Assembly (NCBI RefSeq): GCF_009708005.2
Contig: NZ_CP052757.1
Coordinates: 3,100,001 to 3,164,000, forward strand
DNA: 64,000 nt
Reading direction: 5' to 3'
DNA from: Cellulosimicrobium protaetiae
GTDB lineage: Bacteria; Actinomycetota; Actinomycetes; Actinomycetales; Cellulomonadaceae
The position numbers and the translations under genes are program-made. Shown piece by piece: positions 1-64,000 of the stretch (positions are counted from its first letter, which is position 1; each line of letters opens with the position of its first letter). The notes under the pieces were generated by a model. That model had not been told where the DNA came from. It searched no databases and saw nothing but the letters and a program-made list of their open reading frames with translations.

Positions 1-1052
1 AGCGCCGCGGCGCCGTCCGCCTGGATCTCGAGGTGCTCCGCGCCGTAGGCGTCGACCACCCGGAGACCGTGCTCGAGGTCGTCCACGAGCACGATCGCGG
101 ACTGCGGACCGGCGAGCGACTGCGCCACGCGTGCCGCGTGCTTCGTGGCCGTCACGAGGTCTGCGAGGCGCGCCTCGACCGCGGCGGCGAGCTCGACCGA
201 CGGTGTGACGAGCACCGCCGCCGCGAGCGGGTCGTGCTCGGCCTGGCTGATGAGGTCCGTCGCGACGTGCCCCGGGTCGGCGGTGGCGTCCGCGAGGATC
301 GCGATCTCCGTGGGGCCGGCTTCGGCGTCGATGCCGACGACGCCGCGGACGAGCCGCTTGGCCGCGGCCACGTACACGTTCCCCGGTCCGGTCACGACGT
401 CGACCGGCTCGCAGAGCACGTCCCCGTCCTGCGGCTCGCTGCCTGCGGCGCCGTAGGCGAACATCGCGACCGCCTGCGCGCCGCCCACCGCGTAGACCTC
501 GTCGACACCGAGCAGCGCGCACGCCGCGAGGATCGTCGGGTGCGGGAGGCCGCCGTTCTCCTTCTGCGGCGGCGAGGCGACCGCGAGGCTGCGCACGCCC
601 GCCTCCTGCGCCGCGACGACGTTCATCACGACGGACGACGGGTAGACCGCGAGCCCGCCGGGCGCGTAGAGCCCGACGCGACGCACGGGCACCCAGCGCT
701 GGCGGACCTGGGCCCCGGGCGCGATCTCGACCGTGAAGTCCTGCGGGCGCTGCGCGGCGTGCACGAGCCGCACGCGGCGGATCGCCTCCTCCAGGCCCGC
801 CCGGACGTCCGGGTCGAGGGCGCCCAGCGCGCTGGCGAGCGCGTCGACCGGGACGCGCAGGTGCTCGGGGCGCACACCGTCGAACCGCTCGGCGTACTCG
901 CGCAGCGCCTCGGCACCACGCGCGCGGACCGCATCGACGATCGGGGCGACCCGATGCGCCGCGTCCTCGACGCCGAGCTCTGCGCGCGGCAGGGTCTCGA
1001 CGAGCTCGCGTGCGGACAGGGAACGCCCTCGGAGATCGATGCGGGAGATCAT
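1..1052 (-). CDS. hisD: Histidinol dehydrogenase, 3' end cut by window edge
   Basis: Catalyses the last two steps of histidine synthesis, the NAD-dependent oxidation of L-histidinol to L-histidine, in the cytoplasm. About 350 codons are present of the roughly 430 usual; the C-terminus lies off the left edge. Reading from the ATG at 1052, the protein begins [13 protein letters not shown] and contains the family signatures [19 protein letters not shown] and SQAEHDP. The ATG is preceded by TAGACT and a 6-base gap with no ribosome binding site, which fits a leaderless start. Further his genes would be expected beyond the left edge. It is divergent from the S4 gene. Function is certain by motif; the start is likely. 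Confidence 0.95.
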
Positions 1053-1058
1053 GGGACG

Positions 1059-1064
1059 AGTCTA
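1059..1064 (-). promoter_or_regulatory. -10 element of hisD (leaderless type)
   Basis: TAGACT on the minus strand lies 6 bases before the hisD ATG, so transcription would begin at or next to the start codon. No clear -35 is seen. Confidence 0.6.
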
Positions 1065-1158
1065 GGAGCCCGCACGTCGCTGCGACGAGGTGTTTCGCCC
1101 ACCGGTCGCACCGTGCGGGTCGCGGGTCACCGCATCGCGCCCACCCCGCTCGGGCGGG

Positions 1159-1164
1159 GAGAAT
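1159..1164 (+). promoter_or_regulatory. -10 element of the S4-domain gene
   Basis: GAGAAT is followed by 7 bases and the ATG at 1172. The neighbouring GGGGAG could also act as a weak ribosome binding site, so leaderless use is only likely. Confidence 0.45.
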
Positions 1165-1171
1165 GGGCGGC

Positions 1172-1408
1172 ATGAACGCCCCTCACGACGCCCGCCCGGT
1201 CGAGATCTCCGACGACGTCATCCGCCTCGGCCAGTTCCTCAAGCTCGCCGGGCTCGCCGAGTCCGGCGCCGAGGCGCGCGAGCTCGTCACCGAGGGCGAG
1301 GTCCGGGTCAACGGCGAGGTCGACACGCGTCGGGGCCGCCAGCTGCACCGCGGCGACGTCGTCTCGGTCGACCACCCCCAGGGGACCGAGAGCGCGACCG
1401 TCGCCTGA
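1172..1408 (+). CDS. Small RNA-binding S4-domain protein
   Basis: Encodes 78 residues made almost wholly of one S4 RNA-binding fold (about residues 14-70: IRLGQFLKLAGLAESG, then GEVRVNGEVDTRRGRQL, then a VVSV strand). Stand-alone S4 proteins of this size (YbcJ/YlmH-like) bind structured RNA, often ribosomal, but the target of this one cannot be read from sequence. The ATG at 1172 was chosen because homologous sequence begins just after it and the upstream frame is low-complexity. It ends 8 bases before the stop of the convergent PPOX gene, leaving no room for a conventional terminator. Confidence 0.85.
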   Translation: MNAPHDARPVEISDDVIRLGQFLKLAGLAESGAEARELVTEGEVRVNGEVDTRRGRQLHRGDVVSVDHPQGTESATVA

Positions 1409-1416
1409 GCGAACCG

Positions 1417-1821
1417 TCAGGCCATGTAGGTCGAGGCCATCACCTTGTCAGGCGTGAGGCGGAGCACGACGCGCTCGGGGTTCGGGTCGAGCGGTCGGTA
1501 CCGGCGGGCGTAGCGCGCGACGGCGTCCGCCACCTCGTCCGGGTCCTCGACGACCTCGATCGTGCCCTCGAGAGTGATCCAGCGTCCGCCCTCGACCTGG
1601 CACACCGCGGCTCGCGGCGCGCCACCGTGCGCGCCCGGCCGCCGCGCGTTGCGGGCCTTGACCGACGCGCGGTTCGTCGTGATGCGGAGCACGCCCGCGT
1701 CGGCGTCCCACGTGAAGGCGACGGGGACGACGTGCGGCGTGCCGTCGGCGCGCAGCGTGGTGAGCGTGGCGAGGTGGCGCTCGGTGACGAAGACGAGCTG
1801 TTCGGGGTTGAGGCGGATCAC
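1417..1821 (-). CDS. PPOX-class F420/flavin-dependent reductase (TIGR03618-like)
   Basis: A 134-residue split-barrel protein of the pyridoxamine-5'-phosphate-oxidase-like superfamily. Visible pattern: FVTERHLATLTTLRADGTPH, then VPVAFTWD, ITTNRASVKARNARR, WITLEGTIEVV and a YRPLDPNPERVVLRLTPDKV end, as in actinobacterial TIGR03618 proteins that bind coenzyme F420 or flavin and reduce small substrates. The natural substrate is unknown. The GTG at 1821 is preferred over an ATG 57 bases upstream because TAGGCT sits 7 bases before it and the upstream residues are not family-like. It lies downstream of dnaE on the same strand, with a 150-base gap and its own promoter element. Confidence 0.8.
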   Translation of the reverse strand: MIRLNPEQLVFVTERHLATLTTLRADGTPHVVPVAFTWDADAGVLRITTNRASVKARNARRPGAHGGAPRAAVCQVEGGRWITLEGTIEVVEDPDEVADAVARYARRYRPLDPNPERVVLRLTPDKVMASTYMA

Positions 1822-1828
1822 GGCGTCG

Positions 1829-1834
1829 AGCCTA
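1829..1834 (-). promoter_or_regulatory. -10 element of the PPOX gene (leaderless type)
   Basis: TAGGCT on the minus strand, then 7 bases, then GTG at 1821. This supports the GTG as the start. Confidence 0.55.
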
Positions 1835-1971
1835 CGGGCTCCGGCACCAGGCACGGCGTGAGCCCGCTCACCGGACACGCGGTGCGCGCGTCGCTCCCCG
1901 CCGCAGCAGCCGCGAGCCCGTCTCGGTCGCCCGTCCCCTGCCGGGCTCCACGGGCTGCTCGGCCATCGGGA

Positions 1972-4900
1972 TCAGCCGACGAGGCACGACGGGCCGAGCA
2001 GCGCCTTGAGGTCGCCGAAGAGCGCCGGTGACTTCTCGACGCGCAGCCGGTCGCCCGCGCGGACGACCGTCGTCTTGCCGGGCTCGAGCACCTGGACGTG
2101 CACCTCGGCCGACCCGGGGTGCGTCGCGAGCACCTCGCGCAGGCGCAGGATGATCGGCTCCACGCACCGGGTGTGGGACACCTTCACCGCGAGCGGCGAC
2201 TCCGCACCCACGGTGATGTCGGGCAGCGAGACCTCCATCGCCTGGAGCTGCATCGTGTCGTCCCGACGACGCACGCGGCCACGGAGCACGACCACCTGGT
2301 CCTCCGCGAGGATCGTGGAGTAGGCGAGGTACGTCTCGCCGAAGAACATGACCTCCACGGCGCCCTCGAGGTCCTCGATCGTCACGGCGGCCCACGGGTT
2401 GCCGTTCTTGCTCATCTTGCGCTGGAGCGAGGTGACCAGGCCGGCGACCACCACGGTCGAACCATCCGGACGGCCCTCGTCGGCGAGCAGGTTCGCGATG
2501 CCCGTGTCCGCGGCGCGCGAGAGCACGTGCTCGAGGCCCGAGAGCGGGTGGTCCGAGACGTACAGGCCGAGCATCTCGCGCTCGAACGCGAGCCGCTGCT
2601 TCTTGTCCCAGTCCGGGAGGTCGGGGACGTCCACGCTGAAGGACATCGCGGGGTCGTCGCCACCGAGGTCCGCGAAGAGGTCGAACTGCCCCTTGGCCTC
2701 CTCGCGCTTGACGCTGATGACCGAGTCGACCGCCTGCTCGTGCACGACGAGCAGTGCCCGCCGGGCGTGCCCGAGCGAGTCGAACGCGCCGGCCTTGATG
2801 AGCGACTCGATGGTGCGCTTGTTGCAGACGACGGCGGGCACCTTGTCGAGGAAGTCCGTGAAGGACGTGAACGCGCCCTTCTCCTCGCGCGTGCGGATGA
2901 TCGCGTCGACGACGTTCGCGCCGACGTTGCGCACGCCCGTGAGACCGAAGCGGATGTCGTCGCCCACGGCCGTGAACTTCGCCGCCGAGTCGTTGACGTC
3001 AGGCGGCAGCACCGTGATGTGCATGCGCCGGCACTCGTTGAGGTAGAGGGCCAGCTTGTCCTTGTCGTCGCGCACGCTCTGCAGGAGCGCCGCCATGTAC
3101 TCGGTCGGGTAGTTCGCCTTGAGGAACGCCGTCCAGTACGCGACGAGGCCGTACCCCGCCGAGTGCGCCTTGTTGAAGGCGTAGCCGGCGAAGGGGACGA
3201 GCGTGTCCCAGACCGCCTGGATCGCGCCGTCGGAGTACCCCCGCTCGCGGCAGCCGGCCTGGAAGGGCACGAACTCCTTGTCGAGGATCTCCTTCTTCTT
3301 CTTGCCCATCGCGCGCCGCAGCAGGTCGGCCTGACCGAGCGAGTACCCGGCGAGGATCTGGGCGGCGCGCTGCACCTGCTCCTGGTAGACGATGAGCCCG
3401 TACGTCTCGTCCAGGATCTCCGCGAGCGGCTGCTCGAGCTCCGCGTGGATCGGCTCGATCTTCTGGAGGCCGTTCTTGCGCAGCGCGTAGTTGGTGTGCG
3501 AGTTCATGCCCATCGGACCCGGGCGGTACAGCGCGATGACGGCCGAGAGGTCGTCGAACTTGTCCGGCTTCATCTGCCGCAGCAGCGCGCGCATCGGTCC
3601 GCCGTCGAGCTGGAACACGCCGAGCGTGTCGCCCCGGGCGAGGAGGTCGTAGGACGCCTTGTCGTCGAGCGTCAGCGACTCGATCTCGATCGGGTCCTTG
3701 CCGTTCATCTCGATGTTCTCGAGCGCGTCGTCGAGGATCGTGAGGTTGCGCAGCCCGAGGAAGTCCATCTTGATGAGCCCGAGGCCCTCGGACGTCGGGT
3801 AGTCGAACTGCGTGATGACCGCGCCGTCCTGCGGGCGGCGCATGATCGGGATGATGTCGATGAGCGGGTCGCTCGACATGATGACGCCCGCGGCGTGCAC
3901 GCCCCACTGCCGCTTCAGACCCTCGATGCCGCGCGCGAGCTCGACGACGCGCTGCGCCTCGGGGTCCGTGTCGTGGAGCTGGCGGAACTCCGCCGCCTCG
4001 GGGTAGCGCTCGTGCTTCGGGTCGAAGATCCCCGACAGCGGGATGTCCTTGCCCATGACGGCGGGCGGCATCGCCTTGGTGAGCTTCTCCCCCATGGCGA
4101 AGGGGAATCCCAGCAGTCGGGCCGAGTCCTTGAGGGCCTGCTTGGCCTTGATCGTGCCGTAGGTGACGATCTGGGCGACGCGGTCGTCCCCGTACTTCTC
4201 CGTGACGTACCGGATGACCTCCCCGCGCCGACGCTCGTCGAAGTCGACGTCGACGTCGGGCATCGACACCCGCTCGGGGTTGAGGAACCGCTCGAAGATC
4301 AGGCCGTGCTCGAGCGGGTCGAGCTCCGTGATCCCCATGAGGTAGGACGCCATCGACCCGGCCGCCGAGCCACGTCCCGGCCCGACGCGGATGCCCTGCT
4401 CCTTGGCCCAGTTGATGAAGTCGGCGACCACGAGGAAGTACCCCGGGAAGCCCATCTGGATGATGACCTCGGTCTCGTACTGCGCCTGCTTGCGCGACGC
4501 GTCCGGGATCCCGTTCGGGTACCGGCGGTGCAGCCCGCGCTCGATCTCCTTGACGAACCAGCTCGTCTCGTCCTCGCCCTCGGGGACGGGAAAGCGCGGC
4601 ATGTAGTTCGCCGTGGTGTCGAACGACACCTCGCACTGCTCGGCGATGAGCAGGGTGTTGTCGCACGCCTCGGGCAGCTCCGCGAACACGCGGCGCATCT
4701 CCGCCGCCGACTTCACGTAGTAGCCGGTCCCGTCGAACTTGAAGCGGTCCGGGTCGTCCAGCGTCGATCCCGAGTTGATCGCGAGCAGCGCCTCCTGGCT
4801 CGACGCGTCGTCCTCGCGCACGTAGTGCAGGTCGTTCGTCGCGACGAGCCGCGCGCCGATCGTCTCCGCGAGGCGCAGCAGGTCCTGGGTGACGCGGGTC

Positions 4901-5505
4901 TCGATGTCGAGGCCGTGGTCCATGAGCTCGACGTAGAAGTTCTCGCGCCCGAAGACGTCCTGGAGCTCGCCGGCCGTCCGCACGGCCTCGTCCCACTGGC
5001 CGAGGCGCAGGCGCGTCTGGATCTCGCCCGACGGGCAGCCGCTCGTCGCGATCAGGCCCTTGCCGTAGGTCTGGAGCAGGTCGCGGTCCATACGGGGCCA
5101 CTTGCCCATCTGCCCGTCCAGCGACGCCAGCGACGACGCCCGGAACAGGTTGTGCAGCCCCTCGTTGTCCTTGGCGAGGAGCGTCATGTGGGTGTAGGCA
5201 CCGCGCGCCGAGACGTCGTCGGACTCCTGCCCCTGCTGCCCGAACCGCACGCGCGTCTGGTCGAACCGGCTCGTGCCCGGCGTGATGTACGCCTCGACGC
5301 CGATGATCGGCTTGATGCCCTTGGCCTGCGCGCGCGACCAGAACTCGAACGCCCCGAACACGTACCCGTGGTCCGTCGTCGCGATCGCCTTCTGCCCGAG
5401 CCGCTCGACCTCGTCGAACAGGTCCCCGATCCGCGCCGCGCCGTCCAGCATCGAGTACTCGGTGTGGACGTGGAGGTGGACGAAGTCCTCTGCGGCGGTC
5501 GGCAT
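1972..5505 (-). CDS. dnaE: DNA polymerase III alpha subunit (DnaE1 type)
   Basis: The replicative polymerase, 1177 residues, the usual length for actinobacterial DnaE1. The N-terminal PHP domain (about 8-290) keeps all nine metal ligands of active PHP exonucleases: H12, H14, D21, H46, E71, H106, C157, D225 and H227. The catalytic triad region PDVDVDF is at 416-422. A helix-hairpin-helix region and a C-terminal OB fold (near NGNPWAAVTIEDLEG) follow. In the mycobacterial enzyme this PHP site is the proofreading nuclease, so the same is inferred here. The ATG at 5505 starts MPTAAEDFVHLHVHTEYS, as in homologues, and is preceded by TAGGAT plus 6 bases. A GNAT gene lies 121 bases upstream on the same strand. 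Confidence 0.98.
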   Translation of the reverse strand: MPTAAEDFVHLHVHTEYSMLDGAARIGDLFDEVERLGQKAIATTDHGYVFGAFEFWSRAQAKGIKPIIGVEAYITPGTSRFDQTRVRFGQQGQESDDVSARGAYTHMTLLAKDNEGLHNLFRASSLASLDGQMGKWPRMDRDLLQTYGKGLIATSGCPSGEIQTRLRLGQWDEAVRTAGELQDVFGRENFYVELMDHGLDIETRVTQDLLRLAETIGARLVATNDLHYVREDDASSQEALLAINSGSTLDDPDRFKFDGTGYYVKSAAEMRRVFAELPEACDNTLLIAEQCEVSFDTTANYMPRFPVPEGEDETSWFVKEIERGLHRRYPNGIPDASRKQAQYETEVIIQMGFPGYFLVVADFINWAKEQGIRVGPGRGSAAGSMASYLMGITELDPLEHGLIFERFLNPERVSMPDVDVDFDERRRGEVIRYVTEKYGDDRVAQIVTYGTIKAKQALKDSARLLGFPFAMGEKLTKAMPPAVMGKDIPLSGIFDPKHERYPEAAEFRQLHDTDPEAQRVVELARGIEGLKRQWGVHAAGVIMSSDPLIDIIPIMRRPQDGAVITQFDYPTSEGLGLIKMDFLGLRNLTILDDALENIEMNGKDPIEIESLTLDDKASYDLLARGDTLGVFQLDGGPMRALLRQMKPDKFDDLSAVIALYRPGPMGMNSHTNYALRKNGLQKIEPIHAELEQPLAEILDETYGLIVYQEQVQRAAQILAGYSLGQADLLRRAMGKKKKEILDKEFVPFQAGCRERGYSDGAIQAVWDTLVPFAGYAFNKAHSAGYGLVAYWTAFLKANYPTEYMAALLQSVRDDKDKLALYLNECRRMHITVLPPDVNDSAAKFTAVGDDIRFGLTGVRNVGANVVDAIIRTREEKGAFTSFTDFLDKVPAVVCNKRTIESLIKAGAFDSLGHARRALLVVHEQAVDSVISVKREEAKGQFDLFADLGGDDPAMSFSVDVPDLPDWDKKQRLAFEREMLGLYVSDHPLSGLEHVLSRAADTGIANLLADEGRPDGSTVVVAGLVTSLQRKMSKNGNPWAAVTIEDLEGAVEVMFFGETYLAYSTILAEDQVVVLRGRVRRRDDTMQLQAMEVSLPDITVGAESPLAVKVSHTRCVEPIILRLREVLATHPGSAEVHVQVLEPGKTTVVRAGDRLRVEKSPALFGDLKALLGPSCLVG

Positions 5506-5511
5506 GCACCG

Positions 5512-5517
5512 ATCCTA
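5512..5517 (-). promoter_or_regulatory. -10 element of dnaE (leaderless type)
   Basis: TAGGAT on the minus strand, 6 bases before the dnaE ATG, with no ribosome binding site between. dnaE therefore seems to have its own promoter although it follows the lspA-rluD-GNAT operon. Confidence 0.6.
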
Positions 5518-5626
5518 AGTCGCGGCACCCACGCCCTCGGGCACCGTCGGCCGACTCCGGTGTGCAGCGCCGCACAGTCGTCGCCGTGCCCCGGGAGACG
5601 GCGCCGGCGGCACGTCCGGCGACGCG

Positions 5627-6148
5627 TCAGGAGCTGGTGGTGAGGACCTTTGCGGCGTCGCGGTGGTCGATCCCCGCGTCGAGGTAGACGGGTCCCGCGA
5701 CGGTGTACCCGAGGCGCTCGTAGAACCCGATCGCCTGGACCTGCGCGGAGAGCAGGACGCGCACGGTACGGGGTCCCTCGGGGCCCGGCACCGCGTGCTC
5801 GGCGAGCGCGATCTCCTCCAGCGCGCGCATCACCGTGGCGCCCGCACCGGTGCCGCGCGCGGACGCGGACACCGCGACCCGGCCGACGTGGACCTCGCCC
5901 GGGTGCGCCGGGTCGGTCAGGAGCCGGCCCGTGCCGACGACCGCGCCGCCCTGCTCCCGGTCGCGCACGAGGACGTGCGTCGTCGTCGCTGCGGTGTCGA
6001 GGTCGTCGATCTCCTCCTCGACGGGCACCCCCTGCTCGTCGACGAACACCACGAGCCGCAGCGCGTGCGCGGCGGCCAGCCCGGCGTCGTCGACCACACG
6101 CTCGACGAGGAGCCGGTCCTGGCCCGCCTCCGGGACGCCGCCGCTCAC
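5627..6148 (-). CDS. GNAT-family N-acetyltransferase
   Basis: A 173-residue protein of the acetyl-CoA-dependent N-acetyltransferase family. The order is ElaA/YjcF-like: [17 protein letters not shown] (residues about 30-46), a VVGTGRLL strand, the acetyl-CoA loop region [16 protein letters not shown], and [14 protein letters not shown] near the end. The acetyl acceptor cannot be predicted. The GTG start at 6148 overlaps the rluD-like stop codon (GTGA), so translation is probably coupled. Other in-frame starts lie inside the rluD-like gene and were rejected. Confidence 0.85.
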
Positions 6149-7077
6149 GCGTACGCCCCGCGCAGCACCTCGAGCGCGTGCGCGAGGTCCTCGGGGTACT
6201 CGCTCGTGAGCTCGAGCCACTGCCCCGTCGTCGGGTGCTCGAAGCCCAGCCGCACGGCGTGCAGCCACTGCCGGGTCAGGTTCACGCGCGAGGCGAGCAC
6301 CGGGTCCGCCCCGTAGGTGAGGTCGCCGACGCACGGGTGGCGCAACGCGGAGAAGTGCACGCGGATCTGGTGCGTGCGCCCGGTCTCGAGGTGCACCTCG
6401 ACGAGCGACGCCGCGGGCAGCATCTCCTGGACCTCGTAGTGCGTGACCGACGGCTTGCCCTCCGCGGTGACCGCGAACTTCCAGTCGGCGCTCGGGTGGC
6501 GCCCGATGGGGGCATCGATGGTCCCCGTGGTCGGCTCGGGATGCCCCTGGACGAGCGCGTGGTAGACCTTCTCGACCGTGCGCTCCTTGAAGGCGCGCTT
6601 GAGGGCGGTGTAGGCGACCTCGCTCTTCGCGACGACCATGAGTCCCGAGGTCCCGACGTCGAGCCGGTGCACGATGCCCTGGCGCTCTGCGGCGCCCGAC
6701 GTGGAGATGCGGTAGCCCGCGGCGGCGAGGGCGCCGACGACGGTAGGGCCGGTCCAGCCGGGCGACGGGTGCGCCGCGACGCCGACGGGCTTGTCGACGA
6801 CCACGACGTCGTCGTCGTCGTAGACGATGCCCATGCCCGGCACGGGCTCGGCGACGACCTCGACCCCCGCCGGTGCGGCGTCGGGCACGTCGACCTCGAG
6901 CCACGCCCCCGGCACGAGACGGTCGGACTTGCCGACCTCCCGGCCGTCGAGGCGCACGGCGCCGCCCGCCGCGAGCTCCGCCGCGCGCGTCCGGGAGAGC
7001 CCGAGGAGCCGCGACAGCCCGGCGTCGACGCGCTCGCCCGCGAGACCGTCCGGGACCGGCAGCGAGCGGAGGCTCAC
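6145..7077 (-). CDS. rluD: RluA/RluD-family 23S rRNA pseudouridine synthase
   Basis: Isomerises uridine to pseudouridine in RNA; RluD-type enzymes modify 23S rRNA helix 69. Of 310 residues, an N-terminal S4 domain (about 14-60, [20 protein letters not shown]) is followed by the catalytic domain with the signature [11 protein letters not shown], in which D140 is the catalytic aspartate. The motif [20 protein letters not shown] lies near 230-250. The GTG at 7077 overlaps the lspA stop (GTGA). The lspA-rluD pair is a standard bacterial neighbourhood. Exact target positions are inferred from the family. Confidence 0.93.
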
Positions 7078-7838
7078 CGCTCCTCCTCGGCGTCGGCGCG
7101 TGAGCTCGGCGTGGAGCCAGGCTCTTCCGTCGGCTCGGGGCGGGCGGCGGGGTCGGGGTCGGTCGTGACCGCCGAGGCGGGGACCTCGGGCACGTCGTTC
7201 GCGCCCTCCTCGTCCTCCGCGGGCTTCTCGTCGCCCCCGTGCCGCGTCCCGTCGAGCCCGATGCCGAGGACGGACAGCACCGCGATCATGACGGCGGCGC
7301 CGACGATCGCGATGTCGGCGACGTTGCCCACGAACCAGTTCGCGTAGGCGATGAAGTCGACCACGTGGCCGCGCGCGAAGCCGGGTTCACGGAAGAACCG
7401 GTCGACGAGGTTCCCGAGCGCACCACCGAGCAGCAGCCCGAGCGCGACCGCCCACGCGCGCGAGCCGATCCGGCTCACCATGCGCACGATGACGACCACC
7501 ACGGCGACGACCACGATCGTCAGGAGCCAGGTCATCCCGGTGGCGATGGAGAGCGCCGCGCCGGGGTTGTAGATGAGTCGCAGCCCCAGCAGCGACCCGA
7601 CCAGCGGGATCGTGTCGTCGCCGAGCGTGAGGCTCGACTCGGCCCACCACTTGGTGAGCTGGTCGACCACGAGGACGAGTGCGGCGAGGACGACCGTCCA
7701 GACCACGAGGACGCGCCGCGGACCGCGGACGGCAGCGTTCGGGTCTGTGCCCGTCTGGTCGTCGGTCTGGCGGCCGGCCTGGGCCTCGGTCTCGGCGGCT
7801 GCGGGTTCGGTGGGCTCGGGGAGCGCGGAGGTGGACAT
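7074..7838 (-). CDS. lspA: Lipoprotein signal peptidase (signal peptidase II)
   Basis: An inner-membrane aspartyl protease that cuts the signal peptide from diacylglyceryl-modified prolipoproteins. Of 254 residues, four membrane segments lie between about 43 and 193. The two catalytic aspartates are visible in GNLVD (D146) and NVAD (D175), and the VVDQLTKWW signature is at 57-65. The enzyme is flanked by a roughly 40-residue Pro/Glu-rich N-terminal extension and a roughly 58-residue acidic C-terminal tail (EDEEGAND, then PEPTEEPGS), longer than the usual 160-200 residue protein. The ATG at 7838 starts MSTSALPEP and has CAGACT 8 bases upstream. Confidence 0.95.
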
Positions 7839-7846
7839 CGGCGGCA

Positions 7847-7852
7847 AGTCTG
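7847..7852 (-). promoter_or_regulatory. Possible -10 element of lspA
   Basis: CAGACT on the minus strand, 8 bases before the ATG, in the 71-base gap after the DksA-like gene. It fits the NANNNT-gap-start pattern seen at other genes here but has no clear -35. Confidence 0.35.
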
Positions 7853-7909
7853 CCACGTCGGCCCCGGCCTCGGCGCTGCTCCCTCCCCCGGCGGTCAGCC
7901 GGACGGCGC

Positions 7910-8371
7910 TCAGCGCCGCTCGGCCCGCTGCTTCGCCTCGACCGAGAGGTTGGCCCGCGGGAACGCCTGGAGGCGTGCCTTGCCGATCGGCAGGCCGGTC
8001 TCCTCGCACGTCGCGTACGTGCCCGCCGCGATGCGGTCCAGGGCGTGCGACGTCTGCGCGAGGAGGTCGCGCACGTTGTTGACGAGGGTCAGCTCCTGCT
8101 CCCGTTCCAGCGCGCTCGACCCCGAGTCCGCCTGGTCGTCGCCCGCGCCGTCGCCGGAGTGCCGCAGGAGGTTCGAGAGCTCTTCGTCGGCGGACGCGAG
8201 CTCCCCCTCCAGGCGCTCCTTCTCCGAGAGGAGCTCGGCCGCGAGCTCCTCGGCCTCCCGCAGGGTCCACGGGTCCTCCCCGTCGCGCACGGGGAAGGAC
8301 TTCACGTCCTTCGCGAGGTTCGGGAAGCGGTCGCGCACGGCCGTTCGGGCCGCGGTGGTGAGCTTGGTCAT
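7910..8371 (-). CDS. DksA/TraR-family protein with a degenerate zinc finger
   Basis: A 153-residue coiled-coil protein related to DksA/TraR regulators that act in the RNA polymerase secondary channel. The coiled coil spans about 36-115 (EELAAELLSEKERLEGELAS and onward). The C-terminal finger region reads GTYATCEETGLPIGKARLQAFP. Only C122 remains of the four zinc-binding cysteines, so it probably does not bind zinc in the usual way. The start at 8371 follows GGAGGGG at good spacing; an upstream in-frame ATG at 8425 lies in the promoter and was rejected. It sits between divIVA and lspA, a common actinobacterial position. Confidence 0.85.
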   Translation of the reverse strand: MTKLTTAARTAVRDRFPNLAKDVKSFPVRDGEDPWTLREAEELAAELLSEKERLEGELASADEELSNLLRHSGDGAGDDQADSGSSALEREQELTLVNNVRDLLAQTSHALDRIAAGTYATCEETGLPIGKARLQAFPRANLSVEAKQRAERR

Positions 8372-8398
8372 GTCGCCCCTCCAAGTTCGAGTCACGCG

Positions 8399-8427
8399 AG
8401 AGTAGACGCAGCGGCCGGTACGCACAA
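8399..8427 (-). promoter_or_regulatory. Promoter of the DksA-like gene
   Basis: On the minus strand TTGTGC (8422-8427), a 17-base spacer and TACTCT (8399-8404), about 28 bases before the ATG. The spacer carries one arm of a 16-bp inverted repeat. Confidence 0.65.
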
Positions 8428-8483
8428 CACACCACGCCGGACCGCCGAGGCGGAGACGCAGGTGCGAGGCGTACCGGCCGCTG
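8408..8483. repeat. 16-bp perfect inverted repeat between divIVA and the DksA-like gene
   Basis: GCAGCGGCCGGTACGC at 8408-8423 is the exact reverse complement of 8468-8483, with a 44-base loop. It lies just after the divIVA stop and one arm is inside the DksA-like promoter. It may act as the divIVA terminator, a regulator site, or both. A shorter direct repeat GACGCAGGTGC also occurs here, at about 8454 and 8493. Confidence 0.7.
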
Positions 8484-8503
8484 CCGGACGGTCGACGCAG
8501 GTG

Positions 8504-9172
8504 CTAGATGCCGGGCGCGAGGTCGCTCGTGCGGCTCGCCCCGCCGACGTTGCTGCGCGGCGGGAGGGCGCTGCCCCGGTTGTCGAGGTCGCCCAGCAGG
8601 TTCTGCAGGTAGCTCTTGAGCCGCGTGCGGTAGTCGCGCTCGAAGATGCGCAGCTCGTCGATCTTGCGCTCGAGGAGCGAGCGCTCCTGCTCGAGCTGGG
8701 ACAGCGTGCGGTGCGAGGTCTCCTCGGCCTCGCGCACGATGCGCGTGCCCTCCTCCTTCGCCTCCGCGATGAGCCGGTCACCCTCCTCCTGGCCCGAGCG
8801 CACGTAGTCGTCGTGCAGCTTCTGGGCGAGCTGGAGCATGCCGGTCGCCGACTCGGGCTCCGCGCCGTTCTTGGCCACGACGGCCTGGGAGATCGGCGCG
8901 ACGGGTGCGGGCTCGGGCTCGGGCGCCTTGGGCGTCTCGACGACGGCGGGCTGCACCGCAGCGCTGGACGCGTCGGCCCGGCTGAGCTCGGCGATACGAC
9001 GCTCCGCGGCAGCGAGCTTCGACTTGAGGTCCTCGTTCTCCTCCTGCACGGAGTTGAGGGTCCTCACCACCTCGTCCAAGAAGTCGTCGACCTCTTCGAC
9101 GTCGTAGCCCTCGCGGAACTTCGTCGCCGAGAACTTCTTGTTCAGGATGTCCTCTGCAGTGAGCAGTGCCAT
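8504..9172 (-). CDS. divIVA: DivIVA/Wag31 polar growth and division protein
   Basis: A 222-residue cytoplasmic scaffold that recognises curved membrane at poles and septa and organises cell-wall synthesis in actinobacteria. The N-terminal DivIVA domain (1-60) shows LTAEDILNKKFSATKFREGYDVEEVDDFLDEV in consecutive segments. A Pro/Ala/Val-rich linker (about 66-105) and a long coiled coil (about 108-195) follow. A ribosome binding site, GATGAGGTG, precedes the ATG at 9172. It is the last gene of the dcw block. The gap to yggT is 226 bases, so a separate promoter is likely, but no convincing one was assigned. Confidence 0.96.
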   Translation of the reverse strand: MALLTAEDILNKKFSATKFREGYDVEEVDDFLDEVVRTLNSVQEENEDLKSKLAAAERRIAELSRADASSAAVQPAVVETPKAPEPEPAPVAPISQAVVAKNGAEPESATGMLQLAQKLHDDYVRSGQEEGDRLIAEAKEEGTRIVREAEETSHRTLSQLEQERSLLERKIDELRIFERDYRTRLKSYLQNLLGDLDNRGSALPPRSNVGGASRTSDLAPGI

Positions 9173-9398
9173 CGGTTCACCTCATCAGGTCTGCGTGTCG
9201 GTCCGGGCGACCTCGCGATCACCAGAGTCCAAAGTAGCGGAGATTGCCCCGGGGGGACGGGAGCGGTCGTGCCCTCGCGCGCCGTGCACCCGTGGAGATG
9301 ACGTGTCGGAGCGACGTCCGGCAGGTCGCGGTCGGGGCGAACCGGACGTAGCGAACGGCCGACCGCGCCCCGACGCATCGCCGTGCGTGACGCGCGTC

Positions 9399-9689
9399 TC
9401 AGAGAGAGGACACGATCTGCGCGGCGATCGTCACGGCGAAGAAGAGGATGATGAACGCCAGGTCGAGGCGCACCTGCCCAAGCGAGAGCGGCGGGATGAG
9501 ACGCCGCAGCGCGCGCAGAGGCGGGTCCGTGGCCGAGTAGATGATCTCGGCGAGCACCAGCACGGCGCCGCGCGGCCTCCACTCGCGCGCGAAGAACTGC
9601 ACCCAGTCGAACACGAGCCGACCGATGAGCAGGAGCAGGTAGAGCCAGAGCAGGAATCCGACGATCCCTGTGATGAGGTCCCAGATCAC
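9399..9689 (-). CDS. YggT-family membrane protein
   Basis: A 96-residue membrane protein with two hydrophobic segments (about 8-28 and 72-93) on either side of a conserved loop containing TDPPLRALRRLIPPL. YggT proteins are linked with division and osmotic or ion stress; the biochemical role is not settled. Its place between sepF and divIVA is the standard Gram-positive order. The GTG at 9689 is preceded by CACAGT and 6 bases. Confidence 0.92.
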   Translation of the reverse strand: MIWDLITGIVGFLLWLYLLLLIGRLVFDWVQFFAREWRPRGAVLVLAEIIYSATDPPLRALRRLIPPLSLGQVRLDLAFIILFFAVTIAAQIVSSL

Positions 9690-9695
9690 GGGTCA

Positions 9696-9701
9696 ACTGT
9701 G
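9696..9701 (-). promoter_or_regulatory. Possible -10 element of yggT
   Basis: CACAGT on the minus strand, 6 bases before the GTG, with no ribosome binding site visible. Leaderless start inferred. Confidence 0.4.
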
Positions 9702-9843
9702 CCAGACGCACCGGCCACGGCCGGCCACGGGACACGCGCGTCCCGGACACGACCGGAGGGACGGACACGTCGCCGTGCCCGTCCCTCCGGTTCCCTGCCC
9801 GTACGTCGTGTGCTCGGCGGGGCGCACCGCGCCGCGCGGGCGG

Positions 9844-10329
9844 TCAGCTCTGGTTGTAGAACCCGGCACGCCCGGGAGCCGGCGCGGCCGCCTGTTCCTC
9901 GCCCGTGATCTCCACGTGCTCGGGCGAGAGCAGGAACACCTTGTTGGTGACGCGCTCGATGGCCCCGTGCAGACCGAAGATCAGCCCGGCGGAGAAGTCG
10001 ACGAGGCGCTTCGCGTCCGCGTCGTCCATGTCCGAGAGGTTCATGATCACGGGGGTCCCGCCACGGAACGCCTCTCCGATCACGCGGGCGTCGTTGTACG
10101 ACCGCGGGTGCACCGTCGTGATCCTGCGCAGCTCGGCGGCCGACATGCTCGTCTGCGGCACCTCGCGCGGTCCGAGCGCGCGGTGCAGCGGCGTCACCTG
10201 GGCCTGGTAGTCGTGCGACACGTCCGCCCCCGTCTCGTCGAGCTCGTCGACGTACTCGTCCTGCTCGTCCTCGCCGCGATCATCAGCGAGGCCCAGATAC
10301 AGCATGGTCTTGCGCAGCGCTCCCGCCAT
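9844..10329 (-). CDS. sepF: SepF, FtsZ membrane anchor
   Basis: A 161-residue protein that tethers FtsZ to the membrane; in actinobacteria lacking FtsA it is the main anchor. The N-terminal amphipathic helix [14 protein letters not shown] is followed by an acidic linker (about 16-45). The SepF core (about 70-145) shows [19 protein letters not shown], then [20 protein letters not shown] and the [19 protein letters not shown] end. The ATG at 10329 gives the membrane-binding helix directly. It is downstream of pgeF by 163 bases; the yggS gene often found between them is absent. Confidence 0.95.
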
Positions 10330-10492
10330 GGGCCTTGCTCCGTCCTCGATCGATCCGTCGGTCCACCGGCCGTCGGACCGGTGCGTTCACGCTAACCGAG
10401 GGTGCCGGGCGAGGGCGGGGCGACACGCCCGGGACCTGTCAACCTCACCCAGAGGTCGAGACCGGATCGTGACCCGGTGGTGAGGGGCGCGG

Positions 10493-11308
10493 TCACCCGT
10501 TCGAGAGGGCCACCAGACCGGCGAACCGGCCCGTCGTCGTCCCGGCCCGCGCGGCACGACGGTGCGAGAAGAACCGCTCGTCCTCGAGCGTGCACGCGTC
10601 GACGCGCACGACGTCCGCCACGCCGGCGCCGAGGAGGTCGGCCGTCACCCCGGCCGGGAGGTCGAGCGCGGGAGTGCCCCACGACGTCGTCGACCACGTC
10701 GTCGGCCGCGCGAGCGCGACCTCGTCCCGCATCGTGGCCGGGACCTCGTAGCACCGTCCGCACGCGCTCGGCCCGACGGCGGCGCGCACCCGTTCGACGC
10801 GCGCACCCGCGGTGCGCATCGCCTCGAGCACCGCCGGGACGACGCCGTGCGCCAGGCCTCGCCGCCCGGCGTGCGCCACGCCGACCACACCCGCCTCGGC
10901 GTCGGCGAGGAGCACGGGCACGCAGTCGGCCACGAGCACGCCGATCCCGGTCCCTCGCGCCGTCGCGACGATCGCGTCCGCCTCGCCGACCGAGTCCACG
11001 AGATCGCCCGCGGCGTCCCGCGGCGGGGCGTCGAGGCGCGCGACGGCGGTCCCGTGCACCTGGGTCGCGAAGGCGACCGGAGCGCCGAGCCAGGCGGCGG
11101 CACGCGCACGGTTGCCCCGGACCCGCGACGCGTCGTCCGAGACGTTGAGCCCGAGGTTGAGGGACTCCCAGGGGGCCGAGGACCCGCCGCCCGCGCGCGT
11201 CGTGAACCCGGCGCGCACGCCGCACCCCAGGTCGAGCTCGAGCACGACGGGAGGGTCGACGTCGTCGACGCCGACCCTCCCGTCCCTCACGGGGCGGGTG
11301 CCCGTCAC
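10493..11308 (-). CDS. pgeF: PgeF/YlmD-family protein (DUF152, purine nucleoside phosphorylase-like)
   Basis: A 271-residue member of the YfiH/LACC1 family. It was first annotated as polyphenol oxidase; members have purine nucleoside phosphorylase or adenosine deaminase activity, or edit muropeptides. The metal site residues are visible in TQVHGTAV, ADCVPVLLAD and VAHAGRRGLAHGV. SACGRCYEV and a C-terminal RFFSHRR also match the family. It directly follows ftsZ (68-base gap), the usual place. The GTG start at 11308 has no obvious ribosome binding site. The true start could be an internal GTG near residue 13. Confidence 0.88.
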   Translation of the reverse strand: MTGTRPVRDGRVGVDDVDPPVVLELDLGCGVRAGFTTRAGGGSSAPWESLNLGLNVSDDASRVRGNRARAAAWLGAPVAFATQVHGTAVARLDAPPRDAAGDLVDSVGEADAIVATARGTGIGVLVADCVPVLLADAEAGVVGVAHAGRRGLAHGVVPAVLEAMRTAGARVERVRAAVGPSACGRCYEVPATMRDEVALARPTTWSTTSWGTPALDLPAGVTADLLGAGVADVVRVDACTLEDERFFSHRRAARAGTTTGRFAGLVALSNG

Positions 11309-11376
11309 GATCTACGGCCCGTCACCGACGCGTCACCGCCGTGCCACCGCGTGTCACCGCCATGCCCTCCCGACGG

Positions 11377-12714
11377 TCACTTGAGGAAGTCGGGGACGTC
11401 GAGCTCCTCGACCTTGCGGCGCGCGGGCTCCTCGTCGAAGATCCGCGGCGGGACCTCGACGCCGGCGTTCTGCCCGCCCGGGACCGCGTCGGCGTTCTGG
11501 TTCGCCGCCTCGCCCGCGCCGACCACGGTGAACGTCGGCACGGAGGTCGGCTGGACCGGGACCGGGCCCGAGCCGCCGTCGAGCGAGACGGGGACGTCGT
11601 CCGGCTCCGGCTGGATCGGGACGACCGGGCGGGGCAGCGTGTGCGCGCCGGTCGTCGGCGCCGGCGGGACCGGGCGCGCGGCCGGCACGACCGGGATCGC
11701 GCTCGTCGCGGGGCGCTGCGCGCCCGCCACCTGGCCGAGGGCCCGCGCGTCGCCGCGCACCTGCGGGGCGCCGCCGTCGAACCCGGCGGCGATCACCGTC
11801 ACCCGCACCTCGTCGCCCAGGGCGTCGTCGATGACGGCGCCGAAGATGATGTTCGCCTCGGTGTGCGCCGCCTCGTGGACCAGGCGGGCCGCCTCGTTGA
11901 TCTCGAACAGCCCGAGGTCGGAGCCGCCCTGGATCGACAGCAGGACGCCGTGCGCGCCGTCGATGCTCGCCTCGAGCAGCGGGGACGAGATCGCCATCTC
12001 GGCGGCCTGGACCGCACGGTCGTCCCCGCGTGCGTTGCCGATGCCCATGAGGGCGCTGCCCGCCCCCTGCATGACGGACTTCACGTCGGCGAAGTCGAGG
12101 TTGATCAGCCCGGGGGTCGTGATGAGGTCGGTGATGCCCTGGACACCCGAGAGCAGGACCTGGTCGGCCTGGTGGAACGCCTGGAGGGCGCTGACGTTGC
12201 GGTCGGACATCGACAGGAGGCGGTCGTTGGGGATGACGATGAGGGTGTCGACCTCGTTGCGCAGGTTCTCGATGCCCTGGTCCGCCTGGACCGAGCGCCG
12301 ACGACCCTCGAACGTGAAGGGCCGGGTCACGACACCGACGGTCAGCGCGCCGAGCGAGCGCGCGATGCGGGCGACGACCGGCGCGCCGCCCGTGCCGGTC
12401 CCACCACCCTCGCCCGCGGTGACGAAGACCATGTCCGCGCCGCGCAGCACGTCCTCGATCTCCTCGGCGTGGTCCTCCGCGGCCTTCTTGCCCACCTCGG
12501 GGTCGGCACCGGCGCCGAGGCCGCGGGTCAGCTCGCGACCGACGTCGAGCTTGACGTCGGCGTCGGACATGAGGAGCGCCTGCGCGTCCGTGTTGATGGC
12601 GATGAACTCGACACCCTTGAGGCCGACCTCGATCATCCGGTTGACGGCGTTCACGCCCCCACCGCCGATGCCGACCACCTTGATCACTGCTAGGTAGTTC
12701 TGCGGAGTTGCCAC
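11377..12714 (-). CDS. ftsZ: Cell division GTPase FtsZ
   Basis: A tubulin-like GTPase of 445 residues that forms the Z ring. The nucleotide-binding motif GGGTGTGG is at 103-110, and the T7 synergy loop NLDFAD at 205-210 completes the active site of the next subunit. A Pro/Val-rich linker of about 110 residues follows residue 320. The conserved C-terminal peptide ends [11 protein letters not shown], which binds SepF and FtsW in actinobacteria. The GTG at 12714 gives the family N-terminus. It has its own promoter in the 172-base gap after ftsQ, as is common for this dosage-sensitive gene. Confidence 0.98.
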
Positions 12715-12749
12715 GTCAATGCCTCTCGATCGGTCAGCCCTGAACCTTC

Positions 12750-12766
12750 ACCCTCAACTAGAGGGT
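12750..12766. repeat. Inverted repeat in the ftsZ leader
   Basis: ACCCTC-AACTA-GAGGGT, a 6-bp stem with a 5-base loop, lies about 35 bases before the ftsZ start, inside the expected 5' untranslated leader. The site sits in an unusually AT-rich patch (TATAACTATG-like on the minus strand). A role in ftsZ expression is inferred only. Confidence 0.5.
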
Positions 12767-12795
12767 TATAGTTATGTCAGGTCGTTCATGGGTCG

Positions 12796-12824
12796 ACCGT
12801 AGGTGTCGACGTGCCCATCATCAA
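12796..12824 (-). promoter_or_regulatory. Promoter of ftsZ
   Basis: On the minus strand TTGATG (12819-12824), a 17-base spacer and TACGGT (12796-12801). It would give an untranslated leader of about 75 bases carrying the inverted repeat at 12750-12766. A second start site nearer the gene is possible in the AT-rich patch. Confidence 0.6.
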
Positions 12825-12886
12825 CGACCGCCTCGCGCGTGTCGGGGATCGCCGACGGCAACGGCCCGCGCCACTCATCGGACCAC

Positions 12887-13942
12887 TCATCGCGTCACCG
12901 GGATCGTCGGCGCCGACACGTCGTAGAGCGTCACGCCCGCGTTCTCCGGCACGGCCCGCAAGGTCTGGAGGACCCGCACCTTGAGCGCGGCCTCCTCCGA
13001 GCTCCCCCACTCCACCACGACACCGTCCCGGAGCGTCATCCGGACCGCGTCGCGGGTCGGGGCGGAGACCTCCGCGACCTGCGCGTGGAGGTCCGCCGGC
13101 AGCGCGTTGAGGAGCACGAGCGCTGCGTCGAGCGCCTTCGCCCCCTGGTCGTCGAGCGGCGCGTCGATCTCCGGCAGGCCCTCGGGGACCACGGGATCGG
13201 TCCGCACCCGCACGCCGTCCGCGTCGAGGAGCGCGAACCCCCCGTCGACCGGGACGGCGACCACCGGCTCGCGCGACTCGAGCAGCACCGTCAGGCCCGT
13301 CGGCCAGGCACGGCGGATCTCGACGTCCCGGACACCGTTGAGCGCGAGGACGCGCTCGCGCAGCGCGACCGTGTCGAGCCGCGGCAGCGGCACTCCCGCG
13401 GCCTCGGCGACGACACCCTCGACCTGCGCCGGGTCGACGACCGTCCCCTCACCCGAGATCGTCACGTCCTCGGGGTCCAGGCCGAGCACCGTCGAGAAGA
13501 ACGCGACCCACACGAGGGCGGCCACGACGAGGACGCCCGACGTCCACCCCAGCACGCGGTTGCGCACGCGGTGGCGGCGCATCGCGTCGCGCTCCGCGAG
13601 GCGCTCCGCCATGCCGTGCGACACCACGCCGAGCGGTGCCGTCGGCGTCCCTCGCGGGCCGGTCGGTACGCCGGCCGCGCCACGTCCCCTCCCCCGGACC
13701 TGCGATCCCGTCGCGGGACGACCCTGCCCGGCGCGCTCGGCGGTCGACGGCACGAGCTCGCGCCCGGAGGCGGCCACGCGCCGGACCGGTCGCGTGGGCG
13801 CCTCCTCGGCCGGCGGCCGGGTGGCCGGCTCCGGCGGCCCGGGCCGCGCAGGCGCGGACGCCGGGGGTCGCGCCGTCCGCTCCCCCGCGGCCGACCGGTC
13901 CGGTCGGGGCGCGGCAGGCCGTGGCCGGGGCGGCGGACGCAT
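12887..13942 (-). CDS. ftsQ: Cell division protein FtsQ
   Basis: A 351-residue bitopic divisome protein that links FtsL and partners to the septum. A cytoplasmic Pro/Arg-rich N-terminus of about 128 residues precedes the single membrane segment (VLVVAALVWVAFF region). The extracellular POTRA domain follows (LDPEDVTISGEG to VLLESREPVVAV), then the FtsQ-type beta domain. The ATG at 13942 shares one base with the murC stop (TGATG), so translation is coupled. The long disordered cytoplasmic tail is typical of actinobacterial FtsQ. Confidence 0.93.
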   Translation of the reverse strand: MRPPPRPRPAAPRPDRSAAGERTARPPASAPARPGPPEPATRPPAEEAPTRPVRRVAASGRELVPSTAERAGQGRPATGSQVRGRGRGAAGVPTGPRGTPTAPLGVVSHGMAERLAERDAMRRHRVRNRVLGWTSGVLVVAALVWVAFFSTVLGLDPEDVTISGEGTVVDPAQVEGVVAEAAGVPLPRLDTVALRERVLALNGVRDVEIRRAWPTGLTVLLESREPVVAVPVDGGFALLDADGVRVRTDPVVPEGLPEIDAPLDDQGAKALDAALVLLNALPADLHAQVAEVSAPTRDAVRMTLRDGVVVEWGSSEEAALKVRVLQTLRAVPENAGVTLYDVSAPTIPVTR

Positions 13943-15408
13943 CAGGCCTCGCCCCCTCCGGAGGACTCGGCGCCGGCGAGCCGCGCGAGGACCACGGCGC
14001 CCAGCTCCGTGACGTCGCCGGCGCCGACCGTGAGGACGAGGTCGCCGGGGCGCGCCGCGTCCGCGACCCGGTACGCGGCCTCCAGCCGGTCCTCGACGGC
14101 CGACACGACGGTGCCGGGCCCGCCCATCAGGTCGGTGATCGTGTGCGGGCCGACGGACGGGTCGGGGTCCTCGCGCGCGGCGTAGATCCCCGTGACGACG
14201 ACCTCGTCCGCCGCACCCAGCGCCTCGGCGAACTCGCGCGCGAACGTCGCGGTGCGCGAGTACAGGTGCGGCTGGAAGAGCACGAGCACCCGGCCGCCCG
14301 CGGCGACCGGCCGTGCGGCGGCGAGCAGGGCCGCGACCTCCGTCGGGTGGTGCGCGTAGTCGTCGACCACGCGCACCCCGCCGGCCTCGCCGCGTGCCTC
14401 GAACCGGCGGCCCGTGCCGAGGAACCCGTGCGCCCCCGCGACCGCCGCCACCGGGTCGACGCCGAGCACGACGGCCGAGACCACGGCCGCCGTGGCGTTG
14501 AGCGCGTTGTGGTGGCCGGGCACGCGGAGCAAGAGCTCGAGCCCGTCGACCGGGACCGTCCCGACGACGCCCGTCAGCATGGCGCGCACGCCGACCCGGC
14601 TGTCGTCGACGGCGGGGCGCACGTCCGACACGCGCACGTCCGCGTCGTCGGCCGCGCCGTAGGTGACGACCGCGCCACCGTCCCGGGCGTGCGCGGCGGC
14701 GAGCGCCCGCGCCCCCGCGTCGTCCGCGCACGCGACGAGCGTCCCGCCCGGCACGATCCGCGCCGCGAAGTCGACGAACGCCTGCTCGAACGCGGCCCGC
14801 GAGCCGTAGTGGTCGAGGTGGTCGGGCTCGACGTTCGTCACGACCGCGACGTCGGGCGCGTAGTTGAGGAACGAGCCGTCGGACTCGTCCGCCTCGGCGA
14901 CGAGCACGTCGGACCCGAGGTGCCCCCCGGCCACAGGACCGTCCGCGGTGAGCACCGTGCCGCCGATCGCGAACGACGGGTCGAGGCCGGCGCCGCGCAG
15001 GACGGTCGCGATCATCGCGGAGGTCGTCGTCTTGCCGTGCGCGCCGGCGACCGCGACCGACCGGCCGCGCGCCATGAGGGACGCGAGCGCCTGCGAGCGG
15101 TGCAGCACGCGCAGCCCCGCAGCGCGTGCGGCGGCGAGCTCCGGGTTCGACTCGCGGACCGCGCTCGAGACCACGACCGTGTCGGCGCCCGCGACGTGGG
15201 CGGCGTCGTGGCCCGCCCAGACGGTCACGCCGTCGGCCCGCAGCGCGGCGAGCGTCTCGCTCTCGCGCGCGTCCGAGCCCTGCACCCGGACGCCGTGCGC
15301 GGCGAGCAGCCGCGCGACCACGGACATGCCGGCGCCGCCGACCCCGACGAGGTGGACGGTGCCCAGCTCCTCGAGCGGGACGGGTGGGGTGCCTCCGTGG
15401 GTCGTCAC
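13942..15408 (-). CDS. murC: UDP-N-acetylmuramate-L-alanine ligase
   Basis: An ATP-dependent ligase adding L-alanine to UDP-MurNAc, the first amino acid of the peptidoglycan stem. It has 488 residues. The N-terminal Rossmann motif VHLVGVGGAGMS binds UDP. The central P-loop is GAHGKTTTSAM (about 118-128), and DDYAHHPTEV marks the C-terminal domain. The GTG at 15408 overlaps the murG stop (GTGA). Confidence 0.97.
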   Translation of the reverse strand: MTTHGGTPPVPLEELGTVHLVGVGGAGMSVVARLLAAHGVRVQGSDARESETLAALRADGVTVWAGHDAAHVAGADTVVVSSAVRESNPELAAARAAGLRVLHRSQALASLMARGRSVAVAGAHGKTTTSAMIATVLRGAGLDPSFAIGGTVLTADGPVAGGHLGSDVLVAEADESDGSFLNYAPDVAVVTNVEPDHLDHYGSRAAFEQAFVDFAARIVPGGTLVACADDAGARALAAAHARDGGAVVTYGAADDADVRVSDVRPAVDDSRVGVRAMLTGVVGTVPVDGLELLLRVPGHHNALNATAAVVSAVVLGVDPVAAVAGAHGFLGTGRRFEARGEAGGVRVVDDYAHHPTEVAALLAAARPVAAGGRVLVLFQPHLYSRTATFAREFAEALGAADEVVVTGIYAAREDPDPSVGPHTITDLMGGPGTVVSAVEDRLEAAYRVADAARPGDLVLTVGAGDVTELGAVVLARLAGAESSGGGEA

Positions 15409-16559
15409 GAGCGAGCCCCTGCCGTGCTCGCACCGGCGACCGCCTCGGCGACGAGGTCCGCGACGCGCGCCGCGCCGTCGCGCACCCCCGCACCCGCCGC
15501 GGCCCGCGCCATCGCGTCGAGCCGCGCGGGGTCGCCGAGGAGCGCCGGGACCTCGCGCGCGACCCAGGCGGCGTCGAGCTGCGCGTCGTCGACGAGCAGG
15601 CCGCCCCCCGCCGCGACGACGGGCGCGGCGTTGAGCCGCTGCTCGCCGTTCCCGATCGGGAGGGGCACGTACACCGCGGGGATGCCCAGCGCGGCGAGCT
15701 CACCCACGGTCCCGGCGCCCGCGCGGCACACCACGAGGTCCGCGACGGCGAGCGCGAGCTGCATCTCGGCGAGGTACTCGCGCACGTCGTAGCGCGCCCC
15801 GGGACGCGCCGCCACGGCCGTGGCGGCGGCCTCGCGGACCGGACCGTCCTTCCCCTTGCCCGTGAGGTGCAGCACCTGCGCCCCTGCGCCGAGGAGCGCG
15901 TCACCGGCGCCCGAGACGGCCTCGTTGAGGCTCTGCGCACCGAGCGAGCCGCCCGTGACGACGAGCGTGCGTCGGCTCGGGTCGAGCCCGAGCCGAGCCG
16001 CGGCGTCGGCGCGGACCGCCGCCGCGTCGGCGGACCGCGCGGCCACGAGGTCCTGGATCTCGCGGCGCAGCGGGAGACCCGTCACGACCCCGCCCTTGAG
16101 GGGAGTCCCCTCGAACGTCACTCCGACGCGGGCGGCCCACCGGGCCCCGAGCCGGTTGGCCAGCCCGGGTCGCGCGTTCTGCTCGTGGATCACCACCGGG
16201 ACGTCGCGACGGCGCGCCGCGAGGTACGCGGGCGTCGACACGTAGCCACCGAAGCCCACGACGACCCGGGCGCCCGTCTCGTCGATGACGGCCCCGGCCG
16301 CGTCGACCGCGGACTTCAGCCGCCCCGGGAGGTTGACCCACTCGGCGCTCGGCCGCCGCGGGAGCGGGACGCGCGGCACGTGCCGCAGCGGGTAGCCGCG
16401 CGCGGGCACGAGGTCGTCCTCCAGCCCGCCCGCGACCCCGAGCGCGGTCACCACCACGTCGGGCTCACGCGCCCGCAGCTCGTCCGCCACCGCCAGGAGC
16501 GGGTTCACGTGCCCCGCCGTCCCGCCGCCTGCGAGCACCACCGAACCGATCGTCGTCAC
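15405..16559 (-). CDS. murG: Lipid II synthase (UDP-GlcNAc transferase MurG)
   Basis: A peripheral membrane glycosyltransferase (GT28) that transfers GlcNAc to lipid I on the inner membrane face, giving lipid II. It has 384 residues. The N-terminal glycine loop is GGGTAGHVNPLLAVAD. HEQNARPGLANR follows in the N-domain, GGSLGAQSLNEAV opens the C-domain, and CRAGAGTVGELAALG is the UDP-GlcNAc site. The GTG at 16559 gives MTTIGSVVLAGGG. The gap to ftsW is 115 bases; no gene is seen in it. Confidence 0.97.
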   Translation of the reverse strand: MTTIGSVVLAGGGTAGHVNPLLAVADELRAREPDVVVTALGVAGGLEDDLVPARGYPLRHVPRVPLPRRPSAEWVNLPGRLKSAVDAAGAVIDETGARVVVGFGGYVSTPAYLAARRRDVPVVIHEQNARPGLANRLGARWAARVGVTFEGTPLKGGVVTGLPLRREIQDLVAARSADAAAVRADAAARLGLDPSRRTLVVTGGSLGAQSLNEAVSGAGDALLGAGAQVLHLTGKGKDGPVREAAATAVAARPGARYDVREYLAEMQLALAVADLVVCRAGAGTVGELAALGIPAVYVPLPIGNGEQRLNAAPVVAAGGGLLVDDAQLDAAWVAREVPALLGDPARLDAMARAAAGAGVRDGAARVADLVAEAVAGASTAGARS

Positions 16560-16674
16560 GTACCTCGTCGTCCTTCCCTGCGGCGGGTGCCGCTCCTGGC
16601 TGTGGTCTCAAGCCGTGGTCTGAATCTGTGTGCATGCCGTGCGGCCCGGGCGTCGACCCGACCCGCGTCCCGGG

Positions 16675-18033
16675 TCAGCGGGCCCGGCGCCGGGGGCGCG
16701 CGGTGCGGCCGACGACGGCGAGCGAGCGTCGCACGACGCTCCCCCGCGCCGCGAGCGCCTCCGCCGCGCCGGGTTCGGTGCGCGCGAACGAGATGAGCAC
16801 CCCGAGCGCGGCCATGGTCATGATGAGGGCGGACCCGCCGGCGGAGACGAGCGGCAGGGGGACGCCGATGACGGGCAGGAGCCCGATCACGACGCCGATG
16901 TTGATGAACGCCTGCCCGACGATCCAGCACGCGATCGCGGCGGTCGTGATCTTGACGAACGGGTCCGGGTGCCGCCGGACGATCCGGCTCGTGGCGACGC
17001 CGACGATCACGAACAGGCCGAGGACGAGGAGCGTGCCGAGGAGGCCCAGCTCCTCGCCGATCACGGCGAAGATGAAGTCGTTGTGCGCCTCGGGCAGGTA
17101 GCTCCACTTCTCGCGGCTAGCCCCGAGGCCGACGCCGGTCAGCCCACCCGTGCCGAGCGCCCACAGCCCGTGCGTGGACTGGTAGCACTCGCCGAGCGTG
17201 TCCGTGCACTCGCGGTAGGTCGCCATGATGCGCCCGAGCCGGTCGCCGCCCGACTGGTTGAGGATGAAGACGTAGCCGACGACGAAGGCCGCCAGCCCCG
17301 CGCCGAGCGCGAGGAGCCGGCCGTCGGCCCCGGACACGAAGAACGCGCCGGCGACGAGCGCCATGACGACCAGGGCCGTGCCGAGGTCGTGACCGGCGAG
17401 GACCAGGCCGACGACCAGCACGGCGACCGGCACGGCGGGGACCATGACGTGCCGCCACTGCCCGAGCAGGCGCTGCTTGCGCCCGAGCACCGCGCCGAGC
17501 CACAGCGCGAGCGCGAGCTTCGCGACCTCGGCGGGCTGGAAGACGAAGACGCCGAGGTCGACCCAGCCCGCGTTGCCGTTGACGTTCTTCGCGAGCGGGG
17601 TGAAGACGAGCATCTGCAGCGCGAGCGCCGCGACGAGCGCGGGCCAGGCGAGCCGTCTGTACCACTCGACCGGGACGCGGGTGGCGACCAGGAGCACCGG
17701 GAGGCCCATGAGGGCGAACTTCGCCTGGTCCAGGAACGCGCCGAACGGGGACTTCCCCGCTGCGATCTCGGTGACGGCCGAGCTCGAGAACACCATGACG
17801 AGCCCGATGATCGTCAGGAGCGCGGTCGCACCGACGAGCAGGTAGTAGCTCGTCACCGCGCTGTTCCACTGGCCGAGCCACGGCCGCTCGGTCGGCGCGG
17901 CGGAAGCGCGCGAACGGGGCTCGCGACCCGTCGGCGCCTTCGTCCGGCCCCGTGTCGCGCGTCGCCCCGCGCCCGTGCGAGGAGTCGTGCGCGTCGTCGA
18001 CGGCGCCCCCCGTCCGTTCGCGGTCTGTGTCAT
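16675..18033 (-). CDS. ftsW: SEDS-family septal glycosyltransferase FtsW
   Basis: An integral membrane peptidoglycan polymerase that works with FtsI at the septum. Its 452 residues include a roughly 55-residue basic N-terminal cytoplasmic tail. About ten membrane segments follow from YYLLVGATALLTIIGLVMVFSSSAV onward. SEDS signatures are GHDLGTALV, the extracellular loop near YLPEAHNDFIFAVIGEELG, and LPLVSAGGSAL near the end. The ATG at 18033 starts MTQTANGRG. It is 12 bases from the murD stop in the same transcription unit. Confidence 0.96.
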   Translation of the reverse strand: MTQTANGRGAPSTTRTTPRTGAGRRATRGRTKAPTGREPRSRASAAPTERPWLGQWNSAVTSYYLLVGATALLTIIGLVMVFSSSAVTEIAAGKSPFGAFLDQAKFALMGLPVLLVATRVPVEWYRRLAWPALVAALALQMLVFTPLAKNVNGNAGWVDLGVFVFQPAEVAKLALALWLGAVLGRKQRLLGQWRHVMVPAVPVAVLVVGLVLAGHDLGTALVVMALVAGAFFVSGADGRLLALGAGLAAFVVGYVFILNQSGGDRLGRIMATYRECTDTLGECYQSTHGLWALGTGGLTGVGLGASREKWSYLPEAHNDFIFAVIGEELGLLGTLLVLGLFVIVGVATSRIVRRHPDPFVKITTAAIACWIVGQAFINIGVVIGLLPVIGVPLPLVSAGGSALIMTMAALGVLISFARTEPGAAEALAARGSVVRRSLAVVGRTARPRRRAR

Positions 18034-18045
18034 GGCCGGACCGGC

Positions 18046-19494
18046 CTACCCGTGGTCGGGGCGCAGTGCGCGGGCGGCGTCGGCGAACGCGTCGCCGCGC
18101 GCGGCGTACGAGCGGAACTGGTCCATCGACGCACCGGCCGGGGCGAGCAGCACCGTGTCGCCGGCCTGCGCGAGGCGGCGGGCGGAGTCGACGGCGCGGG
18201 GCATCACGGTCCCAGTGTCGCCAGGATCGACGCGCACGACCGGGATATCGGGCGCGTGTCGGGCGAGAGCACCCGCGAACGGCTCCGCGTCGACGCCGAT
18301 GAGGACCACGGCCCGCAGCCGGTCCGCGCGCGCCGCGACGAGCTCGTCGAACGACGCGCCCTTGGCGAGGCCGCCCGCGACCCACACGACCGTCCCCGGC
18401 GTGAACGACGCGAGCGACGCGGAGGCCGCGTGCGCGTTGGTCGCCTTGGAGTCGTCGACGTACGCGACGCCGTCGACCCACGCGACCTGCTCGATGCGGT
18501 GCGACCCCGTGCGGAACGCGCGCAGGCCGTCGCGTACGGCCACGGCCGGGACGCCGTGCGCGCGGGCGAGGGCGGCGGCGGCGAGCGCGTTCGCCACGAC
18601 GTGCGCGGGCACGACGCCGTCGGCCCCGGCGAGGTGCGCGAGGTCGCCCAGCGTGGCGAGCTCGGCCGCGTGCGTGTGCCGGTCGGGCGCGTCCGCGGGC
18701 GCGTGGAACGCGCGGTCCACGAGCACGTCCTCGATCACGCCGAGCTGGCCGCGCGCCGGGGCGCCGAGCGTGAACCCGACGGCGCGCGCGCCCTCGACCA
18801 CGTCGGCCTCGCGCACGAGCGCCTCCGTGCGCGGGTCCGCGACGTTGTAGACGCACGCGACCTGCGCGTCCTCGAAGACCCGGCCCTTGTCCGCGGCGTA
18901 CGCGTCGATCCCGCCGTGCCAGTCGAGGTGGTCCGGCGCGACGTTGAGCACCGCGCCCGCCTCGGGCGACGTCGTGTGCGTGAAGTGGAGCTGGAAGCTG
19001 GAGAGCTCGACGGCGAGCACGTCGAGCGTCGGGTCTGCGGCTGCCTCGACGACCGGCGTGCCGACGTTGCCCACCGCGGCGACGCGCAGCCCCGCGGTCC
19101 GCAGGATCGTCTCGAGCATCTCGACGGTCGTCGTCTTGCCGTTCGTCCCGGTCACGGCGAGCCACGGCGCGGGGCGCCCGGACGGGCCGTCCACGCGCAG
19201 CCGCCACGCGAGCTCGACCTCGCTCCACACCGGCACGCCCCGCTCGGCCGCGGCGACGAGCAGCGGGTGGGACGGCGGCCAGCCGGGCGAGACGACGACG
19301 AGGTCGGTCGCCGCGAGGTCGACGTCGTCCGCGTCGCGCAGGTCGGCGTCCTCGGCGCGGCCGTCGAGCGTGACGACGGCGGCCGCCCGGGGCGCGAGCG
19401 CCGCGGCGGCCGCGCGTCCGGAGACGCCCAGGCCGGCGACGACCACGCGCGCCTCCTCGATCGGGACGGCGAGGTCGTGACGGTCGCGTGCCAC
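18046..19494 (-). CDS. murD: UDP-MurNAc-L-alanine-D-glutamate ligase
   Basis: An ATP-dependent ligase adding D-glutamate to UDP-MurNAc-L-Ala. It has 482 residues. The N-terminal UDP-binding part is VVVAGLGVSGRAAAAAL. The P-loop is GTNGKTTTVEML, followed by NVAPDHLDWHGG and the C-domain motif YVDDSKATNAHAA. The GTG at 19494 was chosen because it overlaps the mraY stop (TAGTG) and places the Rossmann fold at the correct distance; open sequence upstream belongs to another frame of mraY. Confidence 0.96.
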   Translation of the reverse strand: MARDRHDLAVPIEEARVVVAGLGVSGRAAAAALAPRAAAVVTLDGRAEDADLRDADDVDLAATDLVVVSPGWPPSHPLLVAAAERGVPVWSEVELAWRLRVDGPSGRPAPWLAVTGTNGKTTTVEMLETILRTAGLRVAAVGNVGTPVVEAAADPTLDVLAVELSSFQLHFTHTTSPEAGAVLNVAPDHLDWHGGIDAYAADKGRVFEDAQVACVYNVADPRTEALVREADVVEGARAVGFTLGAPARGQLGVIEDVLVDRAFHAPADAPDRHTHAAELATLGDLAHLAGADGVVPAHVVANALAAAALARAHGVPAVAVRDGLRAFRTGSHRIEQVAWVDGVAYVDDSKATNAHAASASLASFTPGTVVWVAGGLAKGASFDELVAARADRLRAVVLIGVDAEPFAGALARHAPDIPVVRVDPGDTGTVMPRAVDSARRLAQAGDTVLLAPAGASMDQFRSYAARGDAFADAARALRPDHG

Positions 19495-20576
19495 TAGCCG
19501 ACCACCCACTCGGCGTAGAAGATCCCGATGCCGAGCGCGGCGAACAGCCCGGCGATGAGCCAGAAGCGGATGACGATGGTGACCTCGCCCCAGCCCGACA
19601 GCTCGAAGTGGTGGTGCAACGGGGCCATCTTGAACACGCGCCGGCCGGTCATCTTGAAGAAGCCGATCTGGATGACGTCCGAGAGCACGATGATGACGAA
19701 CAGGCCACCGACGATGAGCGCGAGGAACTCGGTCCGCGTGAGGATCGACAGACCGGCGAGCGCGCCGCCCAGCGCGAGCGAGCCGGTGTCGCCCATGAAG
19801 ATCTTCGCCGGGCTGGCGTTCCACCACAGGAAGCCGAAGCACGCGCCGACGATCGCCGCGGCGACGATCGCGAGGTCCTGCGGGTCGCGCGTCTCGTAGC
19901 AGCTCGGGCCCGCCGAGGCGAGGCGCTGGCACGTCTGGTTGAGCTGCCAGATCCCGACGAGCACGTACGACCCGAACACGATGAGCGACACGCCCGTCGC
20001 GAGGCCGTCGAGACCGTCGGTGAGGTTCACCGCGTTCGACCACGCCGTGATGAGGAAGTTCGCCCAGATCACGAAGAGGACGAGACCGACCGTCGCGCCC
20101 GCGAACGCGAGGTCGAGGTTCGTGTCACGCAGGAACGAGATGCGCGTCGACGCGGGCGTGCGACCGTGCTCGTTGGGGAACTGCAGCGCGAGCACCGCGA
20201 ACGCGATCCCGACGGCGCCCTGCCCGATGATCTTCGCGCGCGCCGTGAGACCGAGGCTGCGCTGCTTGCGGATCTTCGTGAAGTCGTCGAGGAACCCGAC
20301 GATCCCGAGCCCGGTCATGAGGAACAGCACGAGCAACGCCGAGACGCTCGGGAACCGCCCCGAGACGACGTACGACATCGCCCAGCCGAGCAAGGTCGCC
20401 CCGATGATGACGACACCGCCCATGGTGGGCGTCCCGCGCTTGGTGAAGTGCGCGGTCGGGCCGTCCTGGCGGACGAACTGCCCGTAGTTGCGGTGCACGA
20501 GGAACCGGATGAACAGCGGCGTCCCGAAGAGGGCGACGAGCAGGGAGACGCCCGCCGCGACGATGATCGCGATCAC
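19494..20576 (-). CDS. mraY: Phospho-MurNAc-pentapeptide translocase
   Basis: An integral membrane enzyme that joins phospho-MurNAc-pentapeptide to undecaprenyl phosphate, forming lipid I. It has 360 residues, with about ten membrane helices. Visible motifs are [17 protein letters not shown] (catalytic aspartates), [13 protein letters not shown] (Mg-binding) and [14 protein letters not shown] (the histidine motif). The GTG at 20576 overlaps the murF stop (GTGA). Confidence 0.97.
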
Positions 20577-22033
20577 GCGCGTTCACCCCCCGTCACGTCG
20601 ACGCCCGCAGCCGCCAGCTCGTCGCCGAGCCGCCACAGACCGGACCCGTTCGAGGCCTTCACGAGCACGACGTCCCCTTCCCGCAGCTCGTCGCGCAGCA
20701 GCGCGGACGCGGTCTCGACGTCGGGGACGAACCGCGTCTCGTCCCCCCACGACCCCTCCTGGGTCGCGCCGTCGTGGATCCCGCCGGCACCCTCGCCGAC
20801 CACGACGAGCAGCTTGACGTTCAATCGGACCACGAGCCGGCCGATGTCGTCGTGAGCGACGCGCGAGTCCTCCCCGAGCTCGAGCATCTCGCCGAGCACG
20901 GCCACCGATCGCCGGTCCCGACCCGCCATCACCGCCAGCGCCTTGAGCGCGGCACGCATCGAGTCCGGATTCGCGTTGTACGAGTCGTCGATCACCGTCA
21001 CGCCGTCGGCCCGCTCGGTGACCTGCATCCGGTGCGGGCTCAGGGCGCGAGCGTCCGAGAGCCGCGCGGCGACGTCGGGCAGCGCGACCCCGAGCCGCAG
21101 CGCCGCCGTCGCGGCCGCGAGGGCGTTCGTCACGTGGTGCTCTCCCACGAGGCCGAGGGTCACGCGCGCGTGCGTCTCCTCGCCCGGCGTCCCACCCGGC
21201 TCCGTGTCGCCCGCCGCGCCAGGGCGCACGCGCAGCGTGAACGACGCGCGGCCCGTGCGGTCGATCCCGAGGTCCTCGGCGCGCACGTCGGACGCCGGGA
21301 TGGTCCCGAACGTGACGACCTCGCCCGGTGCCGCGTCGGCCATCGCGGCGACCCGCAGGTCGTCGGCGTTGAGCACCGCGACGCCGCCCGGGGCGAGGCC
21401 CGTGACGATCTCCGCCTTCGCGCGCGCGACGGCCTCGATCCCGCCGAACTCCCCGAGGTGGGCGCTGCCCACGACGAGGACGACCGAGACGTCGGGCGGC
21501 GCGATGCGGGTCAGGTACGTGAGGTGCCCGACGCCGCTCGCGCCCATCTCGAGGACGAGGAACCGGGTGGCCTCGTCCGCCTCGAGCACCGTGAGCGGGA
21601 GCCCGATCTCGTTGTTGAAGGAGCCGCGCGGCACGACCGTCAGGCCCTCGGGACGCAGCAGCTGACCCAGGAGGTCCTTGGTCGTCGTCTTGCCCACGGA
21701 GCCGGTCACGGCGACGACGCGCAGGTCGCCGCGCTCGCGCAGCGTCGCGAGCACGTGCCGGGCCAGCTCGCCGAGCGCGGTCTGCACGTCGTCGACGACG
21801 ACGCACGGCACGTCGAGCTCGCGCGCGGCGAGGACCAGGGTCGCGCCCGCGGCGACCGCACCGGCCGCGAAGTCGTGGCCGTCGACGTGCTCCCCGGGCA
21901 GCGCGACGAAGAGCGATCCCGGCGCGACCCGGCGCGAGTCGACGACGACGGGCCCCCCGACCCGCACCTCCGGGTCGGCGGACAGGCGTCCACCGGTCGC
22001 TGCGGCCACCTGCGCCGCAGTGAGCTCGATCAT
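20573..22033 (-). CDS. murF: UDP-MurNAc-tripeptide-D-alanyl-D-alanine ligase
   Basis: An ATP-dependent ligase that completes the pentapeptide stem by adding D-Ala-D-Ala. It has 486 residues. The N-terminal domain begins [15 protein letters not shown] with [18 protein letters not shown]. The P-loop is [12 protein letters not shown], then [15 protein letters not shown] and the C-domain [12 protein letters not shown]. The ATG at 22033 overlaps the murE stop (ATGA). Confidence 0.97.
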
Positions 22034-23700
22034 GCGTGGTGCTCCTTCAGGTCGTCGGGGGTGTCGTGGGGTGCCGCGGCCGTGTCCTGGGCCGCGTCCC
22101 GGTCCGCGAGCGCGGCGCGCGCCTCGACCCGGTCGTCGAGGGGGTGGTCGACGCCGGCGATCTCCTGCCACACCTCGTGGCCGCGGCCCGCGACGAGCAC
22201 CGTGTCGTCGGGGCCCGCGGCGGCGACGGCCTCGCGGATCGCCCGCGCGCGCGGCGCCACCTCGGTCACGACGACGTCGCGCGGCTCGGGGCCGGTCGCG
22301 GCCACCTCGCGCGCGGCGAGCGCGCCGGGCAGGACCTCGGCCCGGATCGCGGCCGGGTCCTCGCCGTGCGGGTCGTCGTCCGTGACGACGACGACGTCGG
22401 CGCCCTCGACCGCGACGCCCCCCATCGTGGGGCGCTTGCCGCGGTCGCGGTCGCCCGTGGCGCCGAACACGACGACGAGGCGACCGGGCGTCGTCGGGCG
22501 CAGCGCGTCGAGGGCGAGCGCGAGCGCGTCCGGGTTGTGGGCGAAGTCCACGACGACGCGCGGACGGTGCGGCGGACGCGAGACGAGCTCCATGCGCCCC
22601 GGGACCGCCGGGGTCAGCCCGCCCGCCCCTCCGAGCGCCGCCTCCAGGTCGCGCGGGTCCGTGCCGGCCTCGAGCACGAGCGCGAGGGCGAGGGCCGCGT
22701 TGGCGACGTTGAACGCGCCGGGCAGGGCGGTCGTCGTGCGCACGCTCCGGCCGTCGCGGTGCCGCAGCGTGAACGCCGAGCCCCCCGCCGCCGACGGCTC
22801 GACGTCGTGCACCGTCCAGTCGGCGACGGGCTGCGCGTCCGCCGCGCCCTGCGGGCTCGCACGCAGCGTCGCGACCGGGATGCGTGCGGCCGCGACCATG
22901 CGCTCGCCCCACGCGTCGTCGACGACGACGACACCGCGGCGCGCGTGCTCGGGCGTGAACAGGAGCGCCTTCGCCTCGAAGTACTCCTGGAGGTCGCCGT
23001 GGAAGTCGAGGTGGTCCTGGCTGAGGTTCGTGAAGCCCACGACGTCGAACACGAGCCCGTCGACGCGGTGCAGCGCGAGCGCGTGCGAGGAGACCTCCAT
23101 CGCGAGGGTGCGTACGGCGTCCTCCCGCATCGCCGCGAGCAGCGCCTGCAGGTCGGCGGCCTCGGGGGTCGTGAGGCGGCTCGGCAGGACGCGGTCTCCC
23201 GACCGCATCTCCACCGTGCCGATGAGGCCGCCCTTCCAGCCGAGCGCGCGCAGCGCGTGGTCGACGAGGTACGTCGTGGTGGTCTTGCCGTTCGTGCCCG
23301 TCACGCCGAACGTCGTGAGGTCGTGCGCGGGGCTGCCGTAGACCCACGCGGCCACCGGCCCGAGGAGCGCACGCGGGTCCGCGGCGACGAGCACCGGGAC
23401 GCCGAGGTCCGCCTCGGCCACCAGCACCGCTCCCTGCTCGTCCGTGAGGACGGCGCGGGCGCCGCGTGCGACGGCCGCGGGGGCGAAGCGCGCTCCGTGC
23501 GCGCGCGCACCGGGGAGGGCGACGAAGAGGTCGCCCGCGTCCGCCGTCCGGTCGTCCGAGGCGACCGACCAGACCTCGACGGCGCCCGGCGCGGACGACC
23601 CGCCACCTGCGCGGACGTCGAGACCGAACCGTGCTGCCAGGTCCTCGACCGTCCGACGGGTGGTCGTGGCAGGACGAAGGCGGTCGATCGGGGATGTCAC
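22030..23700 (-). CDS. murE: UDP-MurNAc-tripeptide synthetase MurE, probably L-Lys/L-Orn type
   Basis: Adds the third stem-peptide residue to UDP-MurNAc-L-Ala-D-Glu. It has 556 residues. The P-loop GTNGKTTTT is at 135-143, and the carbamylated lysine is K244 in EAKALLF. The specificity loop reads DDDPHGEDP at 441-449, where diaminopimelate-adding enzymes have DNPR. Loss of that arginine suggests L-lysine or L-ornithine as substrate, which suits Micrococcales cell walls. The GTG at 23700 has TAGGTT 6 bases upstream, so murE may start its own transcript within the dcw block, 184 bases after ftsI. Confidence 0.95.
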   Translation of the reverse strand: MTSPIDRLRPATTTRRTVEDLAARFGLDVRAGGGSSAPGAVEVWSVASDDRTADAGDLFVALPGARAHGARFAPAAVARGARAVLTDEQGAVLVAEADLGVPVLVAADPRALLGPVAAWVYGSPAHDLTTFGVTGTNGKTTTTYLVDHALRALGWKGGLIGTVEMRSGDRVLPSRLTTPEAADLQALLAAMREDAVRTLAMEVSSHALALHRVDGLVFDVVGFTNLSQDHLDFHGDLQEYFEAKALLFTPEHARRGVVVVDDAWGERMVAAARIPVATLRASPQGAADAQPVADWTVHDVEPSAAGGSAFTLRHRDGRSVRTTTALPGAFNVANAALALALVLEAGTDPRDLEAALGGAGGLTPAVPGRMELVSRPPHRPRVVVDFAHNPDALALALDALRPTTPGRLVVVFGATGDRDRGKRPTMGGVAVEGADVVVVTDDDPHGEDPAAIRAEVLPGALAAREVAATGPEPRDVVVTEVAPRARAIREAVAAAGPDDTVLVAGRGHEVWQEIAGVDHPLDDRVEARAALADRDAAQDTAAAPHDTPDDLKEHHA

Positions 23701-23706
23701 GTGTAG

Positions 23707-23712
23707 AACCTA
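23707..23712 (-). promoter_or_regulatory. -10 element of murE (internal dcw promoter, leaderless type)
   Basis: TAGGTT on the minus strand, then 6 bases, then the murE GTG. It lies in the only sizeable gap (184 bases) between mraZ-rsmH-ftsL-ftsI and the mur genes. Confidence 0.6.
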
Positions 23713-23884
23713 CCGTGCCGGGGCCGCCACCCTCGCAAGCCCGTCCTCCCCGGCCACCCCAGCGGGGCGCGCTTCACGCGACCTTCACCGACGTCCTCAC
23801 GGACGGACCGGCGGTCGCGTTCACGGGCAGCGTCGCGGACACCGCGACGCCCTCGCTCCACCGGGACGGTCGACAGGGTGAGGT

Positions 23885-25957
23885 TCACCACGTCGTCGGG
23901 AGCGGCACGTACGGTTCCGTGCTGGGCTGCACGCCCTCGTGCTCGAGGGTGAAGCCCATGATCTCGCTGAACACCGGGGCGGCGACGACGCCACCGAAGA
24001 TCGACGAGTGCGGGTTCTTGAGGAAGACCGAGACCGTGTAGCGCGGGTCGTCGGCGGGTGCGACGCCGATGAACGACGCCATGATCCCCGAGAGCTTCCC
24101 GTCGGCGCCCGCCGCCTCCGCGGTGCCGGTCTTGCCCGCGACGCGGTACCCGGGCACCGAGGCGCTCGACCCCGTGCCCTCCTCCACGACGGACTCCATC
24201 ATGTGCAGCACGGTGTCCGCGGTCTCCTGCGAGACCACGCGCTCCGGCGCCGGACGGTCCACGGGGACGAGCGCACCGCCGTCGTCCGTCGTCCCGGCGA
24301 CGACGGACGGCGTCGTGCGGAGACCGCCGTTCGCGATCGTCGAGAAGACGCTGGTCGCCTGGATCGCGTTGACCGACACGCTCTGCCCGAAGAGCACGGC
24401 GTACTCGGTCCGCCCGTCCCACGCGTCGGCGGGGTGCAGGATCCCGGCGGACTCCCCGGGCAGACCGAGGCCCGACTTCTCCCCGAACCCGAACTTGCGC
24501 AGGTAGTCGTACCGCACCTGCTTGGGGATCTGCTCCCCGACCTGGACCGTCCCGGTGTTCGACGACTCGGCCAGGATCCCGGCGAGCGTGAGCCGCTGCA
24601 CCGGGTGGTCGTGCGAGTCCTTGAAGGTCTGGCCGTTGGGCGTCGTGTACCGGTCGGCCACCTCGAACTGCGTGCCCGCGTCCGCGTACCCGCCCTCGAT
24701 CGCGGCGGCCATCGTGACCACCTTGCCCGTCGAACCGGGGTCGAACACGTTCGACACGGCACGGCTCGGCCGCGCGACGGCGTCCGTCGTGCGGTCGTTC
24801 GGGTTCACGGTCCCGGAGTCCGCGAGCGCGAGGACCTCGCCCGTCCGGACGTCCTGCACGACGGCGATCGCGTACTCCGCGCCGGTCTCGCTCACGGCCC
24901 GGTCCACCGAGTCCTGCGCCTTCCACTGCACGTCGCGCAGGATCGTGAGCCGCACGTCCTGCCCCGGGACGGCGTCCACGACGTCGCAGCGCCCGGTCGG
25001 GATGACCTGGCCGCCCAGACCGGCCTCGCACTCGCGCGAGCCGGGCGTGCCCGCGAGCACGTCTTCGTAGGACGCCTCGACGCCGCCGCCGCCGGTCTGC
25101 TCCTCGTTGACGAAACCCACGAGGTTGCCCGCGACCGTGCCGGCGGGGTAGGTCCGCTCGCTCGTCATGGTGGTGCTGACGAACGCGGAGAGCCGCAGGT
25201 CCGTGATCTGGCGCTGCACCTCGGGAGTGACGTCCTTGGCGAGGATCAGGTAGCGCGACGTCCCGTTGAGCTGGGCGGCGAGCTCGACCGCCGGACGTCC
25301 GAGGATCGGAGCGAGCAGCTTCGCCACCCCGACGGCACCGCCCTCCTCCAACGGCTCGCCGTCGACGAGGTCACCGGGGCGCGGCTCGAACTCCGCGATC
25401 CGCAACGGGTCGGCCGCGACCGTGTAGCGGTCCACGGACGTGGCCAGCACGACGCCGTCGGCGTCCGTGACGTCCCCACGGTGGGCGAGCAGCGTCGAGC
25501 TGCGCGTCCGGTCGTCGCGTGCCTCGGCCGCGAGCGCGGGGCCCTTGAAGACCTGGACGTTGACGAGCTGGACGACGAACGCCGCGGTGATCAGGCCCGC
25601 CACGACGATGAGCCAGCGCTGCCGGCGCTCGGGCCTGCCGGGTTCGCGGGCGCCTCTGACCGGTCCCGCAGGCGGACGGCTGCCGCTCCGCGGGCCGCGG
25701 GCGACGGCCGGCGACCGGCCGCCCGACGTCCGACCGCGCGTGGACGACGATCCCGCGCGAGCCGTCGGCGTCGTCGGGCGACCGCTCGACGCCGTACCTC
25801 TCCCGGACGCGGAGCGTCCCTCCGGCACCGTGCGGGCCCGGGAAGCGCCGCGGCCCCCCGGCGAGGGCCGGGAGGCCGTGGGAGCGGGACGCGACCGCGG
25901 AGTGCTCGCGGCCGACCGCGACCGGCCCGCGCGTCCTGACCCGGTCCCCTGCGTCAC
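23885..25957 (-). CDS. ftsI: Septal class B penicillin-binding protein FtsI (PBP3)
   Basis: A septal transpeptidase that cross-links peptidoglycan, partnered with FtsW. It has 690 residues. A Ser/Arg/Pro-rich cytoplasmic tail of about 110 residues precedes one membrane segment (about 115-136). The dimerisation domain follows. In the transpeptidase domain S409 is the acyl-enzyme serine (SxxK: STGK at 409-412), with SSN at 465-467 and KTG at 609-611. The GTG at 25957 overlaps the ftsL-like stop (GTGA); longer open sequence upstream belongs to another frame of ftsL. Confidence 0.96.
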   Translation of the reverse strand: MTQGTGSGRAGRSRSAASTPRSRPAPTASRPSPGGRGASRARTVPEGRSASGRGTASSGRPTTPTARAGSSSTRGRTSGGRSPAVARGPRSGSRPPAGPVRGAREPGRPERRQRWLIVVAGLITAAFVVQLVNVQVFKGPALAAEARDDRTRSSTLLAHRGDVTDADGVVLATSVDRYTVAADPLRIAEFEPRPGDLVDGEPLEEGGAVGVAKLLAPILGRPAVELAAQLNGTSRYLILAKDVTPEVQRQITDLRLSAFVSTTMTSERTYPAGTVAGNLVGFVNEEQTGGGGVEASYEDVLAGTPGSRECEAGLGGQVIPTGRCDVVDAVPGQDVRLTILRDVQWKAQDSVDRAVSETGAEYAIAVVQDVRTGEVLALADSGTVNPNDRTTDAVARPSRAVSNVFDPGSTGKVVTMAAAIEGGYADAGTQFEVADRYTTPNGQTFKDSHDHPVQRLTLAGILAESSNTGTVQVGEQIPKQVRYDYLRKFGFGEKSGLGLPGESAGILHPADAWDGRTEYAVLFGQSVSVNAIQATSVFSTIANGGLRTTPSVVAGTTDDGGALVPVDRPAPERVVSQETADTVLHMMESVVEEGTGSSASVPGYRVAGKTGTAEAAGADGKLSGIMASFIGVAPADDPRYTVSVFLKNPHSSIFGGVVAAPVFSEIMGFTLEHEGVQPSTEPYVPLPTTW

Positions 25958-26403
25958 TGCCCGGCCTCCTCCTGCGGCATGCCCAGGACCGAGCCGTCGG
26001 CCAGCCGGAGCATCGCCGGGTCCTCCGCCTCGACCATGCCGAGCGCGCGGGCGGTGTCGGGCAGCGCGGTCTTCTGCTCTGCCACCTGCGCCTGCAGGCT
26101 CTGCGTGTCCTGCGCCACCCGGCTCACCTCCCGGCGCAGCTCCGACATCTCGTAGGAGTTGCGCGCCATCGTCGTGTTCACCAGGAGAGCACACAGCAGC
26201 GCCAGCCCGAGGATCGACATGCAGACGACGAGGAACGGGATCTTGGACCGCGCCTGGAGCGGCGCCCGGACGAGCTCGAGACGCGAGCGGAGCGCGCGCT
26301 CGGGCGCTCCACCGGGCAGCGCCGTGAGCGACGGGCGCGGTGCGGGTGCCGGGCGCGCGGTGCGCGGGAGCGGGCGGGCGGCGGTCGACCTCTGTGCGCT
26401 CAT
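25954..26403 (-). CDS. ftsL: FtsL-like divisome protein
   Basis: A small bitopic protein of 149 residues between rsmH and ftsI, the normal ftsL position. A basic cytoplasmic N-terminus of about 52 residues is followed by one membrane segment ([19 protein letters not shown], about 57-75). An extracellular coiled coil ([26 protein letters not shown]) comes next. FtsL sequences are poorly conserved, so identity rests on topology and position. The ATG at 26403 overlaps the rsmH stop (ATGA). Confidence 0.85.
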
Positions 26404-27431
26404 CGTGTCCTCTCCCCGGGATCGTGCGGTCGGTCGGTCGGTCGGTGCGGGCGACGGTGGGCCGGCGTGGACCGGGTGCGCTCCGCGGCGCGGAGCCGTA
26501 CGGACGCCGAGCGCGGGTTGGACTCCCGCTCGACGGCGGATGCCTCCTCCGCGCCCCGGGTGAGGAGCCGCAGGTACGGCTGGTCCTCGTCCGGCACGAC
26601 CGGGAGCCCGGGTGGGGCGCTGATCGTCGCCCCCGCGGCCAGGACGCGCTTGACGATCCGGTCCTCGAGCGAGTGGTACGACTCGACGACGACGCGGCCG
26701 CCCACGGCGAGCACGTCCACCGCGTCAGGGACCGCGCGCTCGAGCACCTCGAGCTCGCCGTTCACCTCGATCCGCAGCGCCTGGAACGTCCGCTTGGCGG
26801 GGTTGCCGCCCGTCGTACGCGTCGCGGCGGGGATCGCCGCGCGGACGACCTCGACGAGCTCGGCGCTGCGCTCCCACGGGCGCTGCTCGCGCCGTCGGAC
26901 GATCGCCCGGGCGACGCGCTGGGCGAACCGCTCCTCGCCGTACTCGCGCAGGATCCGCGTGAGCGCGCGCTCGTCGTAGGTGTTGAGGACGTCGGCGGCG
27001 GTCTGGCCGGTCGTCGGGTCCATGCGCATGTCGAGCGGCGCGTCGTGCGCGTAGGAGAACCCGCGGTCGGCCTCGTCGATCTGCAGCGAGGACACCCCGA
27101 GGTCCATGAGCACGCCCTGGACGGGCCCGCCGACGACGTCGCTCACCACGTCGCCGATCTCGTCGTAGACGGCGTGCACGGCGCGGAACCGGTCACCGAA
27201 CCGCTCGAGACGGCGCGACGCGCGGGCGATCGCCTCGGGGTCGCGGTCGATGCCGACGACGCGCGCCGTCGGGACCTGCTCCAGGACCGCCTCGCTGTGC
27301 CCGCCCATCCCGAGCGTGCAGTCGACGAGGACAGCGCCCGGCTCGGCGAGAGCCGGGGCGAGGAGGTCGACGCAGCGCTGGAGCAGGACCGGAACATGGC
27401 GCTCCGCGGCGTCATCAGGTGTGCCCGTCAT
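26400..27431 (-). CDS. rsmH: 16S rRNA (cytosine-1402 N4)-methyltransferase
   Basis: An S-adenosylmethionine-dependent methyltransferase acting on C1402 of 16S rRNA in the decoding centre. It has 343 residues, starting [24 protein letters not shown]. The SAM site is [29 protein letters not shown] and [16 protein letters not shown] are also family signatures, and [12 protein letters not shown] lies later. It is the second gene of the dcw block, 129 bases after mraZ. Confidence 0.96.
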
Positions 27432-27560
27432 GTCGTCCTCCTCTCCTCGTCGTCCGTGCTCGTCGTGCTCCGGTCCGCACGGTCAGGTCTCCCTCCGCGT
27501 CCTTTCTGGCGCCGGGGAAGTGCGCCAGACCGGGCGGGAGGAGGCCTCACCGTGCGGGCC

Positions 27561-28037
27561 CTAGAAGCGCAGGTCCGGGAACACCTCCTCCGCGGTGTCG
27601 GAGTATGCCGACTCCTGCTCCGCGAGGTACGTCTCCCAGGCCTGCGCGTCCCAGATCTCGACCCGCGTGCCGGCGCCGATCACGGCGACGTCGCGGTCGA
27701 GCCCCGCGTACGCCCGCAGGGGCGCGGGGATCGAGACGCGTCCCTGCTTGTCCGGGATCTCGTCGCTCGCCCCCGAGAGGAAGACGCGCAGGTAGTCCCG
27801 GGCCTGCTTGCTCGTCACCGGCGCCTGCCGGATCTGGTCGTACATGCGCCGGAACTCGTCCATCGGCAGCAGGAACAGACAGCGCTCCTGCCCCCGCGTC
27901 ATGACGAGACCCGGTGCGAGCCGCGACCGGAACTTCGCGGGGAGGATGAGCCTCCCCTTGTCGTCCAGACGTGGCGTGAAGGTGCCCAGGAGCAGGCCGG
28001 AGGAACCGCCGAGCACCTCGTCCACGAAACCGGACAT
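27561..28037 (-). CDS. mraZ: Transcriptional regulator MraZ
   Basis: A SpoVT/AbrB-fold regulator of the dcw cluster that forms ring oligomers and binds repeats in its own promoter. It has 158 residues with two AbrB-like halves: [21 protein letters not shown] and [22 protein letters not shown]. The ATG at 28037 has GGAGG upstream and adds about 15 residues before the usual MFLGT-type start. No good start exists at the usual place, where the codons are CTG/CTC, so the extension seems real. The operator is 32 bases upstream. Confidence 0.94.
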
Positions 28038-28069
28038 GCACCTGGCACCTCCCCTCCTGCTCCCTTCTC

Positions 28070-28095
28070 CTCCACGGTACTCCACTTCCCTCCAC
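28070..28095 (-). promoter_or_regulatory. MraZ operator: three GTGGAG repeats at 10-bp period
   Basis: On the minus strand GTGGAG occurs at 28090-28095, 28080-28085 and 28070-28075, exactly one helical turn apart. MraZ is known to bind three or four G-rich direct repeats spaced this way upstream of mraZ, so this is very probably the autoregulatory site. A -10-like TACCGT (28074-28079) lies between repeats, but no -35 was assigned. Confidence 0.8.
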
Positions 28096-28267
28096 CGCTC
28101 TCGGTGAACGCACCGACTTTCACCCCCCTTCGCAGGATCTCCGCAGGTCAGCGAGGGTGGGGCGGTGTGGAGGGGAGGACTCCCCATGGCGCGTCGCCGA
28201 CGGATCGGGCGGGCTCCCGGAGCTCGTCGCGCCGTCCCGCGCGCACCACGCACCGCCGAGGGTCCAC

Positions 28268-28273
28268 TAGGCT
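28268..28273 (+). promoter_or_regulatory. -10 element upstream of the moxR operon
   Basis: TAGGCT, about 60 bases before the moxR GTG. No clear -35. The message would have an untranslated leader ending in the ribosome binding site GGAGGT. Confidence 0.45.
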
Positions 28274-28332
28274 CGTCCCACCCGCGGTCTGGCCGGCCCG
28301 CGGCCCTGCGCCACCGACGACGGAGGTCACCC

Positions 28333-29352
28333 GTGCTCCCCGACATCGCCCCTGTCGCGCCCTCCGACGAGCCGGGTGCCGACCTCCTCGACGGCCTCGA
28401 CGAGCTCGTCGAGACGACCGGGCGGATCCGCTCCGGCATCGAGTCCGTCGTCACCGGCCGACCGGACCTCGTGACGACCACCGTCGCGGTGCTGATCGCG
28501 CAGGGTCACCTCCTCATCGAGGACGTCCCCGGCGTCGGCAAGACCACCCTCGCCAAGGCGCTCGCCCGCACGATCGACTGCAAGATCGGCCGCATCCAGT
28601 TCACCCCGGACCTGCTCCCGAGCGACCTCACCGGCGTCAACATCTACCGGGCCGCGAACCACGAGTTCGAGTTCCGCCCCGGTCCGGTCTTCTCGAACAT
28701 CGTCATCGGCGACGAGATCAACCGCGCCTCCCCCAAGACGCAGTCGGCGCTCCTCGAGTGCATGGAGGAGGGGCAGACGACGGTCGACGGGACGACGCAC
28801 CAGCTCCCGAGCCCCTTCCTCGTCGTCGCGACCCAGAACCCCGTCGAGATGGAGGGCACGTACCCCCTCCCGGAGGCGCAGCGGGACCGCTTCATGGCGC
28901 GGCTCACGGTCGGCTACCCGGACGTCGACGCCGAGCTGCGGATGCTCGACCGGCAGGAGTCGGACAACCCGCTCGCGCACCTGCGGCCCGTGACCACCGG
29001 GGCGGCCGTCCTGCGCTTCGCCGCGGTCGCGCGCGCGGTCCATGCCTCCCCCGCCGTCAAGCGGTACGTCCTCGCCCTCGTCACCGCGACGCGCGAGCAC
29101 CCCGGCCTGCGCCTCGGTGCCTCGCCCCGCACGACCCTCCAGCTCCTGCGGGCGGCGAAGTCCCTCGCGGCCATGGCGGGGCGCGACCACGTGCTGCCGG
29201 ACGACGTGCAGTACCTCGCCGTCCCGGTGCTCGCGCACCGGCTCGTCGTGACGACGGAGGCCCGGCTCGCCGGCCAGGACGCCGAGGCCGTCGTCACGTC
29301 GATCGTGGCGCAGACCCCGATCCCCGCCCTGGACGCGACCGAGCGACGCTGA
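28333..29352 (+). CDS. MoxR-family AAA+ ATPase
   Basis: A cytoplasmic AAA+ chaperone-like ATPase of 339 residues. Walker A GVGKTT is at 67-72, and Walker B is in [14 protein letters not shown]. The MoxR signature [21 protein letters not shown] contains sensor I, and a small lid domain follows. MoxR proteins next to DUF58 and transglutaminase genes are thought to help assemble or activate partner complexes; clients are not known here. The GTG at 28333 follows GGAGGT at proper spacing. Open sequence upstream to 28165 is not family-like and contains the -10. It is the first gene of a three-gene operon. Confidence 0.92.
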
Positions 29353-29353
29353 C

Positions 29354-30694
29354 GTGCGCGTCCCGTCACCCCTCGCACGACTCCGCGAGCGAGCCCGGAG
29401 CCTGTCCCGCGCGCGCCTGACCCGGCGTGGTGCGGTCGTGCTCGCCGCGGGCGCCGCGCTCGTCGTCCTCGGTGTCACGCTCGGCCTCCCGGACGTCGTC
29501 GGCCTCGGTGCCGCCGGGGCCCTCACCGTCGGCGCCGCCTGGTGCTGGATGTCCGTCCGACGGATCGACCGCGGCCGCGGCGCCCTGCACGTGACCCGGC
29601 GCGTCCAGCCGAACCCCGCCGTGCGCGGCCAGTTCACGACGGCGCGCCTGACCGTCGCGGCGGCCCGGACCACGTCGTCGACGGCCGCGACGCTCGCGCG
29701 TCTGCGCATCAGCGAGCAGGCCGCGCACGAGCTGTGCGACCAGGGTTCGCTGCGCGCGCAGGTCGCGACCGTGGGCGACCACATCGCGGTCCGGTACCGC
29801 CTGCGTCCGCTCCGCCGCGGACGATGGCCCCTCGGCCCGCTCCTCACGACCCGCGCGGACCTCTTCGGCCTCGTCAGCGCGACCCAGGAGCTCGGCGACC
29901 CCACGTCGGTCGCCGTCTGGCCCCGCACGGTCGAGCTGCCCGTCCGGGGCGCCCGTGCCTTCGGCGAGCACGAGCGCTCCGCGTCGGGCGCCCGCCTCGC
30001 GTCGAGCGACGACTCCGTGCTCCGCGACTACGTGGCCGGCGACGATCCCCGGCGCGTGCACTGGGTCAGCGCGGCCCGGCACGGCCAGCTCATGGTCCGC
30101 GCCGACGAGAGCGCCGGCCTGCCCCCCGTGAGCGTGCTCCTCGACCGCGGGCTCCTGCCGCACCCCGAGCTCGCGGCGTCGAGCCCCCGCGCGCTCGCCG
30201 ACGGCGAGTGGGCCGTCGAGTGCGCGGCGTCCATCGGCGTCTCCCTGCTCCAGGCCGGCCACCCCGTCCGGCTCGTACCCACGTCGCTGGCGCCCGTCGT
30301 CTCCGGGGCGGGCTTCCGCGTCAACCGGTCCGGCGAGGGGCCCGCGGACCTCCTCGACGCCACCGTCGACCTGCACGGGCACCAGGTCGTCGCGGACGCC
30401 GACCGTGCGATCGCGGCGACCACCGAGGCGCTGCGGCGCGACCGGCGACCGGGCGAGATCACCGTCGCGGTCCTCGGTCCGCTCGGCTCGGTCGCGCGGC
30501 ACACGGTCGCCGCGATGGCCGGCGACGGCGTGCACCGCGCGCTCGTCGTGAGCGCCCGGCCGTGGGCGCCCGAGCACGCCGACGCCGTCGAGACGGTCGC
30601 CGCGCTGCGGTCCACCGGGTGGCACGCCGCGCTCGTGGACACCTCCGCGTCGCTCGAGCACGCCTGGACCCTGCTCGTGGAGGGGCAACGATGA
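29354..30694 (+). CDS. DUF58 domain membrane protein
   Basis: A 446-residue protein with two adjacent hydrophobic segments near the N-terminus (about 25-60) and a cytoplasmic C-terminal part. The DUF58 signature is DYVAGDDPRRVHWVSAARHGQLMVR, about residues 224-248. DUF58 proteins have a von Willebrand A-like fold and occur with MoxR ATPases; they are likely scaffolds or clients. The GTG at 29354 starts one base after the moxR stop. The stop overlaps the next start (ATGA), so all three genes form one translationally coupled unit. Confidence 0.88.
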   Translation: MRVPSPLARLRERARSLSRARLTRRGAVVLAAGAALVVLGVTLGLPDVVGLGAAGALTVGAAWCWMSVRRIDRGRGALHVTRRVQPNPAVRGQFTTARLTVAAARTTSSTAATLARLRISEQAAHELCDQGSLRAQVATVGDHIAVRYRLRPLRRGRWPLGPLLTTRADLFGLVSATQELGDPTSVAVWPRTVELPVRGARAFGEHERSASGARLASSDDSVLRDYVAGDDPRRVHWVSAARHGQLMVRADESAGLPPVSVLLDRGLLPHPELAASSPRALADGEWAVECAASIGVSLLQAGHPVRLVPTSLAPVVSGAGFRVNRSGEGPADLLDATVDLHGHQVVADADRAIAATTEALRRDRRPGEITVAVLGPLGSVARHTVAAMAGDGVHRALVVSARPWAPEHADAVETVAALRSTGWHAALVDTSASLEHAWTLLVEGQR

Positions 30695-32991
30695 CCACAC
30701 CCCGACCGGACGGGTCGAGCGCCGTCGCGTTCCGCGTCCTCGCCACGAGCGCGCTGGTCGCCGTGGCCGTCACGGCGTCCACCTACGCGCTCGGCAGCGT
30801 CATCGGGCCGGGCGGCTGGACCGGCACGGCCGTGCGGACCATCGCCGTCCTGGCGGTCGTCACGGGCGTCTCCCGCTACGCGCTCGAACGGGGCCGGGCG
30901 TCCCGCGGCGAGCCGCTCGCCCCGCCGGCAGCGCTCCTGCCGTCGCTCGCGGGCCTCGTCGTCGGGCTCTGGGCGCTCCTCGGCCTCTACGGGGGCCCGA
31001 CCGACCGGTTCTCGCTCCTCATCGGGCTCTCGAACGTCGACCGCGTGCTGTCCCGCCTCTCGACCGCGCGCGACCTCACGCTCGCCGAGGTCGCTCCGAT
31101 CGACCCCAGCCTGCCCATCGCGCTCATGGCCGTCGGTGGCGCGGTCGTCGTGTTCCTCGTCGCCGACCTCATGGCGGGCGGCCTGCGGCTCGGCAGCGGG
31201 GTCGCGCTCCCGCTGCTCGCGCTGTGGGTGCCGGGGCTCGTCATCATGGGCGAGGTCCCGCCACTCGCCTTCGTGGTCACCGTCACCGCGCTCGTCCTCC
31301 TGCTCGCGGTCGACAACCCGCACCGCACCGTGCGCCGTGGCACCTCCTCGCGGCGCCCCGAGGACCGGGCCGCGACCGGGCTGCGCGCCGCGGGGGCGCT
31401 CGTCCTCGCCGTCGTGGTCGCGGTCGTCTCGCTGGGGCTCGGGTCGGCGAGCGCATCCCTGCCCGAGGTCGCCTCGGCGTCGTGGTCGCGCCTCTTCTCG
31501 TCCACCGGCCAGACGGTGCGCCTCTCGGACGACCTCGACATGCGGCGCAACCTCGCCGAGCGGTCGGGCGAGGTGGTGCTGCGGTACCGGACAGACGCCG
31601 ACGACGTCGGCCCGCTGCGCGTCTTCACGCTGACGGGGTTCGACGGCACGAACTGGCGGCGCGGCGCGGACCGCGACGGGGCGCCGATCGACGACCCCGA
31701 GCAGCTCCTGTGGCCGGACGACACCGCGACCGACGAGGAACCGACCTCGCTGCGGGTGACGCTCGAGTCCCTGCGCGACACGAAGCTCCCGGTGCCGACC
31801 GAGCCGCGCACCGTGGACGTCGACGGCGACTGGTCGTACGACGACGTCCGCGACGAGGTGCTCGGGGACCAGCCGACGGACGCCGGGCTCTCCTACGACC
31901 TCACCGTCTTCCCCCGGCCGCTCGACGCGGACACGCTGCGCGACGCGTCGGGCGGCGACCCGGACGACCCCAACTACCTCGACGTGCCGGCGACGGAGCA
32001 CGAGCAGGACATCCGTGACCTGGCCGCGACCGTCGTCGACGGCGCCACGACCCGGTACGACCAGGCGCTCGCCCTGCAGACCTACTTCCGCGACGCGTCA
32101 CGGTTCACGTACTCGACCGAGGTCCCGCCGGGTGACACCGGGGACGCGGTGTGGGACTTCCTCCAGGACCGCACGGGCTACTGCGTCCAGTTCGCGACGT
32201 CGATGACGATGATGGCCCGGACGCTCGGGATCCCGGCGCGGCTCGGCGTGGGCTTCCTCCCGGGCGAGCGGGTCGGCGACGCCAGCTTCCAGGTCACCGG
32301 CCGCGACTCCCACGCGTGGCCCGAGCTCTACTTCCCCGGCCAGGGCTGGGTCCGGTTCGAGCCGACCCCGGCCCAGCAGACCGGTCCGACCCCCCGGTGG
32401 GCCACGCCGGTCGCCGTCACGCCCGGAGCACCGGGCGACCTGGGCAACGTCCCGACGCCCGGCGCGACGACCGCGGCGCCCTCGGCACCGGTGAGCCCTG
32501 TCCCCACCTCGCCGGGCACGAGCACCACCACCGGCGGCGGCGCGGCCGAGGGCACGCCCTGGCCGCTGGTCGTCGGGGTCGCGCTGCTCGGGGCGCTCGT
32601 CGTCGCTGCGGCCGTGTGGGTCGTGCTGCGGCGACGCACCGAGCCGGAGACCCTGCACGACGCCGAGGACGCGTGGGCCGAGCTCGGGCAGAGGCTGGGC
32701 CTGCTCGACGTGCACTGGGCTGCGTCGACCACGCCGCGGAACGTGCCCGCGGTCGTGATCGCGTCGCTCCAGGCACGGCGCAGCACCCATCCGCTCGACG
32801 AGGACGTGGCCGAGTCCATCGCGGCGATCGCGTCAGCGCTCGAGTCGGAGCGCTACGCGCGGCGACCAGGTCAGGCCCTCCCCGCGCACCGCCTGCAGGA
32901 GCTGGTCGACGCGGCGGTCGACGGCGTGGAGCGTTCGCTCAGCGACCGTCCTGCTCACGCCGACGGTCCCAGCGCTCTTCCAGCCGGCTGA
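30691..32991 (+). CDS. Transglutaminase-like membrane protein (TgpA type)
   Basis: A 766-residue protein with about six membrane helices in the first 260 residues. A large extracytoplasmic transglutaminase-like domain follows, then a Pro/Thr/Gly-rich linker, one more membrane helix (about 625-650) and a cytoplasmic DUF4129-like tail. The cysteine-protease-like site is visible: C498 in TGYCVQFATSMTMMARTLGIP and H541 in DSHAWPELYF, with WVRFEPTP after it. The bond acted on is unknown. Its last 53 bases are antisense to the DUF3040 gene end. The ATG at 30691 overlaps the DUF58 stop. Confidence 0.9.
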   Translation: MTTPRPDGSSAVAFRVLATSALVAVAVTASTYALGSVIGPGGWTGTAVRTIAVLAVVTGVSRYALERGRASRGEPLAPPAALLPSLAGLVVGLWALLGLYGGPTDRFSLLIGLSNVDRVLSRLSTARDLTLAEVAPIDPSLPIALMAVGGAVVVFLVADLMAGGLRLGSGVALPLLALWVPGLVIMGEVPPLAFVVTVTALVLLLAVDNPHRTVRRGTSSRRPEDRAATGLRAAGALVLAVVVAVVSLGLGSASASLPEVASASWSRLFSSTGQTVRLSDDLDMRRNLAERSGEVVLRYRTDADDVGPLRVFTLTGFDGTNWRRGADRDGAPIDDPEQLLWPDDTATDEEPTSLRVTLESLRDTKLPVPTEPRTVDVDGDWSYDDVRDEVLGDQPTDAGLSYDLTVFPRPLDADTLRDASGGDPDDPNYLDVPATEHEQDIRDLAATVVDGATTRYDQALALQTYFRDASRFTYSTEVPPGDTGDAVWDFLQDRTGYCVQFATSMTMMARTLGIPARLGVGFLPGERVGDASFQVTGRDSHAWPELYFPGQGWVRFEPTPAQQTGPTPRWATPVAVTPGAPGDLGNVPTPGATTAAPSAPVSPVPTSPGTSTTTGGGAAEGTPWPLVVGVALLGALVVAAAVWVVLRRRTEPETLHDAEDAWAELGQRLGLLDVHWAASTTPRNVPAVVIASLQARRSTHPLDEDVAESIAAIASALESERYARRPGQALPAHRLQELVDAAVDGVERSLSDRPAHADGPSALPAG

Positions 32992-33334
32992 GGAAGGGCT
33001 TGCGCGCCGGCTTGCTCGGTGCAGCAGGGCGGACGGTCCCGTCGGCCTCGACGGTGCCGACCGGTCCCTTCCGCGACGCGCGCGGGGCCTGGAAGACCAG
33101 CACGACGCCCGCGAACATGAGGACGAATCCGATCACGCCGAGCCAGGTCTGCGAGAGCGCGGCTCCCAGGACCAGCAGGAGAAGACCTCCCACCACACCG
33201 ACCCCGGCCAGGACATAGCGCAGCGCCGAACGTCGTCGTGGCGCCTGGAGCGTGTTCGCCAACCGCGGGTCGTCCGAGGTGAGCGCGCGCTCCATCTGCT
33301 CCAAGACCTTCTGCTCGTACTCAGACAGAGGCAT
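32939..33334 (-). CDS. DUF3040 membrane protein
   Basis: A 131-residue protein beginning MPLSEYEQKVLEQMERALTSDDPR, the hallmark of DUF3040, followed by two membrane segments (about 40-80) and a basic tail. Function unknown; the family is found widely in actinobacteria. The ATG at 33334 was chosen because the conserved N-terminus begins there. The 3' end overlaps the transglutaminase gene by 53 bases on the other strand. It lies 37 bases after dinB on the same strand and may be read from the same SOS promoter. Confidence 0.85.
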   Translation of the reverse strand: MPLSEYEQKVLEQMERALTSDDPRLANTLQAPRRRSALRYVLAGVGVVGGLLLLVLGAALSQTWLGVIGFVLMFAGVVLVFQAPRASRKGPVGTVEADGTVRPAAPSKPARKPFLSRLEERWDRRREQDGR

Positions 33335-33371
33335 GAGCACCCCGTTTCTCCACGGTGGTCGAGTGTCCCCC

Positions 33372-34628
33372 TCAGGATAGATCGACATCCGCGGGGGTGG
33401 TAGTCGAGCGGGCCTTGGCAGGCCCCATCGCGATGGATCTCACCCCGAACCGCCCGCGGACCGCGTCGACGGCCTCCTCCACCCGACGCCGGGCCGCGCT
33501 CGTCTCCTCGACGGCTTCCTCGAGCGTGGGCTGCACGACGGCCTCCGCACGGGGCTCGAGACCCTCGGCACGGACTCCCACGAGCCGGACGGCGAGACCC
33601 CGCAGGTCGACGCTCGCGACGAGCTCGCGCGCCACGAGGTAGATCTCGCGTGCGACGTCCGTCGGGGCGCCCAGGGTCCGCGCGCGGGTCACGGTGCGGA
33701 AGTCGCTCGTCCGGACCTTCACGCTCACGGTGCGCGCGACGAGACCTTGGTGGCGCAGCCGGCCGGCGCACCGGTCCGCGAGCTCCAGCACACGCGCCTG
33801 GACCGCCGTGAGGTCGCGCAGGTCGTGTGCGAAGGTCGTCTCGGCACCGATGCTCCGCTCCGACCGCTCCGGCTCGACCGGCCGGGGGTCGCGCCCCCAC
33901 GCGAGGTCGTGCAGGTGCGCTCCCGCGACCTTGCCGACCGCCGTCTGGAGCGACGCCACGTCCGTGTCGGCGAGCTCGGCGACGGTGCGGATGCCCCACT
34001 GCGCGAGTGCGCTCTCGGTCCGCTCCCCCACGCCCCACAGCGCGCCGACGGGCAGCGTGCGCAGGAACGGGACGGTGGCGGCCGCCGGCACGAGGAGCAC
34101 GCCGTCGGGCTTGGCGTGCGTCGAGGCCAACTTGGCGACGAACTTGTTCGTCGCGATCCCGACCGAGCAGGTGATGCCGTGCTCCGCCCGCACGCGACGC
34201 CGGAGCTCGGCCGCGATCCGCGTCGGAGGCCCGAGGCGCCGCCGCGCCCCGCTCACGTCCAGGAAGGCCTCGTCGACGCTCACCTGCTCCACGAGCGCGG
34301 TGATCTCGCCGATCGCCGCCATGACCGCGCGGGAGACCTCGTAGTAGCGCGTGTGGTCCGGCGGGACGACGATCGCCTGCGGGCACAGCCGGCGCGCGGT
34401 CACCATCGGCATCGCCGAATGGACGCCGAACGCCCGCGCCTCGTAGGTCGCCGCGAGGACGACGCCTCGTTCCGCGCCGCCGACGATGACCGGCCGCCCC
34501 ACGAGCTGGGGACGCCGGGCGAGCTCGACGGACGCGAAGAACGCGTCCATGTCGACGTGGAGGATGGAGCATCCCTCCTCGTCGTCGCCCCAGTCACGAC
34601 GGACGACCGCGCGCGGCCCGCGGCTCAT
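33372..34628 (-). CDS. dinB: DNA polymerase IV (Y-family)
   Basis: An error-prone translesion polymerase of 418 residues. Catalytic carboxylates are D26 in HVDMDAFF and D119/E120 in SVDEAFLDVS. The YYEVSR and TCSVGIATNKFVAKLAS segments fit the palm and thumb. The little-finger domain covers about 250-360. No convincing clamp-binding peptide was recognised at the C-terminus. The ATG at 34628 lies 39 bases after the HEPN gene, so both are probably transcribed from the SOS promoter at 35129-35157. Confidence 0.95.
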   Translation of the reverse strand: MSRGPRAVVRRDWGDDEEGCSILHVDMDAFFASVELARRPQLVGRPVIVGGAERGVVLAATYEARAFGVHSAMPMVTARRLCPQAIVVPPDHTRYYEVSRAVMAAIGEITALVEQVSVDEAFLDVSGARRRLGPPTRIAAELRRRVRAEHGITCSVGIATNKFVAKLASTHAKPDGVLLVPAAATVPFLRTLPVGALWGVGERTESALAQWGIRTVAELADTDVASLQTAVGKVAGAHLHDLAWGRDPRPVEPERSERSIGAETTFAHDLRDLTAVQARVLELADRCAGRLRHQGLVARTVSVKVRTSDFRTVTRARTLGAPTDVAREIYLVARELVASVDLRGLAVRLVGVRAEGLEPRAEAVVQPTLEEAVEETSAARRRVEEAVDAVRGRFGVRSIAMGPAKARSTTTPADVDLS

Positions 34629-34667
34629 CGCCGCCTCACCGGTCGCTCGACGTGGGCCGCGCCAGGG

Positions 34668-35111
34668 TCACGACGCCACCGTCCGCAGACCGGGCAGCCG
34701 GACGAACCCGGCGTCCGGGTCGACGAGCATCGCGACCTCGTCGCGGAAGTCCTCCGCGCACGCCATGAGCTCGTCGGCCCGGCGCGGGTCCACGGCGTCG
34801 AACCGACCCGCGTCGACGGCGGCGCGGACGCGTGCCCCGCTCGCGAAGTAGCCGGACCACGCCGCGAGCGACGGCTCGGCGTCGGCGAGCTGGTCCCAGA
34901 CCGAGCGCGCGCGGCCCCGGCGCGCCGGACGGGCGCGGAGCGCGACGACCGCCGCTGCCGCACGCAGGGCCCCGAGGTGGGAGTGCACGTAGCGCTCGCC
35001 CGCGTCCTGCGCGAGCGCGGCCGCGACGAGCTCCGCGTCCGCGCGGTCCAGCAGCCGACGGACCTCGGCGGGGACGGCGACCGCCCCCCTCGCGCCTGCT
35101 TCGTTCGACAT
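34668..35111 (-). CDS. HEPN-domain protein (SAV_6107 family)
   Basis: A 147-residue, mostly helical protein matching the actinobacterial SAV_6107-type HEPN family (AEVRRLLDRADAELVAAALA, then YVHSHLGALRAAAAVVALRA). HEPN folds bind nucleotides or act as RNases. The RNase motif RX4-6H is not clear here, so an enzymatic role is doubtful. A strong ribosome binding site GGAGGAGGAGG precedes the ATG at 35111. It is the first gene behind a canonical SOS promoter and is followed by dinB, which suggests a damage-induced role. Confidence 0.82.
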   Translation of the reverse strand: MSNEAGARGAVAVPAEVRRLLDRADAELVAAALAQDAGERYVHSHLGALRAAAAVVALRARPARRGRARSVWDQLADAEPSLAAWSGYFASGARVRAAVDAGRFDAVDPRRADELMACAEDFRDEVAMLVDPDAGFVRLPGLRTVAS

Positions 35112-35128
35112 CGCGCACCTCCTCCTCC

Positions 35129-35157
35129 ACTATCGAACACCTGTTCGATCCTGTCAA
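35129..35157 (-). promoter_or_regulatory. SOS promoter of the HEPN-dinB operon
   Basis: On the minus strand TTGACA (35152-35157), a 17-base spacer and GATAGT (35129-35134). The spacer holds the LexA palindrome, so LexA binding would block polymerase directly. Confidence 0.85.
35133..35148. promoter_or_regulatory. LexA-binding SOS box (perfect palindrome)
   Basis: TCGAACACCTGTTCGA, both half-sites (TCGAAC/GTTCGA) perfect, matches the actinobacterial/Bacillus-type SOS box. It lies between -35 and -10 of the HEPN-dinB promoter and about 42 bases before the divergent spermidine-synthase-like gene. Confidence 0.92.
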
Positions 35158-35178
35158 CGTCGGGCGTGGTCGAGCCCG

Positions 35179-35184
35179 TACCGT
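35179..35184 (+). promoter_or_regulatory. -10 element of the spermidine-synthase-like gene (leaderless type)
   Basis: TACCGT, then 6 bases, then the ATG at 35191. No strong -35. Confidence 0.5.
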
Positions 35185-35190
35185 GAGCAC

Positions 35191-36150
35191 ATGGCTCGCC
35201 GCACCTCCCGACGCTCCTCAGGGTCCTCCGCGCCACCCACACCGTCCCGGCGTCGGGGCGGCGGGGGCCGCAGCGGGACCGCCGGGCCGGACCTCCCGAC
35301 CGGGCCCGTGCCGACGTCGACGGGCACCGCGCGCGTCGAACGCGACCCCGACCTCCCGTCGGCCGTCACGCTCTTCGTCAACGGTGTCCCGAGCTCGTAC
35401 CTCGACCTCGACGACCCCGGGATGCTCGCGTTCGAGTACATGCAGCAGATGGCCGCCATCGTGGACGAGCTCGGTTCCGCGCCCCTGCGCGCGCTGCACC
35501 TCGGCGCGGCGGGGTGCAGCCTGCCCCGCTGGGTCGAGCACACCCGGCCGGGCTCGACCCAGCTCGGCGTCGACCTCGACGCCCGCCTGCTCGAGCTGGT
35601 GCGCACGTGGTTCGACCTGCCGCGGGCACCGCGCCTCCGGCTGCGTCCCGACGACGCGCGGCACGCGGTGGCGAGCCTGCCCGACGCCTCGTACGACGTC
35701 GTCGTGCGCGACGTGTTCGACGGCGATCGCACGCCCGACCACCTCACGACCCTCGGCATGGCGGTCGAGGTGCACCGCGTCCTGCGCCCGGGCGGCGTCT
35801 ACCTGGTCAACTGCGCCGACCGCCCGCCGCTCACGACGGCGCGCCGAGAGGCCGCGACCCTCGCGGCCGCGTTCGGGGAGACGTCCGCCGCGGAGGGCCG
35901 GGTCGCGGCGATCGCGGAGCCCGCGCAGCTCAAGGGCCGGCGGTACGGCAACGTCGTGCTGGCCGCGGTCCGCGCCGGTTCAGGTGCGCCGAGCCTGTCG
36001 AGCACGACGCTGGCGCGTGCCGTCCGCTCGCTCGCCGTCCCGGCGCGCGTCGTCACGGGCGACGAGCTCCGCGCGTTCGTGGGCACCGCGCCGGTGCTCG
36101 CAGACCCCGAGGATGCGCCGAACGACAGCAGGGCGGCGGACGGGTCGTGA
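35191..36150 (+). CDS. Spermidine-synthase-like methyltransferase-fold protein
   Basis: A 319-residue soluble protein with a Rossmann fold of the polyamine aminopropyltransferase/SAM-methyltransferase type. The nucleotide loop region is LRALHLGAAGCSLPRW, an acidic residue follows in LGVDLDARLLEL, and YDVVVRDVFDGDRTPDHL corresponds to the catalytic aspartate region. The first 50 residues are a basic Ser/Arg/Gly-rich tail. Such spermidine-synthase-like proteins are common in actinobacteria and their substrate is generally unknown. It is divergent from the SOS-controlled HEPN gene. A strong terminator follows. Confidence 0.8.
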   Translation: MARRTSRRSSGSSAPPTPSRRRGGGGRSGTAGPDLPTGPVPTSTGTARVERDPDLPSAVTLFVNGVPSSYLDLDDPGMLAFEYMQQMAAIVDELGSAPLRALHLGAAGCSLPRWVEHTRPGSTQLGVDLDARLLELVRTWFDLPRAPRLRLRPDDARHAVASLPDASYDVVVRDVFDGDRTPDHLTTLGMAVEVHRVLRPGGVYLVNCADRPPLTTARREAATLAAAFGETSAAEGRVAAIAEPAQLKGRRYGNVVLAAVRAGSGAPSLSSTTLARAVRSLAVPARVVTGDELRAFVGTAPVLADPEDAPNDSRAADGS

Positions 36151-36157
36151 GACGCGA

Positions 36158-36188
36158 CAGGAGCCGCGCCCGAGGGGCGCGGCTCCTG
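36158..36188. terminator. Bidirectional hairpin terminator
   Basis: A 14-bp perfect stem CAGGAGCCGCGCCC with a 3-base loop GAG, 8 bases after the spermidine-synthase-like stop and 44 bases after the cold-shock gene stop. It probably ends both convergent transcripts. Confidence 0.85.
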
Positions 36189-36231
36189 CGTTGCGAGGAC
36201 CGGGTGACCCGACCGCCGGACGTCGATGACG

Positions 36232-36435
36232 TCAGAGCGGACGGACCTTCTCCGCCTGCGGGCCCTTCGGCCCCTGGGTGATCTCGAACTCGACCCGCTG
36301 CGCCTCGTCGAGCGTGCGGTACCCGTTCGACTCGATCGCCGAGTAGTGCACGAAGACGTCGGCACCGCCGCCGTCCTGCGCGATGAAGCCGTAGCCCTTC
36401 TCGGCGTTGAACCACTTCACAGAACCCTGCGCCAT
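36232..36435 (-). CDS. cspA: Cold-shock domain protein
   Basis: A 67-residue single OB-fold RNA/DNA chaperone. The RNA-binding motifs are visible as KGYGFI (RNP1) and VFVHYSAI (RNP2), with the usual [14 protein letters not shown] start and [12 protein letters not shown] end. It acts by melting RNA structure and is often induced by cold or growth changes. A 322-base gene-free stretch lies upstream, consistent with a long leader. The gene symbol is generic; paralogue number cannot be judged. Confidence 0.95.
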
Positions 36436-36757
36436 GCTCTTCCTCTGACCTTCTGTCCATCCGGGGACATCAGCGAGCGGACCCTTCGTCCACCCCCGTG
36501 CGCCGCAATGCCATGTCCCACGTCCTTCGCCGGCAGCCCGGCCGTGTGCGGCCGGCGAGCCCGACGCCGGACCGCCCCGCCGGGCGGACCCACGTACCGG
36601 CCCTGCACCGGGTCGTGCGCAAGTACGTCACTGCAACGGGTGACAGTGTGGCACGGACCACGTCCGGTCCGCCACGGAAACTCGCCACCTCTCGTGATGA
36701 TTTTTCCGCACATTCCACCCCTGCCCGCGGCACGGCGGGCCGGGCCGGAACCGCCGC
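36436..36757. other. Gene-free region upstream of the cold-shock gene
   Basis: 322 bases with no credible coding frame. It must hold the cold-shock promoter and leader. An AT-rich patch (TGATGATTTTT at about 36694-36704) stands out from the GC-rich background. A weak hairpin (GCCCGC/GCGGGC, 36723-36740) follows the PAC2 stop. I could not assign a -35/-10 pair with confidence. Confidence 0.5.
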
Positions 36758-37684
36758 TCAGTCCCCCGACTGCTGGGCAAGGAACCGCTCGAACTCGGCA
36801 CCGAGCTCGTCGGCCGTCGGGATCGGCGCGGACTCGGCGAGCAGGCTCGTCCGCCCGACGGAGCGCGCGAACGCGTCGTACTGCTCCTCGAGCGCGCGCA
36901 CGACCGCGGCGACCTCCTCCGAGTCGCGCACCTGGCGCTCGACCTCGGTCTTCGCGTCGAGGACCGCCTCGGCGAGCCCGGCCGTCGCCAGGTCGAGACC
37001 CGTGACGCGCTGCACGTGCTCGAGCGCGACCACCGCGGCGGGCGGGTACGACGACTGCGCGAGGTAGTGCGGCACGTGCACGGTGATCCCGAGCGCGTCG
37101 TGCTCCGCCCGGCCGAGCCGCAGCTCGAGCAGCGCGGCGAGGCTGGCCGGGACCTTCACCGTGCCGAACCACGACGTGTGCTCGCCGAGCAGCTCGGGCC
37201 GCGTCGCGTGCGCGGTGACCGACAGGGGCCGGGTGTGCGGGATCCCCATCGGGATCCCGTGGAAACCGACGGTGAGCGACACGCCGAGGCGCTCGACGAC
37301 GTCGGTCACGGCCGCGACCACACGTTCCCACTGCACGTCCGGCTCGGCGCCGTGCAGCAGGAGGAACCCCGTCCCCTCCGCGTCGCGCACGTGGTCGATC
37401 ACCAGGTGCGGCTCGTCGTAGTCCGACCACCGGTCGGTGCTGAAGGTCATCGTGGCGCGCTTGGAGCGGTAGTCCAGGAGCTGGTCGACGTCGAACGTCA
37501 CGACGCGGGTGACCTCCCCGATCTCCAGCAGGTGGTCGACCGCCACCTCGCCGGCGCTGCCCGCGTCGACGAAGCCCGCGACGGCGTGCAGCAGCATCGG
37601 CCCCGCGCCCGGTTCGGGCGGCACGGGCCACAGTCGCGCCACCGCCTGCTCGTCGAGCTCGTAGATCCCGCGAGGGTCCAGCAT
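36758..37684 (-). CDS. PAC2-family protein (proteasome assembly chaperone-like)
   Basis: A 308-residue protein of the PAC2 fold, related to eukaryotic and archaeal proteasome assembly chaperones; the bacterial role is unknown. Visible features: LLHAVAGFVDAGSAGEVAVDHLLE, TFDVDQLLDYRSKRATMTF, LLHGAEPDVQWERV, then GFHGIPMGIPHTRP and VHVPHYLAQSSYPPAAV. The C-terminal 60 residues are a charged coiled coil (VERQVRDSEEVAAVVRALEE). The ATG at 37684 follows GAGGAGG. It is on the same strand as the signalling operon upstream but separated by a possible terminator. Confidence 0.88.
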   Translation of the reverse strand: MLDPRGIYELDEQAVARLWPVPPEPGAGPMLLHAVAGFVDAGSAGEVAVDHLLEIGEVTRVVTFDVDQLLDYRSKRATMTFSTDRWSDYDEPHLVIDHVRDAEGTGFLLLHGAEPDVQWERVVAAVTDVVERLGVSLTVGFHGIPMGIPHTRPLSVTAHATRPELLGEHTSWFGTVKVPASLAALLELRLGRAEHDALGITVHVPHYLAQSSYPPAAVVALEHVQRVTGLDLATAGLAEAVLDAKTEVERQVRDSEEVAAVVRALEEQYDAFARSVGRTSLLAESAPIPTADELGAEFERFLAQQSGD

Positions 37685-37776
37685 GCATCCTCCTCGTGAC
37701 GTCCTTCGCCCGTGCGCTGCCGACGGCGCGCGACGAGCCTGACGAGGACAACACGGCTCGGCCCGAGGTTCTTCCC

Positions 37777-37799
37777 GACCCGTCCCGCGCGGGCGGGTC
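37777..37799 (-). terminator. Possible terminator of the signalling operon
   Basis: GACCCG(T)CCCGC/GCGGGCGGGTC, an 11-bp stem with one bulged base, 15 bases after the receiver-protein stop. No U-tract follows. Moderate support. Confidence 0.45.
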
Positions 37800-37813
37800 C
37801 GGGTGGGCCCGGG

Positions 37814-38254
37814 TCAGCGACCGGGCAGCCGCACCACGGAGACGAAGAAGTCGTCGATCTGGCGCACCACGTCGATGAACCGGTCGAAGTCCACGGGCTT
37901 GGTCACGTAGGCGTTCGCGTGCAGCGAGTAGCTGCGCACGACGTCCTCCTCGGCCTCCGACGTCGTGAGCACCACGACCGGGATCTTGCGCAGCGCCTCG
38001 TCGGCCTTGAGCTCGGCGAGGACCTCGCGCCCGTCCATCCGCGGGAGGTTGAGGTCGAGGAGGATGAGGTCGGGCGTCGGGGCGTCGGCGTGCTCACCCT
38101 CCTTGCGCAGGAACTGCAGCGCGCTCACCCCGTCGGAGACGACCGAGAGCCGGTTGGTGAGCTTGTGGTCCTCGAAGGCCTCGCGCGTCATGAGCACGTC
38201 GCCGGGGTCGTCCTCCACCAGGAGGACGTCGATCGGCTTGGTGCCGTGGCTCAT
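37814..38254 (-). CDS. Single-domain response regulator (Rcp1-like)
   Basis: A 146-residue stand-alone receiver domain. The acidic pocket is VEDDPGD (about 13-19), phosphoacceptor D67 lies in [13 protein letters not shown] in VVVLTTS, and the lysine in [11 protein letters not shown]. The [10 protein letters not shown] and [16 protein letters not shown] segments are typical of Rcp1-like regulators paired with phytochrome-type or CHASE-type kinases. It has no output domain and so likely acts through a partner. The ATG overlaps the kinase stop (ATGA). Confidence 0.92.
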
Positions 38255-39921
38255 GCGGGGTTCTCCTCGTCGTCGTGGCGCGCGCGGACCGGTGCCGCCG
38301 TGGGCGCGCCGTCGTGGTCGGAGCGAGCGTAGCCGACCTGCGCGTGGACGTAGGCGTGCGCCAGCGTGAACCGGATCGTGGTCCCTCCCGTGCGCGGCTC
38401 GATCCAGATCCGTCCGCCGTGGTACTCGACGATGCGCTTGCACAGCGCGAGACCGATCCCCGTGCCCTCGTACACGTCCTTGGCGTGCAGGCGCTGGAAG
38501 ATCACGAACACCCGCTCGGCGTACTGGGGATCGATGCCGATCCCGTTGTCCTCGACCGAGATCTCCCAGTGCGTGTCACGCGCGAGGACGCCGACGTGCA
38601 CGACCGGAGACCGCTCGGGGTCGCGGAACTTCAGCGCGTTGCCCAGCAGGTTCGCGAGGAGCTGGTGGAGGAGCGCGCGCTCGCCCACGACGACGGGCAG
38701 CGGGTCGTGCGTGATGGTCGCCCCCGTCTCCACGACCGTCTCGGACAGGTCGGCGAGCACGACCTCGACCTCCCGCTCGAGGTCGACGTCGACGCGCTCG
38801 TTGCCGGTCCGCCCGACGCGCGAGAAGCCGAGCAGGTCCTGGATGAGCCGCTGCATGCGCTTGGCACCGTCGACCGCGAAGTCGATGTACTGGTCGGCCC
38901 GGTCGTCGAGCTGTCCGCCGTAGCGCTTCTTGAGGAGCTGCGTGAAGCTCGCGACCTTGCGCAGCGGCTCCTGGAGGTCGTGGGACGCGACGTACGCGAA
39001 CTGCTCGAGGTCGCGGTTGGACCGTTCGAGCTCGCTCGCCTGCTCGGCGAGGAGCTCGTGCGACCGGGCCGCGTCCTCGTGCGAGGCCTTGATCTCGGCG
39101 ACCTGGTTCACGAGCTCGACGCGCATGTGCTCCACGTCCTGCGCGAGGTCGGCGATCTCGGCCGGACCGGACGTGACGACCGGCTCGTCGAGGCGTCCGG
39201 AGCTGACGAGCCGCACGCGGTGCGCGAGCTCCGCCATCGGCTCGGTGACCCATCGCTTGAGGCACACCCACAGGATGATCCCGACCGCGAGCGCCGACCC
39301 CACGAGGACGAGCACGCTGCCGAACAACGCCCTGCTCCACCGGTCGAGCGCGTCCAGCCGCTCGAGACGCTCGGCGCGGATCGCGTCGACGTACCGGGCC
39401 GTGTCGGCGCGCGCGTCGGCGAACAGCTCGGCCCCGCGCGCCTGGTCCACGGCACGGACCCGGCCCGGACCCTCGTCCTCCGTGGTCTCGATGGCGGGTT
39501 CGGCGTAGTCCGTGACCCAGGCGCGCACCGACCTGTCGGCCTCCGAGAGCGTCGCGGCCTGCTCCTCGTCGAGCCCGAGCAGCTCCACGAGGGCGGAGTC
39601 CGGGACGACACCCTCGGCATCCGTCCCGACCGCCCGGGTGTACGCCTCGAGCGCCGTGTCGTCCCCGGTCGCGACGTAGGCGCGGACCGCGACCTCGGCG
39701 TCGAGCAGGCCCACGTACGCGGCGTCCGCACCGGACACGGCGTCGAAGAACGGCCCGGTGACCTCGTCCTGGATCTCCAGCACGCGCGAGAGCGCGATGG
39801 CCGAGGTCGCGAGGACGCCCAGCAGGATGACGCCCGCGACGACGAGCGACCACCCGAGCCGACGGCGCAGGGTGGGGGCGCGACGCGGACGCGTCCGGCC
39901 GGTCCCGGTCGTCCCGCTCAC
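38251..39921 (-). CDS. Sensor histidine kinase with CHASE3-like sensor and HAMP
   Basis: A 556-residue membrane kinase. Membrane segments at about 24-46 and 200-221 enclose an extracytoplasmic helical CHASE3-like sensor ([30 protein letters not shown]). A HAMP region (about 222-275) and a coiled coil follow. The HisKA domain has H314 in [14 protein letters not shown]. The ATPase domain shows N-box [30 protein letters not shown] and [18 protein letters not shown]. The ligand is unknown. The GTG at 39921 overlaps the upstream SpoIIE gene stop (GTGA), and its stop overlaps the receiver start, so the three are made together. Confidence 0.92.
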
Positions 39922-41249
39922 CGCACCCACTCCTCCGAGTCCGCGAGGGTCGCGGTCCGCTCCCCCGGGACGCCCTCGTCCCCGCCCCAACCCAGCACGA
40001 GCAGCGCCGCGTCGTCGGCGAGCGGCCCACCGTGCAGCTCGCGCACCCGGCGGAAGACCCGCTCCACGACCCCCTCGACCCCGTGCTCGAGCGCGCTGTC
40101 GACGGCGCGGCGCAGTCCGTCGACCCCGACGCGCTCCTGGCGTGTGCGCGAGCCCGTCGCACCGCCCGAGCTCGCGACCGTCGCCTCGACGAGCCCGTCG
40201 GTGTAGAGCATGAGGGCCCACCGTTCCCCCAGGTCGACGGACTGGGACTCCCACCCGCCGGTCACGGGGATGCCGAGGGCGCGGCCGCGGGCGGTCGGGG
40301 TGATCTCGGCCGCGGTGTCCCTCAGGAGCAGGGGGGCGAGGTGACCGGCGAGGTAGACCTCGGCGGTGCGCCGGTCGGCGGAGATCACGACCTGGCAGAG
40401 CGTGACGAAGACCTCGGGGCGAGCACGCTCGGGCACGAGGACGCGTTCGAGGAGCGGCAGGATCGCCTCGGGCGGGGTGTCGCTGAGGACGATGGTGCGC
40501 CAGGCCGTGCGCAGGGTCGCACCGAGCGCGGCCTCGTCGGGCCCGTGCCCCGCGACGTCGCCGATGACGCACAGGACGGTGCCGTCCGGGCGCTCGACGG
40601 CGTCGAAGAAGTCTCCGCCGAGGAGACCGTTCCCGCCGGGGACGTACCCCACCATGACGTCGATCCGGTCGTCCTGGACCAGGGGCGTGGGCAGGAGCGC
40701 GCGCTCGAGGCGCGCCGTCTCCGCCGCGCGCACCTCGCTGCGGTACAGCGCACGCTGCTGCTCGACGGACATGCGGCGCTGGACGGCGTAGCGGACGGAC
40801 CGTCCGAGCAGGTCCCCGTCGACCTCGCCCTTGACGAGGTAGTCGTCGGCGCCGGCCGCGACGGCCTGCACCCCGAGGTCGACGCCCGAGTGCCCGGTGA
40901 GGACGACGAGGGCGGGCGGGCGGACACCTGCGCGGACGCGCTCGACCGCGGACAGACCGACCGAGTCGGGCAGGCCGAGGTCGAGCAGCACGCAGTCGAC
41001 GTGCCGGGTGCCGAGGGTGTCGAGCGCCGCGTCGAGCGTCGTGGCGCGGTGGAGCTCGACCGTGAGGTTGCCGTCGGAGAGCAGCTCCTCGACGAGGATC
41101 GCGTCGCCGTCGTCGTCCTCGACCAGGAGGACGCTCAGCTCGTCGGTCGGGGCGAGGACCGCGCGCTCGGCGTGCAGGGGCCCTCCCGCGGCCGCCTCGT
41201 CGCCCCGCGCCGAGGGTCGCGCGGGGACCTCACGGCCTCTCCCGGTCAC
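39918..41249 (-). CDS. Receiver-SpoIIE (PP2C-type) phosphatase, RsbU/RssB-like
   Basis: A 443-residue cytoplasmic protein. The N-terminal receiver domain (about 38-155) has VEDDDGD and phosphoacceptor D90 in VLLDLGLPDS. A helical linker follows, then a SpoIIE/PP2C phosphatase domain (about 195-435). Metal aspartates are visible in GGDFFDA (D213), IGDVAGHGP (D231), YTDGLVEA and DDAALLVL. Such proteins dephosphorylate anti-anti-sigma factors in partner-switching pathways; no anti-sigma gene is in the window. The GTG at 41249 follows GAGGGGAGC and overlaps the stop of a 9-codon upstream frame. Confidence 0.9.
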   Translation of the reverse strand: MTGRGREVPARPSARGDEAAAGGPLHAERAVLAPTDELSVLLVEDDDGDAILVEELLSDGNLTVELHRATTLDAALDTLGTRHVDCVLLDLGLPDSVGLSAVERVRAGVRPPALVVLTGHSGVDLGVQAVAAGADDYLVKGEVDGDLLGRSVRYAVQRRMSVEQQRALYRSEVRAAETARLERALLPTPLVQDDRIDVMVGYVPGGNGLLGGDFFDAVERPDGTVLCVIGDVAGHGPDEAALGATLRTAWRTIVLSDTPPEAILPLLERVLVPERARPEVFVTLCQVVISADRRTAEVYLAGHLAPLLLRDTAAEITPTARGRALGIPVTGGWESQSVDLGERWALMLYTDGLVEATVASSGGATGSRTRQERVGVDGLRRAVDSALEHGVEGVVERVFRRVRELHGGPLADDAALLVLGWGGDEGVPGERTATLADSEEWVR

Positions 41250-41275
41250 GACGCCCGCTCCCCTCTGGTCGCCAT
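41246..41275 (-). CDS. Possible 9-residue leader peptide upstream of the SpoIIE phosphatase
   Basis: ATG at 41275 encodes MATRGERAS and its TGA overlaps the GTG of the phosphatase gene (GTGA). TAGGAT lies 8 bases before the ATG, the same spacing as leaderless genes in this window, so the transcript may begin at this codon. Translation would pass over the phosphatase ribosome binding site. Supported by position only. Confidence 0.4.
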   Translation of the reverse strand: MATRGERAS

Positions 41276-41283
41276 GGGCCACG

Positions 41284-41289
41284 ATCCTA
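41284..41289 (-). promoter_or_regulatory. -10 element of the SpoIIE-kinase-receiver operon
   Basis: TAGGAT on the minus strand, 8 bases before the leader ATG and 34 bases before the phosphatase GTG. Confidence 0.55.
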
Positions 41290-41365
41290 GCGGCAGCCTC
41301 GCGTCGGGCCCGGTCACGGACGCGGGACGCGCCGGGCACGGGTCCGGAGGCGGACGCCCGTGGGC

Positions 41366-41371
41366 CATAAT
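41366..41371 (+). promoter_or_regulatory. -10 element of the HelD/HelR-like helicase gene
   Basis: CATAAT, one mismatch from TATAAT, about 58 bases before the GTG. The -35 region is weak. No rifamycin-associated inverted repeat was found around it. Confidence 0.5.
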
Positions 41372-41429
41372 GGACGGCCGTGTCACGGGCGGCGCTCGGG
41401 CGCGACGCCCGGCCGAGGGAAGGGACAGC

Positions 41430-43670
41430 GTGGGACGCAACGACGAGCTCCGGCTCGAGCAGGAGGTCGTGGACACCCTCTACGCACGCCTCGACGAGCT
41501 GCGCGCGGCCGCCCGCGCCCGGCTCGACGGCGTCCGCCGTTCCGGCCCGTCGGGCTCGCCGCAGAACCGGAGCGAGCGCGACGCGTTCGCGACGCTGTAC
41601 GAGGACCGCGTCGCCCAGCTCGACGCCGTGGAGGACCGGCTCGCGTTCGGTCGCCTCGACCTGGAGGACGGCACGCTCCGCTACGTCGGACGCATCGGGC
41701 TGACCGACGCCGAGCACACGAGCCTCCTCACCGACTGGCGTGCGCCCGCGGCGCAGTCGTTCTACCGCGCGACGGCGGCCCACCCGGACGGCGTCGTCCG
41801 CCGCCGGCACCTGGTGACGCGCGGGCGCGCCGTCACGGGCCTCGAGGACGAGCTCCTCGACCTCGACGCGCACGACGTCGTCGCGGGCACCACGCTCTCC
41901 GGGGAGGGCGCCCTCCTCGCCGCGATGGCCGCGGGCCGCACCGGGCGCATGGGCGACATCGTCGCGACGATCCAGGCCGAGCAGGACACGATCATCCGGT
42001 CCGGGCTCGCCGGGGCGCTCGTGGTGCAGGGCGGCCCGGGCACGGGCAAGACGGCCGTCGCGCTGCACCGCGCCGCCTACCTCCTGTACGCGCACCGTCG
42101 CCTCCTGGAACGGTCCGGGGTCCTGCTCGTGGGCCCCAGCCACTCGTTCCTCCGGTACATCGACCAGGTCCTGCCGTCGCTCGGCGAGACGGGGGTCGTG
42201 AGCACGACGGTCTCCGACCTCCTGCCGGGGGTGGTGGCCGACGGCGCGGAGGACCCGCGGGTCTCGCGGGTCAAGGGCCGCGCCGTCATGGCCCGCGCCG
42301 TGCGGCGAGCGGTCCGGGCACGCGAGCGGGTGCCCGCCCAGGACGTCCCCGTGCGGCTCGACGGGCACGACCTGCTGATCCGCCGCCGCGACGTGCGCGA
42401 CGCGATCGCCAAGGCCCGGCGCACGCACAAGCCGCACAACCTGGCGCGCGTGACGTTCGTGCGCGAGATGCTGTCCCGCCTCGTGGACCAGTACGGCCGC
42501 GCGCTGGGAGAGCCCCTCGCGGGCGAGGACCGCACGATCGCGCTCGAGGACCTGCGGTCGCACCGGGACGTGCGCGTCGCGCTCAACCTCGCGTGGCTGC
42601 CCCTCACCCCGGAACGCCTGGTCGAGGACCTGTGGACCAAGCCGCACCGGCTCGCCGAGGCAGCGCCGGAGCTCTCGCCCGACGACCGGCGCCTGCTGGA
42701 GCGTCCGAAGGGCTCGCCGTGGACCCCGGCGGACGTGCCGCTCCTCGACGAGGCGGCCGAGCTGCTCGGCGAGGACGACCAGGCGGAGCGTGCCGAGGCC
42801 GCCGCACGTGCGGCGCAGCACGCGCGCGACCTCGAGTACGCGCGGCAGGTGCTCGAGTCGTCCGGCGCGGGCGGCGGGATCGTCGGGGCGGACGTGCTGG
42901 CCGAGCGGTTCTCGGCGAGCGGGCCGCGCCTCACCACGGCCGAGCGTGCCGCGCAGGACCGCACGTGGACCTACGGGCACGTCGTGGTCGACGAGGCGCA
43001 GGAGCTCTCGGCGATGGCGTGGCGCATGCTCGTGCGCCGGTGCCCGACGCGCTCGTTCACCGTCGTGGGCGACGTCGCGCAGACGTCGTCGCTCGCCGGG
43101 GCACGCTCGTGGAAGGGCATGCTCGACCCGGTCTTCCGCGACGCGTGGCGCCTCGCGGAGCTGACCGTGAACTACCGCACTCCCGCATCGGTCGCCGACG
43201 CCGCGCGCCGCGCCGCCCTCGCCGCCGGGCTGCCGGTCTCCCCGCTCACGTCCGCGCGCGACGTCGAGGACGCGCTGCGCGTGGTCGAGTCCGCACCGGA
43301 CGACCTGTACGCCCGGGTGCGGGACGCGGCGGACGCGGCGCGCGCGGAGTTCGTCGCCGCGGAGTCGGGGCGTGTCGCCGTCGTCGCCGCCGCGCCGGCC
43401 GTCCCCTCCCTGCGGGTCGCGCTCGGTCTCGAGGACGACGGCCCCGACGCCCCGGTCGCGGTGCTCGACCCGGTCCAGGTCAAGGGTCTGGAGTTCGACG
43501 CCGTCGTGCTCGTGGAGCCCTCCGAGGTCGCGGCCGGTCCCTCGGGCGCCTCGGACCTCTACGTGGCCATGACCCGCCCGACCCAGCGCCTGGTCGTCGT
43601 GCACGCGCGCCCGCTCCCGGAGGGCGTCGACACCCCGGGTCCGGACGGTCGGGGCCCTTCCGCCGGCTGA
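41430..43670 (+). CDS. HelD/HelR-like superfamily 1 ATPase (RNA polymerase-associated)
   Basis: A 746-residue UvrD/Rep-like ATPase. An N-terminal antiparallel coiled coil (LRLEQEVVDTLYARLDELRAAARARL) is the HelD hallmark that enters the RNA polymerase secondary channel. Walker A GGPGTGKT is at 201-208. Motif II is VVDEAQELSAMAWRML, followed by NYRTPASVAD, LDPVQVKGLEFDAVV and YVAMTRPTQRLVVVH. HelD proteins release stalled polymerase; HelR-type members give rifamycin tolerance in some actinobacteria. The GTG at 41430 follows AGGGAAGGGAC. An in-frame ATG at 41370 overlaps the -10 and was rejected. DNA-repair helicase function is the alternative. Confidence 0.87.
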   Translation: MGRNDELRLEQEVVDTLYARLDELRAAARARLDGVRRSGPSGSPQNRSERDAFATLYEDRVAQLDAVEDRLAFGRLDLEDGTLRYVGRIGLTDAEHTSLLTDWRAPAAQSFYRATAAHPDGVVRRRHLVTRGRAVTGLEDELLDLDAHDVVAGTTLSGEGALLAAMAAGRTGRMGDIVATIQAEQDTIIRSGLAGALVVQGGPGTGKTAVALHRAAYLLYAHRRLLERSGVLLVGPSHSFLRYIDQVLPSLGETGVVSTTVSDLLPGVVADGAEDPRVSRVKGRAVMARAVRRAVRARERVPAQDVPVRLDGHDLLIRRRDVRDAIAKARRTHKPHNLARVTFVREMLSRLVDQYGRALGEPLAGEDRTIALEDLRSHRDVRVALNLAWLPLTPERLVEDLWTKPHRLAEAAPELSPDDRRLLERPKGSPWTPADVPLLDEAAELLGEDDQAERAEAAARAAQHARDLEYARQVLESSGAGGGIVGADVLAERFSASGPRLTTAERAAQDRTWTYGHVVVDEAQELSAMAWRMLVRRCPTRSFTVVGDVAQTSSLAGARSWKGMLDPVFRDAWRLAELTVNYRTPASVADAARRAALAAGLPVSPLTSARDVEDALRVVESAPDDLYARVRDAADAARAEFVAAESGRVAVVAAAPAVPSLRVALGLEDDGPDAPVAVLDPVQVKGLEFDAVVLVEPSEVAAGPSGASDLYVAMTRPTQRLVVVHARPLPEGVDTPGPDGRGPSAG

Positions 43671-43729
43671 CCGCGCGGGACGGTGGTGCGCGACGGACCC
43701 GTCACCTCGTCCCGAGGGTCAAGACCCGT

Positions 43730-43759
43730 TTGGTCCGGACCGCGGGACGGGCGCACCAT
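43730..43759 (+). promoter_or_regulatory. Possible promoter of serA
   Basis: TTGGTC (43730-43735), an 18-base spacer and CACCAT (43754-43759), then 6 bases to the GTG. Leaderless start inferred. Confidence 0.45.
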
Positions 43760-43765
43760 GGGAGC

Positions 43766-44965
43766 GTGCTACGCGCCCTCCTCCTCGAAAACCTGCACCC
43801 ACTCGCCGCCTCGAACCTCGAGGCGGCGGGCATCGACGTCACCGTCCGGACCGGCGCCCTCGACGAGTCCGAGCTGATCGAGGCCCTCGACGGGGTCCAC
43901 CTGCTCGGCATCCGGTCCAAGACGAACGTCACCGCGAACGTGCTCGAGAACGCCCCCGACCTGGTGGCGCTCGGTGCGTTCTGCATCGGCACGAACCAGA
44001 TCGACCTGCGGTCCGCGGCGACGCAGGGCGTCGCCGTGTTCAACGCGCCGTTCCAGAACACGCGCTCCGTCGTCGAGCTCGCGCTGGCCGAGATCATCGC
44101 GCTCACGCGCCGCCTCACGGAGCGCGACCGCGCCCTGCACGAGGGCCGCTGGGACAAGTCGGCCGAGGGCGCGCACGAGGTTCGCGGGCGCACGCTCGGC
44201 ATCGTCGGCTACGGCAACATCGGCACGCAGCTCTCCGTCGTGGCGGAGAACCTCGGCATGTCGGTCGTCTTCTACGACACGGCGGAGAAGCTCGCGCTCG
44301 GCAACGCGCGCCGCATGGACACGCTCGACGAGCTGCTCGAGCAGGCGGACGTCGTCACGCTGCACGTCGACGGCCGCCAGGGCAACGCGGGCCTCTTCGG
44401 GGCCAAGCAGTTCGCCCGGATGCGCCCGGGGGCGATCTTCCTCAACCTGTCGCGCGGGTTCGTCGTGGACTACGGCGCGCTGCGCGAGGCGATCGTCGAG
44501 GGTCGCGTCTCCGGCGCCGCCGTGGACGTGTTCCCGCACGAGCCCAAGCGCAAGGGCGACAGCTTCGACTCCGAGCTGCGCGGTCTGCCGAACGTCATCC
44601 TCACCCCGCACATCGGCGGGTCCACCGAGGAGGCGCAGGAGGCGATCGGGCAGTTCGTGTCGGCCAAGCTGCGCGACTACCTCACGACGGGCTCGACGAC
44701 GCTCAGCGTCAACGTCCCGAACCTCGCGCTCGAGCAGACCACCGGGATCACGCGCGTGACGCACCTGCACCGCAACACCCCGGGTGTGCTCGCCGCGGTC
44801 AACGCGACGCTCGCCGAGCACGGCACCAACATCGAGGGCCAGCTCCTCGCCACGCGCGGCGAGATCGGCTACGTCGTCACCGACGTCGGCTCGCGCGTCG
44901 AGCCCGCCGTGATCGAGGCGCTCGCCGCCATGGAGCAGACGATCGCCCTGCGCGTCCTCGACTGA
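43766..44965 (+). CDS. serA: D-3-phosphoglycerate dehydrogenase
   Basis: An NAD-dependent oxidation of 3-phosphoglycerate, the first step of serine synthesis. It has 399 residues, close to the E. coli-type enzyme with a single C-terminal ACT domain rather than the longer mycobacterial type. The nucleotide loop is GIVGYGNIGTQL. FLNLSRGFVVDYGAL holds the substrate arginine region, and TPHIGGSTEEAQ the catalytic histidine. The ACT domain (about 328-399, THLHRNTPGVLAAVNATL) probably mediates serine feedback. The GTG at 43766 gives MLRALLLENLHP. A large hairpin follows 43 bases downstream. Confidence 0.95.
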   Translation: MLRALLLENLHPLAASNLEAAGIDVTVRTGALDESELIEALDGVHLLGIRSKTNVTANVLENAPDLVALGAFCIGTNQIDLRSAATQGVAVFNAPFQNTRSVVELALAEIIALTRRLTERDRALHEGRWDKSAEGAHEVRGRTLGIVGYGNIGTQLSVVAENLGMSVVFYDTAEKLALGNARRMDTLDELLEQADVVTLHVDGRQGNAGLFGAKQFARMRPGAIFLNLSRGFVVDYGALREAIVEGRVSGAAVDVFPHEPKRKGDSFDSELRGLPNVILTPHIGGSTEEAQEAIGQFVSAKLRDYLTTGSTTLSVNVPNLALEQTTGITRVTHLHRNTPGVLAAVNATLAEHGTNIEGQLLATRGEIGYVVTDVGSRVEPAVIEALAAMEQTIALRVLD

Positions 44966-45008
44966 CGAGGCAGCACTCACGACGCTGCGCCCCGCGTGGC
45001 GTCGCGTC

Positions 45009-45056
45009 GACCTTCGCCGCGTGCCCCGGTTCCGTCCGGCGCACGCGGCGAAGGTC
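45009..45056 (+). terminator. Large hairpin after serA with a 16-bp perfect stem
   Basis: GACCTTCGCCGCGTGC (45009-45024) pairs perfectly with 45041-45056 across a 16-base loop. A third copy of the left arm, GACCTTCGCCGC, lies at 45069-45080, so the right arm could also pair downstream. It may be the serA terminator or a switchable leader before the PPOX gene. Confidence 0.6.
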
Positions 45057-45115
45057 CTCGTGCGCCATGACCTTCGCCGCTGAGCGGCCGGCACGGCCCG
45101 GTGCCACGATGAGGC

Positions 45116-45535
45116 ATGACCGGATACACGCACGACGCGCCGCAGGTCCTCGACGCCGACGCGTGCTGGGACCTCGTGGAGGGGACCCATGTCGCACGCC
45201 TCGCCGTGAGCGTCCGGGGGGAGCCGGACATCTTCCCCGTGACCGTGCGCGCGCACGAGCGCACGATCGCCTTCCGCACCGTCCCGGGCACCAAGCTCGC
45301 GACGCTCGTCACCAACGAGCGCGTCGCCCTCGAGTGGGACCACGTCGACGGGGACGGGGCGTGGAGCGTCGTCGCTCGCGGCACCGCGCACCGGATCCGT
45401 TCCGAGCACGAGGTGGACGCCGTCCAGGAGGACGCGCCGCCGCTCGTCCCGACCGTCGACGTCCCGACCGAGGAATGGGTCGTCGTCGAGGCGCGCGACG
45501 TCACCGGTCGCCGCTTCGCCCGCTCGGGGGGCTGA
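45116..45535 (+). CDS. PPOX-class flavin/F420-binding protein
   Basis: A 139-residue split-barrel protein: residues 12-30 carry LDADACWDLVEGTHVARLA, then DIFPVTVRAHERTIAFRT, PGTKLATLVTNERVALEWD and WSVVARGTAHRI, matching actinobacterial pyridoxamine-5'-phosphate-oxidase-like flavin-binding proteins. The substrate is unknown. The ATG at 45116 has CACGAT 5 bases before it and a GATGAGG that could serve as ribosome binding site, so the initiation mode is open. It is convergent with the DUF5302 gene across a small hairpin. Confidence 0.83.
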   Translation: MTGYTHDAPQVLDADACWDLVEGTHVARLAVSVRGEPDIFPVTVRAHERTIAFRTVPGTKLATLVTNERVALEWDHVDGDGAWSVVARGTAHRIRSEHEVDAVQEDAPPLVPTVDVPTEEWVVVEARDVTGRRFARSGG

Positions 45536-45547
45536 GTCCGGACGCAC

Positions 45548-45576
45548 GTCGTCCGGCCACCCCGCGCGGGGACGAC
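45548..45576. terminator. Possible bidirectional terminator
   Basis: GTCGT, 7 unpaired bases, then CCCC-GCGC-GGGG and ACGAC, between two convergent stops (45535 and 45598). The stem is interrupted, so support is moderate. Confidence 0.4.
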
Positions 45577-45597
45577 CGGACGAGGTGAGGGCGGTGG

Positions 45598-45792
45598 TCA
45601 GCCGGACTTGCGGCGGAAGGTGCGCTGGACCGGGCCGACGGTCTCGGAGCCGTGCACGGAGCCCGTGTTGGACTCGCCGTCCGTCGTGCGATGACGCGTC
45701 GCGTTCTTGCGGTCGAGCGCCTCGCGGAACTTCGCCTTGGCCTCCTCGGTCGGTGCGGTGTCAGCCGCTGGACGCTGCTGGTCGGACGCCAT
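45598..45792 (-). CDS. DUF5302 small hydrophilic protein
   Basis: A 64-residue charged protein: EEAKAKFREALDRKNATRH, then a polar middle and the conserved tail PVQRTFRRKSG. This tail and the central helix identify the actinobacterial DUF5302 family, whose function is unknown. The ATG at 45792 follows GAGGAGA at good spacing. It is divergent from the aldo/keto reductase gene (189-base gap). Confidence 0.82.
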   Translation of the reverse strand: MASDQQRPAADTAPTEEAKAKFREALDRKNATRHRTTDGESNTGSVHGSETVGPVQRTFRRKSG

Positions 45793-45968
45793 GGCGATCT
45801 CCTCGTCGGTGGGGACTTCGGTCTGTGCCCGGTGCGCTCCGGCGGTCCCGCTCCGTGGTCCGCCCAGCACTCCGAGCACCCCGACAGCCTCCCCCACGGC
45901 GACGCCCGACGCCAACTGATTTGCCCGCCGGACGTGACCGCGGCGCACCGCGCACCGCGTGCGTCGGG

Positions 45969-45974
45969 TAGCGT
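45969..45974 (+). promoter_or_regulatory. -10 element of the aldo/keto reductase gene (leaderless type)
   Basis: TAGCGT, then 7 bases, then GTG at 45982. No ribosome binding site is present. Confidence 0.55.
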
Positions 45975-45981
45975 CAGCGCC

Positions 45982-47070
45982 GTGCCGCCCGATGCTCCCA
46001 CCCCGAGGACCGACGAGGCGTCCGGCGCGACGCCCGACGTCGGTGGTCCGCTCCCGCACCGACGCCTCGGCCGTACCGGGCTGACCCTTCCCGTGGTGTC
46101 GCTCGGGCTGTGGCAGAACTTCGGTGAGGCAGACCCGTGGTCCACGCAGCGCGAGATCGTCCTGCACGCCGTGGACCGGGGCGTGACCCACCTCGACCTC
46201 GCGAACAACTACGGCCCACCGGGCGGAGCAGCGGAGGAGTCGCTGGGGCGTCTGCTCGCCCGCGAGCTGCGCCCGCTGCGCGACGAGCTCGTCGTGACGA
46301 CCAAGGCCGGCTACCGGATGGGACCCGGGCCGTACGGGGAGGGAGGTTCGCGCAAGTACCTCCTCTCCTCCCTGGACGCGTCGCTCCGCCGCCTCGGGCT
46401 GGACCACGTCGACATCTTCTACTCCCACCGCTTCGACCCGACGACCCCGCTCACCGAGACGATCGGGGCGCTCGCCACCGCGGTGCGCTCGGGGCGCGCG
46501 CGCTACGCGGGCATCTCGTCCTACTCGGCGCGGCGCACGGCGGAGGCGTTGCGGGTCGCGGAGCAGGTCGGCGTGGACCTCGTCGTGACGCAGGTGTCGC
46601 ACTCGATGCTCAACCGGTGGATCGAGGAACCGGACCCGCACGACCCCGCGGGAGCGTCCGTGCTCGATGTCGCCGGAGCCGAGGGACTCGGCGTCGTGGC
46701 CTTCTCACCGCTCGCGCAGGGGATGCTGACCGACCGCTACCTCGACGGCGTCCCGGCGGGCTCGCGGGCCGCGCGCGGCGGTCCGCTCCGCCCGGCGTTC
46801 CTCTCGGAGACGAACCTCGCCCACGTCCGCCGGCTCGACGGGCTCGCGCGCGCCCACGGGCGCAGCCTCGCGACGACGGCGATCCTCTGGGCGCTGCGGG
46901 ACGAGCGCGTCACGTCGGTCCTCCTCGGGGCGAGCTCGACGCGCCAGCTCGACGACAACCTCGCGGCGCTGGACGCGCCGGCGCTCTCGGCGGAGGAGCT
47001 CGAGGCGGTCGACGCGCTGCCGTCGGACACGGGTATCAACATCTGGGCGTCCCGGTCCAGCGACCTGTAG
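45982..47070 (+). CDS. Aldo/keto reductase, YghZ/MgrA type
   Basis: A 362-residue NADPH-dependent TIM-barrel oxidoreductase. The active-site tyrosine lies in THLDLANNYGPPGGAAEESLGR, the form typical of L-glyceraldehyde-3-phosphate reductase-like members. The lysine lies in VTTKAGYRMGPGPYG and the histidine in IFYSHRFDP. The cofactor loop is VVAFSPLAQGMLT, and TSVLLGASSTRQLDDN lies near the end. The physiological substrate is uncertain; detoxification of small aldehydes is likely. The start codon choice rests on the upstream -10. It is convergent with nrdR. Confidence 0.88.
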   Translation: MPPDAPTPRTDEASGATPDVGGPLPHRRLGRTGLTLPVVSLGLWQNFGEADPWSTQREIVLHAVDRGVTHLDLANNYGPPGGAAEESLGRLLARELRPLRDELVVTTKAGYRMGPGPYGEGGSRKYLLSSLDASLRRLGLDHVDIFYSHRFDPTTPLTETIGALATAVRSGRARYAGISSYSARRTAEALRVAEQVGVDLVVTQVSHSMLNRWIEEPDPHDPAGASVLDVAGAEGLGVVAFSPLAQGMLTDRYLDGVPAGSRAARGGPLRPAFLSETNLAHVRRLDGLARAHGRSLATTAILWALRDERVTSVLLGASSTRQLDDNLAALDAPALSAEELEAVDALPSDTGINIWASRSSDL

Positions 47071-47152
47071 CCCTCCCGCGCCCCCTGCAGCACCCTTGAG
47101 CTCTGCGGGCGGACGTCGCAGGTGCACGACCGTCCCGAGGTGCCCGGCCTGC

Positions 47153-47689
47153 TCAGGTCCGGGACGCCGACTCCTCGGCATCGGCGCTCGGGACCGCGCC
47201 GGACGCGGCAGCCTCGGAACGTGCCGCGGCAGACTCGCGCTCCTCGCGTTCGACCCGCAGCGAGGTGATGGCGCTCTCGAAGTCCTCGAGCGAGTCGAAC
47301 GCCTGATAGACGCTCGCGAAGCGCAGGTACGCGACCTCGTCGAGCTCGCGCAGCGGCCCGAGGATCGCGAGCCCGATCTCGTACGCGTCGAGCTCGGCGC
47401 TGCCGCTCGCCCGGATCGTCTCCTCGACGCGCTGCGCGAGCACCGCGAGGTCGTCCTCGTTGACGGGCCGGCCCTGGCACGCCTTGCGCACACCGTTGAC
47501 GATCTTCTCCCGGGAGAACGGTTCCGTGACCCCGGAGCGCTTGACCACCGACAGGCTGGCGGTCTCGATGGTCGTGAAGCGCCGGTTGCACTCGGGGCAC
47601 TGACGGCGCCGCCGGATCGACGCCCCGTCGTCCGAGGTGCGCGAGTCGACGACGCGGGAGTCCGCGTGGCGGCAGAACGGGCAGTGCAT
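47153..47689 (-). CDS. nrdR: Transcriptional repressor NrdR
   Basis: An ATP/dATP-sensing repressor of ribonucleotide reductase genes, 178 residues. The N-terminal zinc ribbon has C3, C6, C31 and C34 (MHCPFCRH, then CPECNRRF). The ATP-cone covers about 48-138 ([24 protein letters not shown]). The C-terminal 40 residues are an Ala/Glu/Ser-rich tail, longer than the usual protein of about 150 residues. The ATG at 47689 follows GGAGGAG. No ribonucleotide reductase gene is in the window. Confidence 0.96.
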
Positions 47690-47732
47690 GGCGGGCTCCT
47701 CCGCGGGGTCTCGCCGACAGGTCGGCGCGACG

Positions 47733-47762
47733 AACGTATGCCGTCACGGCCAAGCGGTGCAA
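47733..47762 (-). promoter_or_regulatory. Promoter of nrdR
   Basis: On the minus strand TTGCAC (47757-47762), an 18-base spacer and TACGTT (47733-47738), giving a leader of about 37 bases that ends in GGAGGAG before the ATG. Confidence 0.6.
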
Positions 47763-47840
47763 CACGCCGACGACGCCGACCGCCCGTGGACGGGGCGTGC
47801 GGCGCGCACGCGGCCGCGCAGGCGCCGGTGGACAGCAGAA

Positions 47841-47868
47841 CGGGGGCGGTCGTGATCGACCGCCCCCG
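47841..47868 (-). terminator. Strong hairpin terminator in the nrdR-LysM gap
   Basis: CGGGGGCGGTCG-TGAT-CGACCGCCCCCG, a 12-bp perfect stem with a 4-base loop. On the minus strand it is followed by TTCTGCTGT, so it more likely ends a leftward transcript that begins near 47991. Confidence 0.7.
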
Positions 47869-47991
47869 TCGGGACGCCCCCGTCCCCATCTCGCGCGTGA
47901 CTCGCCTCACGCGCGGCGACGCGCACAGGAGACGCGGTGGACCGCGTGCTCCTCGCCTCGTTCGCCCAGCCCCCCAGCCGGCGTGTGAGGT
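47841..47991 (-). ncRNA. Candidate small RNA of about 150 nt
   Basis: This stretch is bounded by a promoter (47998-48026) and a strong terminator hairpin (47841-47868) on the same strand. nrdR further downstream has a separate promoter. Two further hairpins lie inside: CGCGGT/ACCGCG (47933-47946) and CGCGCGTGA/TCACGCGCG with a 6-base loop (47892-47915). No credible protein is encoded; a GTG-started frame of 29 codons at 47996 begins before the predicted transcript start. No known RNA family was recognised. Inferred from structure only. Confidence 0.45.
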
Positions 47992-47997
47992 GACACT

Positions 47998-48026
47998 AAC
48001 TTAGGTCGACCTAAGGCGTCGCGCAA
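47998..48026 (-). promoter_or_regulatory. Promoter with palindromic operator upstream of the candidate small RNA
   Basis: On the minus strand TTGCGC (48021-48026), a 17-base spacer and TAAGTT (47998-48003). The spacer and -10 are covered by a 16-bp perfect palindrome. Confidence 0.6.
48000..48015. promoter_or_regulatory. 16-bp perfect palindrome CTTAGGTCGACCTAAG
   Basis: The palindrome sits between the -35 and -10 of the promoter above, the classical place for a repressor. Its TTAGG/CCTAA ends recall iron-regulator (DtxR/IdeR) boxes, but those are 19-bp sites with a different centre. The cognate regulator is unknown. Confidence 0.7.
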
Positions 48027-48113
48027 GCCCAGGGGCTCACTTCCGGACCGTCGCCGACGTGTCCTGCGTCACAGTCGGCCCGGCATCCTCCGACCTGCCC
48101 CGCACGCCGCCCC

Positions 48114-48485
48114 TCACTCCGCGTCGACCGGAAGGAGGAGCCGCTGCCCGACCTGGAGCCCCGACGACGAGAGCCCGTTGAGCTCGGCGAGCCCGCTCAC
48201 CACGTCGCGCAGGTCCTCACCCGGCTCCGCGACGCCGCGAGCGAGCTCCCACAGCGTCTCCCCAGAGCTCACGACGTGGACCCGGACCTCCAGGGGCTCG
48301 CCCGGCCCGCTCGCGACCGCGACGCCCACGCGCGCGGCGAGCAGCAGGACCACGGCGGCCAGGAGCACGAGCACCGCGCGGCCGCGTCGCGTGAGCCGCA
48401 GCGGCCGCTCCCCCGCGCGGCCCCTCGCCGCAGCCCCGCCCGTAGGCCCGAGGGGCCCGACCGTCGAGATCGCCATCGCTTCCAT
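48114..48485 (-). CDS. LysM membrane protein, probable SOS cell-division inhibitor (YneA/ChiZ-like)
   Basis: A 123-residue protein with a basic cytoplasmic N-terminus, one membrane segment (about 37-58) and an extracytoplasmic LysM domain (about 69-119: HVVSSGETLWELARGV, then VSGLAELNGLSSSGLQVGQRLLLP). A LysM protein divergent from lexA is the arrangement of B. subtilis yneA and mycobacterial chiZ (Rv2719c), which block division during DNA damage. The same role is inferred here. The ATG at 48485 follows GGACGGAGC. A farther in-frame ATG at 48596 lies inside an SOS-like box and was rejected. Confidence 0.85.
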   Translation of the reverse strand: MEAMAISTVGPLGPTGGAAARGRAGERPLRLTRRGRAVLVLLAAVVLLLAARVGVAVASGPGEPLEVRVHVVSSGETLWELARGVAEPGEDLRDVVSGLAELNGLSSSGLQVGQRLLLPVDAE

Positions 48486-48573
48486 GCCTGCTCCGTCCCG
48501 GCTCGCGGGCCCGATCGCCTTCCCCGGTCGATCGGGCTCCGCGAGCCCTTCGCCTCCGTGCCGACCCGGGCGG

Positions 48574-48589
48574 TCGAACACGTGTACGT
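48574..48589. promoter_or_regulatory. Imperfect SOS-like box 1
   Basis: TCGAACACGTGTACGT: a perfect left half-site and a right half (GTACGT) matching 4 of 6. It overlaps the next box by one base. Confidence 0.5.
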
Positions 48590-48604
48590 AGAACACCTGT
48601 ACGA
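48589..48604. promoter_or_regulatory. SOS-like box 2
   Basis: TAGAACACCTGTACGA, 10 of 12 half-site positions matching TCGAAC/GTTCGA. It lies about 104 bases before the LysM gene and probably controls it. Confidence 0.65.
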
Positions 48605-48641
48605 AGGTCTACCACGGACGACCCACGGAGTCGAGACATGC

Positions 48642-48657
48642 TCGAACAGGTGTTTGA
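48642..48657. promoter_or_regulatory. LexA-binding SOS box of lexA
   Basis: TCGAACAGGTGTTTGA, one mismatch from the perfect palindrome. Its right end overlaps the -35 of the lexA promoter, which fits autorepression. Confidence 0.85.
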
Positions 48658-48682
48658 TTCGTGTCGCAACCTCCCCTAGCCT
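48654..48682 (+). promoter_or_regulatory. Promoter of lexA
   Basis: TTGATT (48654-48659), a 17-base spacer and TAGCCT (48677-48682). The leader to the ATG at 48818 would be about 130 bases and holds no recognised element. Confidence 0.75.
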
Positions 48683-48817
48683 GGGTGCAGGTCGGTTCGC
48701 CGGACATGTCCGCTCGGACCCGGAGGAGCGACCGTGGTCCCGGGGCGCACGCCGCGGGGAGGGGAGGTCGCAGACCCGGGAGGCGTCGGCGGCCACGACG
48801 GACGAGGCGGAGCGACC

Positions 48818-49552
48818 ATGGCGGGACGAGGCACGGACAGGGCACGGGGGCTCGCCGAGGTGCGCGAGCTCCCGGACGGGTCGGCAGGGGGTGACGGGCT
48901 CACCCCGCGGCAGCGTCTCGTGCTCGAGACGATCCGCGCGTGCGTCGAGCAGCGCGGCTACCCGCCGAGCATGCGCGAGATCGGCGAGGCCGTCGGGCTC
49001 ACGAGCCCGTCGTCCGTGAAGCACCAGCTCACGACCCTCGAGCGCAAGGGCTTCCTGCGCCGGGACCCCAACCGCCCCCGCGCGATCGAGGTCGTCCAGC
49101 CCGACGACGCGCGCCGCGCGACCCCGCTCGTGGCGGCGGGCGGCGCGACCGAGCCGACGTACGACGAGGCGCACCCCGCGCCGTCGTACGTCCCGGTCGT
49201 CGGCCGCATCGCCGCCGGCGGACCGATCCTCGCGGAGCAGGTCGTCGAGGACGTCTTCCCGCTGCCCCGCCAGCTCGTCGGCGAGGGTGAGCTCTTCCTC
49301 CTGCGCGTGCAGGGCGACTCGATGGTCGACGCGGCGATCTGCGACGGCGACTGGGTCGTCGTGCGCCGGCAGCCGGTCGCGGAGAACGGCGAGATCGTGG
49401 CGGCGATGATCGACGGCGAGGCCACGGTGAAGAGCCTGCGGCGCGCGGACGGGCACGTCTGGCTCATGCCGCACAACGCGGCCTACGACCCGATCCCGGG
49501 CGACGACGCCCAGGTGCTCGGTCGTGTCGTCTCGGTGCTGCGCAGCCTCTGA
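48818..49552 (+). CDS. lexA: SOS repressor LexA
   Basis: A repressor of the DNA damage response, self-cleaving when stimulated by RecA filaments. It has 244 residues. The winged-helix DNA-binding domain covers about 28-93 ([34 protein letters not shown] in segments). The cleavage site Ala133-Gly134 lies in GRIAAGGPI. The catalytic dyad is S168 (GDSM) and K205 (EATVK). The ATG at 48818 follows GGCGGAG and starts MAGRGTD; the frame is open further upstream without conservation. Confidence 0.97.
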
Positions 49553-49633
49553 ACGGCCCCGCCGTCGGCGTGCCCCCCGAGCGCTCGTACGTGACCGGTG
49601 GCAGCGGACGTGATGCCTCAGCCGTGAACAGGG

Positions 49634-49668
49634 CGAGAGCCGGGTGGTCGACGACCACCCGGCTCTCG
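49634..49668. terminator. Bidirectional hairpin terminator between lexA and ldh
   Basis: CGAGAGCCGGGTGGTCG (49634-49650) is the exact reverse complement of 49652-49668, with one base between, giving a very stable hairpin in a convergent intergenic region. Confidence 0.85.
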
Positions 49669-49688
49669 TCGTCGGCGGACCCGCGCTC

Positions 49689-50699
49689 TCAGAGCCCGAA
49701 GCGTCGCGCGACCGCGCGCAGGGACTCGGCCGACGAGCGCAGGCCGGCGAGCTCCGCCTCGGCCAGCGGGACCTCGACCCGCTCCGCCGCGCCGCGCCGG
49801 TCGACCAGCGTCGGCAGCGAGAGGCACACGTCGTCGAGCCCGTACGCGCCGTCCAGGAGCGTCGACACGGGCAGGATGCGGTGCTCGTCGTCGAGCACGG
49901 CCTCGATGATGCGCGTGCCCGCGAGCCCGACGGCGTAGTTCGTCGCACCCTTGCCCTCGATGATCCGGTAGGCCGACTGCACGACCTCGCGCGCGATGTC
50001 GTCGCGCACCTGCTCCGTGAGGGGTCCCCGCCCACCGAGTCCCGGCCACTCGAGGAGCGGCACGCCGCCGATCGTCGCGGAGCTCCACAGCGGGATCTCG
50101 CTGTCGCCGTGCTCGCCCGCGATGTACGCGTGGACGTTCTGCACCGCGACGCCGCAGTGCTGAGCGACGAGGAACCGCAACCGGGACGAGTCGAGCACGG
50201 TCCCGCTGCCGAAGAGCTGCGACGGAGGGAGCCCGGAGAACTTGAGCGCCGCGTAGGTGACGATGTCGACGGGGTTGGTCACCATGACGTAGACCGCGTC
50301 CGGGGCGACCTCCACGAGCCCGGGCAGGATCGTGCGCATGAGCCCGATCGTGCCCTCGGCGAGGTCGAGCCGCGTCTGCCCGGGCTTCTGCTTCGCCCCG
50401 GCCGTCACGACGACCACGTCGGCCCCGGCGCACACCGCGACGTCGTCCGACCCCTCGACGCGCGCCATGGGCATGAACTGGATGCCGTGCTGGAGGTCGA
50501 GGACCTCCGCCTCGACCTTCGCCCGGTTCACGTCCAGGAGCGCCACGGTGCGCGCGGCGCCGCGCATGAGCGCCGCGTACGCCAGCGTCGACCCGACGGC
50601 GCCCGCGCCGACGATCGCGAGCTTGGTGGTCCGTGCTCCCCCTCCCGGACCGCCCGCGGTCCCGTCGCCGGTGCTCTGGGGGGACGTGCTCGTCGTCAT
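49689..50699 (-). CDS. ldh: L-lactate dehydrogenase
   Basis: Reduces pyruvate to L-lactate with NADH in the cytoplasm. It has 336 residues. The NAD loop is IVGAGAVGSTLAYA, then LDLQHGIQF, and MVTNPVDIVTYAAL. The catalytic histidine lies in the signature AGEHGDSEIPLWS. An N-terminal Ser/Gly-rich stretch of about 25 residues precedes the fold. The ATG at 50699 follows GGAGGCG. Malate dehydrogenase is less likely given the GEHGDSE context and TKQKPGQTRLDL-like loop (AKQKPGQTRLDLAE). Confidence 0.95.
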   Translation of the reverse strand: MTTSTSPQSTGDGTAGGPGGGARTTKLAIVGAGAVGSTLAYAALMRGAARTVALLDVNRAKVEAEVLDLQHGIQFMPMARVEGSDDVAVCAGADVVVVTAGAKQKPGQTRLDLAEGTIGLMRTILPGLVEVAPDAVYVMVTNPVDIVTYAALKFSGLPPSQLFGSGTVLDSSRLRFLVAQHCGVAVQNVHAYIAGEHGDSEIPLWSSATIGGVPLLEWPGLGGRGPLTEQVRDDIAREVVQSAYRIIEGKGATNYAVGLAGTRIIEAVLDDEHRILPVSTLLDGAYGLDDVCLSLPTLVDRRGAAERVEVPLAEAELAGLRSSAESLRAVARRFGL

Positions 50700-50748
50700 C
50701 TCGCCTCCGTGAAAGTTCGTGGGATCCCTGATGCTCGCGGGAAAGGAC

Positions 50749-52857
50749 TCAGCCTAGGGCGGCGAGGCGCCGCAGCGCAGCGGTAGCGACGTCGCGGTCG
50801 GTCGTCTGCCAGAACCCCGGCATCGACCGCGTGAGGAACGTGCCGTAGCGCGCTGTCACGAGGCGCGGGTCGAGGACCGCGACCACGCCCCGGTCGGCCG
50901 TGGACCGCACGAGCCGACCGGCGCCCTGCGCCAGCAGGAGCGCGGCGTGCGTCGCGGAGACCTGCATGAACCCGTTGCCGCCCGCGGCCTCGACCGCCCT
51001 GGCCCGGGCCGACTTCACCGGGTCGTCCGGGCGGGGAAACGGGATGCGGTCGATGAGCACGAGCTGGCACGACGGCCCCGGGACGTCGACTCCCTGCCAC
51101 AGCGACAGGGTGCCGAACAGGCACGTCGCCGGGTCGTCGGCGAACTCGCGCACGAGCGTCGGGAGCTGGTCGTCGCCCTGGCACAGGATCGGCACGTCGA
51201 GCCGCTCGCGCATCGCCTCTGCCGCGGCGACCGCCGCGCGGCGCGACGAGAACAGGCCGAGCGTGCGCCCGCCCGCGGCCTCCACGAGCGCGGCGATCTC
51301 GTCGAGCTGGTGCTCGGTGGACGCCTCGCGCCCGGGCGTCGGGAGGCGCTTGGCGACGTAGAGGATGCCCTGCCGCGCGTAGTCGAACGGGCTGCCGACG
51401 TCGAGCCCGCGCCACCGCGGCGCGTCGGCGTCCTTCACCTCGCCGCCGCTCCCGAGCCCGAAGGTGCGCGCGACGGCGTCGAAGCTCCCGCCGAGCGCGA
51501 GCGTCGCCGAGGTGAACACCCCGGTCCGCTCGGCGAGCAGGTGCGTGCGGATGAGCCCCGCGACGCCCAGCGGTGCGGCGTGCAGGCGGCTCGCGCCCTC
51601 GCCGAACCGGTCGGCCGACCAGCCGCCCTCGCCCGGCCGCGAGCACCAGAGCACGTCGTGCCCCGTCGGGTCGGCAGCCATGCGCTCCGCGACCTCGAAG
51701 AGCTGCAGCATGGTCGACTGGGCCATCTTCAGCCCGGAGTCCGGCTGGGCAGGCTTGGTCACCCCGGTCTCGGGCTTGAGCGTCGAGAGGACCTCGCGCG
51801 CGGCGTCACGCACCGCCGCGACGGCCGAGCGCGCGCCGTCGGGCAGCCCGTCCGGGAACCGCTCGGCGGGCAGCGCGCCGACGACCGTCCCGAACGCGGC
51901 CGACGCCGCGTCCAGCGCGTCCGTCGTGACGCCCCCGTGCCGGCGCGCGAGGCGCGCCGCGCTCTCGATCGCCGGGACCGACAGGTCGACCGTCGCCGCC
52001 GCCGTCACACGGTCGGCGAGCTCGTGCGCCTCGTCGACCACGAGCACGTCGTGCTCGGGCAGCACCCCCGGCGAGCCCATCGCAGCGATGCCGAGCATCG
52101 CGTGGTTGGTCACGACGACGTCGGCCTCGCGCGCGGTCGCGCGCGCCTTCTCCGGGAAGCACTCCGCGAGCAGGGGGCACCGCTGGCCGAGGCACTCGAG
52201 CGCGGTGACCGAGACCTGCCGCCACGCCTTGTCGCTCACCCCGGGCACGAGGTCGTCGCGGTCACCGGTCGGTGTCTCGTCGGCCCACTCGCGCAGTCGC
52301 ACGACCTGCTCGCCGAGGGCCGCGGCACTGGTCCCGCCGCGCGCGGCGGGGTGGTCGGCGGCGCCCGCCGACTCACCCGGCAGGTCGAACAGCGTGGGCT
52401 CGTCGGCCGGGTACCCGCCCGCGATCTTGTGGACGCACAGGTAGTTGTGCCAGCCCTTGAGGAGCGCGATCGTCGCGGGGCGGGGCAGCTCGTCCGCCAC
52501 GGCGTCGGCGACGAGCGGGAGGTCACGCGTGATGACCTGGCGCTGGAGCGCGAGGGTCGCGGTCGAGACGATCACCCGCTCGTCGGTCGCCACGGCGTGC
52601 CGCACGGCCGGCACGAGGTACCCGAGCGACTTTCCCGTGCCCGTCCCTGCCTGGACGACGAGGTGCTCCGACCCCTCGATCGCCTCGGTGACCGCCCGCG
52701 CCATCGCGTGCTGCCCGTCGCGCCGCGCGCCGCCCAGCCGGGTGACGGCGACGTCGAGCAGCGCGTCGACGTCGGGCACGTCGCCTCCCGAGGTGCCGGC
52801 CGTCGTGCCCGGTCCGGCGTCGACACGGTCGGGGGCGGGTCGCGTGGAGGGGGGCAC
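50749..52857 (-). CDS. dinG: DinG/XPD-family ATP-dependent DNA helicase
   Basis: A 702-residue superfamily 2 5'-3' helicase. Walker A is in AGTGTGKSLGYL (71-82). An iron-sulfur cluster domain is marked by cysteines in LCVHK and ECLGQRCPLLAECF. The DEAH box is VVDEAHELADR. FGTLSLWQGVDVPGP and QGAGRLVRSTADRG are motifs V and VI. It unwinds D-loops, R-loops or forked DNA. The GTG at 52857 has TAGACT 6 bases upstream. No SOS box was found, unlike E. coli dinG, so SOS control is not supported. The symbol is by family. Confidence 0.9.
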   Translation of the reverse strand: MPPSTRPAPDRVDAGPGTTAGTSGGDVPDVDALLDVAVTRLGGARRDGQHAMARAVTEAIEGSEHLVVQAGTGTGKSLGYLVPAVRHAVATDERVIVSTATLALQRQVITRDLPLVADAVADELPRPATIALLKGWHNYLCVHKIAGGYPADEPTLFDLPGESAGAADHPAARGGTSAAALGEQVVRLREWADETPTGDRDDLVPGVSDKAWRQVSVTALECLGQRCPLLAECFPEKARATAREADVVVTNHAMLGIAAMGSPGVLPEHDVLVVDEAHELADRVTAAATVDLSVPAIESAARLARRHGGVTTDALDAASAAFGTVVGALPAERFPDGLPDGARSAVAAVRDAAREVLSTLKPETGVTKPAQPDSGLKMAQSTMLQLFEVAERMAADPTGHDVLWCSRPGEGGWSADRFGEGASRLHAAPLGVAGLIRTHLLAERTGVFTSATLALGGSFDAVARTFGLGSGGEVKDADAPRWRGLDVGSPFDYARQGILYVAKRLPTPGREASTEHQLDEIAALVEAAGGRTLGLFSSRRAAVAAAEAMRERLDVPILCQGDDQLPTLVREFADDPATCLFGTLSLWQGVDVPGPSCQLVLIDRIPFPRPDDPVKSARARAVEAAGGNGFMQVSATHAALLLAQGAGRLVRSTADRGVVAVLDPRLVTARYGTFLTRSMPGFWQTTDRDVATAALRRLAALG

Positions 52858-52863
52858 CCGCCG

Positions 52864-52869
52864 AGTCTA
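52864..52869 (-). promoter_or_regulatory. -10 element of the dinG-like gene (leaderless type)
   Basis: TAGACT on the minus strand, 6 bases before the GTG. Confidence 0.55.
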
Positions 52870-52922
52870 CGGTCGGTCGCCCACGGTGCGACGGCCCTGT
52901 GGACGACGGCGGCGGGCGCGGC

Positions 52923-52956
52923 GCGACCCCGCACGGGACGTGCCGTACGGGGTCGC
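52923..52956 (-). terminator. Terminator of hflX
   Basis: GCGACCCCGCACGG and CCGTACGGGGTCGC form a 14-bp stem with one mismatch and a 6-base loop, about 35 bases after the hflX stop. Confidence 0.7.
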
Positions 52957-52990
52957 GGAGGGCGTCGGCCGGGCGCCCGGCGCGGGTCGG

Positions 52991-54538
52991 TCAGGCCTGG
53001 GCCGAGGCTCCGACGAGCTCGGTCGCGAGCGCCTGGGCGACGCGCCCGCGAAGGAGCGTCCCCTCGGGCGTGTGCTCCTCGTGGTCGATCTCGCCCTCCG
53101 TGTGCACGCGGTGCACGAGGTCGCCGCGGCTGTACGGGACGACGACGTCGATCTCCACGTCGGGGCGCGGGAGCTCGTGCGCGATGAGCTCGCGCAGGTG
53201 CTCGATCCCCTCGCCGGTGTGCGCGGAGACGACGACCGTGCGGCGCTCGCGCAGCCGGATCCGTGCGATGGTCTCCGGGTCCGCGAGGTCCGCCTTGTTG
53301 AGGACGATCACCTCGGGCACGTCCTCCACGCCCGGGATGTCCGCGAGGACGTGGCGCACCGCCGCGATCTGGCCCTCGGGGTCGAGGTGCGACGCGTCGA
53401 CGACGTGGAGCAGCAGGTCGGCGTCGCCGACCTCCTCGAGCGTCGAGCGGAACGCCTCGACGAGCTGGTGCGGCAGGGCGCGCACGAACCCGACCGTGTC
53501 GGCGAGCGTGTAGACCCGCCCGTCCTCGGTGCGCGTGCGGCGCACCGTCGGGTCGAGCGTCGCGAACAGCGCGTTCTCGACGAGCACGCCCGCGCCGGTG
53601 ATGGCGTTGAGCAGGCTCGACTTGCCCGCGTTCGTGTAGCCCGCGATCGCGACGGACGGGACGGCGTGCCGCTTGCGCGACGCGCGCTTCGTCTCCCGCC
53701 CCGGGGCCATCGCCTGGATCTCACGGCGCAGCTTCGCCATGCGGTTGCGGATGCGGCGGCGGTCCAGCTCGATCTTCGTCTCACCGGGACCACGCGATCC
53801 CATGCCCGCGCCGGCGCCGCCGACCTGGCCACCGGCCTGCCGCGACATCGACTCGCCCCACCCGCGCAGGCGCGGGAGGAGGTACTCGAGCTGGGCGAGC
53901 TCGACCTGGGCCTTGCCCTCCCGGGACTTCGCGTGCTGGGCGAAGATGTCGAGGATCAGGGCGGTCCGGTCGATCACCTTGACCTTGACGATGTCCTCGA
54001 GCGCACGCCGTTGGGAGGGCGCGAGCTCGCCGTCGATCACGACCGTGTCCGCGCCGCTGGACGCGACGACGTCGGCGAGCTCGGCGGCCTTGCCGGAACC
54101 GAGGTACGTTCCCGGGTCGGGCTTCGCGCGGCGCTGGACGACGCCGTCGAGCACCTGGGAGCCCGCCGTCTCGGCGAGTGCCGCGAGCTCGCGCAGCGAG
54201 ATCTCGGCCTCCTCCGCGGACGAGGGCGCACCGTCCTCGCGCGGGTCGGAGCCGGGGCTCCACAGCCCGACGAGCACGACCTTCTCCAGGCGGAGCTGCC
54301 GGTACTCGACCTCGGTGACGTCCTGGAGCTCGGTCGACAGGCCGACCACGCGGCGCAGCGCGCTGCGCTCCTCGAGCTCGAGCTGCTCGCCGTCGTGCCG
54401 TGCGTGGACCGTGCCGCCCTCGGCGCGCGCCGTCCCGGCCCGAGCGAGCACCCGCGCCACGACGTCGCTCGCGATGTCCCGCGTCGCGCCGGTCGGCTCG
54501 TCCTGAGCCGGGGTGGGGGTCGCTGGGCTCTGGGTCAT
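52991..54538 (-). CDS. hflX: GTPase HflX
   Basis: A ribosome-associated GTPase that splits stalled 70S ribosomes; 515 residues. The N-terminal HflX domain (about 85-280) contains YLGSGKAAELADVV and a glycine-rich GSRGPGETKIELDRRRIR helix region. The G domain follows: G1 GYTNAGKSSLL, switch region DPTVRRT, G3 DTVGFVRALPHQLVEAF and G4 LNKADLAD. A C-terminal domain of about 70 residues closes the protein. The ATG at 54538 starts MTQSPATPTP. It is divergent from the RsmC-like gene. Confidence 0.95.
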   Translation of the reverse strand: MTQSPATPTPAQDEPTGATRDIASDVVARVLARAGTARAEGGTVHARHDGEQLELEERSALRRVVGLSTELQDVTEVEYRQLRLEKVVLVGLWSPGSDPREDGAPSSAEEAEISLRELAALAETAGSQVLDGVVQRRAKPDPGTYLGSGKAAELADVVASSGADTVVIDGELAPSQRRALEDIVKVKVIDRTALILDIFAQHAKSREGKAQVELAQLEYLLPRLRGWGESMSRQAGGQVGGAGAGMGSRGPGETKIELDRRRIRNRMAKLRREIQAMAPGRETKRASRKRHAVPSVAIAGYTNAGKSSLLNAITGAGVLVENALFATLDPTVRRTRTEDGRVYTLADTVGFVRALPHQLVEAFRSTLEEVGDADLLLHVVDASHLDPEGQIAAVRHVLADIPGVEDVPEVIVLNKADLADPETIARIRLRERRTVVVSAHTGEGIEHLRELIAHELPRPDVEIDVVVPYSRGDLVHRVHTEGEIDHEEHTPEGTLLRGRVAQALATELVGASAQA

Positions 54539-54682
54539 GTGCCGCCTTTCGTCAGGGAGCGGCGCTCGTGCGCCGTGGTAGGAGAACAAGCGTGGCACGG
54601 GAAATCGTCCCGAGGCCAGCGGATAAGGGGGTGACGCCCGTGCCGACGGACGGGGTCGCCGCCACCGCGGGGCGTGCCCGCG

Positions 54683-54688
54683 TAGGAT
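54683..54688 (+). promoter_or_regulatory. -10 element of the RsmC-like gene
   Basis: TAGGAT, then 8 bases, then GTG at 54697. It supports this start over a GTG at 54631. Confidence 0.5.
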
Positions 54689-54696
54689 CGGCCGAC

Positions 54697-55404
54697 GTGA
54701 CCGAGGACCAGGACCCCGCCGTCGACCCCGCGCACGACGGCACGCAGGACCACTACTTCACCGCGCGGCCGGCGTCCGCCGCGGAGCGCCGCACGATCTC
54801 CGTACGCCTCGCGGGCCGCGACGTCGAGGTGGAGGTCGCGTCCGGCGTCTTCTCCCCCGGGCGACTCGATCTCGGCACGCAGGTCCTGCTCCGCACGACC
54901 CCGCCGCTCGACGACGTCGTGGCGGCCCGGGCCGCCCGCGCGGACGACGAGCAGGACGGCACGGCGCACGTCCTCGACCTGGGCTGCGGCTGGGGACCCG
55001 TCGCGCTGACGATGGCGCTCGAGGCCCCGGACGTGACGGTGTGGGCGGTCGACGTCAACGAGCGCGCGCTCGACCTCGTGCGGCGCAACGCGGAGCGGAT
55101 CGGCCTGACGAACGTGCGCGCGGTCACCCCGGACGACGTGCCCGACGACGTCTCGTTCGCCGCGGTGTGGTCGAACCCGCCGATCCGCGTCGGCAAGGAC
55201 GTCCTGCACGCGATGCTGCTGTACTGGCTCCCGCGTCTCGCGCCGGGCGCGAGCGCGCACCTGGTCGTGCAGCGCAACCTCGGGTCTGACTCGCTCCAGC
55301 GCTGGCTCGCCGAGGCGCTGCAGCCGCTCCTACCGGGCGCGGTCGTCGAGCGCACCGCGAGCGCCAAGGGGTTCCGGGTGCTGGAGGTCGTGGCCCCGGG
55401 CTGA
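54697..55404 (+). CDS. Class I methyltransferase, RsmC/RlmG-like
   Basis: A 235-residue SAM-dependent methyltransferase. The SAM loop is LDLGCGWGPVALTMAL, followed by the acidic strand end AVDVNERAL. The catalytic NPPI motif lies in WSNPPIRVGKDVLH. NPPI marks N-methylation of a guanine or adenine base, and HYFTARPASA upstream matches the RsmC-type 16S rRNA guanine-N2 family. Target site inferred. The GTG start is uncertain; 54631 is the alternative. Confidence 0.82.
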   Translation: MTEDQDPAVDPAHDGTQDHYFTARPASAAERRTISVRLAGRDVEVEVASGVFSPGRLDLGTQVLLRTTPPLDDVVAARAARADDEQDGTAHVLDLGCGWGPVALTMALEAPDVTVWAVDVNERALDLVRRNAERIGLTNVRAVTPDDVPDDVSFAAVWSNPPIRVGKDVLHAMLLYWLPRLAPGASAHLVVQRNLGSDSLQRWLAEALQPLLPGAVVERTASAKGFRVLEVVAPG

Positions 55405-55407
55405 GCA

Positions 55408-55422
55408 GGTCGCGCCGCGACC
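55408..55422. terminator. Small hairpin between convergent RsmC-like and dapF genes
   Basis: GGTCGCG-C-CGCGACC, a 7-bp stem four bases after the methyltransferase stop. Weak as a terminator because the loop must open. Confidence 0.35.
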
Positions 55423-55461
55423 GGTCCGTCGGACCCGGGTGCGCGCGGCGCAAAGGGTACG

Positions 55462-56535
55462 TCAGACCGCGGTGCGCGCGGCGTCCGGCGACCCGGCGGG
55501 GACGTCGGCGTCCACCTCGCCGGCGCCCGCGTCGGTCTGCGGCACTCCTTCCGCCGGGTCCTCGACCGCCTCGGTCGACGCGTCGTCGGCCGCGTCCTCC
55601 CGCTCCTCGACGACGGGCGCGGGCAGGAACGACGCCAGGTCGACCTCGCCCGAGTACACGAGCTCGGCAGGCCCTGCGAGCTCGACACGATCCCCGTCGA
55701 GCGCCCGGACGCGCACGGTCCCGCCCGGGACGTCGACGAGCCACGTGTCCGGCGCGTCGGGCCCACCCCACACACGGACCGCGAGCGCCGCGGCGCACGC
55801 GCCCGTGCCGCACGACGGGGTCTCCCCGACCCCGCGCTCGTGCACGCGCATGCGGACGCGCCCGACGAGCGTGCCGTCGTCGGCCGTCGTCTCGCCCAGC
55901 GGCACCACGAGCTCGACGTTCGTCCCGTGCGGCGGTCGCGGCTCGACGACGGGCGCCTCGGACAGGTCGGCGCGCGCGAGCACGTCCTCGCGCGCGACGG
56001 CGAGCACCGTGTGCGGGTTGCCGAGGTCCACGCTCAGCGCCGGGCGCGGGACCTCCCAACCGCGCACGACGACGGTCGCGTCGTAGCCGTCGTGCAACGC
56101 GGGGCGGCCCCCGGGCAGGAACCAGCGGCCCATGTCGACCGCGAACCAGCCGTCGTCCTCCTTGCGCACGCGCTTGACGCCCGCGCGCGTCCCGACGGGG
56201 ACCTCGGTGCCGCCCGCGAAGCTCACGAGCCCGAGGCGCTCGGCGAACGCGGCGAAGACGCGGACGCCGTTGCCGCACATCTCGGCGACCGAGCCGTCGG
56301 CGTTGCGGTAGTCCATGAACCAGATCGCGTGCGGGTCCTCGGCGAGCACCTCGCGCGACTCGGGCACGAGCGCGGTCGGGACGAGCCGGATCACGCCGTC
56401 GCCACCGATGCCACCGCGGCGGTCGGCGAGCGCGCGCACGACCTCGGGCGTGAGGTCGAGCTCGCCCTTCGTGTCGGCGAGCAGCACGAAGTCGTTGCGG
56501 GTCCCGTGGCCCTTGGTGAAGCGGGTGCGCGTCAT
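55462..56535 (-). CDS. dapF: Diaminopimelate epimerase
   Basis: Interconverts LL- and meso-diaminopimelate in the lysine pathway by a two-cysteine mechanism. It has 357 residues. The catalytic cysteines are in MCGNGVRVF and SCGTGACAAAL, and GNPHTVL lies between. About 55 C-terminal residues form an acidic, Asp/Glu/Ala-rich tail not found in the core family (core about 280-300 residues). The ATG at 56535 overlaps the miaA stop (ATGA). The miaA-dapF pair is usual in actinobacteria. Confidence 0.96.
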   Translation of the reverse strand: MTRTRFTKGHGTRNDFVLLADTKGELDLTPEVVRALADRRGGIGGDGVIRLVPTALVPESREVLAEDPHAIWFMDYRNADGSVAEMCGNGVRVFAAFAERLGLVSFAGGTEVPVGTRAGVKRVRKEDDGWFAVDMGRWFLPGGRPALHDGYDATVVVRGWEVPRPALSVDLGNPHTVLAVAREDVLARADLSEAPVVEPRPPHGTNVELVVPLGETTADDGTLVGRVRMRVHERGVGETPSCGTGACAAALAVRVWGGPDAPDTWLVDVPGGTVRVRALDGDRVELAGPAELVYSGEVDLASFLPAPVVEEREDAADDASTEAVEDPAEGVPQTDAGAGEVDADVPAGSPDAARTAV

Positions 56536-57575
56536 GAGCCCAGACTACGGCGGACGGGGGCAGCGCTGTCCGCTTCGTCCGGCCCGGAGACCTCGCCCCG
56601 CGCGACGGCGTCCGCGCGCTCGTCGGCTCGGGCCACGAGCGCGAGCGCGTCCTCGACGCGCGTCGGGGACTGCGCGTCGAGCCAGTGGACGCGTGGGTCG
56701 CGGCCGAACCAGCCCATCTGCTTGCGGGCCAGGCGGCGCGTGTTCGCGGTGACGGCCTCACGCGCCGCGTCCTCGGTCGTCTCGCCGTGGAGCGCGGCGA
56801 GGACCTCGGCGTACCCGACGGCGCGGCGCGCCGTCCGGCCCATCCCCCGCGCCTCGACGCGGCGGACCTCGTCGACGAGCCCCTGCGCCCACATGCGCTC
56901 GACCCGTCCGGCGACGCGCGCGTCGAGGACGTCGCGGTCGCAGTCGAGGCCGACCTGGACGGTCGGGCGCACGTAGACCTGGCGCGGCAGGTTGGCCGTG
57001 AAGGGTTCCCCGGTGAGCTCCATGACCTCCAGGGCGCGGACGACGCGCCGCGTGTTGGCCGGGCCGATGCTCGCCGCGGCCGCCGGGTCGCGCCGCGCGA
57101 GCTCGTCGTGCAGGGCGCGCGTCCCCTCGGACTCGGCGCGCGCCTCGAGCGCCGCACGCACCTCGGGGTCGGTACCGGGGAACCGCATGTCGTCGAGGAG
57201 CGCGCGCACGTAGAGACCGGACCCGCCCACGACGACGGCGCGCGCCCCGCGGGCGGCGATCTCGTCGAGCACGCGCCGGGCCTCGGTCTGGTAGCGCGCG
57301 ACCGACGCGTCCTCGACGGGGTCGATGACGTCGAGGAGGTGGTGACGCACGCCGCGCCGTTCGTCGACCGCCACCTTGGCCGTCCCGACGTCCATGCCCC
57401 GGTAGAGCTGGTAGGCGTCGGCGTTGACGATCTCGGCGGGCGCGCCGGGGAGCGACAGCCGCTCCGCCAGGTCGAGGGCGAGGTCCGACTTGCCCGTGGC
57501 CGTCGGGCCCACGACGGCGACGACGACGCCGTGCCCTCCGGTCAGAGCGCCCGTCGGTCCGTGCTCGGTTTTCAC
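56532..57575 (-). CDS. miaA: tRNA dimethylallyltransferase
   Basis: Adds a dimethylallyl group to N6 of A37 in tRNAs reading codons that begin with U. It has 347 residues. The P-loop is VGPTATGKSDLAL. EIVNADAYQLYRGMDVGTAK, VGGSGLYVRALLDD and QMGWFGRDPRVHWLD are family signatures. The GTG at 57575 gives MKTEHGPTG and has TACCGT 7 bases before it; more upstream open sequence is not conserved. Confidence 0.95.
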   Translation of the reverse strand: MKTEHGPTGALTGGHGVVVAVVGPTATGKSDLALDLAERLSLPGAPAEIVNADAYQLYRGMDVGTAKVAVDERRGVRHHLLDVIDPVEDASVARYQTEARRVLDEIAARGARAVVVGGSGLYVRALLDDMRFPGTDPEVRAALEARAESEGTRALHDELARRDPAAAASIGPANTRRVVRALEVMELTGEPFTANLPRQVYVRPTVQVGLDCDRDVLDARVAGRVERMWAQGLVDEVRRVEARGMGRTARRAVGYAEVLAALHGETTEDAAREAVTANTRRLARKQMGWFGRDPRVHWLDAQSPTRVEDALALVARADERADAVARGEVSGPDEADSAAPVRRSLGS

Positions 57576-57582
57576 CCGCGCA

Positions 57583-57588
57583 ACGGTA
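57583..57588 (-). promoter_or_regulatory. -10 element of the miaA-dapF operon (leaderless type)
   Basis: TACCGT on the minus strand, then 7 bases, then the miaA GTG. Confidence 0.5.
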
Positions 57589-57742
57589 CCGCCCGGGGCT
57601 GCGGGGTCTGGGGTCGTGTGGGTGGGGATGCGTAGTGTGTCCGTGGACGGTCCCCCTCCTCGCGGGACCTCGTCCGACACCACGCGCCGCCCCCGCCTGT
57701 ACGGGGCGCGCACCGACACTCAGACGACAAGGACTCGAGCAC

Positions 57743-58249
57743 ATGGGTTTCTTCACCAAGCCGGACGACGCCCCGACGAGCCAGAACGCGCCCCTGACGC
57801 GCGAGCGGGTCGAGGCGTTCCTCAAGGCCCGCGACTGGCGGTACTTCGTCGACTCCGACGGGGACCTCGGCGGCAACTGGGACGGCAAGGTGTTCTTCTT
57901 CTTCCTCATGGGCGAGAAGCAGGAGATCCTGCAGGTCCGCGGCCGGTGGAACCGGACGCTGCCCGCCGCGGCCGAGGCACAGGTCGTGCTCGTCGCCAAC
58001 GAGTTCAACCGCGACAAGATCTGGCCGAAGGTCTACACGCGCGTCGAGGACGACCAGCTCGCGGTGTACACGGAGGTCGCCACGGACCTCGAGTTCGGCG
58101 TCGCGGACGACCAGCTCGGCCAGCTCGTCGAGTGCGGCCTGTTCACCGGCCTGCAGTTCTTCGACGCGCTCGACGAGCGCTTCCCCGACACCGCGGCGCA
58201 GTCCGCGGTCACCGACGGCGCCGACGGCATCGACGTCGACGCACGGTGA
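57743..58249 (+). CDS. YbjN-domain protein, paralogue 1
   Basis: A 168-residue soluble protein of the YbjN family (type III secretion chaperone-like fold, function unknown). Key segments: YFVDSDGDLGGNWDGKVFFF (residues 34-53), EILQVRGRWNRTLP, ANEFNRDKIWPKVYTRV, and VATDLEFGVADDQLGQLVECGL. The D-S-D-G-D cluster at 37-41 is shared by all three paralogues here and might bind a metal; that is inferred. The ATG at 57743 is preceded by AAGGAC. Its stop overlaps the HSP90-like start (GTGA). Confidence 0.85.
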   Translation: MGFFTKPDDAPTSQNAPLTRERVEAFLKARDWRYFVDSDGDLGGNWDGKVFFFFLMGEKQEILQVRGRWNRTLPAAAEAQVVLVANEFNRDKIWPKVYTRVEDDQLAVYTEVATDLEFGVADDQLGQLVECGLFTGLQFFDALDERFPDTAAQSAVTDGADGIDVDAR

Positions 58250-60216
58250 GCGCGGCGCACGAGCGCGCCGACGTCGAGCCCGGTCCGAGCGGCACCGGTA
58301 CGGGCGGGGAGGCGACCGCGGCGTTCCAGGTCGACCTGCGGGGGGTCGTGGACCTCCTCGCCCGGCACCTGTACTCGAGCCCGCGCGTGTACCTGCGCGA
58401 GCTCCTGCAGAACGGGGTCGACGCGATCACGGCGCGGGTCGCCGTGGAGGGCTCGGAAGCACCGAGCCGCATCCTGCTGCGGCCGCTCCCGGACGGCGGT
58501 CTCGAGGTGCACGACTCGGGCGTCGGCCTGACCCGCGACGAGGCGCAGGAGCTGCTCGCGACCATCGGGCGCAGCTCCAAGCGCGACGTCGAGCTGGGCT
58601 CGGGGCGTGAAGAGTTCCTGGGCCAGTTCGGCATCGGGCTGCTCTCGGCGTTCATGGTCGCCGACGAGATCGAGCTCGTCTCGCGCTCCGCCCGCCGCGC
58701 ACCCTCCGGCGCTCCGGCGGCGCCGGTCCGCTGGCGCGGGCGGGCGGACGGGCGGTACGAGCTCGTCGAGCTGGGCGCCGACGACCCGGCGGCGCCCGCG
58801 GAACCGGGGAGCGTCGTGCGGCTGCGGCCGCGCCGGGACACCGAACACTGGCTCGCCCCCGAGACGGTGGTCGCGCTCGCGCAGGACTTCGGGTCGCTCC
58901 TGCCGGTCGAGCTGCTCGTCGAGACCCGTCTCGACGACGCGGCCGCGACCGCGACGGACGTCGTGCGGCGCCGGCTGAGCGGCGACGAGCTGCCCTGGCA
59001 CGTCGCGCACCCGACGACCGCGGCGCGCGACGCCGCGCTGACCGGCTACGCCGAGCGGACGCTGGGCTTCGCTCCGCTCGCCCGCATCGACCTCGACCTG
59101 CCGCTCGCCGGGCTGTCCGGCGTCGCCTACGTCCTGCCGGCGGCGGTCGCACCGACCACCACCGCGCGGCACCGGGTCTACCTCAAGCGGATGCTCCTGG
59201 GTAGCGCCGTCGACGACCTGCTCCCCCCGTGGGCGTTCTTCGTGCGCTGCGTGCTCGACGCGTCGGTCCTGCGCCCGACCGCGTCGCGCGAGGGCCTCTA
59301 CGAGGACGAGGTCCTGCTCGCGACCCGCGGCGCGCTCGGCGCCCAGGTACGGCGCTGGCTCCTCGAGACGCTCGCCGCAGACACGGTGCTGGCGCGCCGC
59401 TTCCTCGAGACGCACCACCTCGCGGTCCGGGCGCTCGCCCTGACCGACGACGAGATGCTCGACGTCGCGGCGCGCGTGCTGCCCTTCGAGACGACCGCCG
59501 GAGCAGGCACCCTCGCCGACCTCGCGGAGGCCCACCCCGAGGGTCGTCTGCTCTACACGTCGAGCGTCGAGGAGTTCCGCCGCATCGCGCCCGTCGCGGC
59601 CGCCCAGGGTCTGGCCGTCGTCAACGGCGGGTACGTCTACGACGCGGACCTGCTCGAACGCGTCGCCGCGCGGTTCCCGCAGTGGCGGCTGTCGCCCGTG
59701 TCGGCCACGGACGTCGCGCACGTCCTGGCCGAGGTCGAGCCGCTGCGCGAGCTCGAGGTCGCGGACGCGCTCGCGTCCGTCGACGCCGCGCTCGCCGACC
59801 AGGACTGCGACGTCGTGCTGCGCCGGTACGAGCCGGACGCGCTGCCCGCGATGCTCCTGCACGACCGCGACGGCGACCACGCGCGCGAGGCGGCCCGCGT
59901 CGCCGGGACGGACGACCTGTGGGGCGAGATCCTCGCGGGGATCAGCGGCCCGGCCAGGCCGCGCCGGCTCGTGCTCAACGATGCCAACGACACGGTGCGC
60001 GACCTGCTCGCGAGCCCCGACGCGGAGGTGCGCGCCGCGGGCGCCCGGTCCCTGTACGTCACCGCGGTGCTCGCCTCGGGCAAGGCGCTGCAGCCCGTCG
60101 AGGCCGCGCTGATGAACGACTCGCTCTCGCTCCTGCTCGCCCGCGCGCTCGCGGCCCGCCCTGGCCGCGGCGCCCACCCCCACCCCGAACAGAACGCCGA
60201 CGAGGAGAACCGATGA
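58246..60216 (+). CDS. HSP90-family (HtpG-like) GHKL ATPase
   Basis: A 656-residue chaperone-like protein. In the N-terminal GHKL fold, YLRELLQNGVDAI holds catalytic E52 and the Mg-binding N56. DSGVGLTRDEA, IGRSSKRD and GQFGIGLLSAFMVADE form the nucleotide lid region. The middle domain has RVYLKRMLLGSAVDDLLPPWAFF and RPTASREGLYEDE. The charged linker and canonical HtpG C-terminus are not evident, so it is a divergent actinobacterial HSP90-like protein rather than HtpG itself. The GTG overlaps the YbjN stop and its own stop overlaps the TPR start (ATGA). Confidence 0.87.
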   Translation: MSAAHERADVEPGPSGTGTGGEATAAFQVDLRGVVDLLARHLYSSPRVYLRELLQNGVDAITARVAVEGSEAPSRILLRPLPDGGLEVHDSGVGLTRDEAQELLATIGRSSKRDVELGSGREEFLGQFGIGLLSAFMVADEIELVSRSARRAPSGAPAAPVRWRGRADGRYELVELGADDPAAPAEPGSVVRLRPRRDTEHWLAPETVVALAQDFGSLLPVELLVETRLDDAAATATDVVRRRLSGDELPWHVAHPTTAARDAALTGYAERTLGFAPLARIDLDLPLAGLSGVAYVLPAAVAPTTTARHRVYLKRMLLGSAVDDLLPPWAFFVRCVLDASVLRPTASREGLYEDEVLLATRGALGAQVRRWLLETLAADTVLARRFLETHHLAVRALALTDDEMLDVAARVLPFETTAGAGTLADLAEAHPEGRLLYTSSVEEFRRIAPVAAAQGLAVVNGGYVYDADLLERVAARFPQWRLSPVSATDVAHVLAEVEPLRELEVADALASVDAALADQDCDVVLRRYEPDALPAMLLHDRDGDHAREAARVAGTDDLWGEILAGISGPARPRRLVLNDANDTVRDLLASPDAEVRAAGARSLYVTAVLASGKALQPVEAALMNDSLSLLLARALAARPGRGAHPHPEQNADEENR

Positions 60217-62222
60217 CCCGGTCCGTGGACCAGGTGAACGCCGCGCTGTACGACGTCCGCCGCATGCCCTACGGCCTCGCCCGCTCCACCGCGGCCGCGG
60301 CCGAGGTCGAGCGCGTCGAGGCAGAGGGCCCGGACGGGGCACGGGCGTACGCGCTCTTCGTCCTCGTGGAGTCGTACGTCTGGGGCGGCGAGGTCACCAA
60401 GGCCTATCTGCCGTTCACCAAGATGCTGCGCTGGTGGGACGAGCACCCCGAGCACTTCGACGCCGAGGACGCCCACTCGCTCTTCTGGTCGTTCAAGTGG
60501 ATGGTCGGGCACCTCATGGAGTTCCCCACCGTCCCTGCCGCGCAGATCGAGCGCACGCTCGACGACATGGCCCGCCGGTACGCGCTCGCCGGCAACGGCA
60601 CGAACGCCGTCGCGCTCGAGCGTTTCGAGTGGGCCCGCGAGCGCGGGGGCCAGGACGTCGAGGACGCCTACCGCGCCTGGGTCGCGACCCCGCGCGACGA
60701 GTTCTCGCAGTGCGAGGCGTGCGAGCCCGGCGACCGCGCCGCGTACCTCTTCGAGGTGGGCCGGCACGACGAGGGGATCCGGCTGCTCGAGCAGGTGCTC
60801 CAGGGATCGCCGTCGTGCGCGACCGAGCCCGGGGACATGCTCTCCCACCTGCAGCTCGCCTACCTCGTGGTCGGCGACGCGGCGGCCGCGGCCCGCACGC
60901 ACCGCCGCGGGCTGCGCCACCTCGACACCGGCGTGGCGATGACGGGCCCGAAGGGCCGCCACGTCGAGTTCCTCGCGCGCACCGGCAACGCGTCGCGCGC
61001 ACTGCGCCTGCTCACCGAGCACCAGGCGTTCCTCACCGAGACGGACTCGCCCGGGGACCGCCTCGGCTTCCTCACGAGCGTGAGCGTCGCGACCGGCGCG
61101 CTCCGCGCCGAGCACGGGGACGCACCGCTCGCCCTGCGCGACGTACCCGCCGCCACCGTCGCCGAGCTCGACGACTGGGCACGCCGCGAGGCGAGCGAGC
61201 TCGCGCGCGCCTTCGACGCGCGCAACGGCACGCCCGCCGCGTCGGAGCGCCTGCGCTCCGCGTGGGCCGCCGGGACGCGCACGCTCCCGGTCGACCTCGC
61301 GGTGCTGACCTCCGCGGCCGCACCCGGGTCGAGCGTCGCGGCGGGCGCGGGAGGCAGCGACGGCACCACACCGTCCGCGCCCCCGGACGGCGTGATCGTG
61401 CCGGGCGCGGCGACCTCCGCGGGGGCACAAGGCGGTGGTCCTGCGACCGCGGGGGCAGAACCCTCCGACGCCGACGGGCTCCTGGCGCTCGCCGAGGGCG
61501 TCGCCGGCGAGGACCCGGTGCGCGCCGCGCAGCTCCTGCGGCGCGCGGCGGCTCTCCTCGAGTCCGCCGGCCACCTCGACCGCGCAGGCTTCACCCTCGC
61601 CGAGGCGGCTCGCCTCGCCGCGCTGGAGGGAGACGACGACGGGGCGGCCCCCGCGTTCGTGCACGCGCTCGCGCTCGTACGGGCCGGCGGCGTCGCACCC
61701 CGGTTCGTCGGGCCGGTCGTCCGCGCCTACGCGCGGCTGGAGGCCGGGCGCGGGGACGTGAGCGGGGCTCTGGCCCAGGTCGAGCGCACGCTCGACGACC
61801 TCGCCGCGACGACGGACCCGCTCGCCGCCGGGTCGGCGCCGCGGGCGGCCGAGCTCGTCGAGCGTGACGCCGCGGCCGACGACCGCGAGCGTCGTGACCT
61901 GCGGGACACGCAGGCCCGGCTCCTGGCCACCGCGGGCGACCTCGACGCGGCCGCGACGCTCGCCGAGGCCGTGGCCGAGGACTTCGCGCGCGCCGGGCAG
62001 GTCGGCGACGCTGCCCACGCGTTCTGGCTCGCGGGCCGCTCGCGGTGCGAGGCCGGTGCCGACGCGGAGGCGGTCGACCTCCTGGAGTCCGCGATGGCGG
62101 GATTCGCGATCGTCCACGACCGCGAGACCCGCACGGCGGTCGCGAACGAGCTGGTCGCCACGCTGCGCCGCCTCGGGCGCGAGCAGGACGCGGCGGCCGT
62201 CGGGGCTGCCCTCAGCGGCTGA
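60213..62222 (+). CDS. Tetratricopeptide-like repeat protein
   Basis: A 669-residue, largely helical cytoplasmic protein with two repeat arrays (about 1-370 and 425-669) joined by an Ala/Gly/Pro-rich linker (about 368-420). Repeat-like helices include YLFEVGRHDEGIRLLEQVLQG, LQLAYLVVGDAAAAARTHRRGL and RLLATAGDLDAAATLAEAVAEDFARAGQ. No catalytic motif is seen. Coupling to the HSP90-like gene (ATGA) suggests a co-chaperone or client adaptor, as TPR domains often bind HSP90; this is inference. Its end overlaps the convergent gene by 11 bases. Confidence 0.83.
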   Translation: MTRSVDQVNAALYDVRRMPYGLARSTAAAAEVERVEAEGPDGARAYALFVLVESYVWGGEVTKAYLPFTKMLRWWDEHPEHFDAEDAHSLFWSFKWMVGHLMEFPTVPAAQIERTLDDMARRYALAGNGTNAVALERFEWARERGGQDVEDAYRAWVATPRDEFSQCEACEPGDRAAYLFEVGRHDEGIRLLEQVLQGSPSCATEPGDMLSHLQLAYLVVGDAAAAARTHRRGLRHLDTGVAMTGPKGRHVEFLARTGNASRALRLLTEHQAFLTETDSPGDRLGFLTSVSVATGALRAEHGDAPLALRDVPAATVAELDDWARREASELARAFDARNGTPAASERLRSAWAAGTRTLPVDLAVLTSAAAPGSSVAAGAGGSDGTTPSAPPDGVIVPGAATSAGAQGGGPATAGAEPSDADGLLALAEGVAGEDPVRAAQLLRRAAALLESAGHLDRAGFTLAEAARLAALEGDDDGAAPAFVHALALVRAGGVAPRFVGPVVRAYARLEAGRGDVSGALAQVERTLDDLAATTDPLAAGSAPRAAELVERDAAADDRERRDLRDTQARLLATAGDLDAAATLAEAVAEDFARAGQVGDAAHAFWLAGRSRCEAGADAEAVDLLESAMAGFAIVHDRETRTAVANELVATLRRLGREQDAAAVGAALSG

Positions 62223-62838
62223 CGGATCCGCTGAGCGGTCCCGGGGAGCTCAGGGCGTGGTCGTCGTACCAGCGGACCTCGTAGCGGTGCTGCTCGTACT
62301 CCCCCGTCGCGACGTGGCGGCGCCCGCCGTCGGGCGCGGCGCCGAACCCGGTGAGCACCGCGTCCGGCGCCGCGCTCCGCGGGTCGCGCACGACGACGAT
62401 CCGCGTGCCCTGGCGCGCGAGGTCGGCCCCGAGCTCGCGCGCGGCGGACAGGTCGGCGTCGTCCAGCTCGACGACGTCGACGTCCCCTTCCCAGCCGGCG
62501 CCCGCGAGGGCGAGGAGCCCGATCGACGCGGCGGTCCCGGCCACCGGTGCCTCGGCGGTGGCGGCCCGGGCCGTGGCAGCCCACCCGGCGTCGAGCCACG
62601 CGTCGGCGACGCCCACGGCCGCGAGCGACGCGCGCGCCGGCCCCCGTCGCGAGGACGCGCCGGGCGCCACGACGGCCACGGTCGTGGCGCTGCTCGCCCG
62701 CTGGGACACCAGGCCGTCCACGAGGCGACGCAGCGCGGTGAGCGCAGCCTCGCGCGAGCCGACGAGGACCTGTGCGTTCCCCGCGGCGCCGGGGACGAGG
62801 AGCGGGGTACCGGGCAGGACGACGGCGCGGACGGTCAC
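62212..62838 (-). CDS. Extradiol dioxygenase (class III subunit B)-like protein
   Basis: A 208-residue protein resembling actinobacterial proteins annotated as class III extradiol dioxygenase subunit B-like (TVRAVVLPGTPLLVPGAAG, then AAVGVADAWLDAGW, ASIGLLALAGAGWEGDVDVVELDD). The catalytic histidine pairs of true dioxygenases are not visible, so it is probably not an active dioxygenase; function unknown. The family is often near miaA/dapF. The GTG at 62838 has TACGGT 6 bases upstream and also GGTGGAG. It lies inside the YbjN/HSP90 cluster on the opposite strand. Confidence 0.72.
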   Translation of the reverse strand: MTVRAVVLPGTPLLVPGAAGNAQVLVGSREAALTALRRLVDGLVSQRASSATTVAVVAPGASSRRGPARASLAAVGVADAWLDAGWAATARAATAEAPVAGTAASIGLLALAGAGWEGDVDVVELDDADLSAARELGADLARQGTRIVVVRDPRSAAPDAVLTGFGAAPDGGRRHVATGEYEQHRYEVRWYDDHALSSPGPLSGSVSR

Positions 62839-62844
62839 CGCTCC

Positions 62845-62850
62845 ACCGTA
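62845..62850 (-). promoter_or_regulatory. -10 element of the extradiol dioxygenase-like gene
   Basis: TACGGT on the minus strand, then 6 bases, then GTG. Confidence 0.45.
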
Positions 62851-62981
62851 GCCGTCGTCGTCGCGTCGTCCCGGCACCCTGTCGCTCCGACGTCGTCAGC
62901 CGCGCGGCCGCCGTCCCGGCTCAGCCCGTCGAGCCGGGACGTATGACGACGCGCGATGCGACGACCGGGCCCGGGCGCGAG

Positions 62982-62987
62982 TACGGT
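62982..62987 (+). promoter_or_regulatory. -10 element of the second YbjN gene pair (leaderless type)
   Basis: TACGGT, then 6 bases, then GTG at 62994. It separates this YbjN pair from the HSP90-TPR operon. Confidence 0.5.
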
Positions 62988-62993
62988 GGGCGG

Positions 62994-63593
62994 GTGAGGT
63001 TCTTCGGGGCGCAGGACGACGACGACCGGCGGGACGGTGATCCCGACGGAGCTCCAGGCGGTGGCGGGGCCGGGTCCCGCCGTCCGGGTGACGAGCTCCA
63101 GTCCCAGGTCGAGGACCTCCTGGCGCGAGAGCTGGGGCAGGTCGCGACCGACGTCCTGCGGCCACCGACGCCGCTGACGCTCTCCCGGGTCGTCGAGTGG
63201 ATCACCGACAGCGGGTACAGCTATTTCGTCGACTCCGACGGCGACGTCGGCGGCCTGTGGCACGGCCGGCTCTTCTACTTCCTGCTGTTCGGCAACGGCG
63301 ACGAGATCCTGCAGGTCCGGGGGCAGTGGAACCGCGACCTGGCGCTCGAACGGCTCGAGGAGATCCTCGAGTTCTGCAACGAGTGGAACGCCGACCGGAT
63401 CTGGCCCAAGACCTACACGCGGGTGCGCGACAACGGGATGATCCAGGTCTTCACCGAGGTGACCGTTGACCTGGAGCACGGCGCGACCGACGACCAGCTC
63501 GACCAGCTCCTCCAGTGCGGCCTGAGCACCGGGTCGATGTTCTTCGACGCGCTCGACGAGTTCTACCCCGACCCGGCGAGGCAGGCGCCATGA
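62994..63593 (+). CDS. YbjN-domain protein, paralogue 2
   Basis: A 199-residue protein with a disordered acidic N-terminus (about 1-45, Asp/Gly/Arg-rich) and a YbjN domain: YFVDSDGDVGGLWHGRLFYF (77-96), EILQVRGQWNRDL, CNEWNADRIWPKTYTRV, and VTVDLEHGATDDQLDQLLQCGL. Similar along its whole domain to paralogues 1 and 3. The GTG at 62994 is preferred because of the -10 before it; an ATG at 62943 in frame is the alternative. Its stop overlaps the next start (ATGA). Confidence 0.82.
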   Translation: MRFFGAQDDDDRRDGDPDGAPGGGGAGSRRPGDELQSQVEDLLARELGQVATDVLRPPTPLTLSRVVEWITDSGYSYFVDSDGDVGGLWHGRLFYFLLFGNGDEILQVRGQWNRDLALERLEEILEFCNEWNADRIWPKTYTRVRDNGMIQVFTEVTVDLEHGATDDQLDQLLQCGLSTGSMFFDALDEFYPDPARQAP

Positions 63594-64000
63594 CGCAGGC
63601 CCGCACCAACTGGTTCACGCGCCTGTTCGGCAACCGCCGGCCGAAGGCGCCCGACTCCCTCCCCCGGGAGGAGGAGCTGCCGCGCGCCCTGTCCATGGCG
63701 CGGGTCGGCGACCACCTCACGCGGCGCGGGTACCACTTCCGCGTGGACGACGACGGGGACATCACGGGCACGTGGGACGGGCACCGCTTCTGGTTCCTGC
63801 TGCTCGGCGACCGGTCCGAGATCCTGCAGGTCCGCGGGCGCTGGTCGACGACGCTCCCCCTCGACTCGCGGCTCGTCACCCTGCAGGCCGTGAACGACTG
63901 GAACCGCGAACGCATCTGGCCCAAGGTCTACGTGCGGGAGGAGGCAGGACGTCTCGCGCTCTACGCCGAGGTGTCCGTCGACCTCGAGCACGGCGCGACC
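63590..64000 (+). CDS. YbjN-domain protein, paralogue 3, cut by the window edge
   Basis: The first 137 residues are visible. The N-terminus MTQARTNWFTRLFGNRRPKA is basic and amphipathic. The YbjN domain follows: FRVDDDGDITGTWDGHRFWF (50-69), EILQVRGRWSTTLP, VNDWNRERIWPKVYVRE and VSVDLEHGAT at the edge. The gene is coupled to paralogue 2 by ATGA overlap. About 25-35 residues are probably missing. Confidence 0.85.
   Translation, partial: MTQARTNWFTRLFGNRRPKAPDSLPREEELPRALSMARVGDHLTRRGYHFRVDDDGDITGTWDGHRFWFLLLGDRSEILQVRGRWSTTLPLDSRLVTLQAVNDWNRERIWPKVYVREEAGRLALYAEVSVDLEHGAT

Follow-up and report, generated by a model that had tools for sequence, protein, structure and literature searches.

A PRK14083-type Hsp90 gene paired with a TPR-type solenoid gene in distantly related bacteria, with YbjN genes as accessory neighbors

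A 64,000-nucleotide stretch of DNA from Cellulosimicrobium protaetiae (the window) ends in three YbjN-domain genes (Y1, Y2, and Y3) set among genes for an HSP90 family protein (H) and a TPR-type protein (T), which raises the question of which of these genes form a unit and what that unit might do. The gene layout proposed by an earlier, sequence-only reading agrees with the coordinates in Table 1. Y1 overlaps H by GTGA, H overlaps T by ATGA, and Y2, which starts 771 bases after the T stop, overlaps Y3 by ATGA. Y3 is open past the window edge, with its frame stop at L004:9103 and a length of 170 aa in that locus. The block is flanked by miaA, dapF, and hflX on one side and by miaB, gluA, and recA on the other. 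The gene between T and Y2 had no Pfam match at E 0.1, and frames similar to it occur in the miaA-miaB block of three loci that all lack H-T (L166, L167, and L171). We found no Rfam match in positions 55000-64000, no tRNA in the whole window, and no match in the window, with up to three mismatches allowed, to a HAIR-type inverted repeat (heat-shock operator).

Table 1. Features of the locus, with positions given in the window.
Feature	Position	Strand	Remarks
Y1, YbjN-domain protein, 168 aa	57743..58249	+	PF10722 93.8 bits; accessory, with H-T linkage in some actinobacteria
H, HSP90 family protein, PRK14083 subfamily, 656 aa	58246..60216	+	GTG start within Y1 stop
H residues E52..N56, Hsp90 ATPase Glu and Asn	58399..58413	+	Invariant in 23/23 aligned
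H residue R348 in 'TASRE', middle-domain catalytic Arg position	59287..59289	+	Invariant in 23/23
T, TPR-type solenoid protein with two domains, 669 aa	60213..62222	+	Constant partner of H; predicted fold
T cysteine cluster C167xxC170...C202	60711..60818	+	Invariant in 34/34 (alignment A1)
Uncharacterised gene between T and Y2	62212..62877	-	Member of the miaA-miaB block, outside the H-T module
Y2, YbjN-domain protein, GTG start	62994..63593	+	PF10722 106.3 bits; neighbor, outside the H-T module
Y3, YbjN-domain protein, ATG start	63590..64000 (window edge)	+	PF10722 95.6 bits; neighbor, outside the H-T module

H has the features of an intact Hsp90 and does not fit the label of a 'non-canonical HSP90' that it had been given. 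It matches the NF010683 model, 'HSP90 family protein', over residues 24-638 (721 bits, curated cut-off 455), is predicted to fold as a full-length three-domain (N-M-C) Hsp90, and is the sole Hsp90 match in its own genome. The canonical HtpG model NF003555 is homologous over nearly the full length but scores 127 bits, under its 371-bit cut-off. Residues D90, G92, G94, and G126-G131 are invariant across the aligned proteins, as are the residues listed in Table 1, which speaks against a divergent or dead Hsp90. We take E52 and N56 to correspond to yeast E33 and N37, and we presume the roles of the ATPase Glu and Asn, the DxGxG and GxFGxG motifs, and the middle-domain Arg, R348, which aligned with the SRE of TRAP1. 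From sequence and predicted fold, we propose that H, as a member of the PRK14083 subfamily, is driven by ATP. This subfamily (NF010683) probably corresponds to Group C in the HtpG classification by Chen et al. 2006 (PMC1525184), where HTPG of Firmicutes and Actinobacteria fall in Groups A and C and the two copies of S. coelicolor belong to different groups. The accessible part of that paper mentions no partner gene.

T is predicted to be a helix-turn-helix solenoid (pLDDT 88.9, pTM 0.85). The window T alone had no Pfam match at E 0.01, but PF13424 was found in nine of the 34 members of alignment A1, and a T profile detected TPR chains at positions of about 390-660. Top-scoring solved folds include domain III of MalT for the N-domain and the TPR domains of LGN/Pins for the C-domain. 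The resemblance is in helical-repeat fold only; helical repeats reach high structural Z-scores easily, and the matches that Foldseek returned for the whole model were to repeat proteins in general, with no TM-score above 0.5. The C-terminal TPR domain was found in actinobacteria, and T of Listeria and Paenibacillus consists of the N-domain only. By gene order, the Listeria T gene should be lmo0941, whose hypothetical product has been described as lacking a known function and as showing signals of selection (PMC6901971).

H and T form a near-constant genetic pair that is duplicated together and present in two phyla. Among 248 genomes of the order, H occurred in 42 and a strong T match in 44, with both in 40 (within 2 kb), H only in two, T only in four, and neither in 202 (Fisher 4e-39, a value that ignores phylogeny and the non-independence of related genomes). 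The window's family included eight genomes with H and T and 11 with neither. T followed H in 45 of the 46 close loci, the remaining contig stopping inside H, in 35 of 37 new order loci, and in 39 of 40 class loci; the class exception (L128) had only a generic TPR-like neighbor (hhalign 5%). Each of the two 'H only' genomes has a divergent T-like protein adjoining H, with an hhalign match of 95.6% (305 columns) in one and 91.1% (151 columns) in the other. Two of the 'T only' genomes carry a divergent H above cut-off (G437) or an H fragment (G480) beside T. One family had T copies 1.1-1.4 kb from H. Where a genome has two pairs, every H falls into the same copy type as the T next to it (4/4 genomes tested). 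Additionally, T adjoins H in all six records with H in a plasmid collection (E 1e-20; Streptomyces, Listeria, and Paenibacillus). The dedicated Hsp90-TPR pair suggested by the sequence-only reading is kept far beyond related genera, and its recurrence in distantly related bacteria points to an Hsp90 that has a helper of its own in bacteria.

The pairing has limits and exceptions. Unlike H, distant Hsp90/HtpG genes (22%-28% identical to H) had no T in the flanks examined at any of seven loci. A phylum-wide draw of 198 genomes contained H in seven, each of which belonged to the class and was already in the sample, and in none outside the class. H above cut-off was also present in Corynebacterium glutamicum and Deinobacterium chartae, which served as control genomes. 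Only a minority of genomes have H (36/296 in the class, 42/248 in the order), which makes the pair dispensable. Genomes G450 and G307 have T but no H, as does Actinomyces oris within its record, and one family has a second T paralogue unlinked to H, which indicates that helping Hsp90 is not the role of T in every case. No H-T gene fusion was present in the loci scanned.

The YbjN genes are accessory to this pair. As had been proposed, all three are clear members of the YbjN family (AmyR, DR1245, E. coli YbjN) by the PF10722 profile (cut-off 22 bits) and share four motifs, D-x-D-G-D, W-x-G, EILQVRG, and IWPK. Across 143 YbjN domains, mostly from relatives of the window block, these motifs were found in 107, 100, 59, and 82 domains, respectively, and they were less well conserved in the 21 domains collected elsewhere (29% for the third D of D-x-D-G-D, 38% for the W of IWPK). 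On metal sensing by D-x-D-G-D, the analysis gave no evidence either way apart from the wide spread of this motif. The proposed linkage of YbjN to Hsp90 stood for part of the actinobacteria, including loci away from miaA/miaB, but not more generally. YbjN lay close to H-T in 14 of the 42 order genomes with H and in none of 40 class loci, five of which come from order genomes, and in the other 28 genomes and all 40 class loci, it was more than 1 kb from H and T or missing. Five order genomes have H-T and no YbjN match at all, which, with the linkage missing in most genomes, argues against YbjN as a required client or cofactor. In a tree, Y1 grouped with most other H-T-adjacent YbjNs, at weak support (0.53-0.90), and the best explanation is that it joined H-T later in some lineages. 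Y2 and Y3 belong to the miaA-miaB block. A YbjN pair persists at their place in this block without H-T (L166, L170, and L171), which rules out the five-gene chaperone module that had been envisaged.

On balance, we consider it somewhat probable that T is a dedicated partner of H in one chaperone machine, to which Y1 was added later in some lineages. The likeliest role of T in it is that of a co-chaperone or client adaptor. The likeness to eukaryotic Hsp90-TPR co-chaperones, such as Sti1/Hop and Cpr6, lies in the pairing of an Hsp90 with a TPR protein. The cytosolic Hsp90 of eukaryotes has described TPR co-chaperones (PMC11687934), which dock via its C-terminal MEEVD tail (PMC11687934, PMC4428384), and E. 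coli HtpG had no identified co-chaperones as of 2014, according to one of these papers (PMC4428384). Unlike eukaryotic Hsp90, the H proteins inspected have variable C-terminal tails, none with a MEEVD-type motif, so any docking of T on H must differ from the eukaryotic mode. We found no description of a bacterial HtpG/HSP90-TPR gene pair in the open-licence literature under the terms used.

We infer physical contact between H and T, with T as helper rather than client, and functions for the T cysteines and Y1. H, driven by ATP, and T would together make up the machine. The rigid N-terminal solenoid of T, which carries the cysteine cluster, may contact H, and the flexibly linked C-terminal TPR domain of actinobacterial T could present clients or further adaptors. 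T would then resemble the TPR co-chaperones of eukaryotes in its action but bind H through another surface. In one part of the actinobacteria, Y1 would have been added, probably as a client-binding adaptor working with T. YbjN has a fold like that of class I type III secretion chaperones and is thought to act through protein contacts (PMC5398634, PMC3575483), and one gene cluster of Streptomyces, in which YbjN occurs together with DnaJ and ClpB, offers a loose parallel to its linkage with Hsp90 (PMC10060970). A sequence search gave no convincing solved relatives of Y1, and we found no report of YbjN-Hsp90 linkage in the literature searched.

Hsp90 proteins usually have many clients. T could itself be a dedicated client, a working protein that H folds or keeps regulated, with YbjN as a second partner, and a pattern of H never occurring without T would also fit T as the only client. 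We regard this as unlikely, since the sole Hsp90 match of the genome would then serve a single client, and the ease with which helical repeats score highly weakens the case for a MalT-like solenoid in this role. The MalT-like fold and the cysteines of T could instead point to a sensor-regulator, in which T senses metal, redox state, or a ligand via CxxC...C and switches the ATPase, YbjN relays the signal, and the pair has no general chaperone role. The cysteines are retained in alignment A1 down to 26% identity to the window T and are present in T of Listeria and Paenibacillus, as such a reading would have it. However, their conservation in alignment A2 (29 proteins) is 90% or more but incomplete, and they are absent from the two most divergent T-like proteins, those of G419 and G420. 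Clustering of likely ORFs from 84 loci also revealed no conserved third gene beside H-T across lineages, and we consider a sensor-regulator quite improbable. Linkage of H and T can reflect co-regulation only, and the evidence for the pair is genetic, but mere co-inheritance in a stress operon of products that do not interact is the least probable reading, even with the patchy YbjN linkage and the Y1-type copies that persist without H-T (L167-L169), because the pairing outlasts changes of context, duplication, and a phylum boundary.

A wider claim about the chaperone machine is possible but doubtful in our view. The PRK14083-type Hsp90 of Actinomycetota and Bacilli may be an obligate two-component machine with a MEEVD-independent TPR-solenoid co-chaperone, possible gating by cysteines (metal or redox), and a YbjN client adaptor in some actinobacteria. 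If true, an obligate TPR partner of a bacterial Hsp90 subfamily would suggest that Hsp90-TPR teamwork arose more than once and with different docking modes, and the system would be small and tractable. It would also supply a testable partner for the YbjN family, which has no settled function.

Several minor observations concern individual genes of the locus. In a PADLOC search for anti-phage defence systems, H was hit only weakly and by ATPase domains (at best 19.5 bits, 6e-5), T had a single weak match (E 0.08), and the YbjNs had none, and a defence role was rejected. Two observations link YbjN to T. YbjN-YbjN-T without H occurs in G450 and an A. oris record, and at one locus (L033), T and YbjN lie in one open frame; this fusion is not certain because the locus is from a metagenome assembly and the frame contains an ATG where YbjN usually starts. 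Interrupted copies, which stop inside the match, were seen for H in genome G213 and for T in genomes G336 and G445.

Across loci drawn from three samples (close loci, a class sample and an order sample), H, the HSP90 family protein, was almost always adjacent to T, the two-domain TPR-type solenoid protein. We note that the sampled genomes are related, and the counts are non-independent events. The close loci comprised the window and 45 named loci. T followed H in 45 of these 46, and in the remaining one the contig broke off within H; at L046, T was detected by the first T profile only, which brings the stricter count to 44 out of 46. In the class sample, H exceeded the cut-off in 36 of 296 genomes, and T was present in 39 of 40 loci, taken from 35 genomes other than the window's. 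H was found in 42 of 248 order genomes, five of which (L123-L127) were counted among the class loci. T was present in 35 of the 37 new order loci, always within 2 kb of H and in 26 cases no more than 300 bases from it.

Both order exceptions contained a divergent H adjoined by a divergent T-like protein without the cysteines (the CxxC...C cluster of the T N-domain). This protein was located downstream of H in G419 and upstream of it in G420, with hhalign values of 95.6% (305 columns) and 91.1% (151 columns), respectively. The neighbor in the class exception, L128, was TPR-like, with an hhalign value of 5% against T. Judged by sequence, copies in four genomes look broken or decayed, with stops inside the match to H (G213) or T (G336 and G445) or with H present as a fragment (G480). 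In one of the order's families, T was present in two copies at least 1.1 kb downstream of H (L135, L136, L139, L141, L143, and L144); the H-T gap of L135 held an extra TPR protein (PF13424 over cut-off), and a similar frame was present there in L136 and L141. Beside one class of H-T loci stood a divergent gene that by eye resembles the helicase RecG (L095:8912-11212), a neighbor common to 11 loci.

The pair also occurred outside actinobacteria. In the plasmid collection, H was found at E 1e-20 in six records (Streptomyces, three; Listeria, two; Paenibacillus, one), some of which, at 2.7-2.9 Mb, could be chromosomes, and T adjoined H on the same strand in all six. In the Bacilli sample of three records, T of Listeria and Paenibacillus was the N-domain alone (320-353 aa) with the same cysteines kept, making the N-domain the constant part of T. 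Listeria T matched the profile of actinobacterial T at 99.7% (E 5.5e-27), and Paenibacillus T was 26% identical to the window's T (E 2e-23); the H and T frames abut in Paenibacillus cellulosilyticus. As a control, seven distant Hsp90/HtpG loci (L052-L058) had no T in the stretch examined. Gene order in Listeria monocytogenes was fri (opposite strand), H, T, a second T, and a SMI1/KNR4 (SUKH) protein. At this one locus (L203:6797-9607), a different small accessory gene is thus near H-T, where some actinobacteria have a YbjN-domain protein.

Two H-T copies were present in five class genomes. In all four tested, the nearest counterparts of each H, and of its T, were those of the same copy type from other genomes; the fifth, G018, was left out, its T copy L100 being split. 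G358, from the order sample and outside these four, also had two H loci. Tree distances for H and for T were correlated (r 0.91, 112 loci), a value that includes shared species history. A conserved gene with no Pfam match lay upstream of the second copy type in eight loci (e.g., L113:8917-10125, likely start MFGKLFG); a similar WFTRLFG is found near the start of the window's YbjN-domain protein Y3.

Across those 248 order genomes, a T search returned at least one match at E 1e-10 in 50. Strong T (best match of at least 146 bits) was present in 44; the other six were dropped, their matches being weak and confined to the general TPR part or to a fragment (G158, G309, G350, G423, G502, and G509). 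With phylogeny ignored, 40 genomes had both H and T, 2 had H only, 4 had T only, and 202 had neither. The T-only genomes included G437, with a divergent H over cut-off, and G480, with the H fragment; G450 and G307 had no H at E 1e-3. In the window's own family, eight genomes had both and 11 had neither. A second T paralogue, with open frames of ~1250-1380 aa, was seen in the family of L135 (L198:8314-12057, L199:6777-10925, and L202:5874-9632), with no H in the surrounding stretch examined and the cysteine motif visible in L198 and L199.

Because of this near-constant adjacency, co-duplication, and joint absence of genes, we argue for a partnership between H and T. H was never seen in the order sample without a T-like neighbor; T, however, was seen without H, suggesting a stronger dependence of H on T than of T on H. 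T could be a helper needed by H or, alternatively, its sole client. We favor the helper role, since no Hsp90 other than H is present here and since T, a solenoid, has a TPR arm that is separable. Eukaryotic Hsp90 is docked through its C-terminal MEEVD-type tail motif, whereas H lacks this motif, and docking of T on H must therefore differ.

The sequence-only reading placed H and T in a five-gene chaperone module with three YbjN-domain proteins (Y1, Y2, and Y3). The gene overlaps and the 771-base spacing from T to Y2-Y3 were borne out in the details checked, and a minus-strand gene lies in between.

Gene block in the window
Feature	Position	Strand	Remarks
Y1-H-T	57743-62222	+	joined by GTGA and ATGA overlaps
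Gene without characterized function, between T and Y2	62212-62877	-	no Pfam match

The block is flanked by miaA/dapF/hflX on one side and miaB/gluA/recA on the other, and its H is up to 92% identical to H of the nearest named loci (Cellulosimicrobium). The minus-strand gene shares 11 bases with the end of T, and similar frames occur in the miaA-miaB block of relatives. YbjN pairs at the Y2-Y3 place remain in that block without H-T, and membership of Y2-Y3 in the module did not hold up. The shared YbjN motifs, such as D-x-D-G-D (107 of 143 collected domains), were frequent in the collected domains and weaker in 21 taken from other places, and therefore mark no special group.

YbjN is accessory to H-T. 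Of the 46 close loci, 37 carried a YbjN gene no farther than 1 kb from H or T. The same was true of 14 of the 42 order genomes, namely the window and 13 new loci out of 37, with L123-L127 contributing none, and of none of the 40 class loci. Five order genomes with H-T had no YbjN match. YbjN was present in 267 of 296 class genomes and therefore mostly serves elsewhere. Where present, the link survives change of place: eight loci (L022-L026, L030, L040, and L049) had no miaA or miaB in the stretch examined around Y1-H-T, YbjN came after T in L032 and L035, and T and YbjN shared one open frame in L033. Against a tight bond, Y1-type copies occurred without H-T in G341, G404, and G430, and two of the eight H-T genomes of the window's family had no YbjN nearby. 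Grouping of linked YbjNs in the tree was weakly supported (0.53-0.90), with divergent linked pairs placed elsewhere (L157, L159, L161, L194, and L195). Two papers ascribe to YbjN proteins a secretion-chaperone-like fold and a mode of action through contacts with proteins (PMC5398634; PMC3575483). Y1 may hand clients over to T or H. T is directly preceded by two YbjN-like genes, with no H between, in G450, where H gave no match, and in a record of Actinomyces oris (L195:4850-9578 and L205:3172-7922); the second in A. oris is weak and has no name in the record. From gene content, a YbjN-T system without Hsp90 is possible in both.
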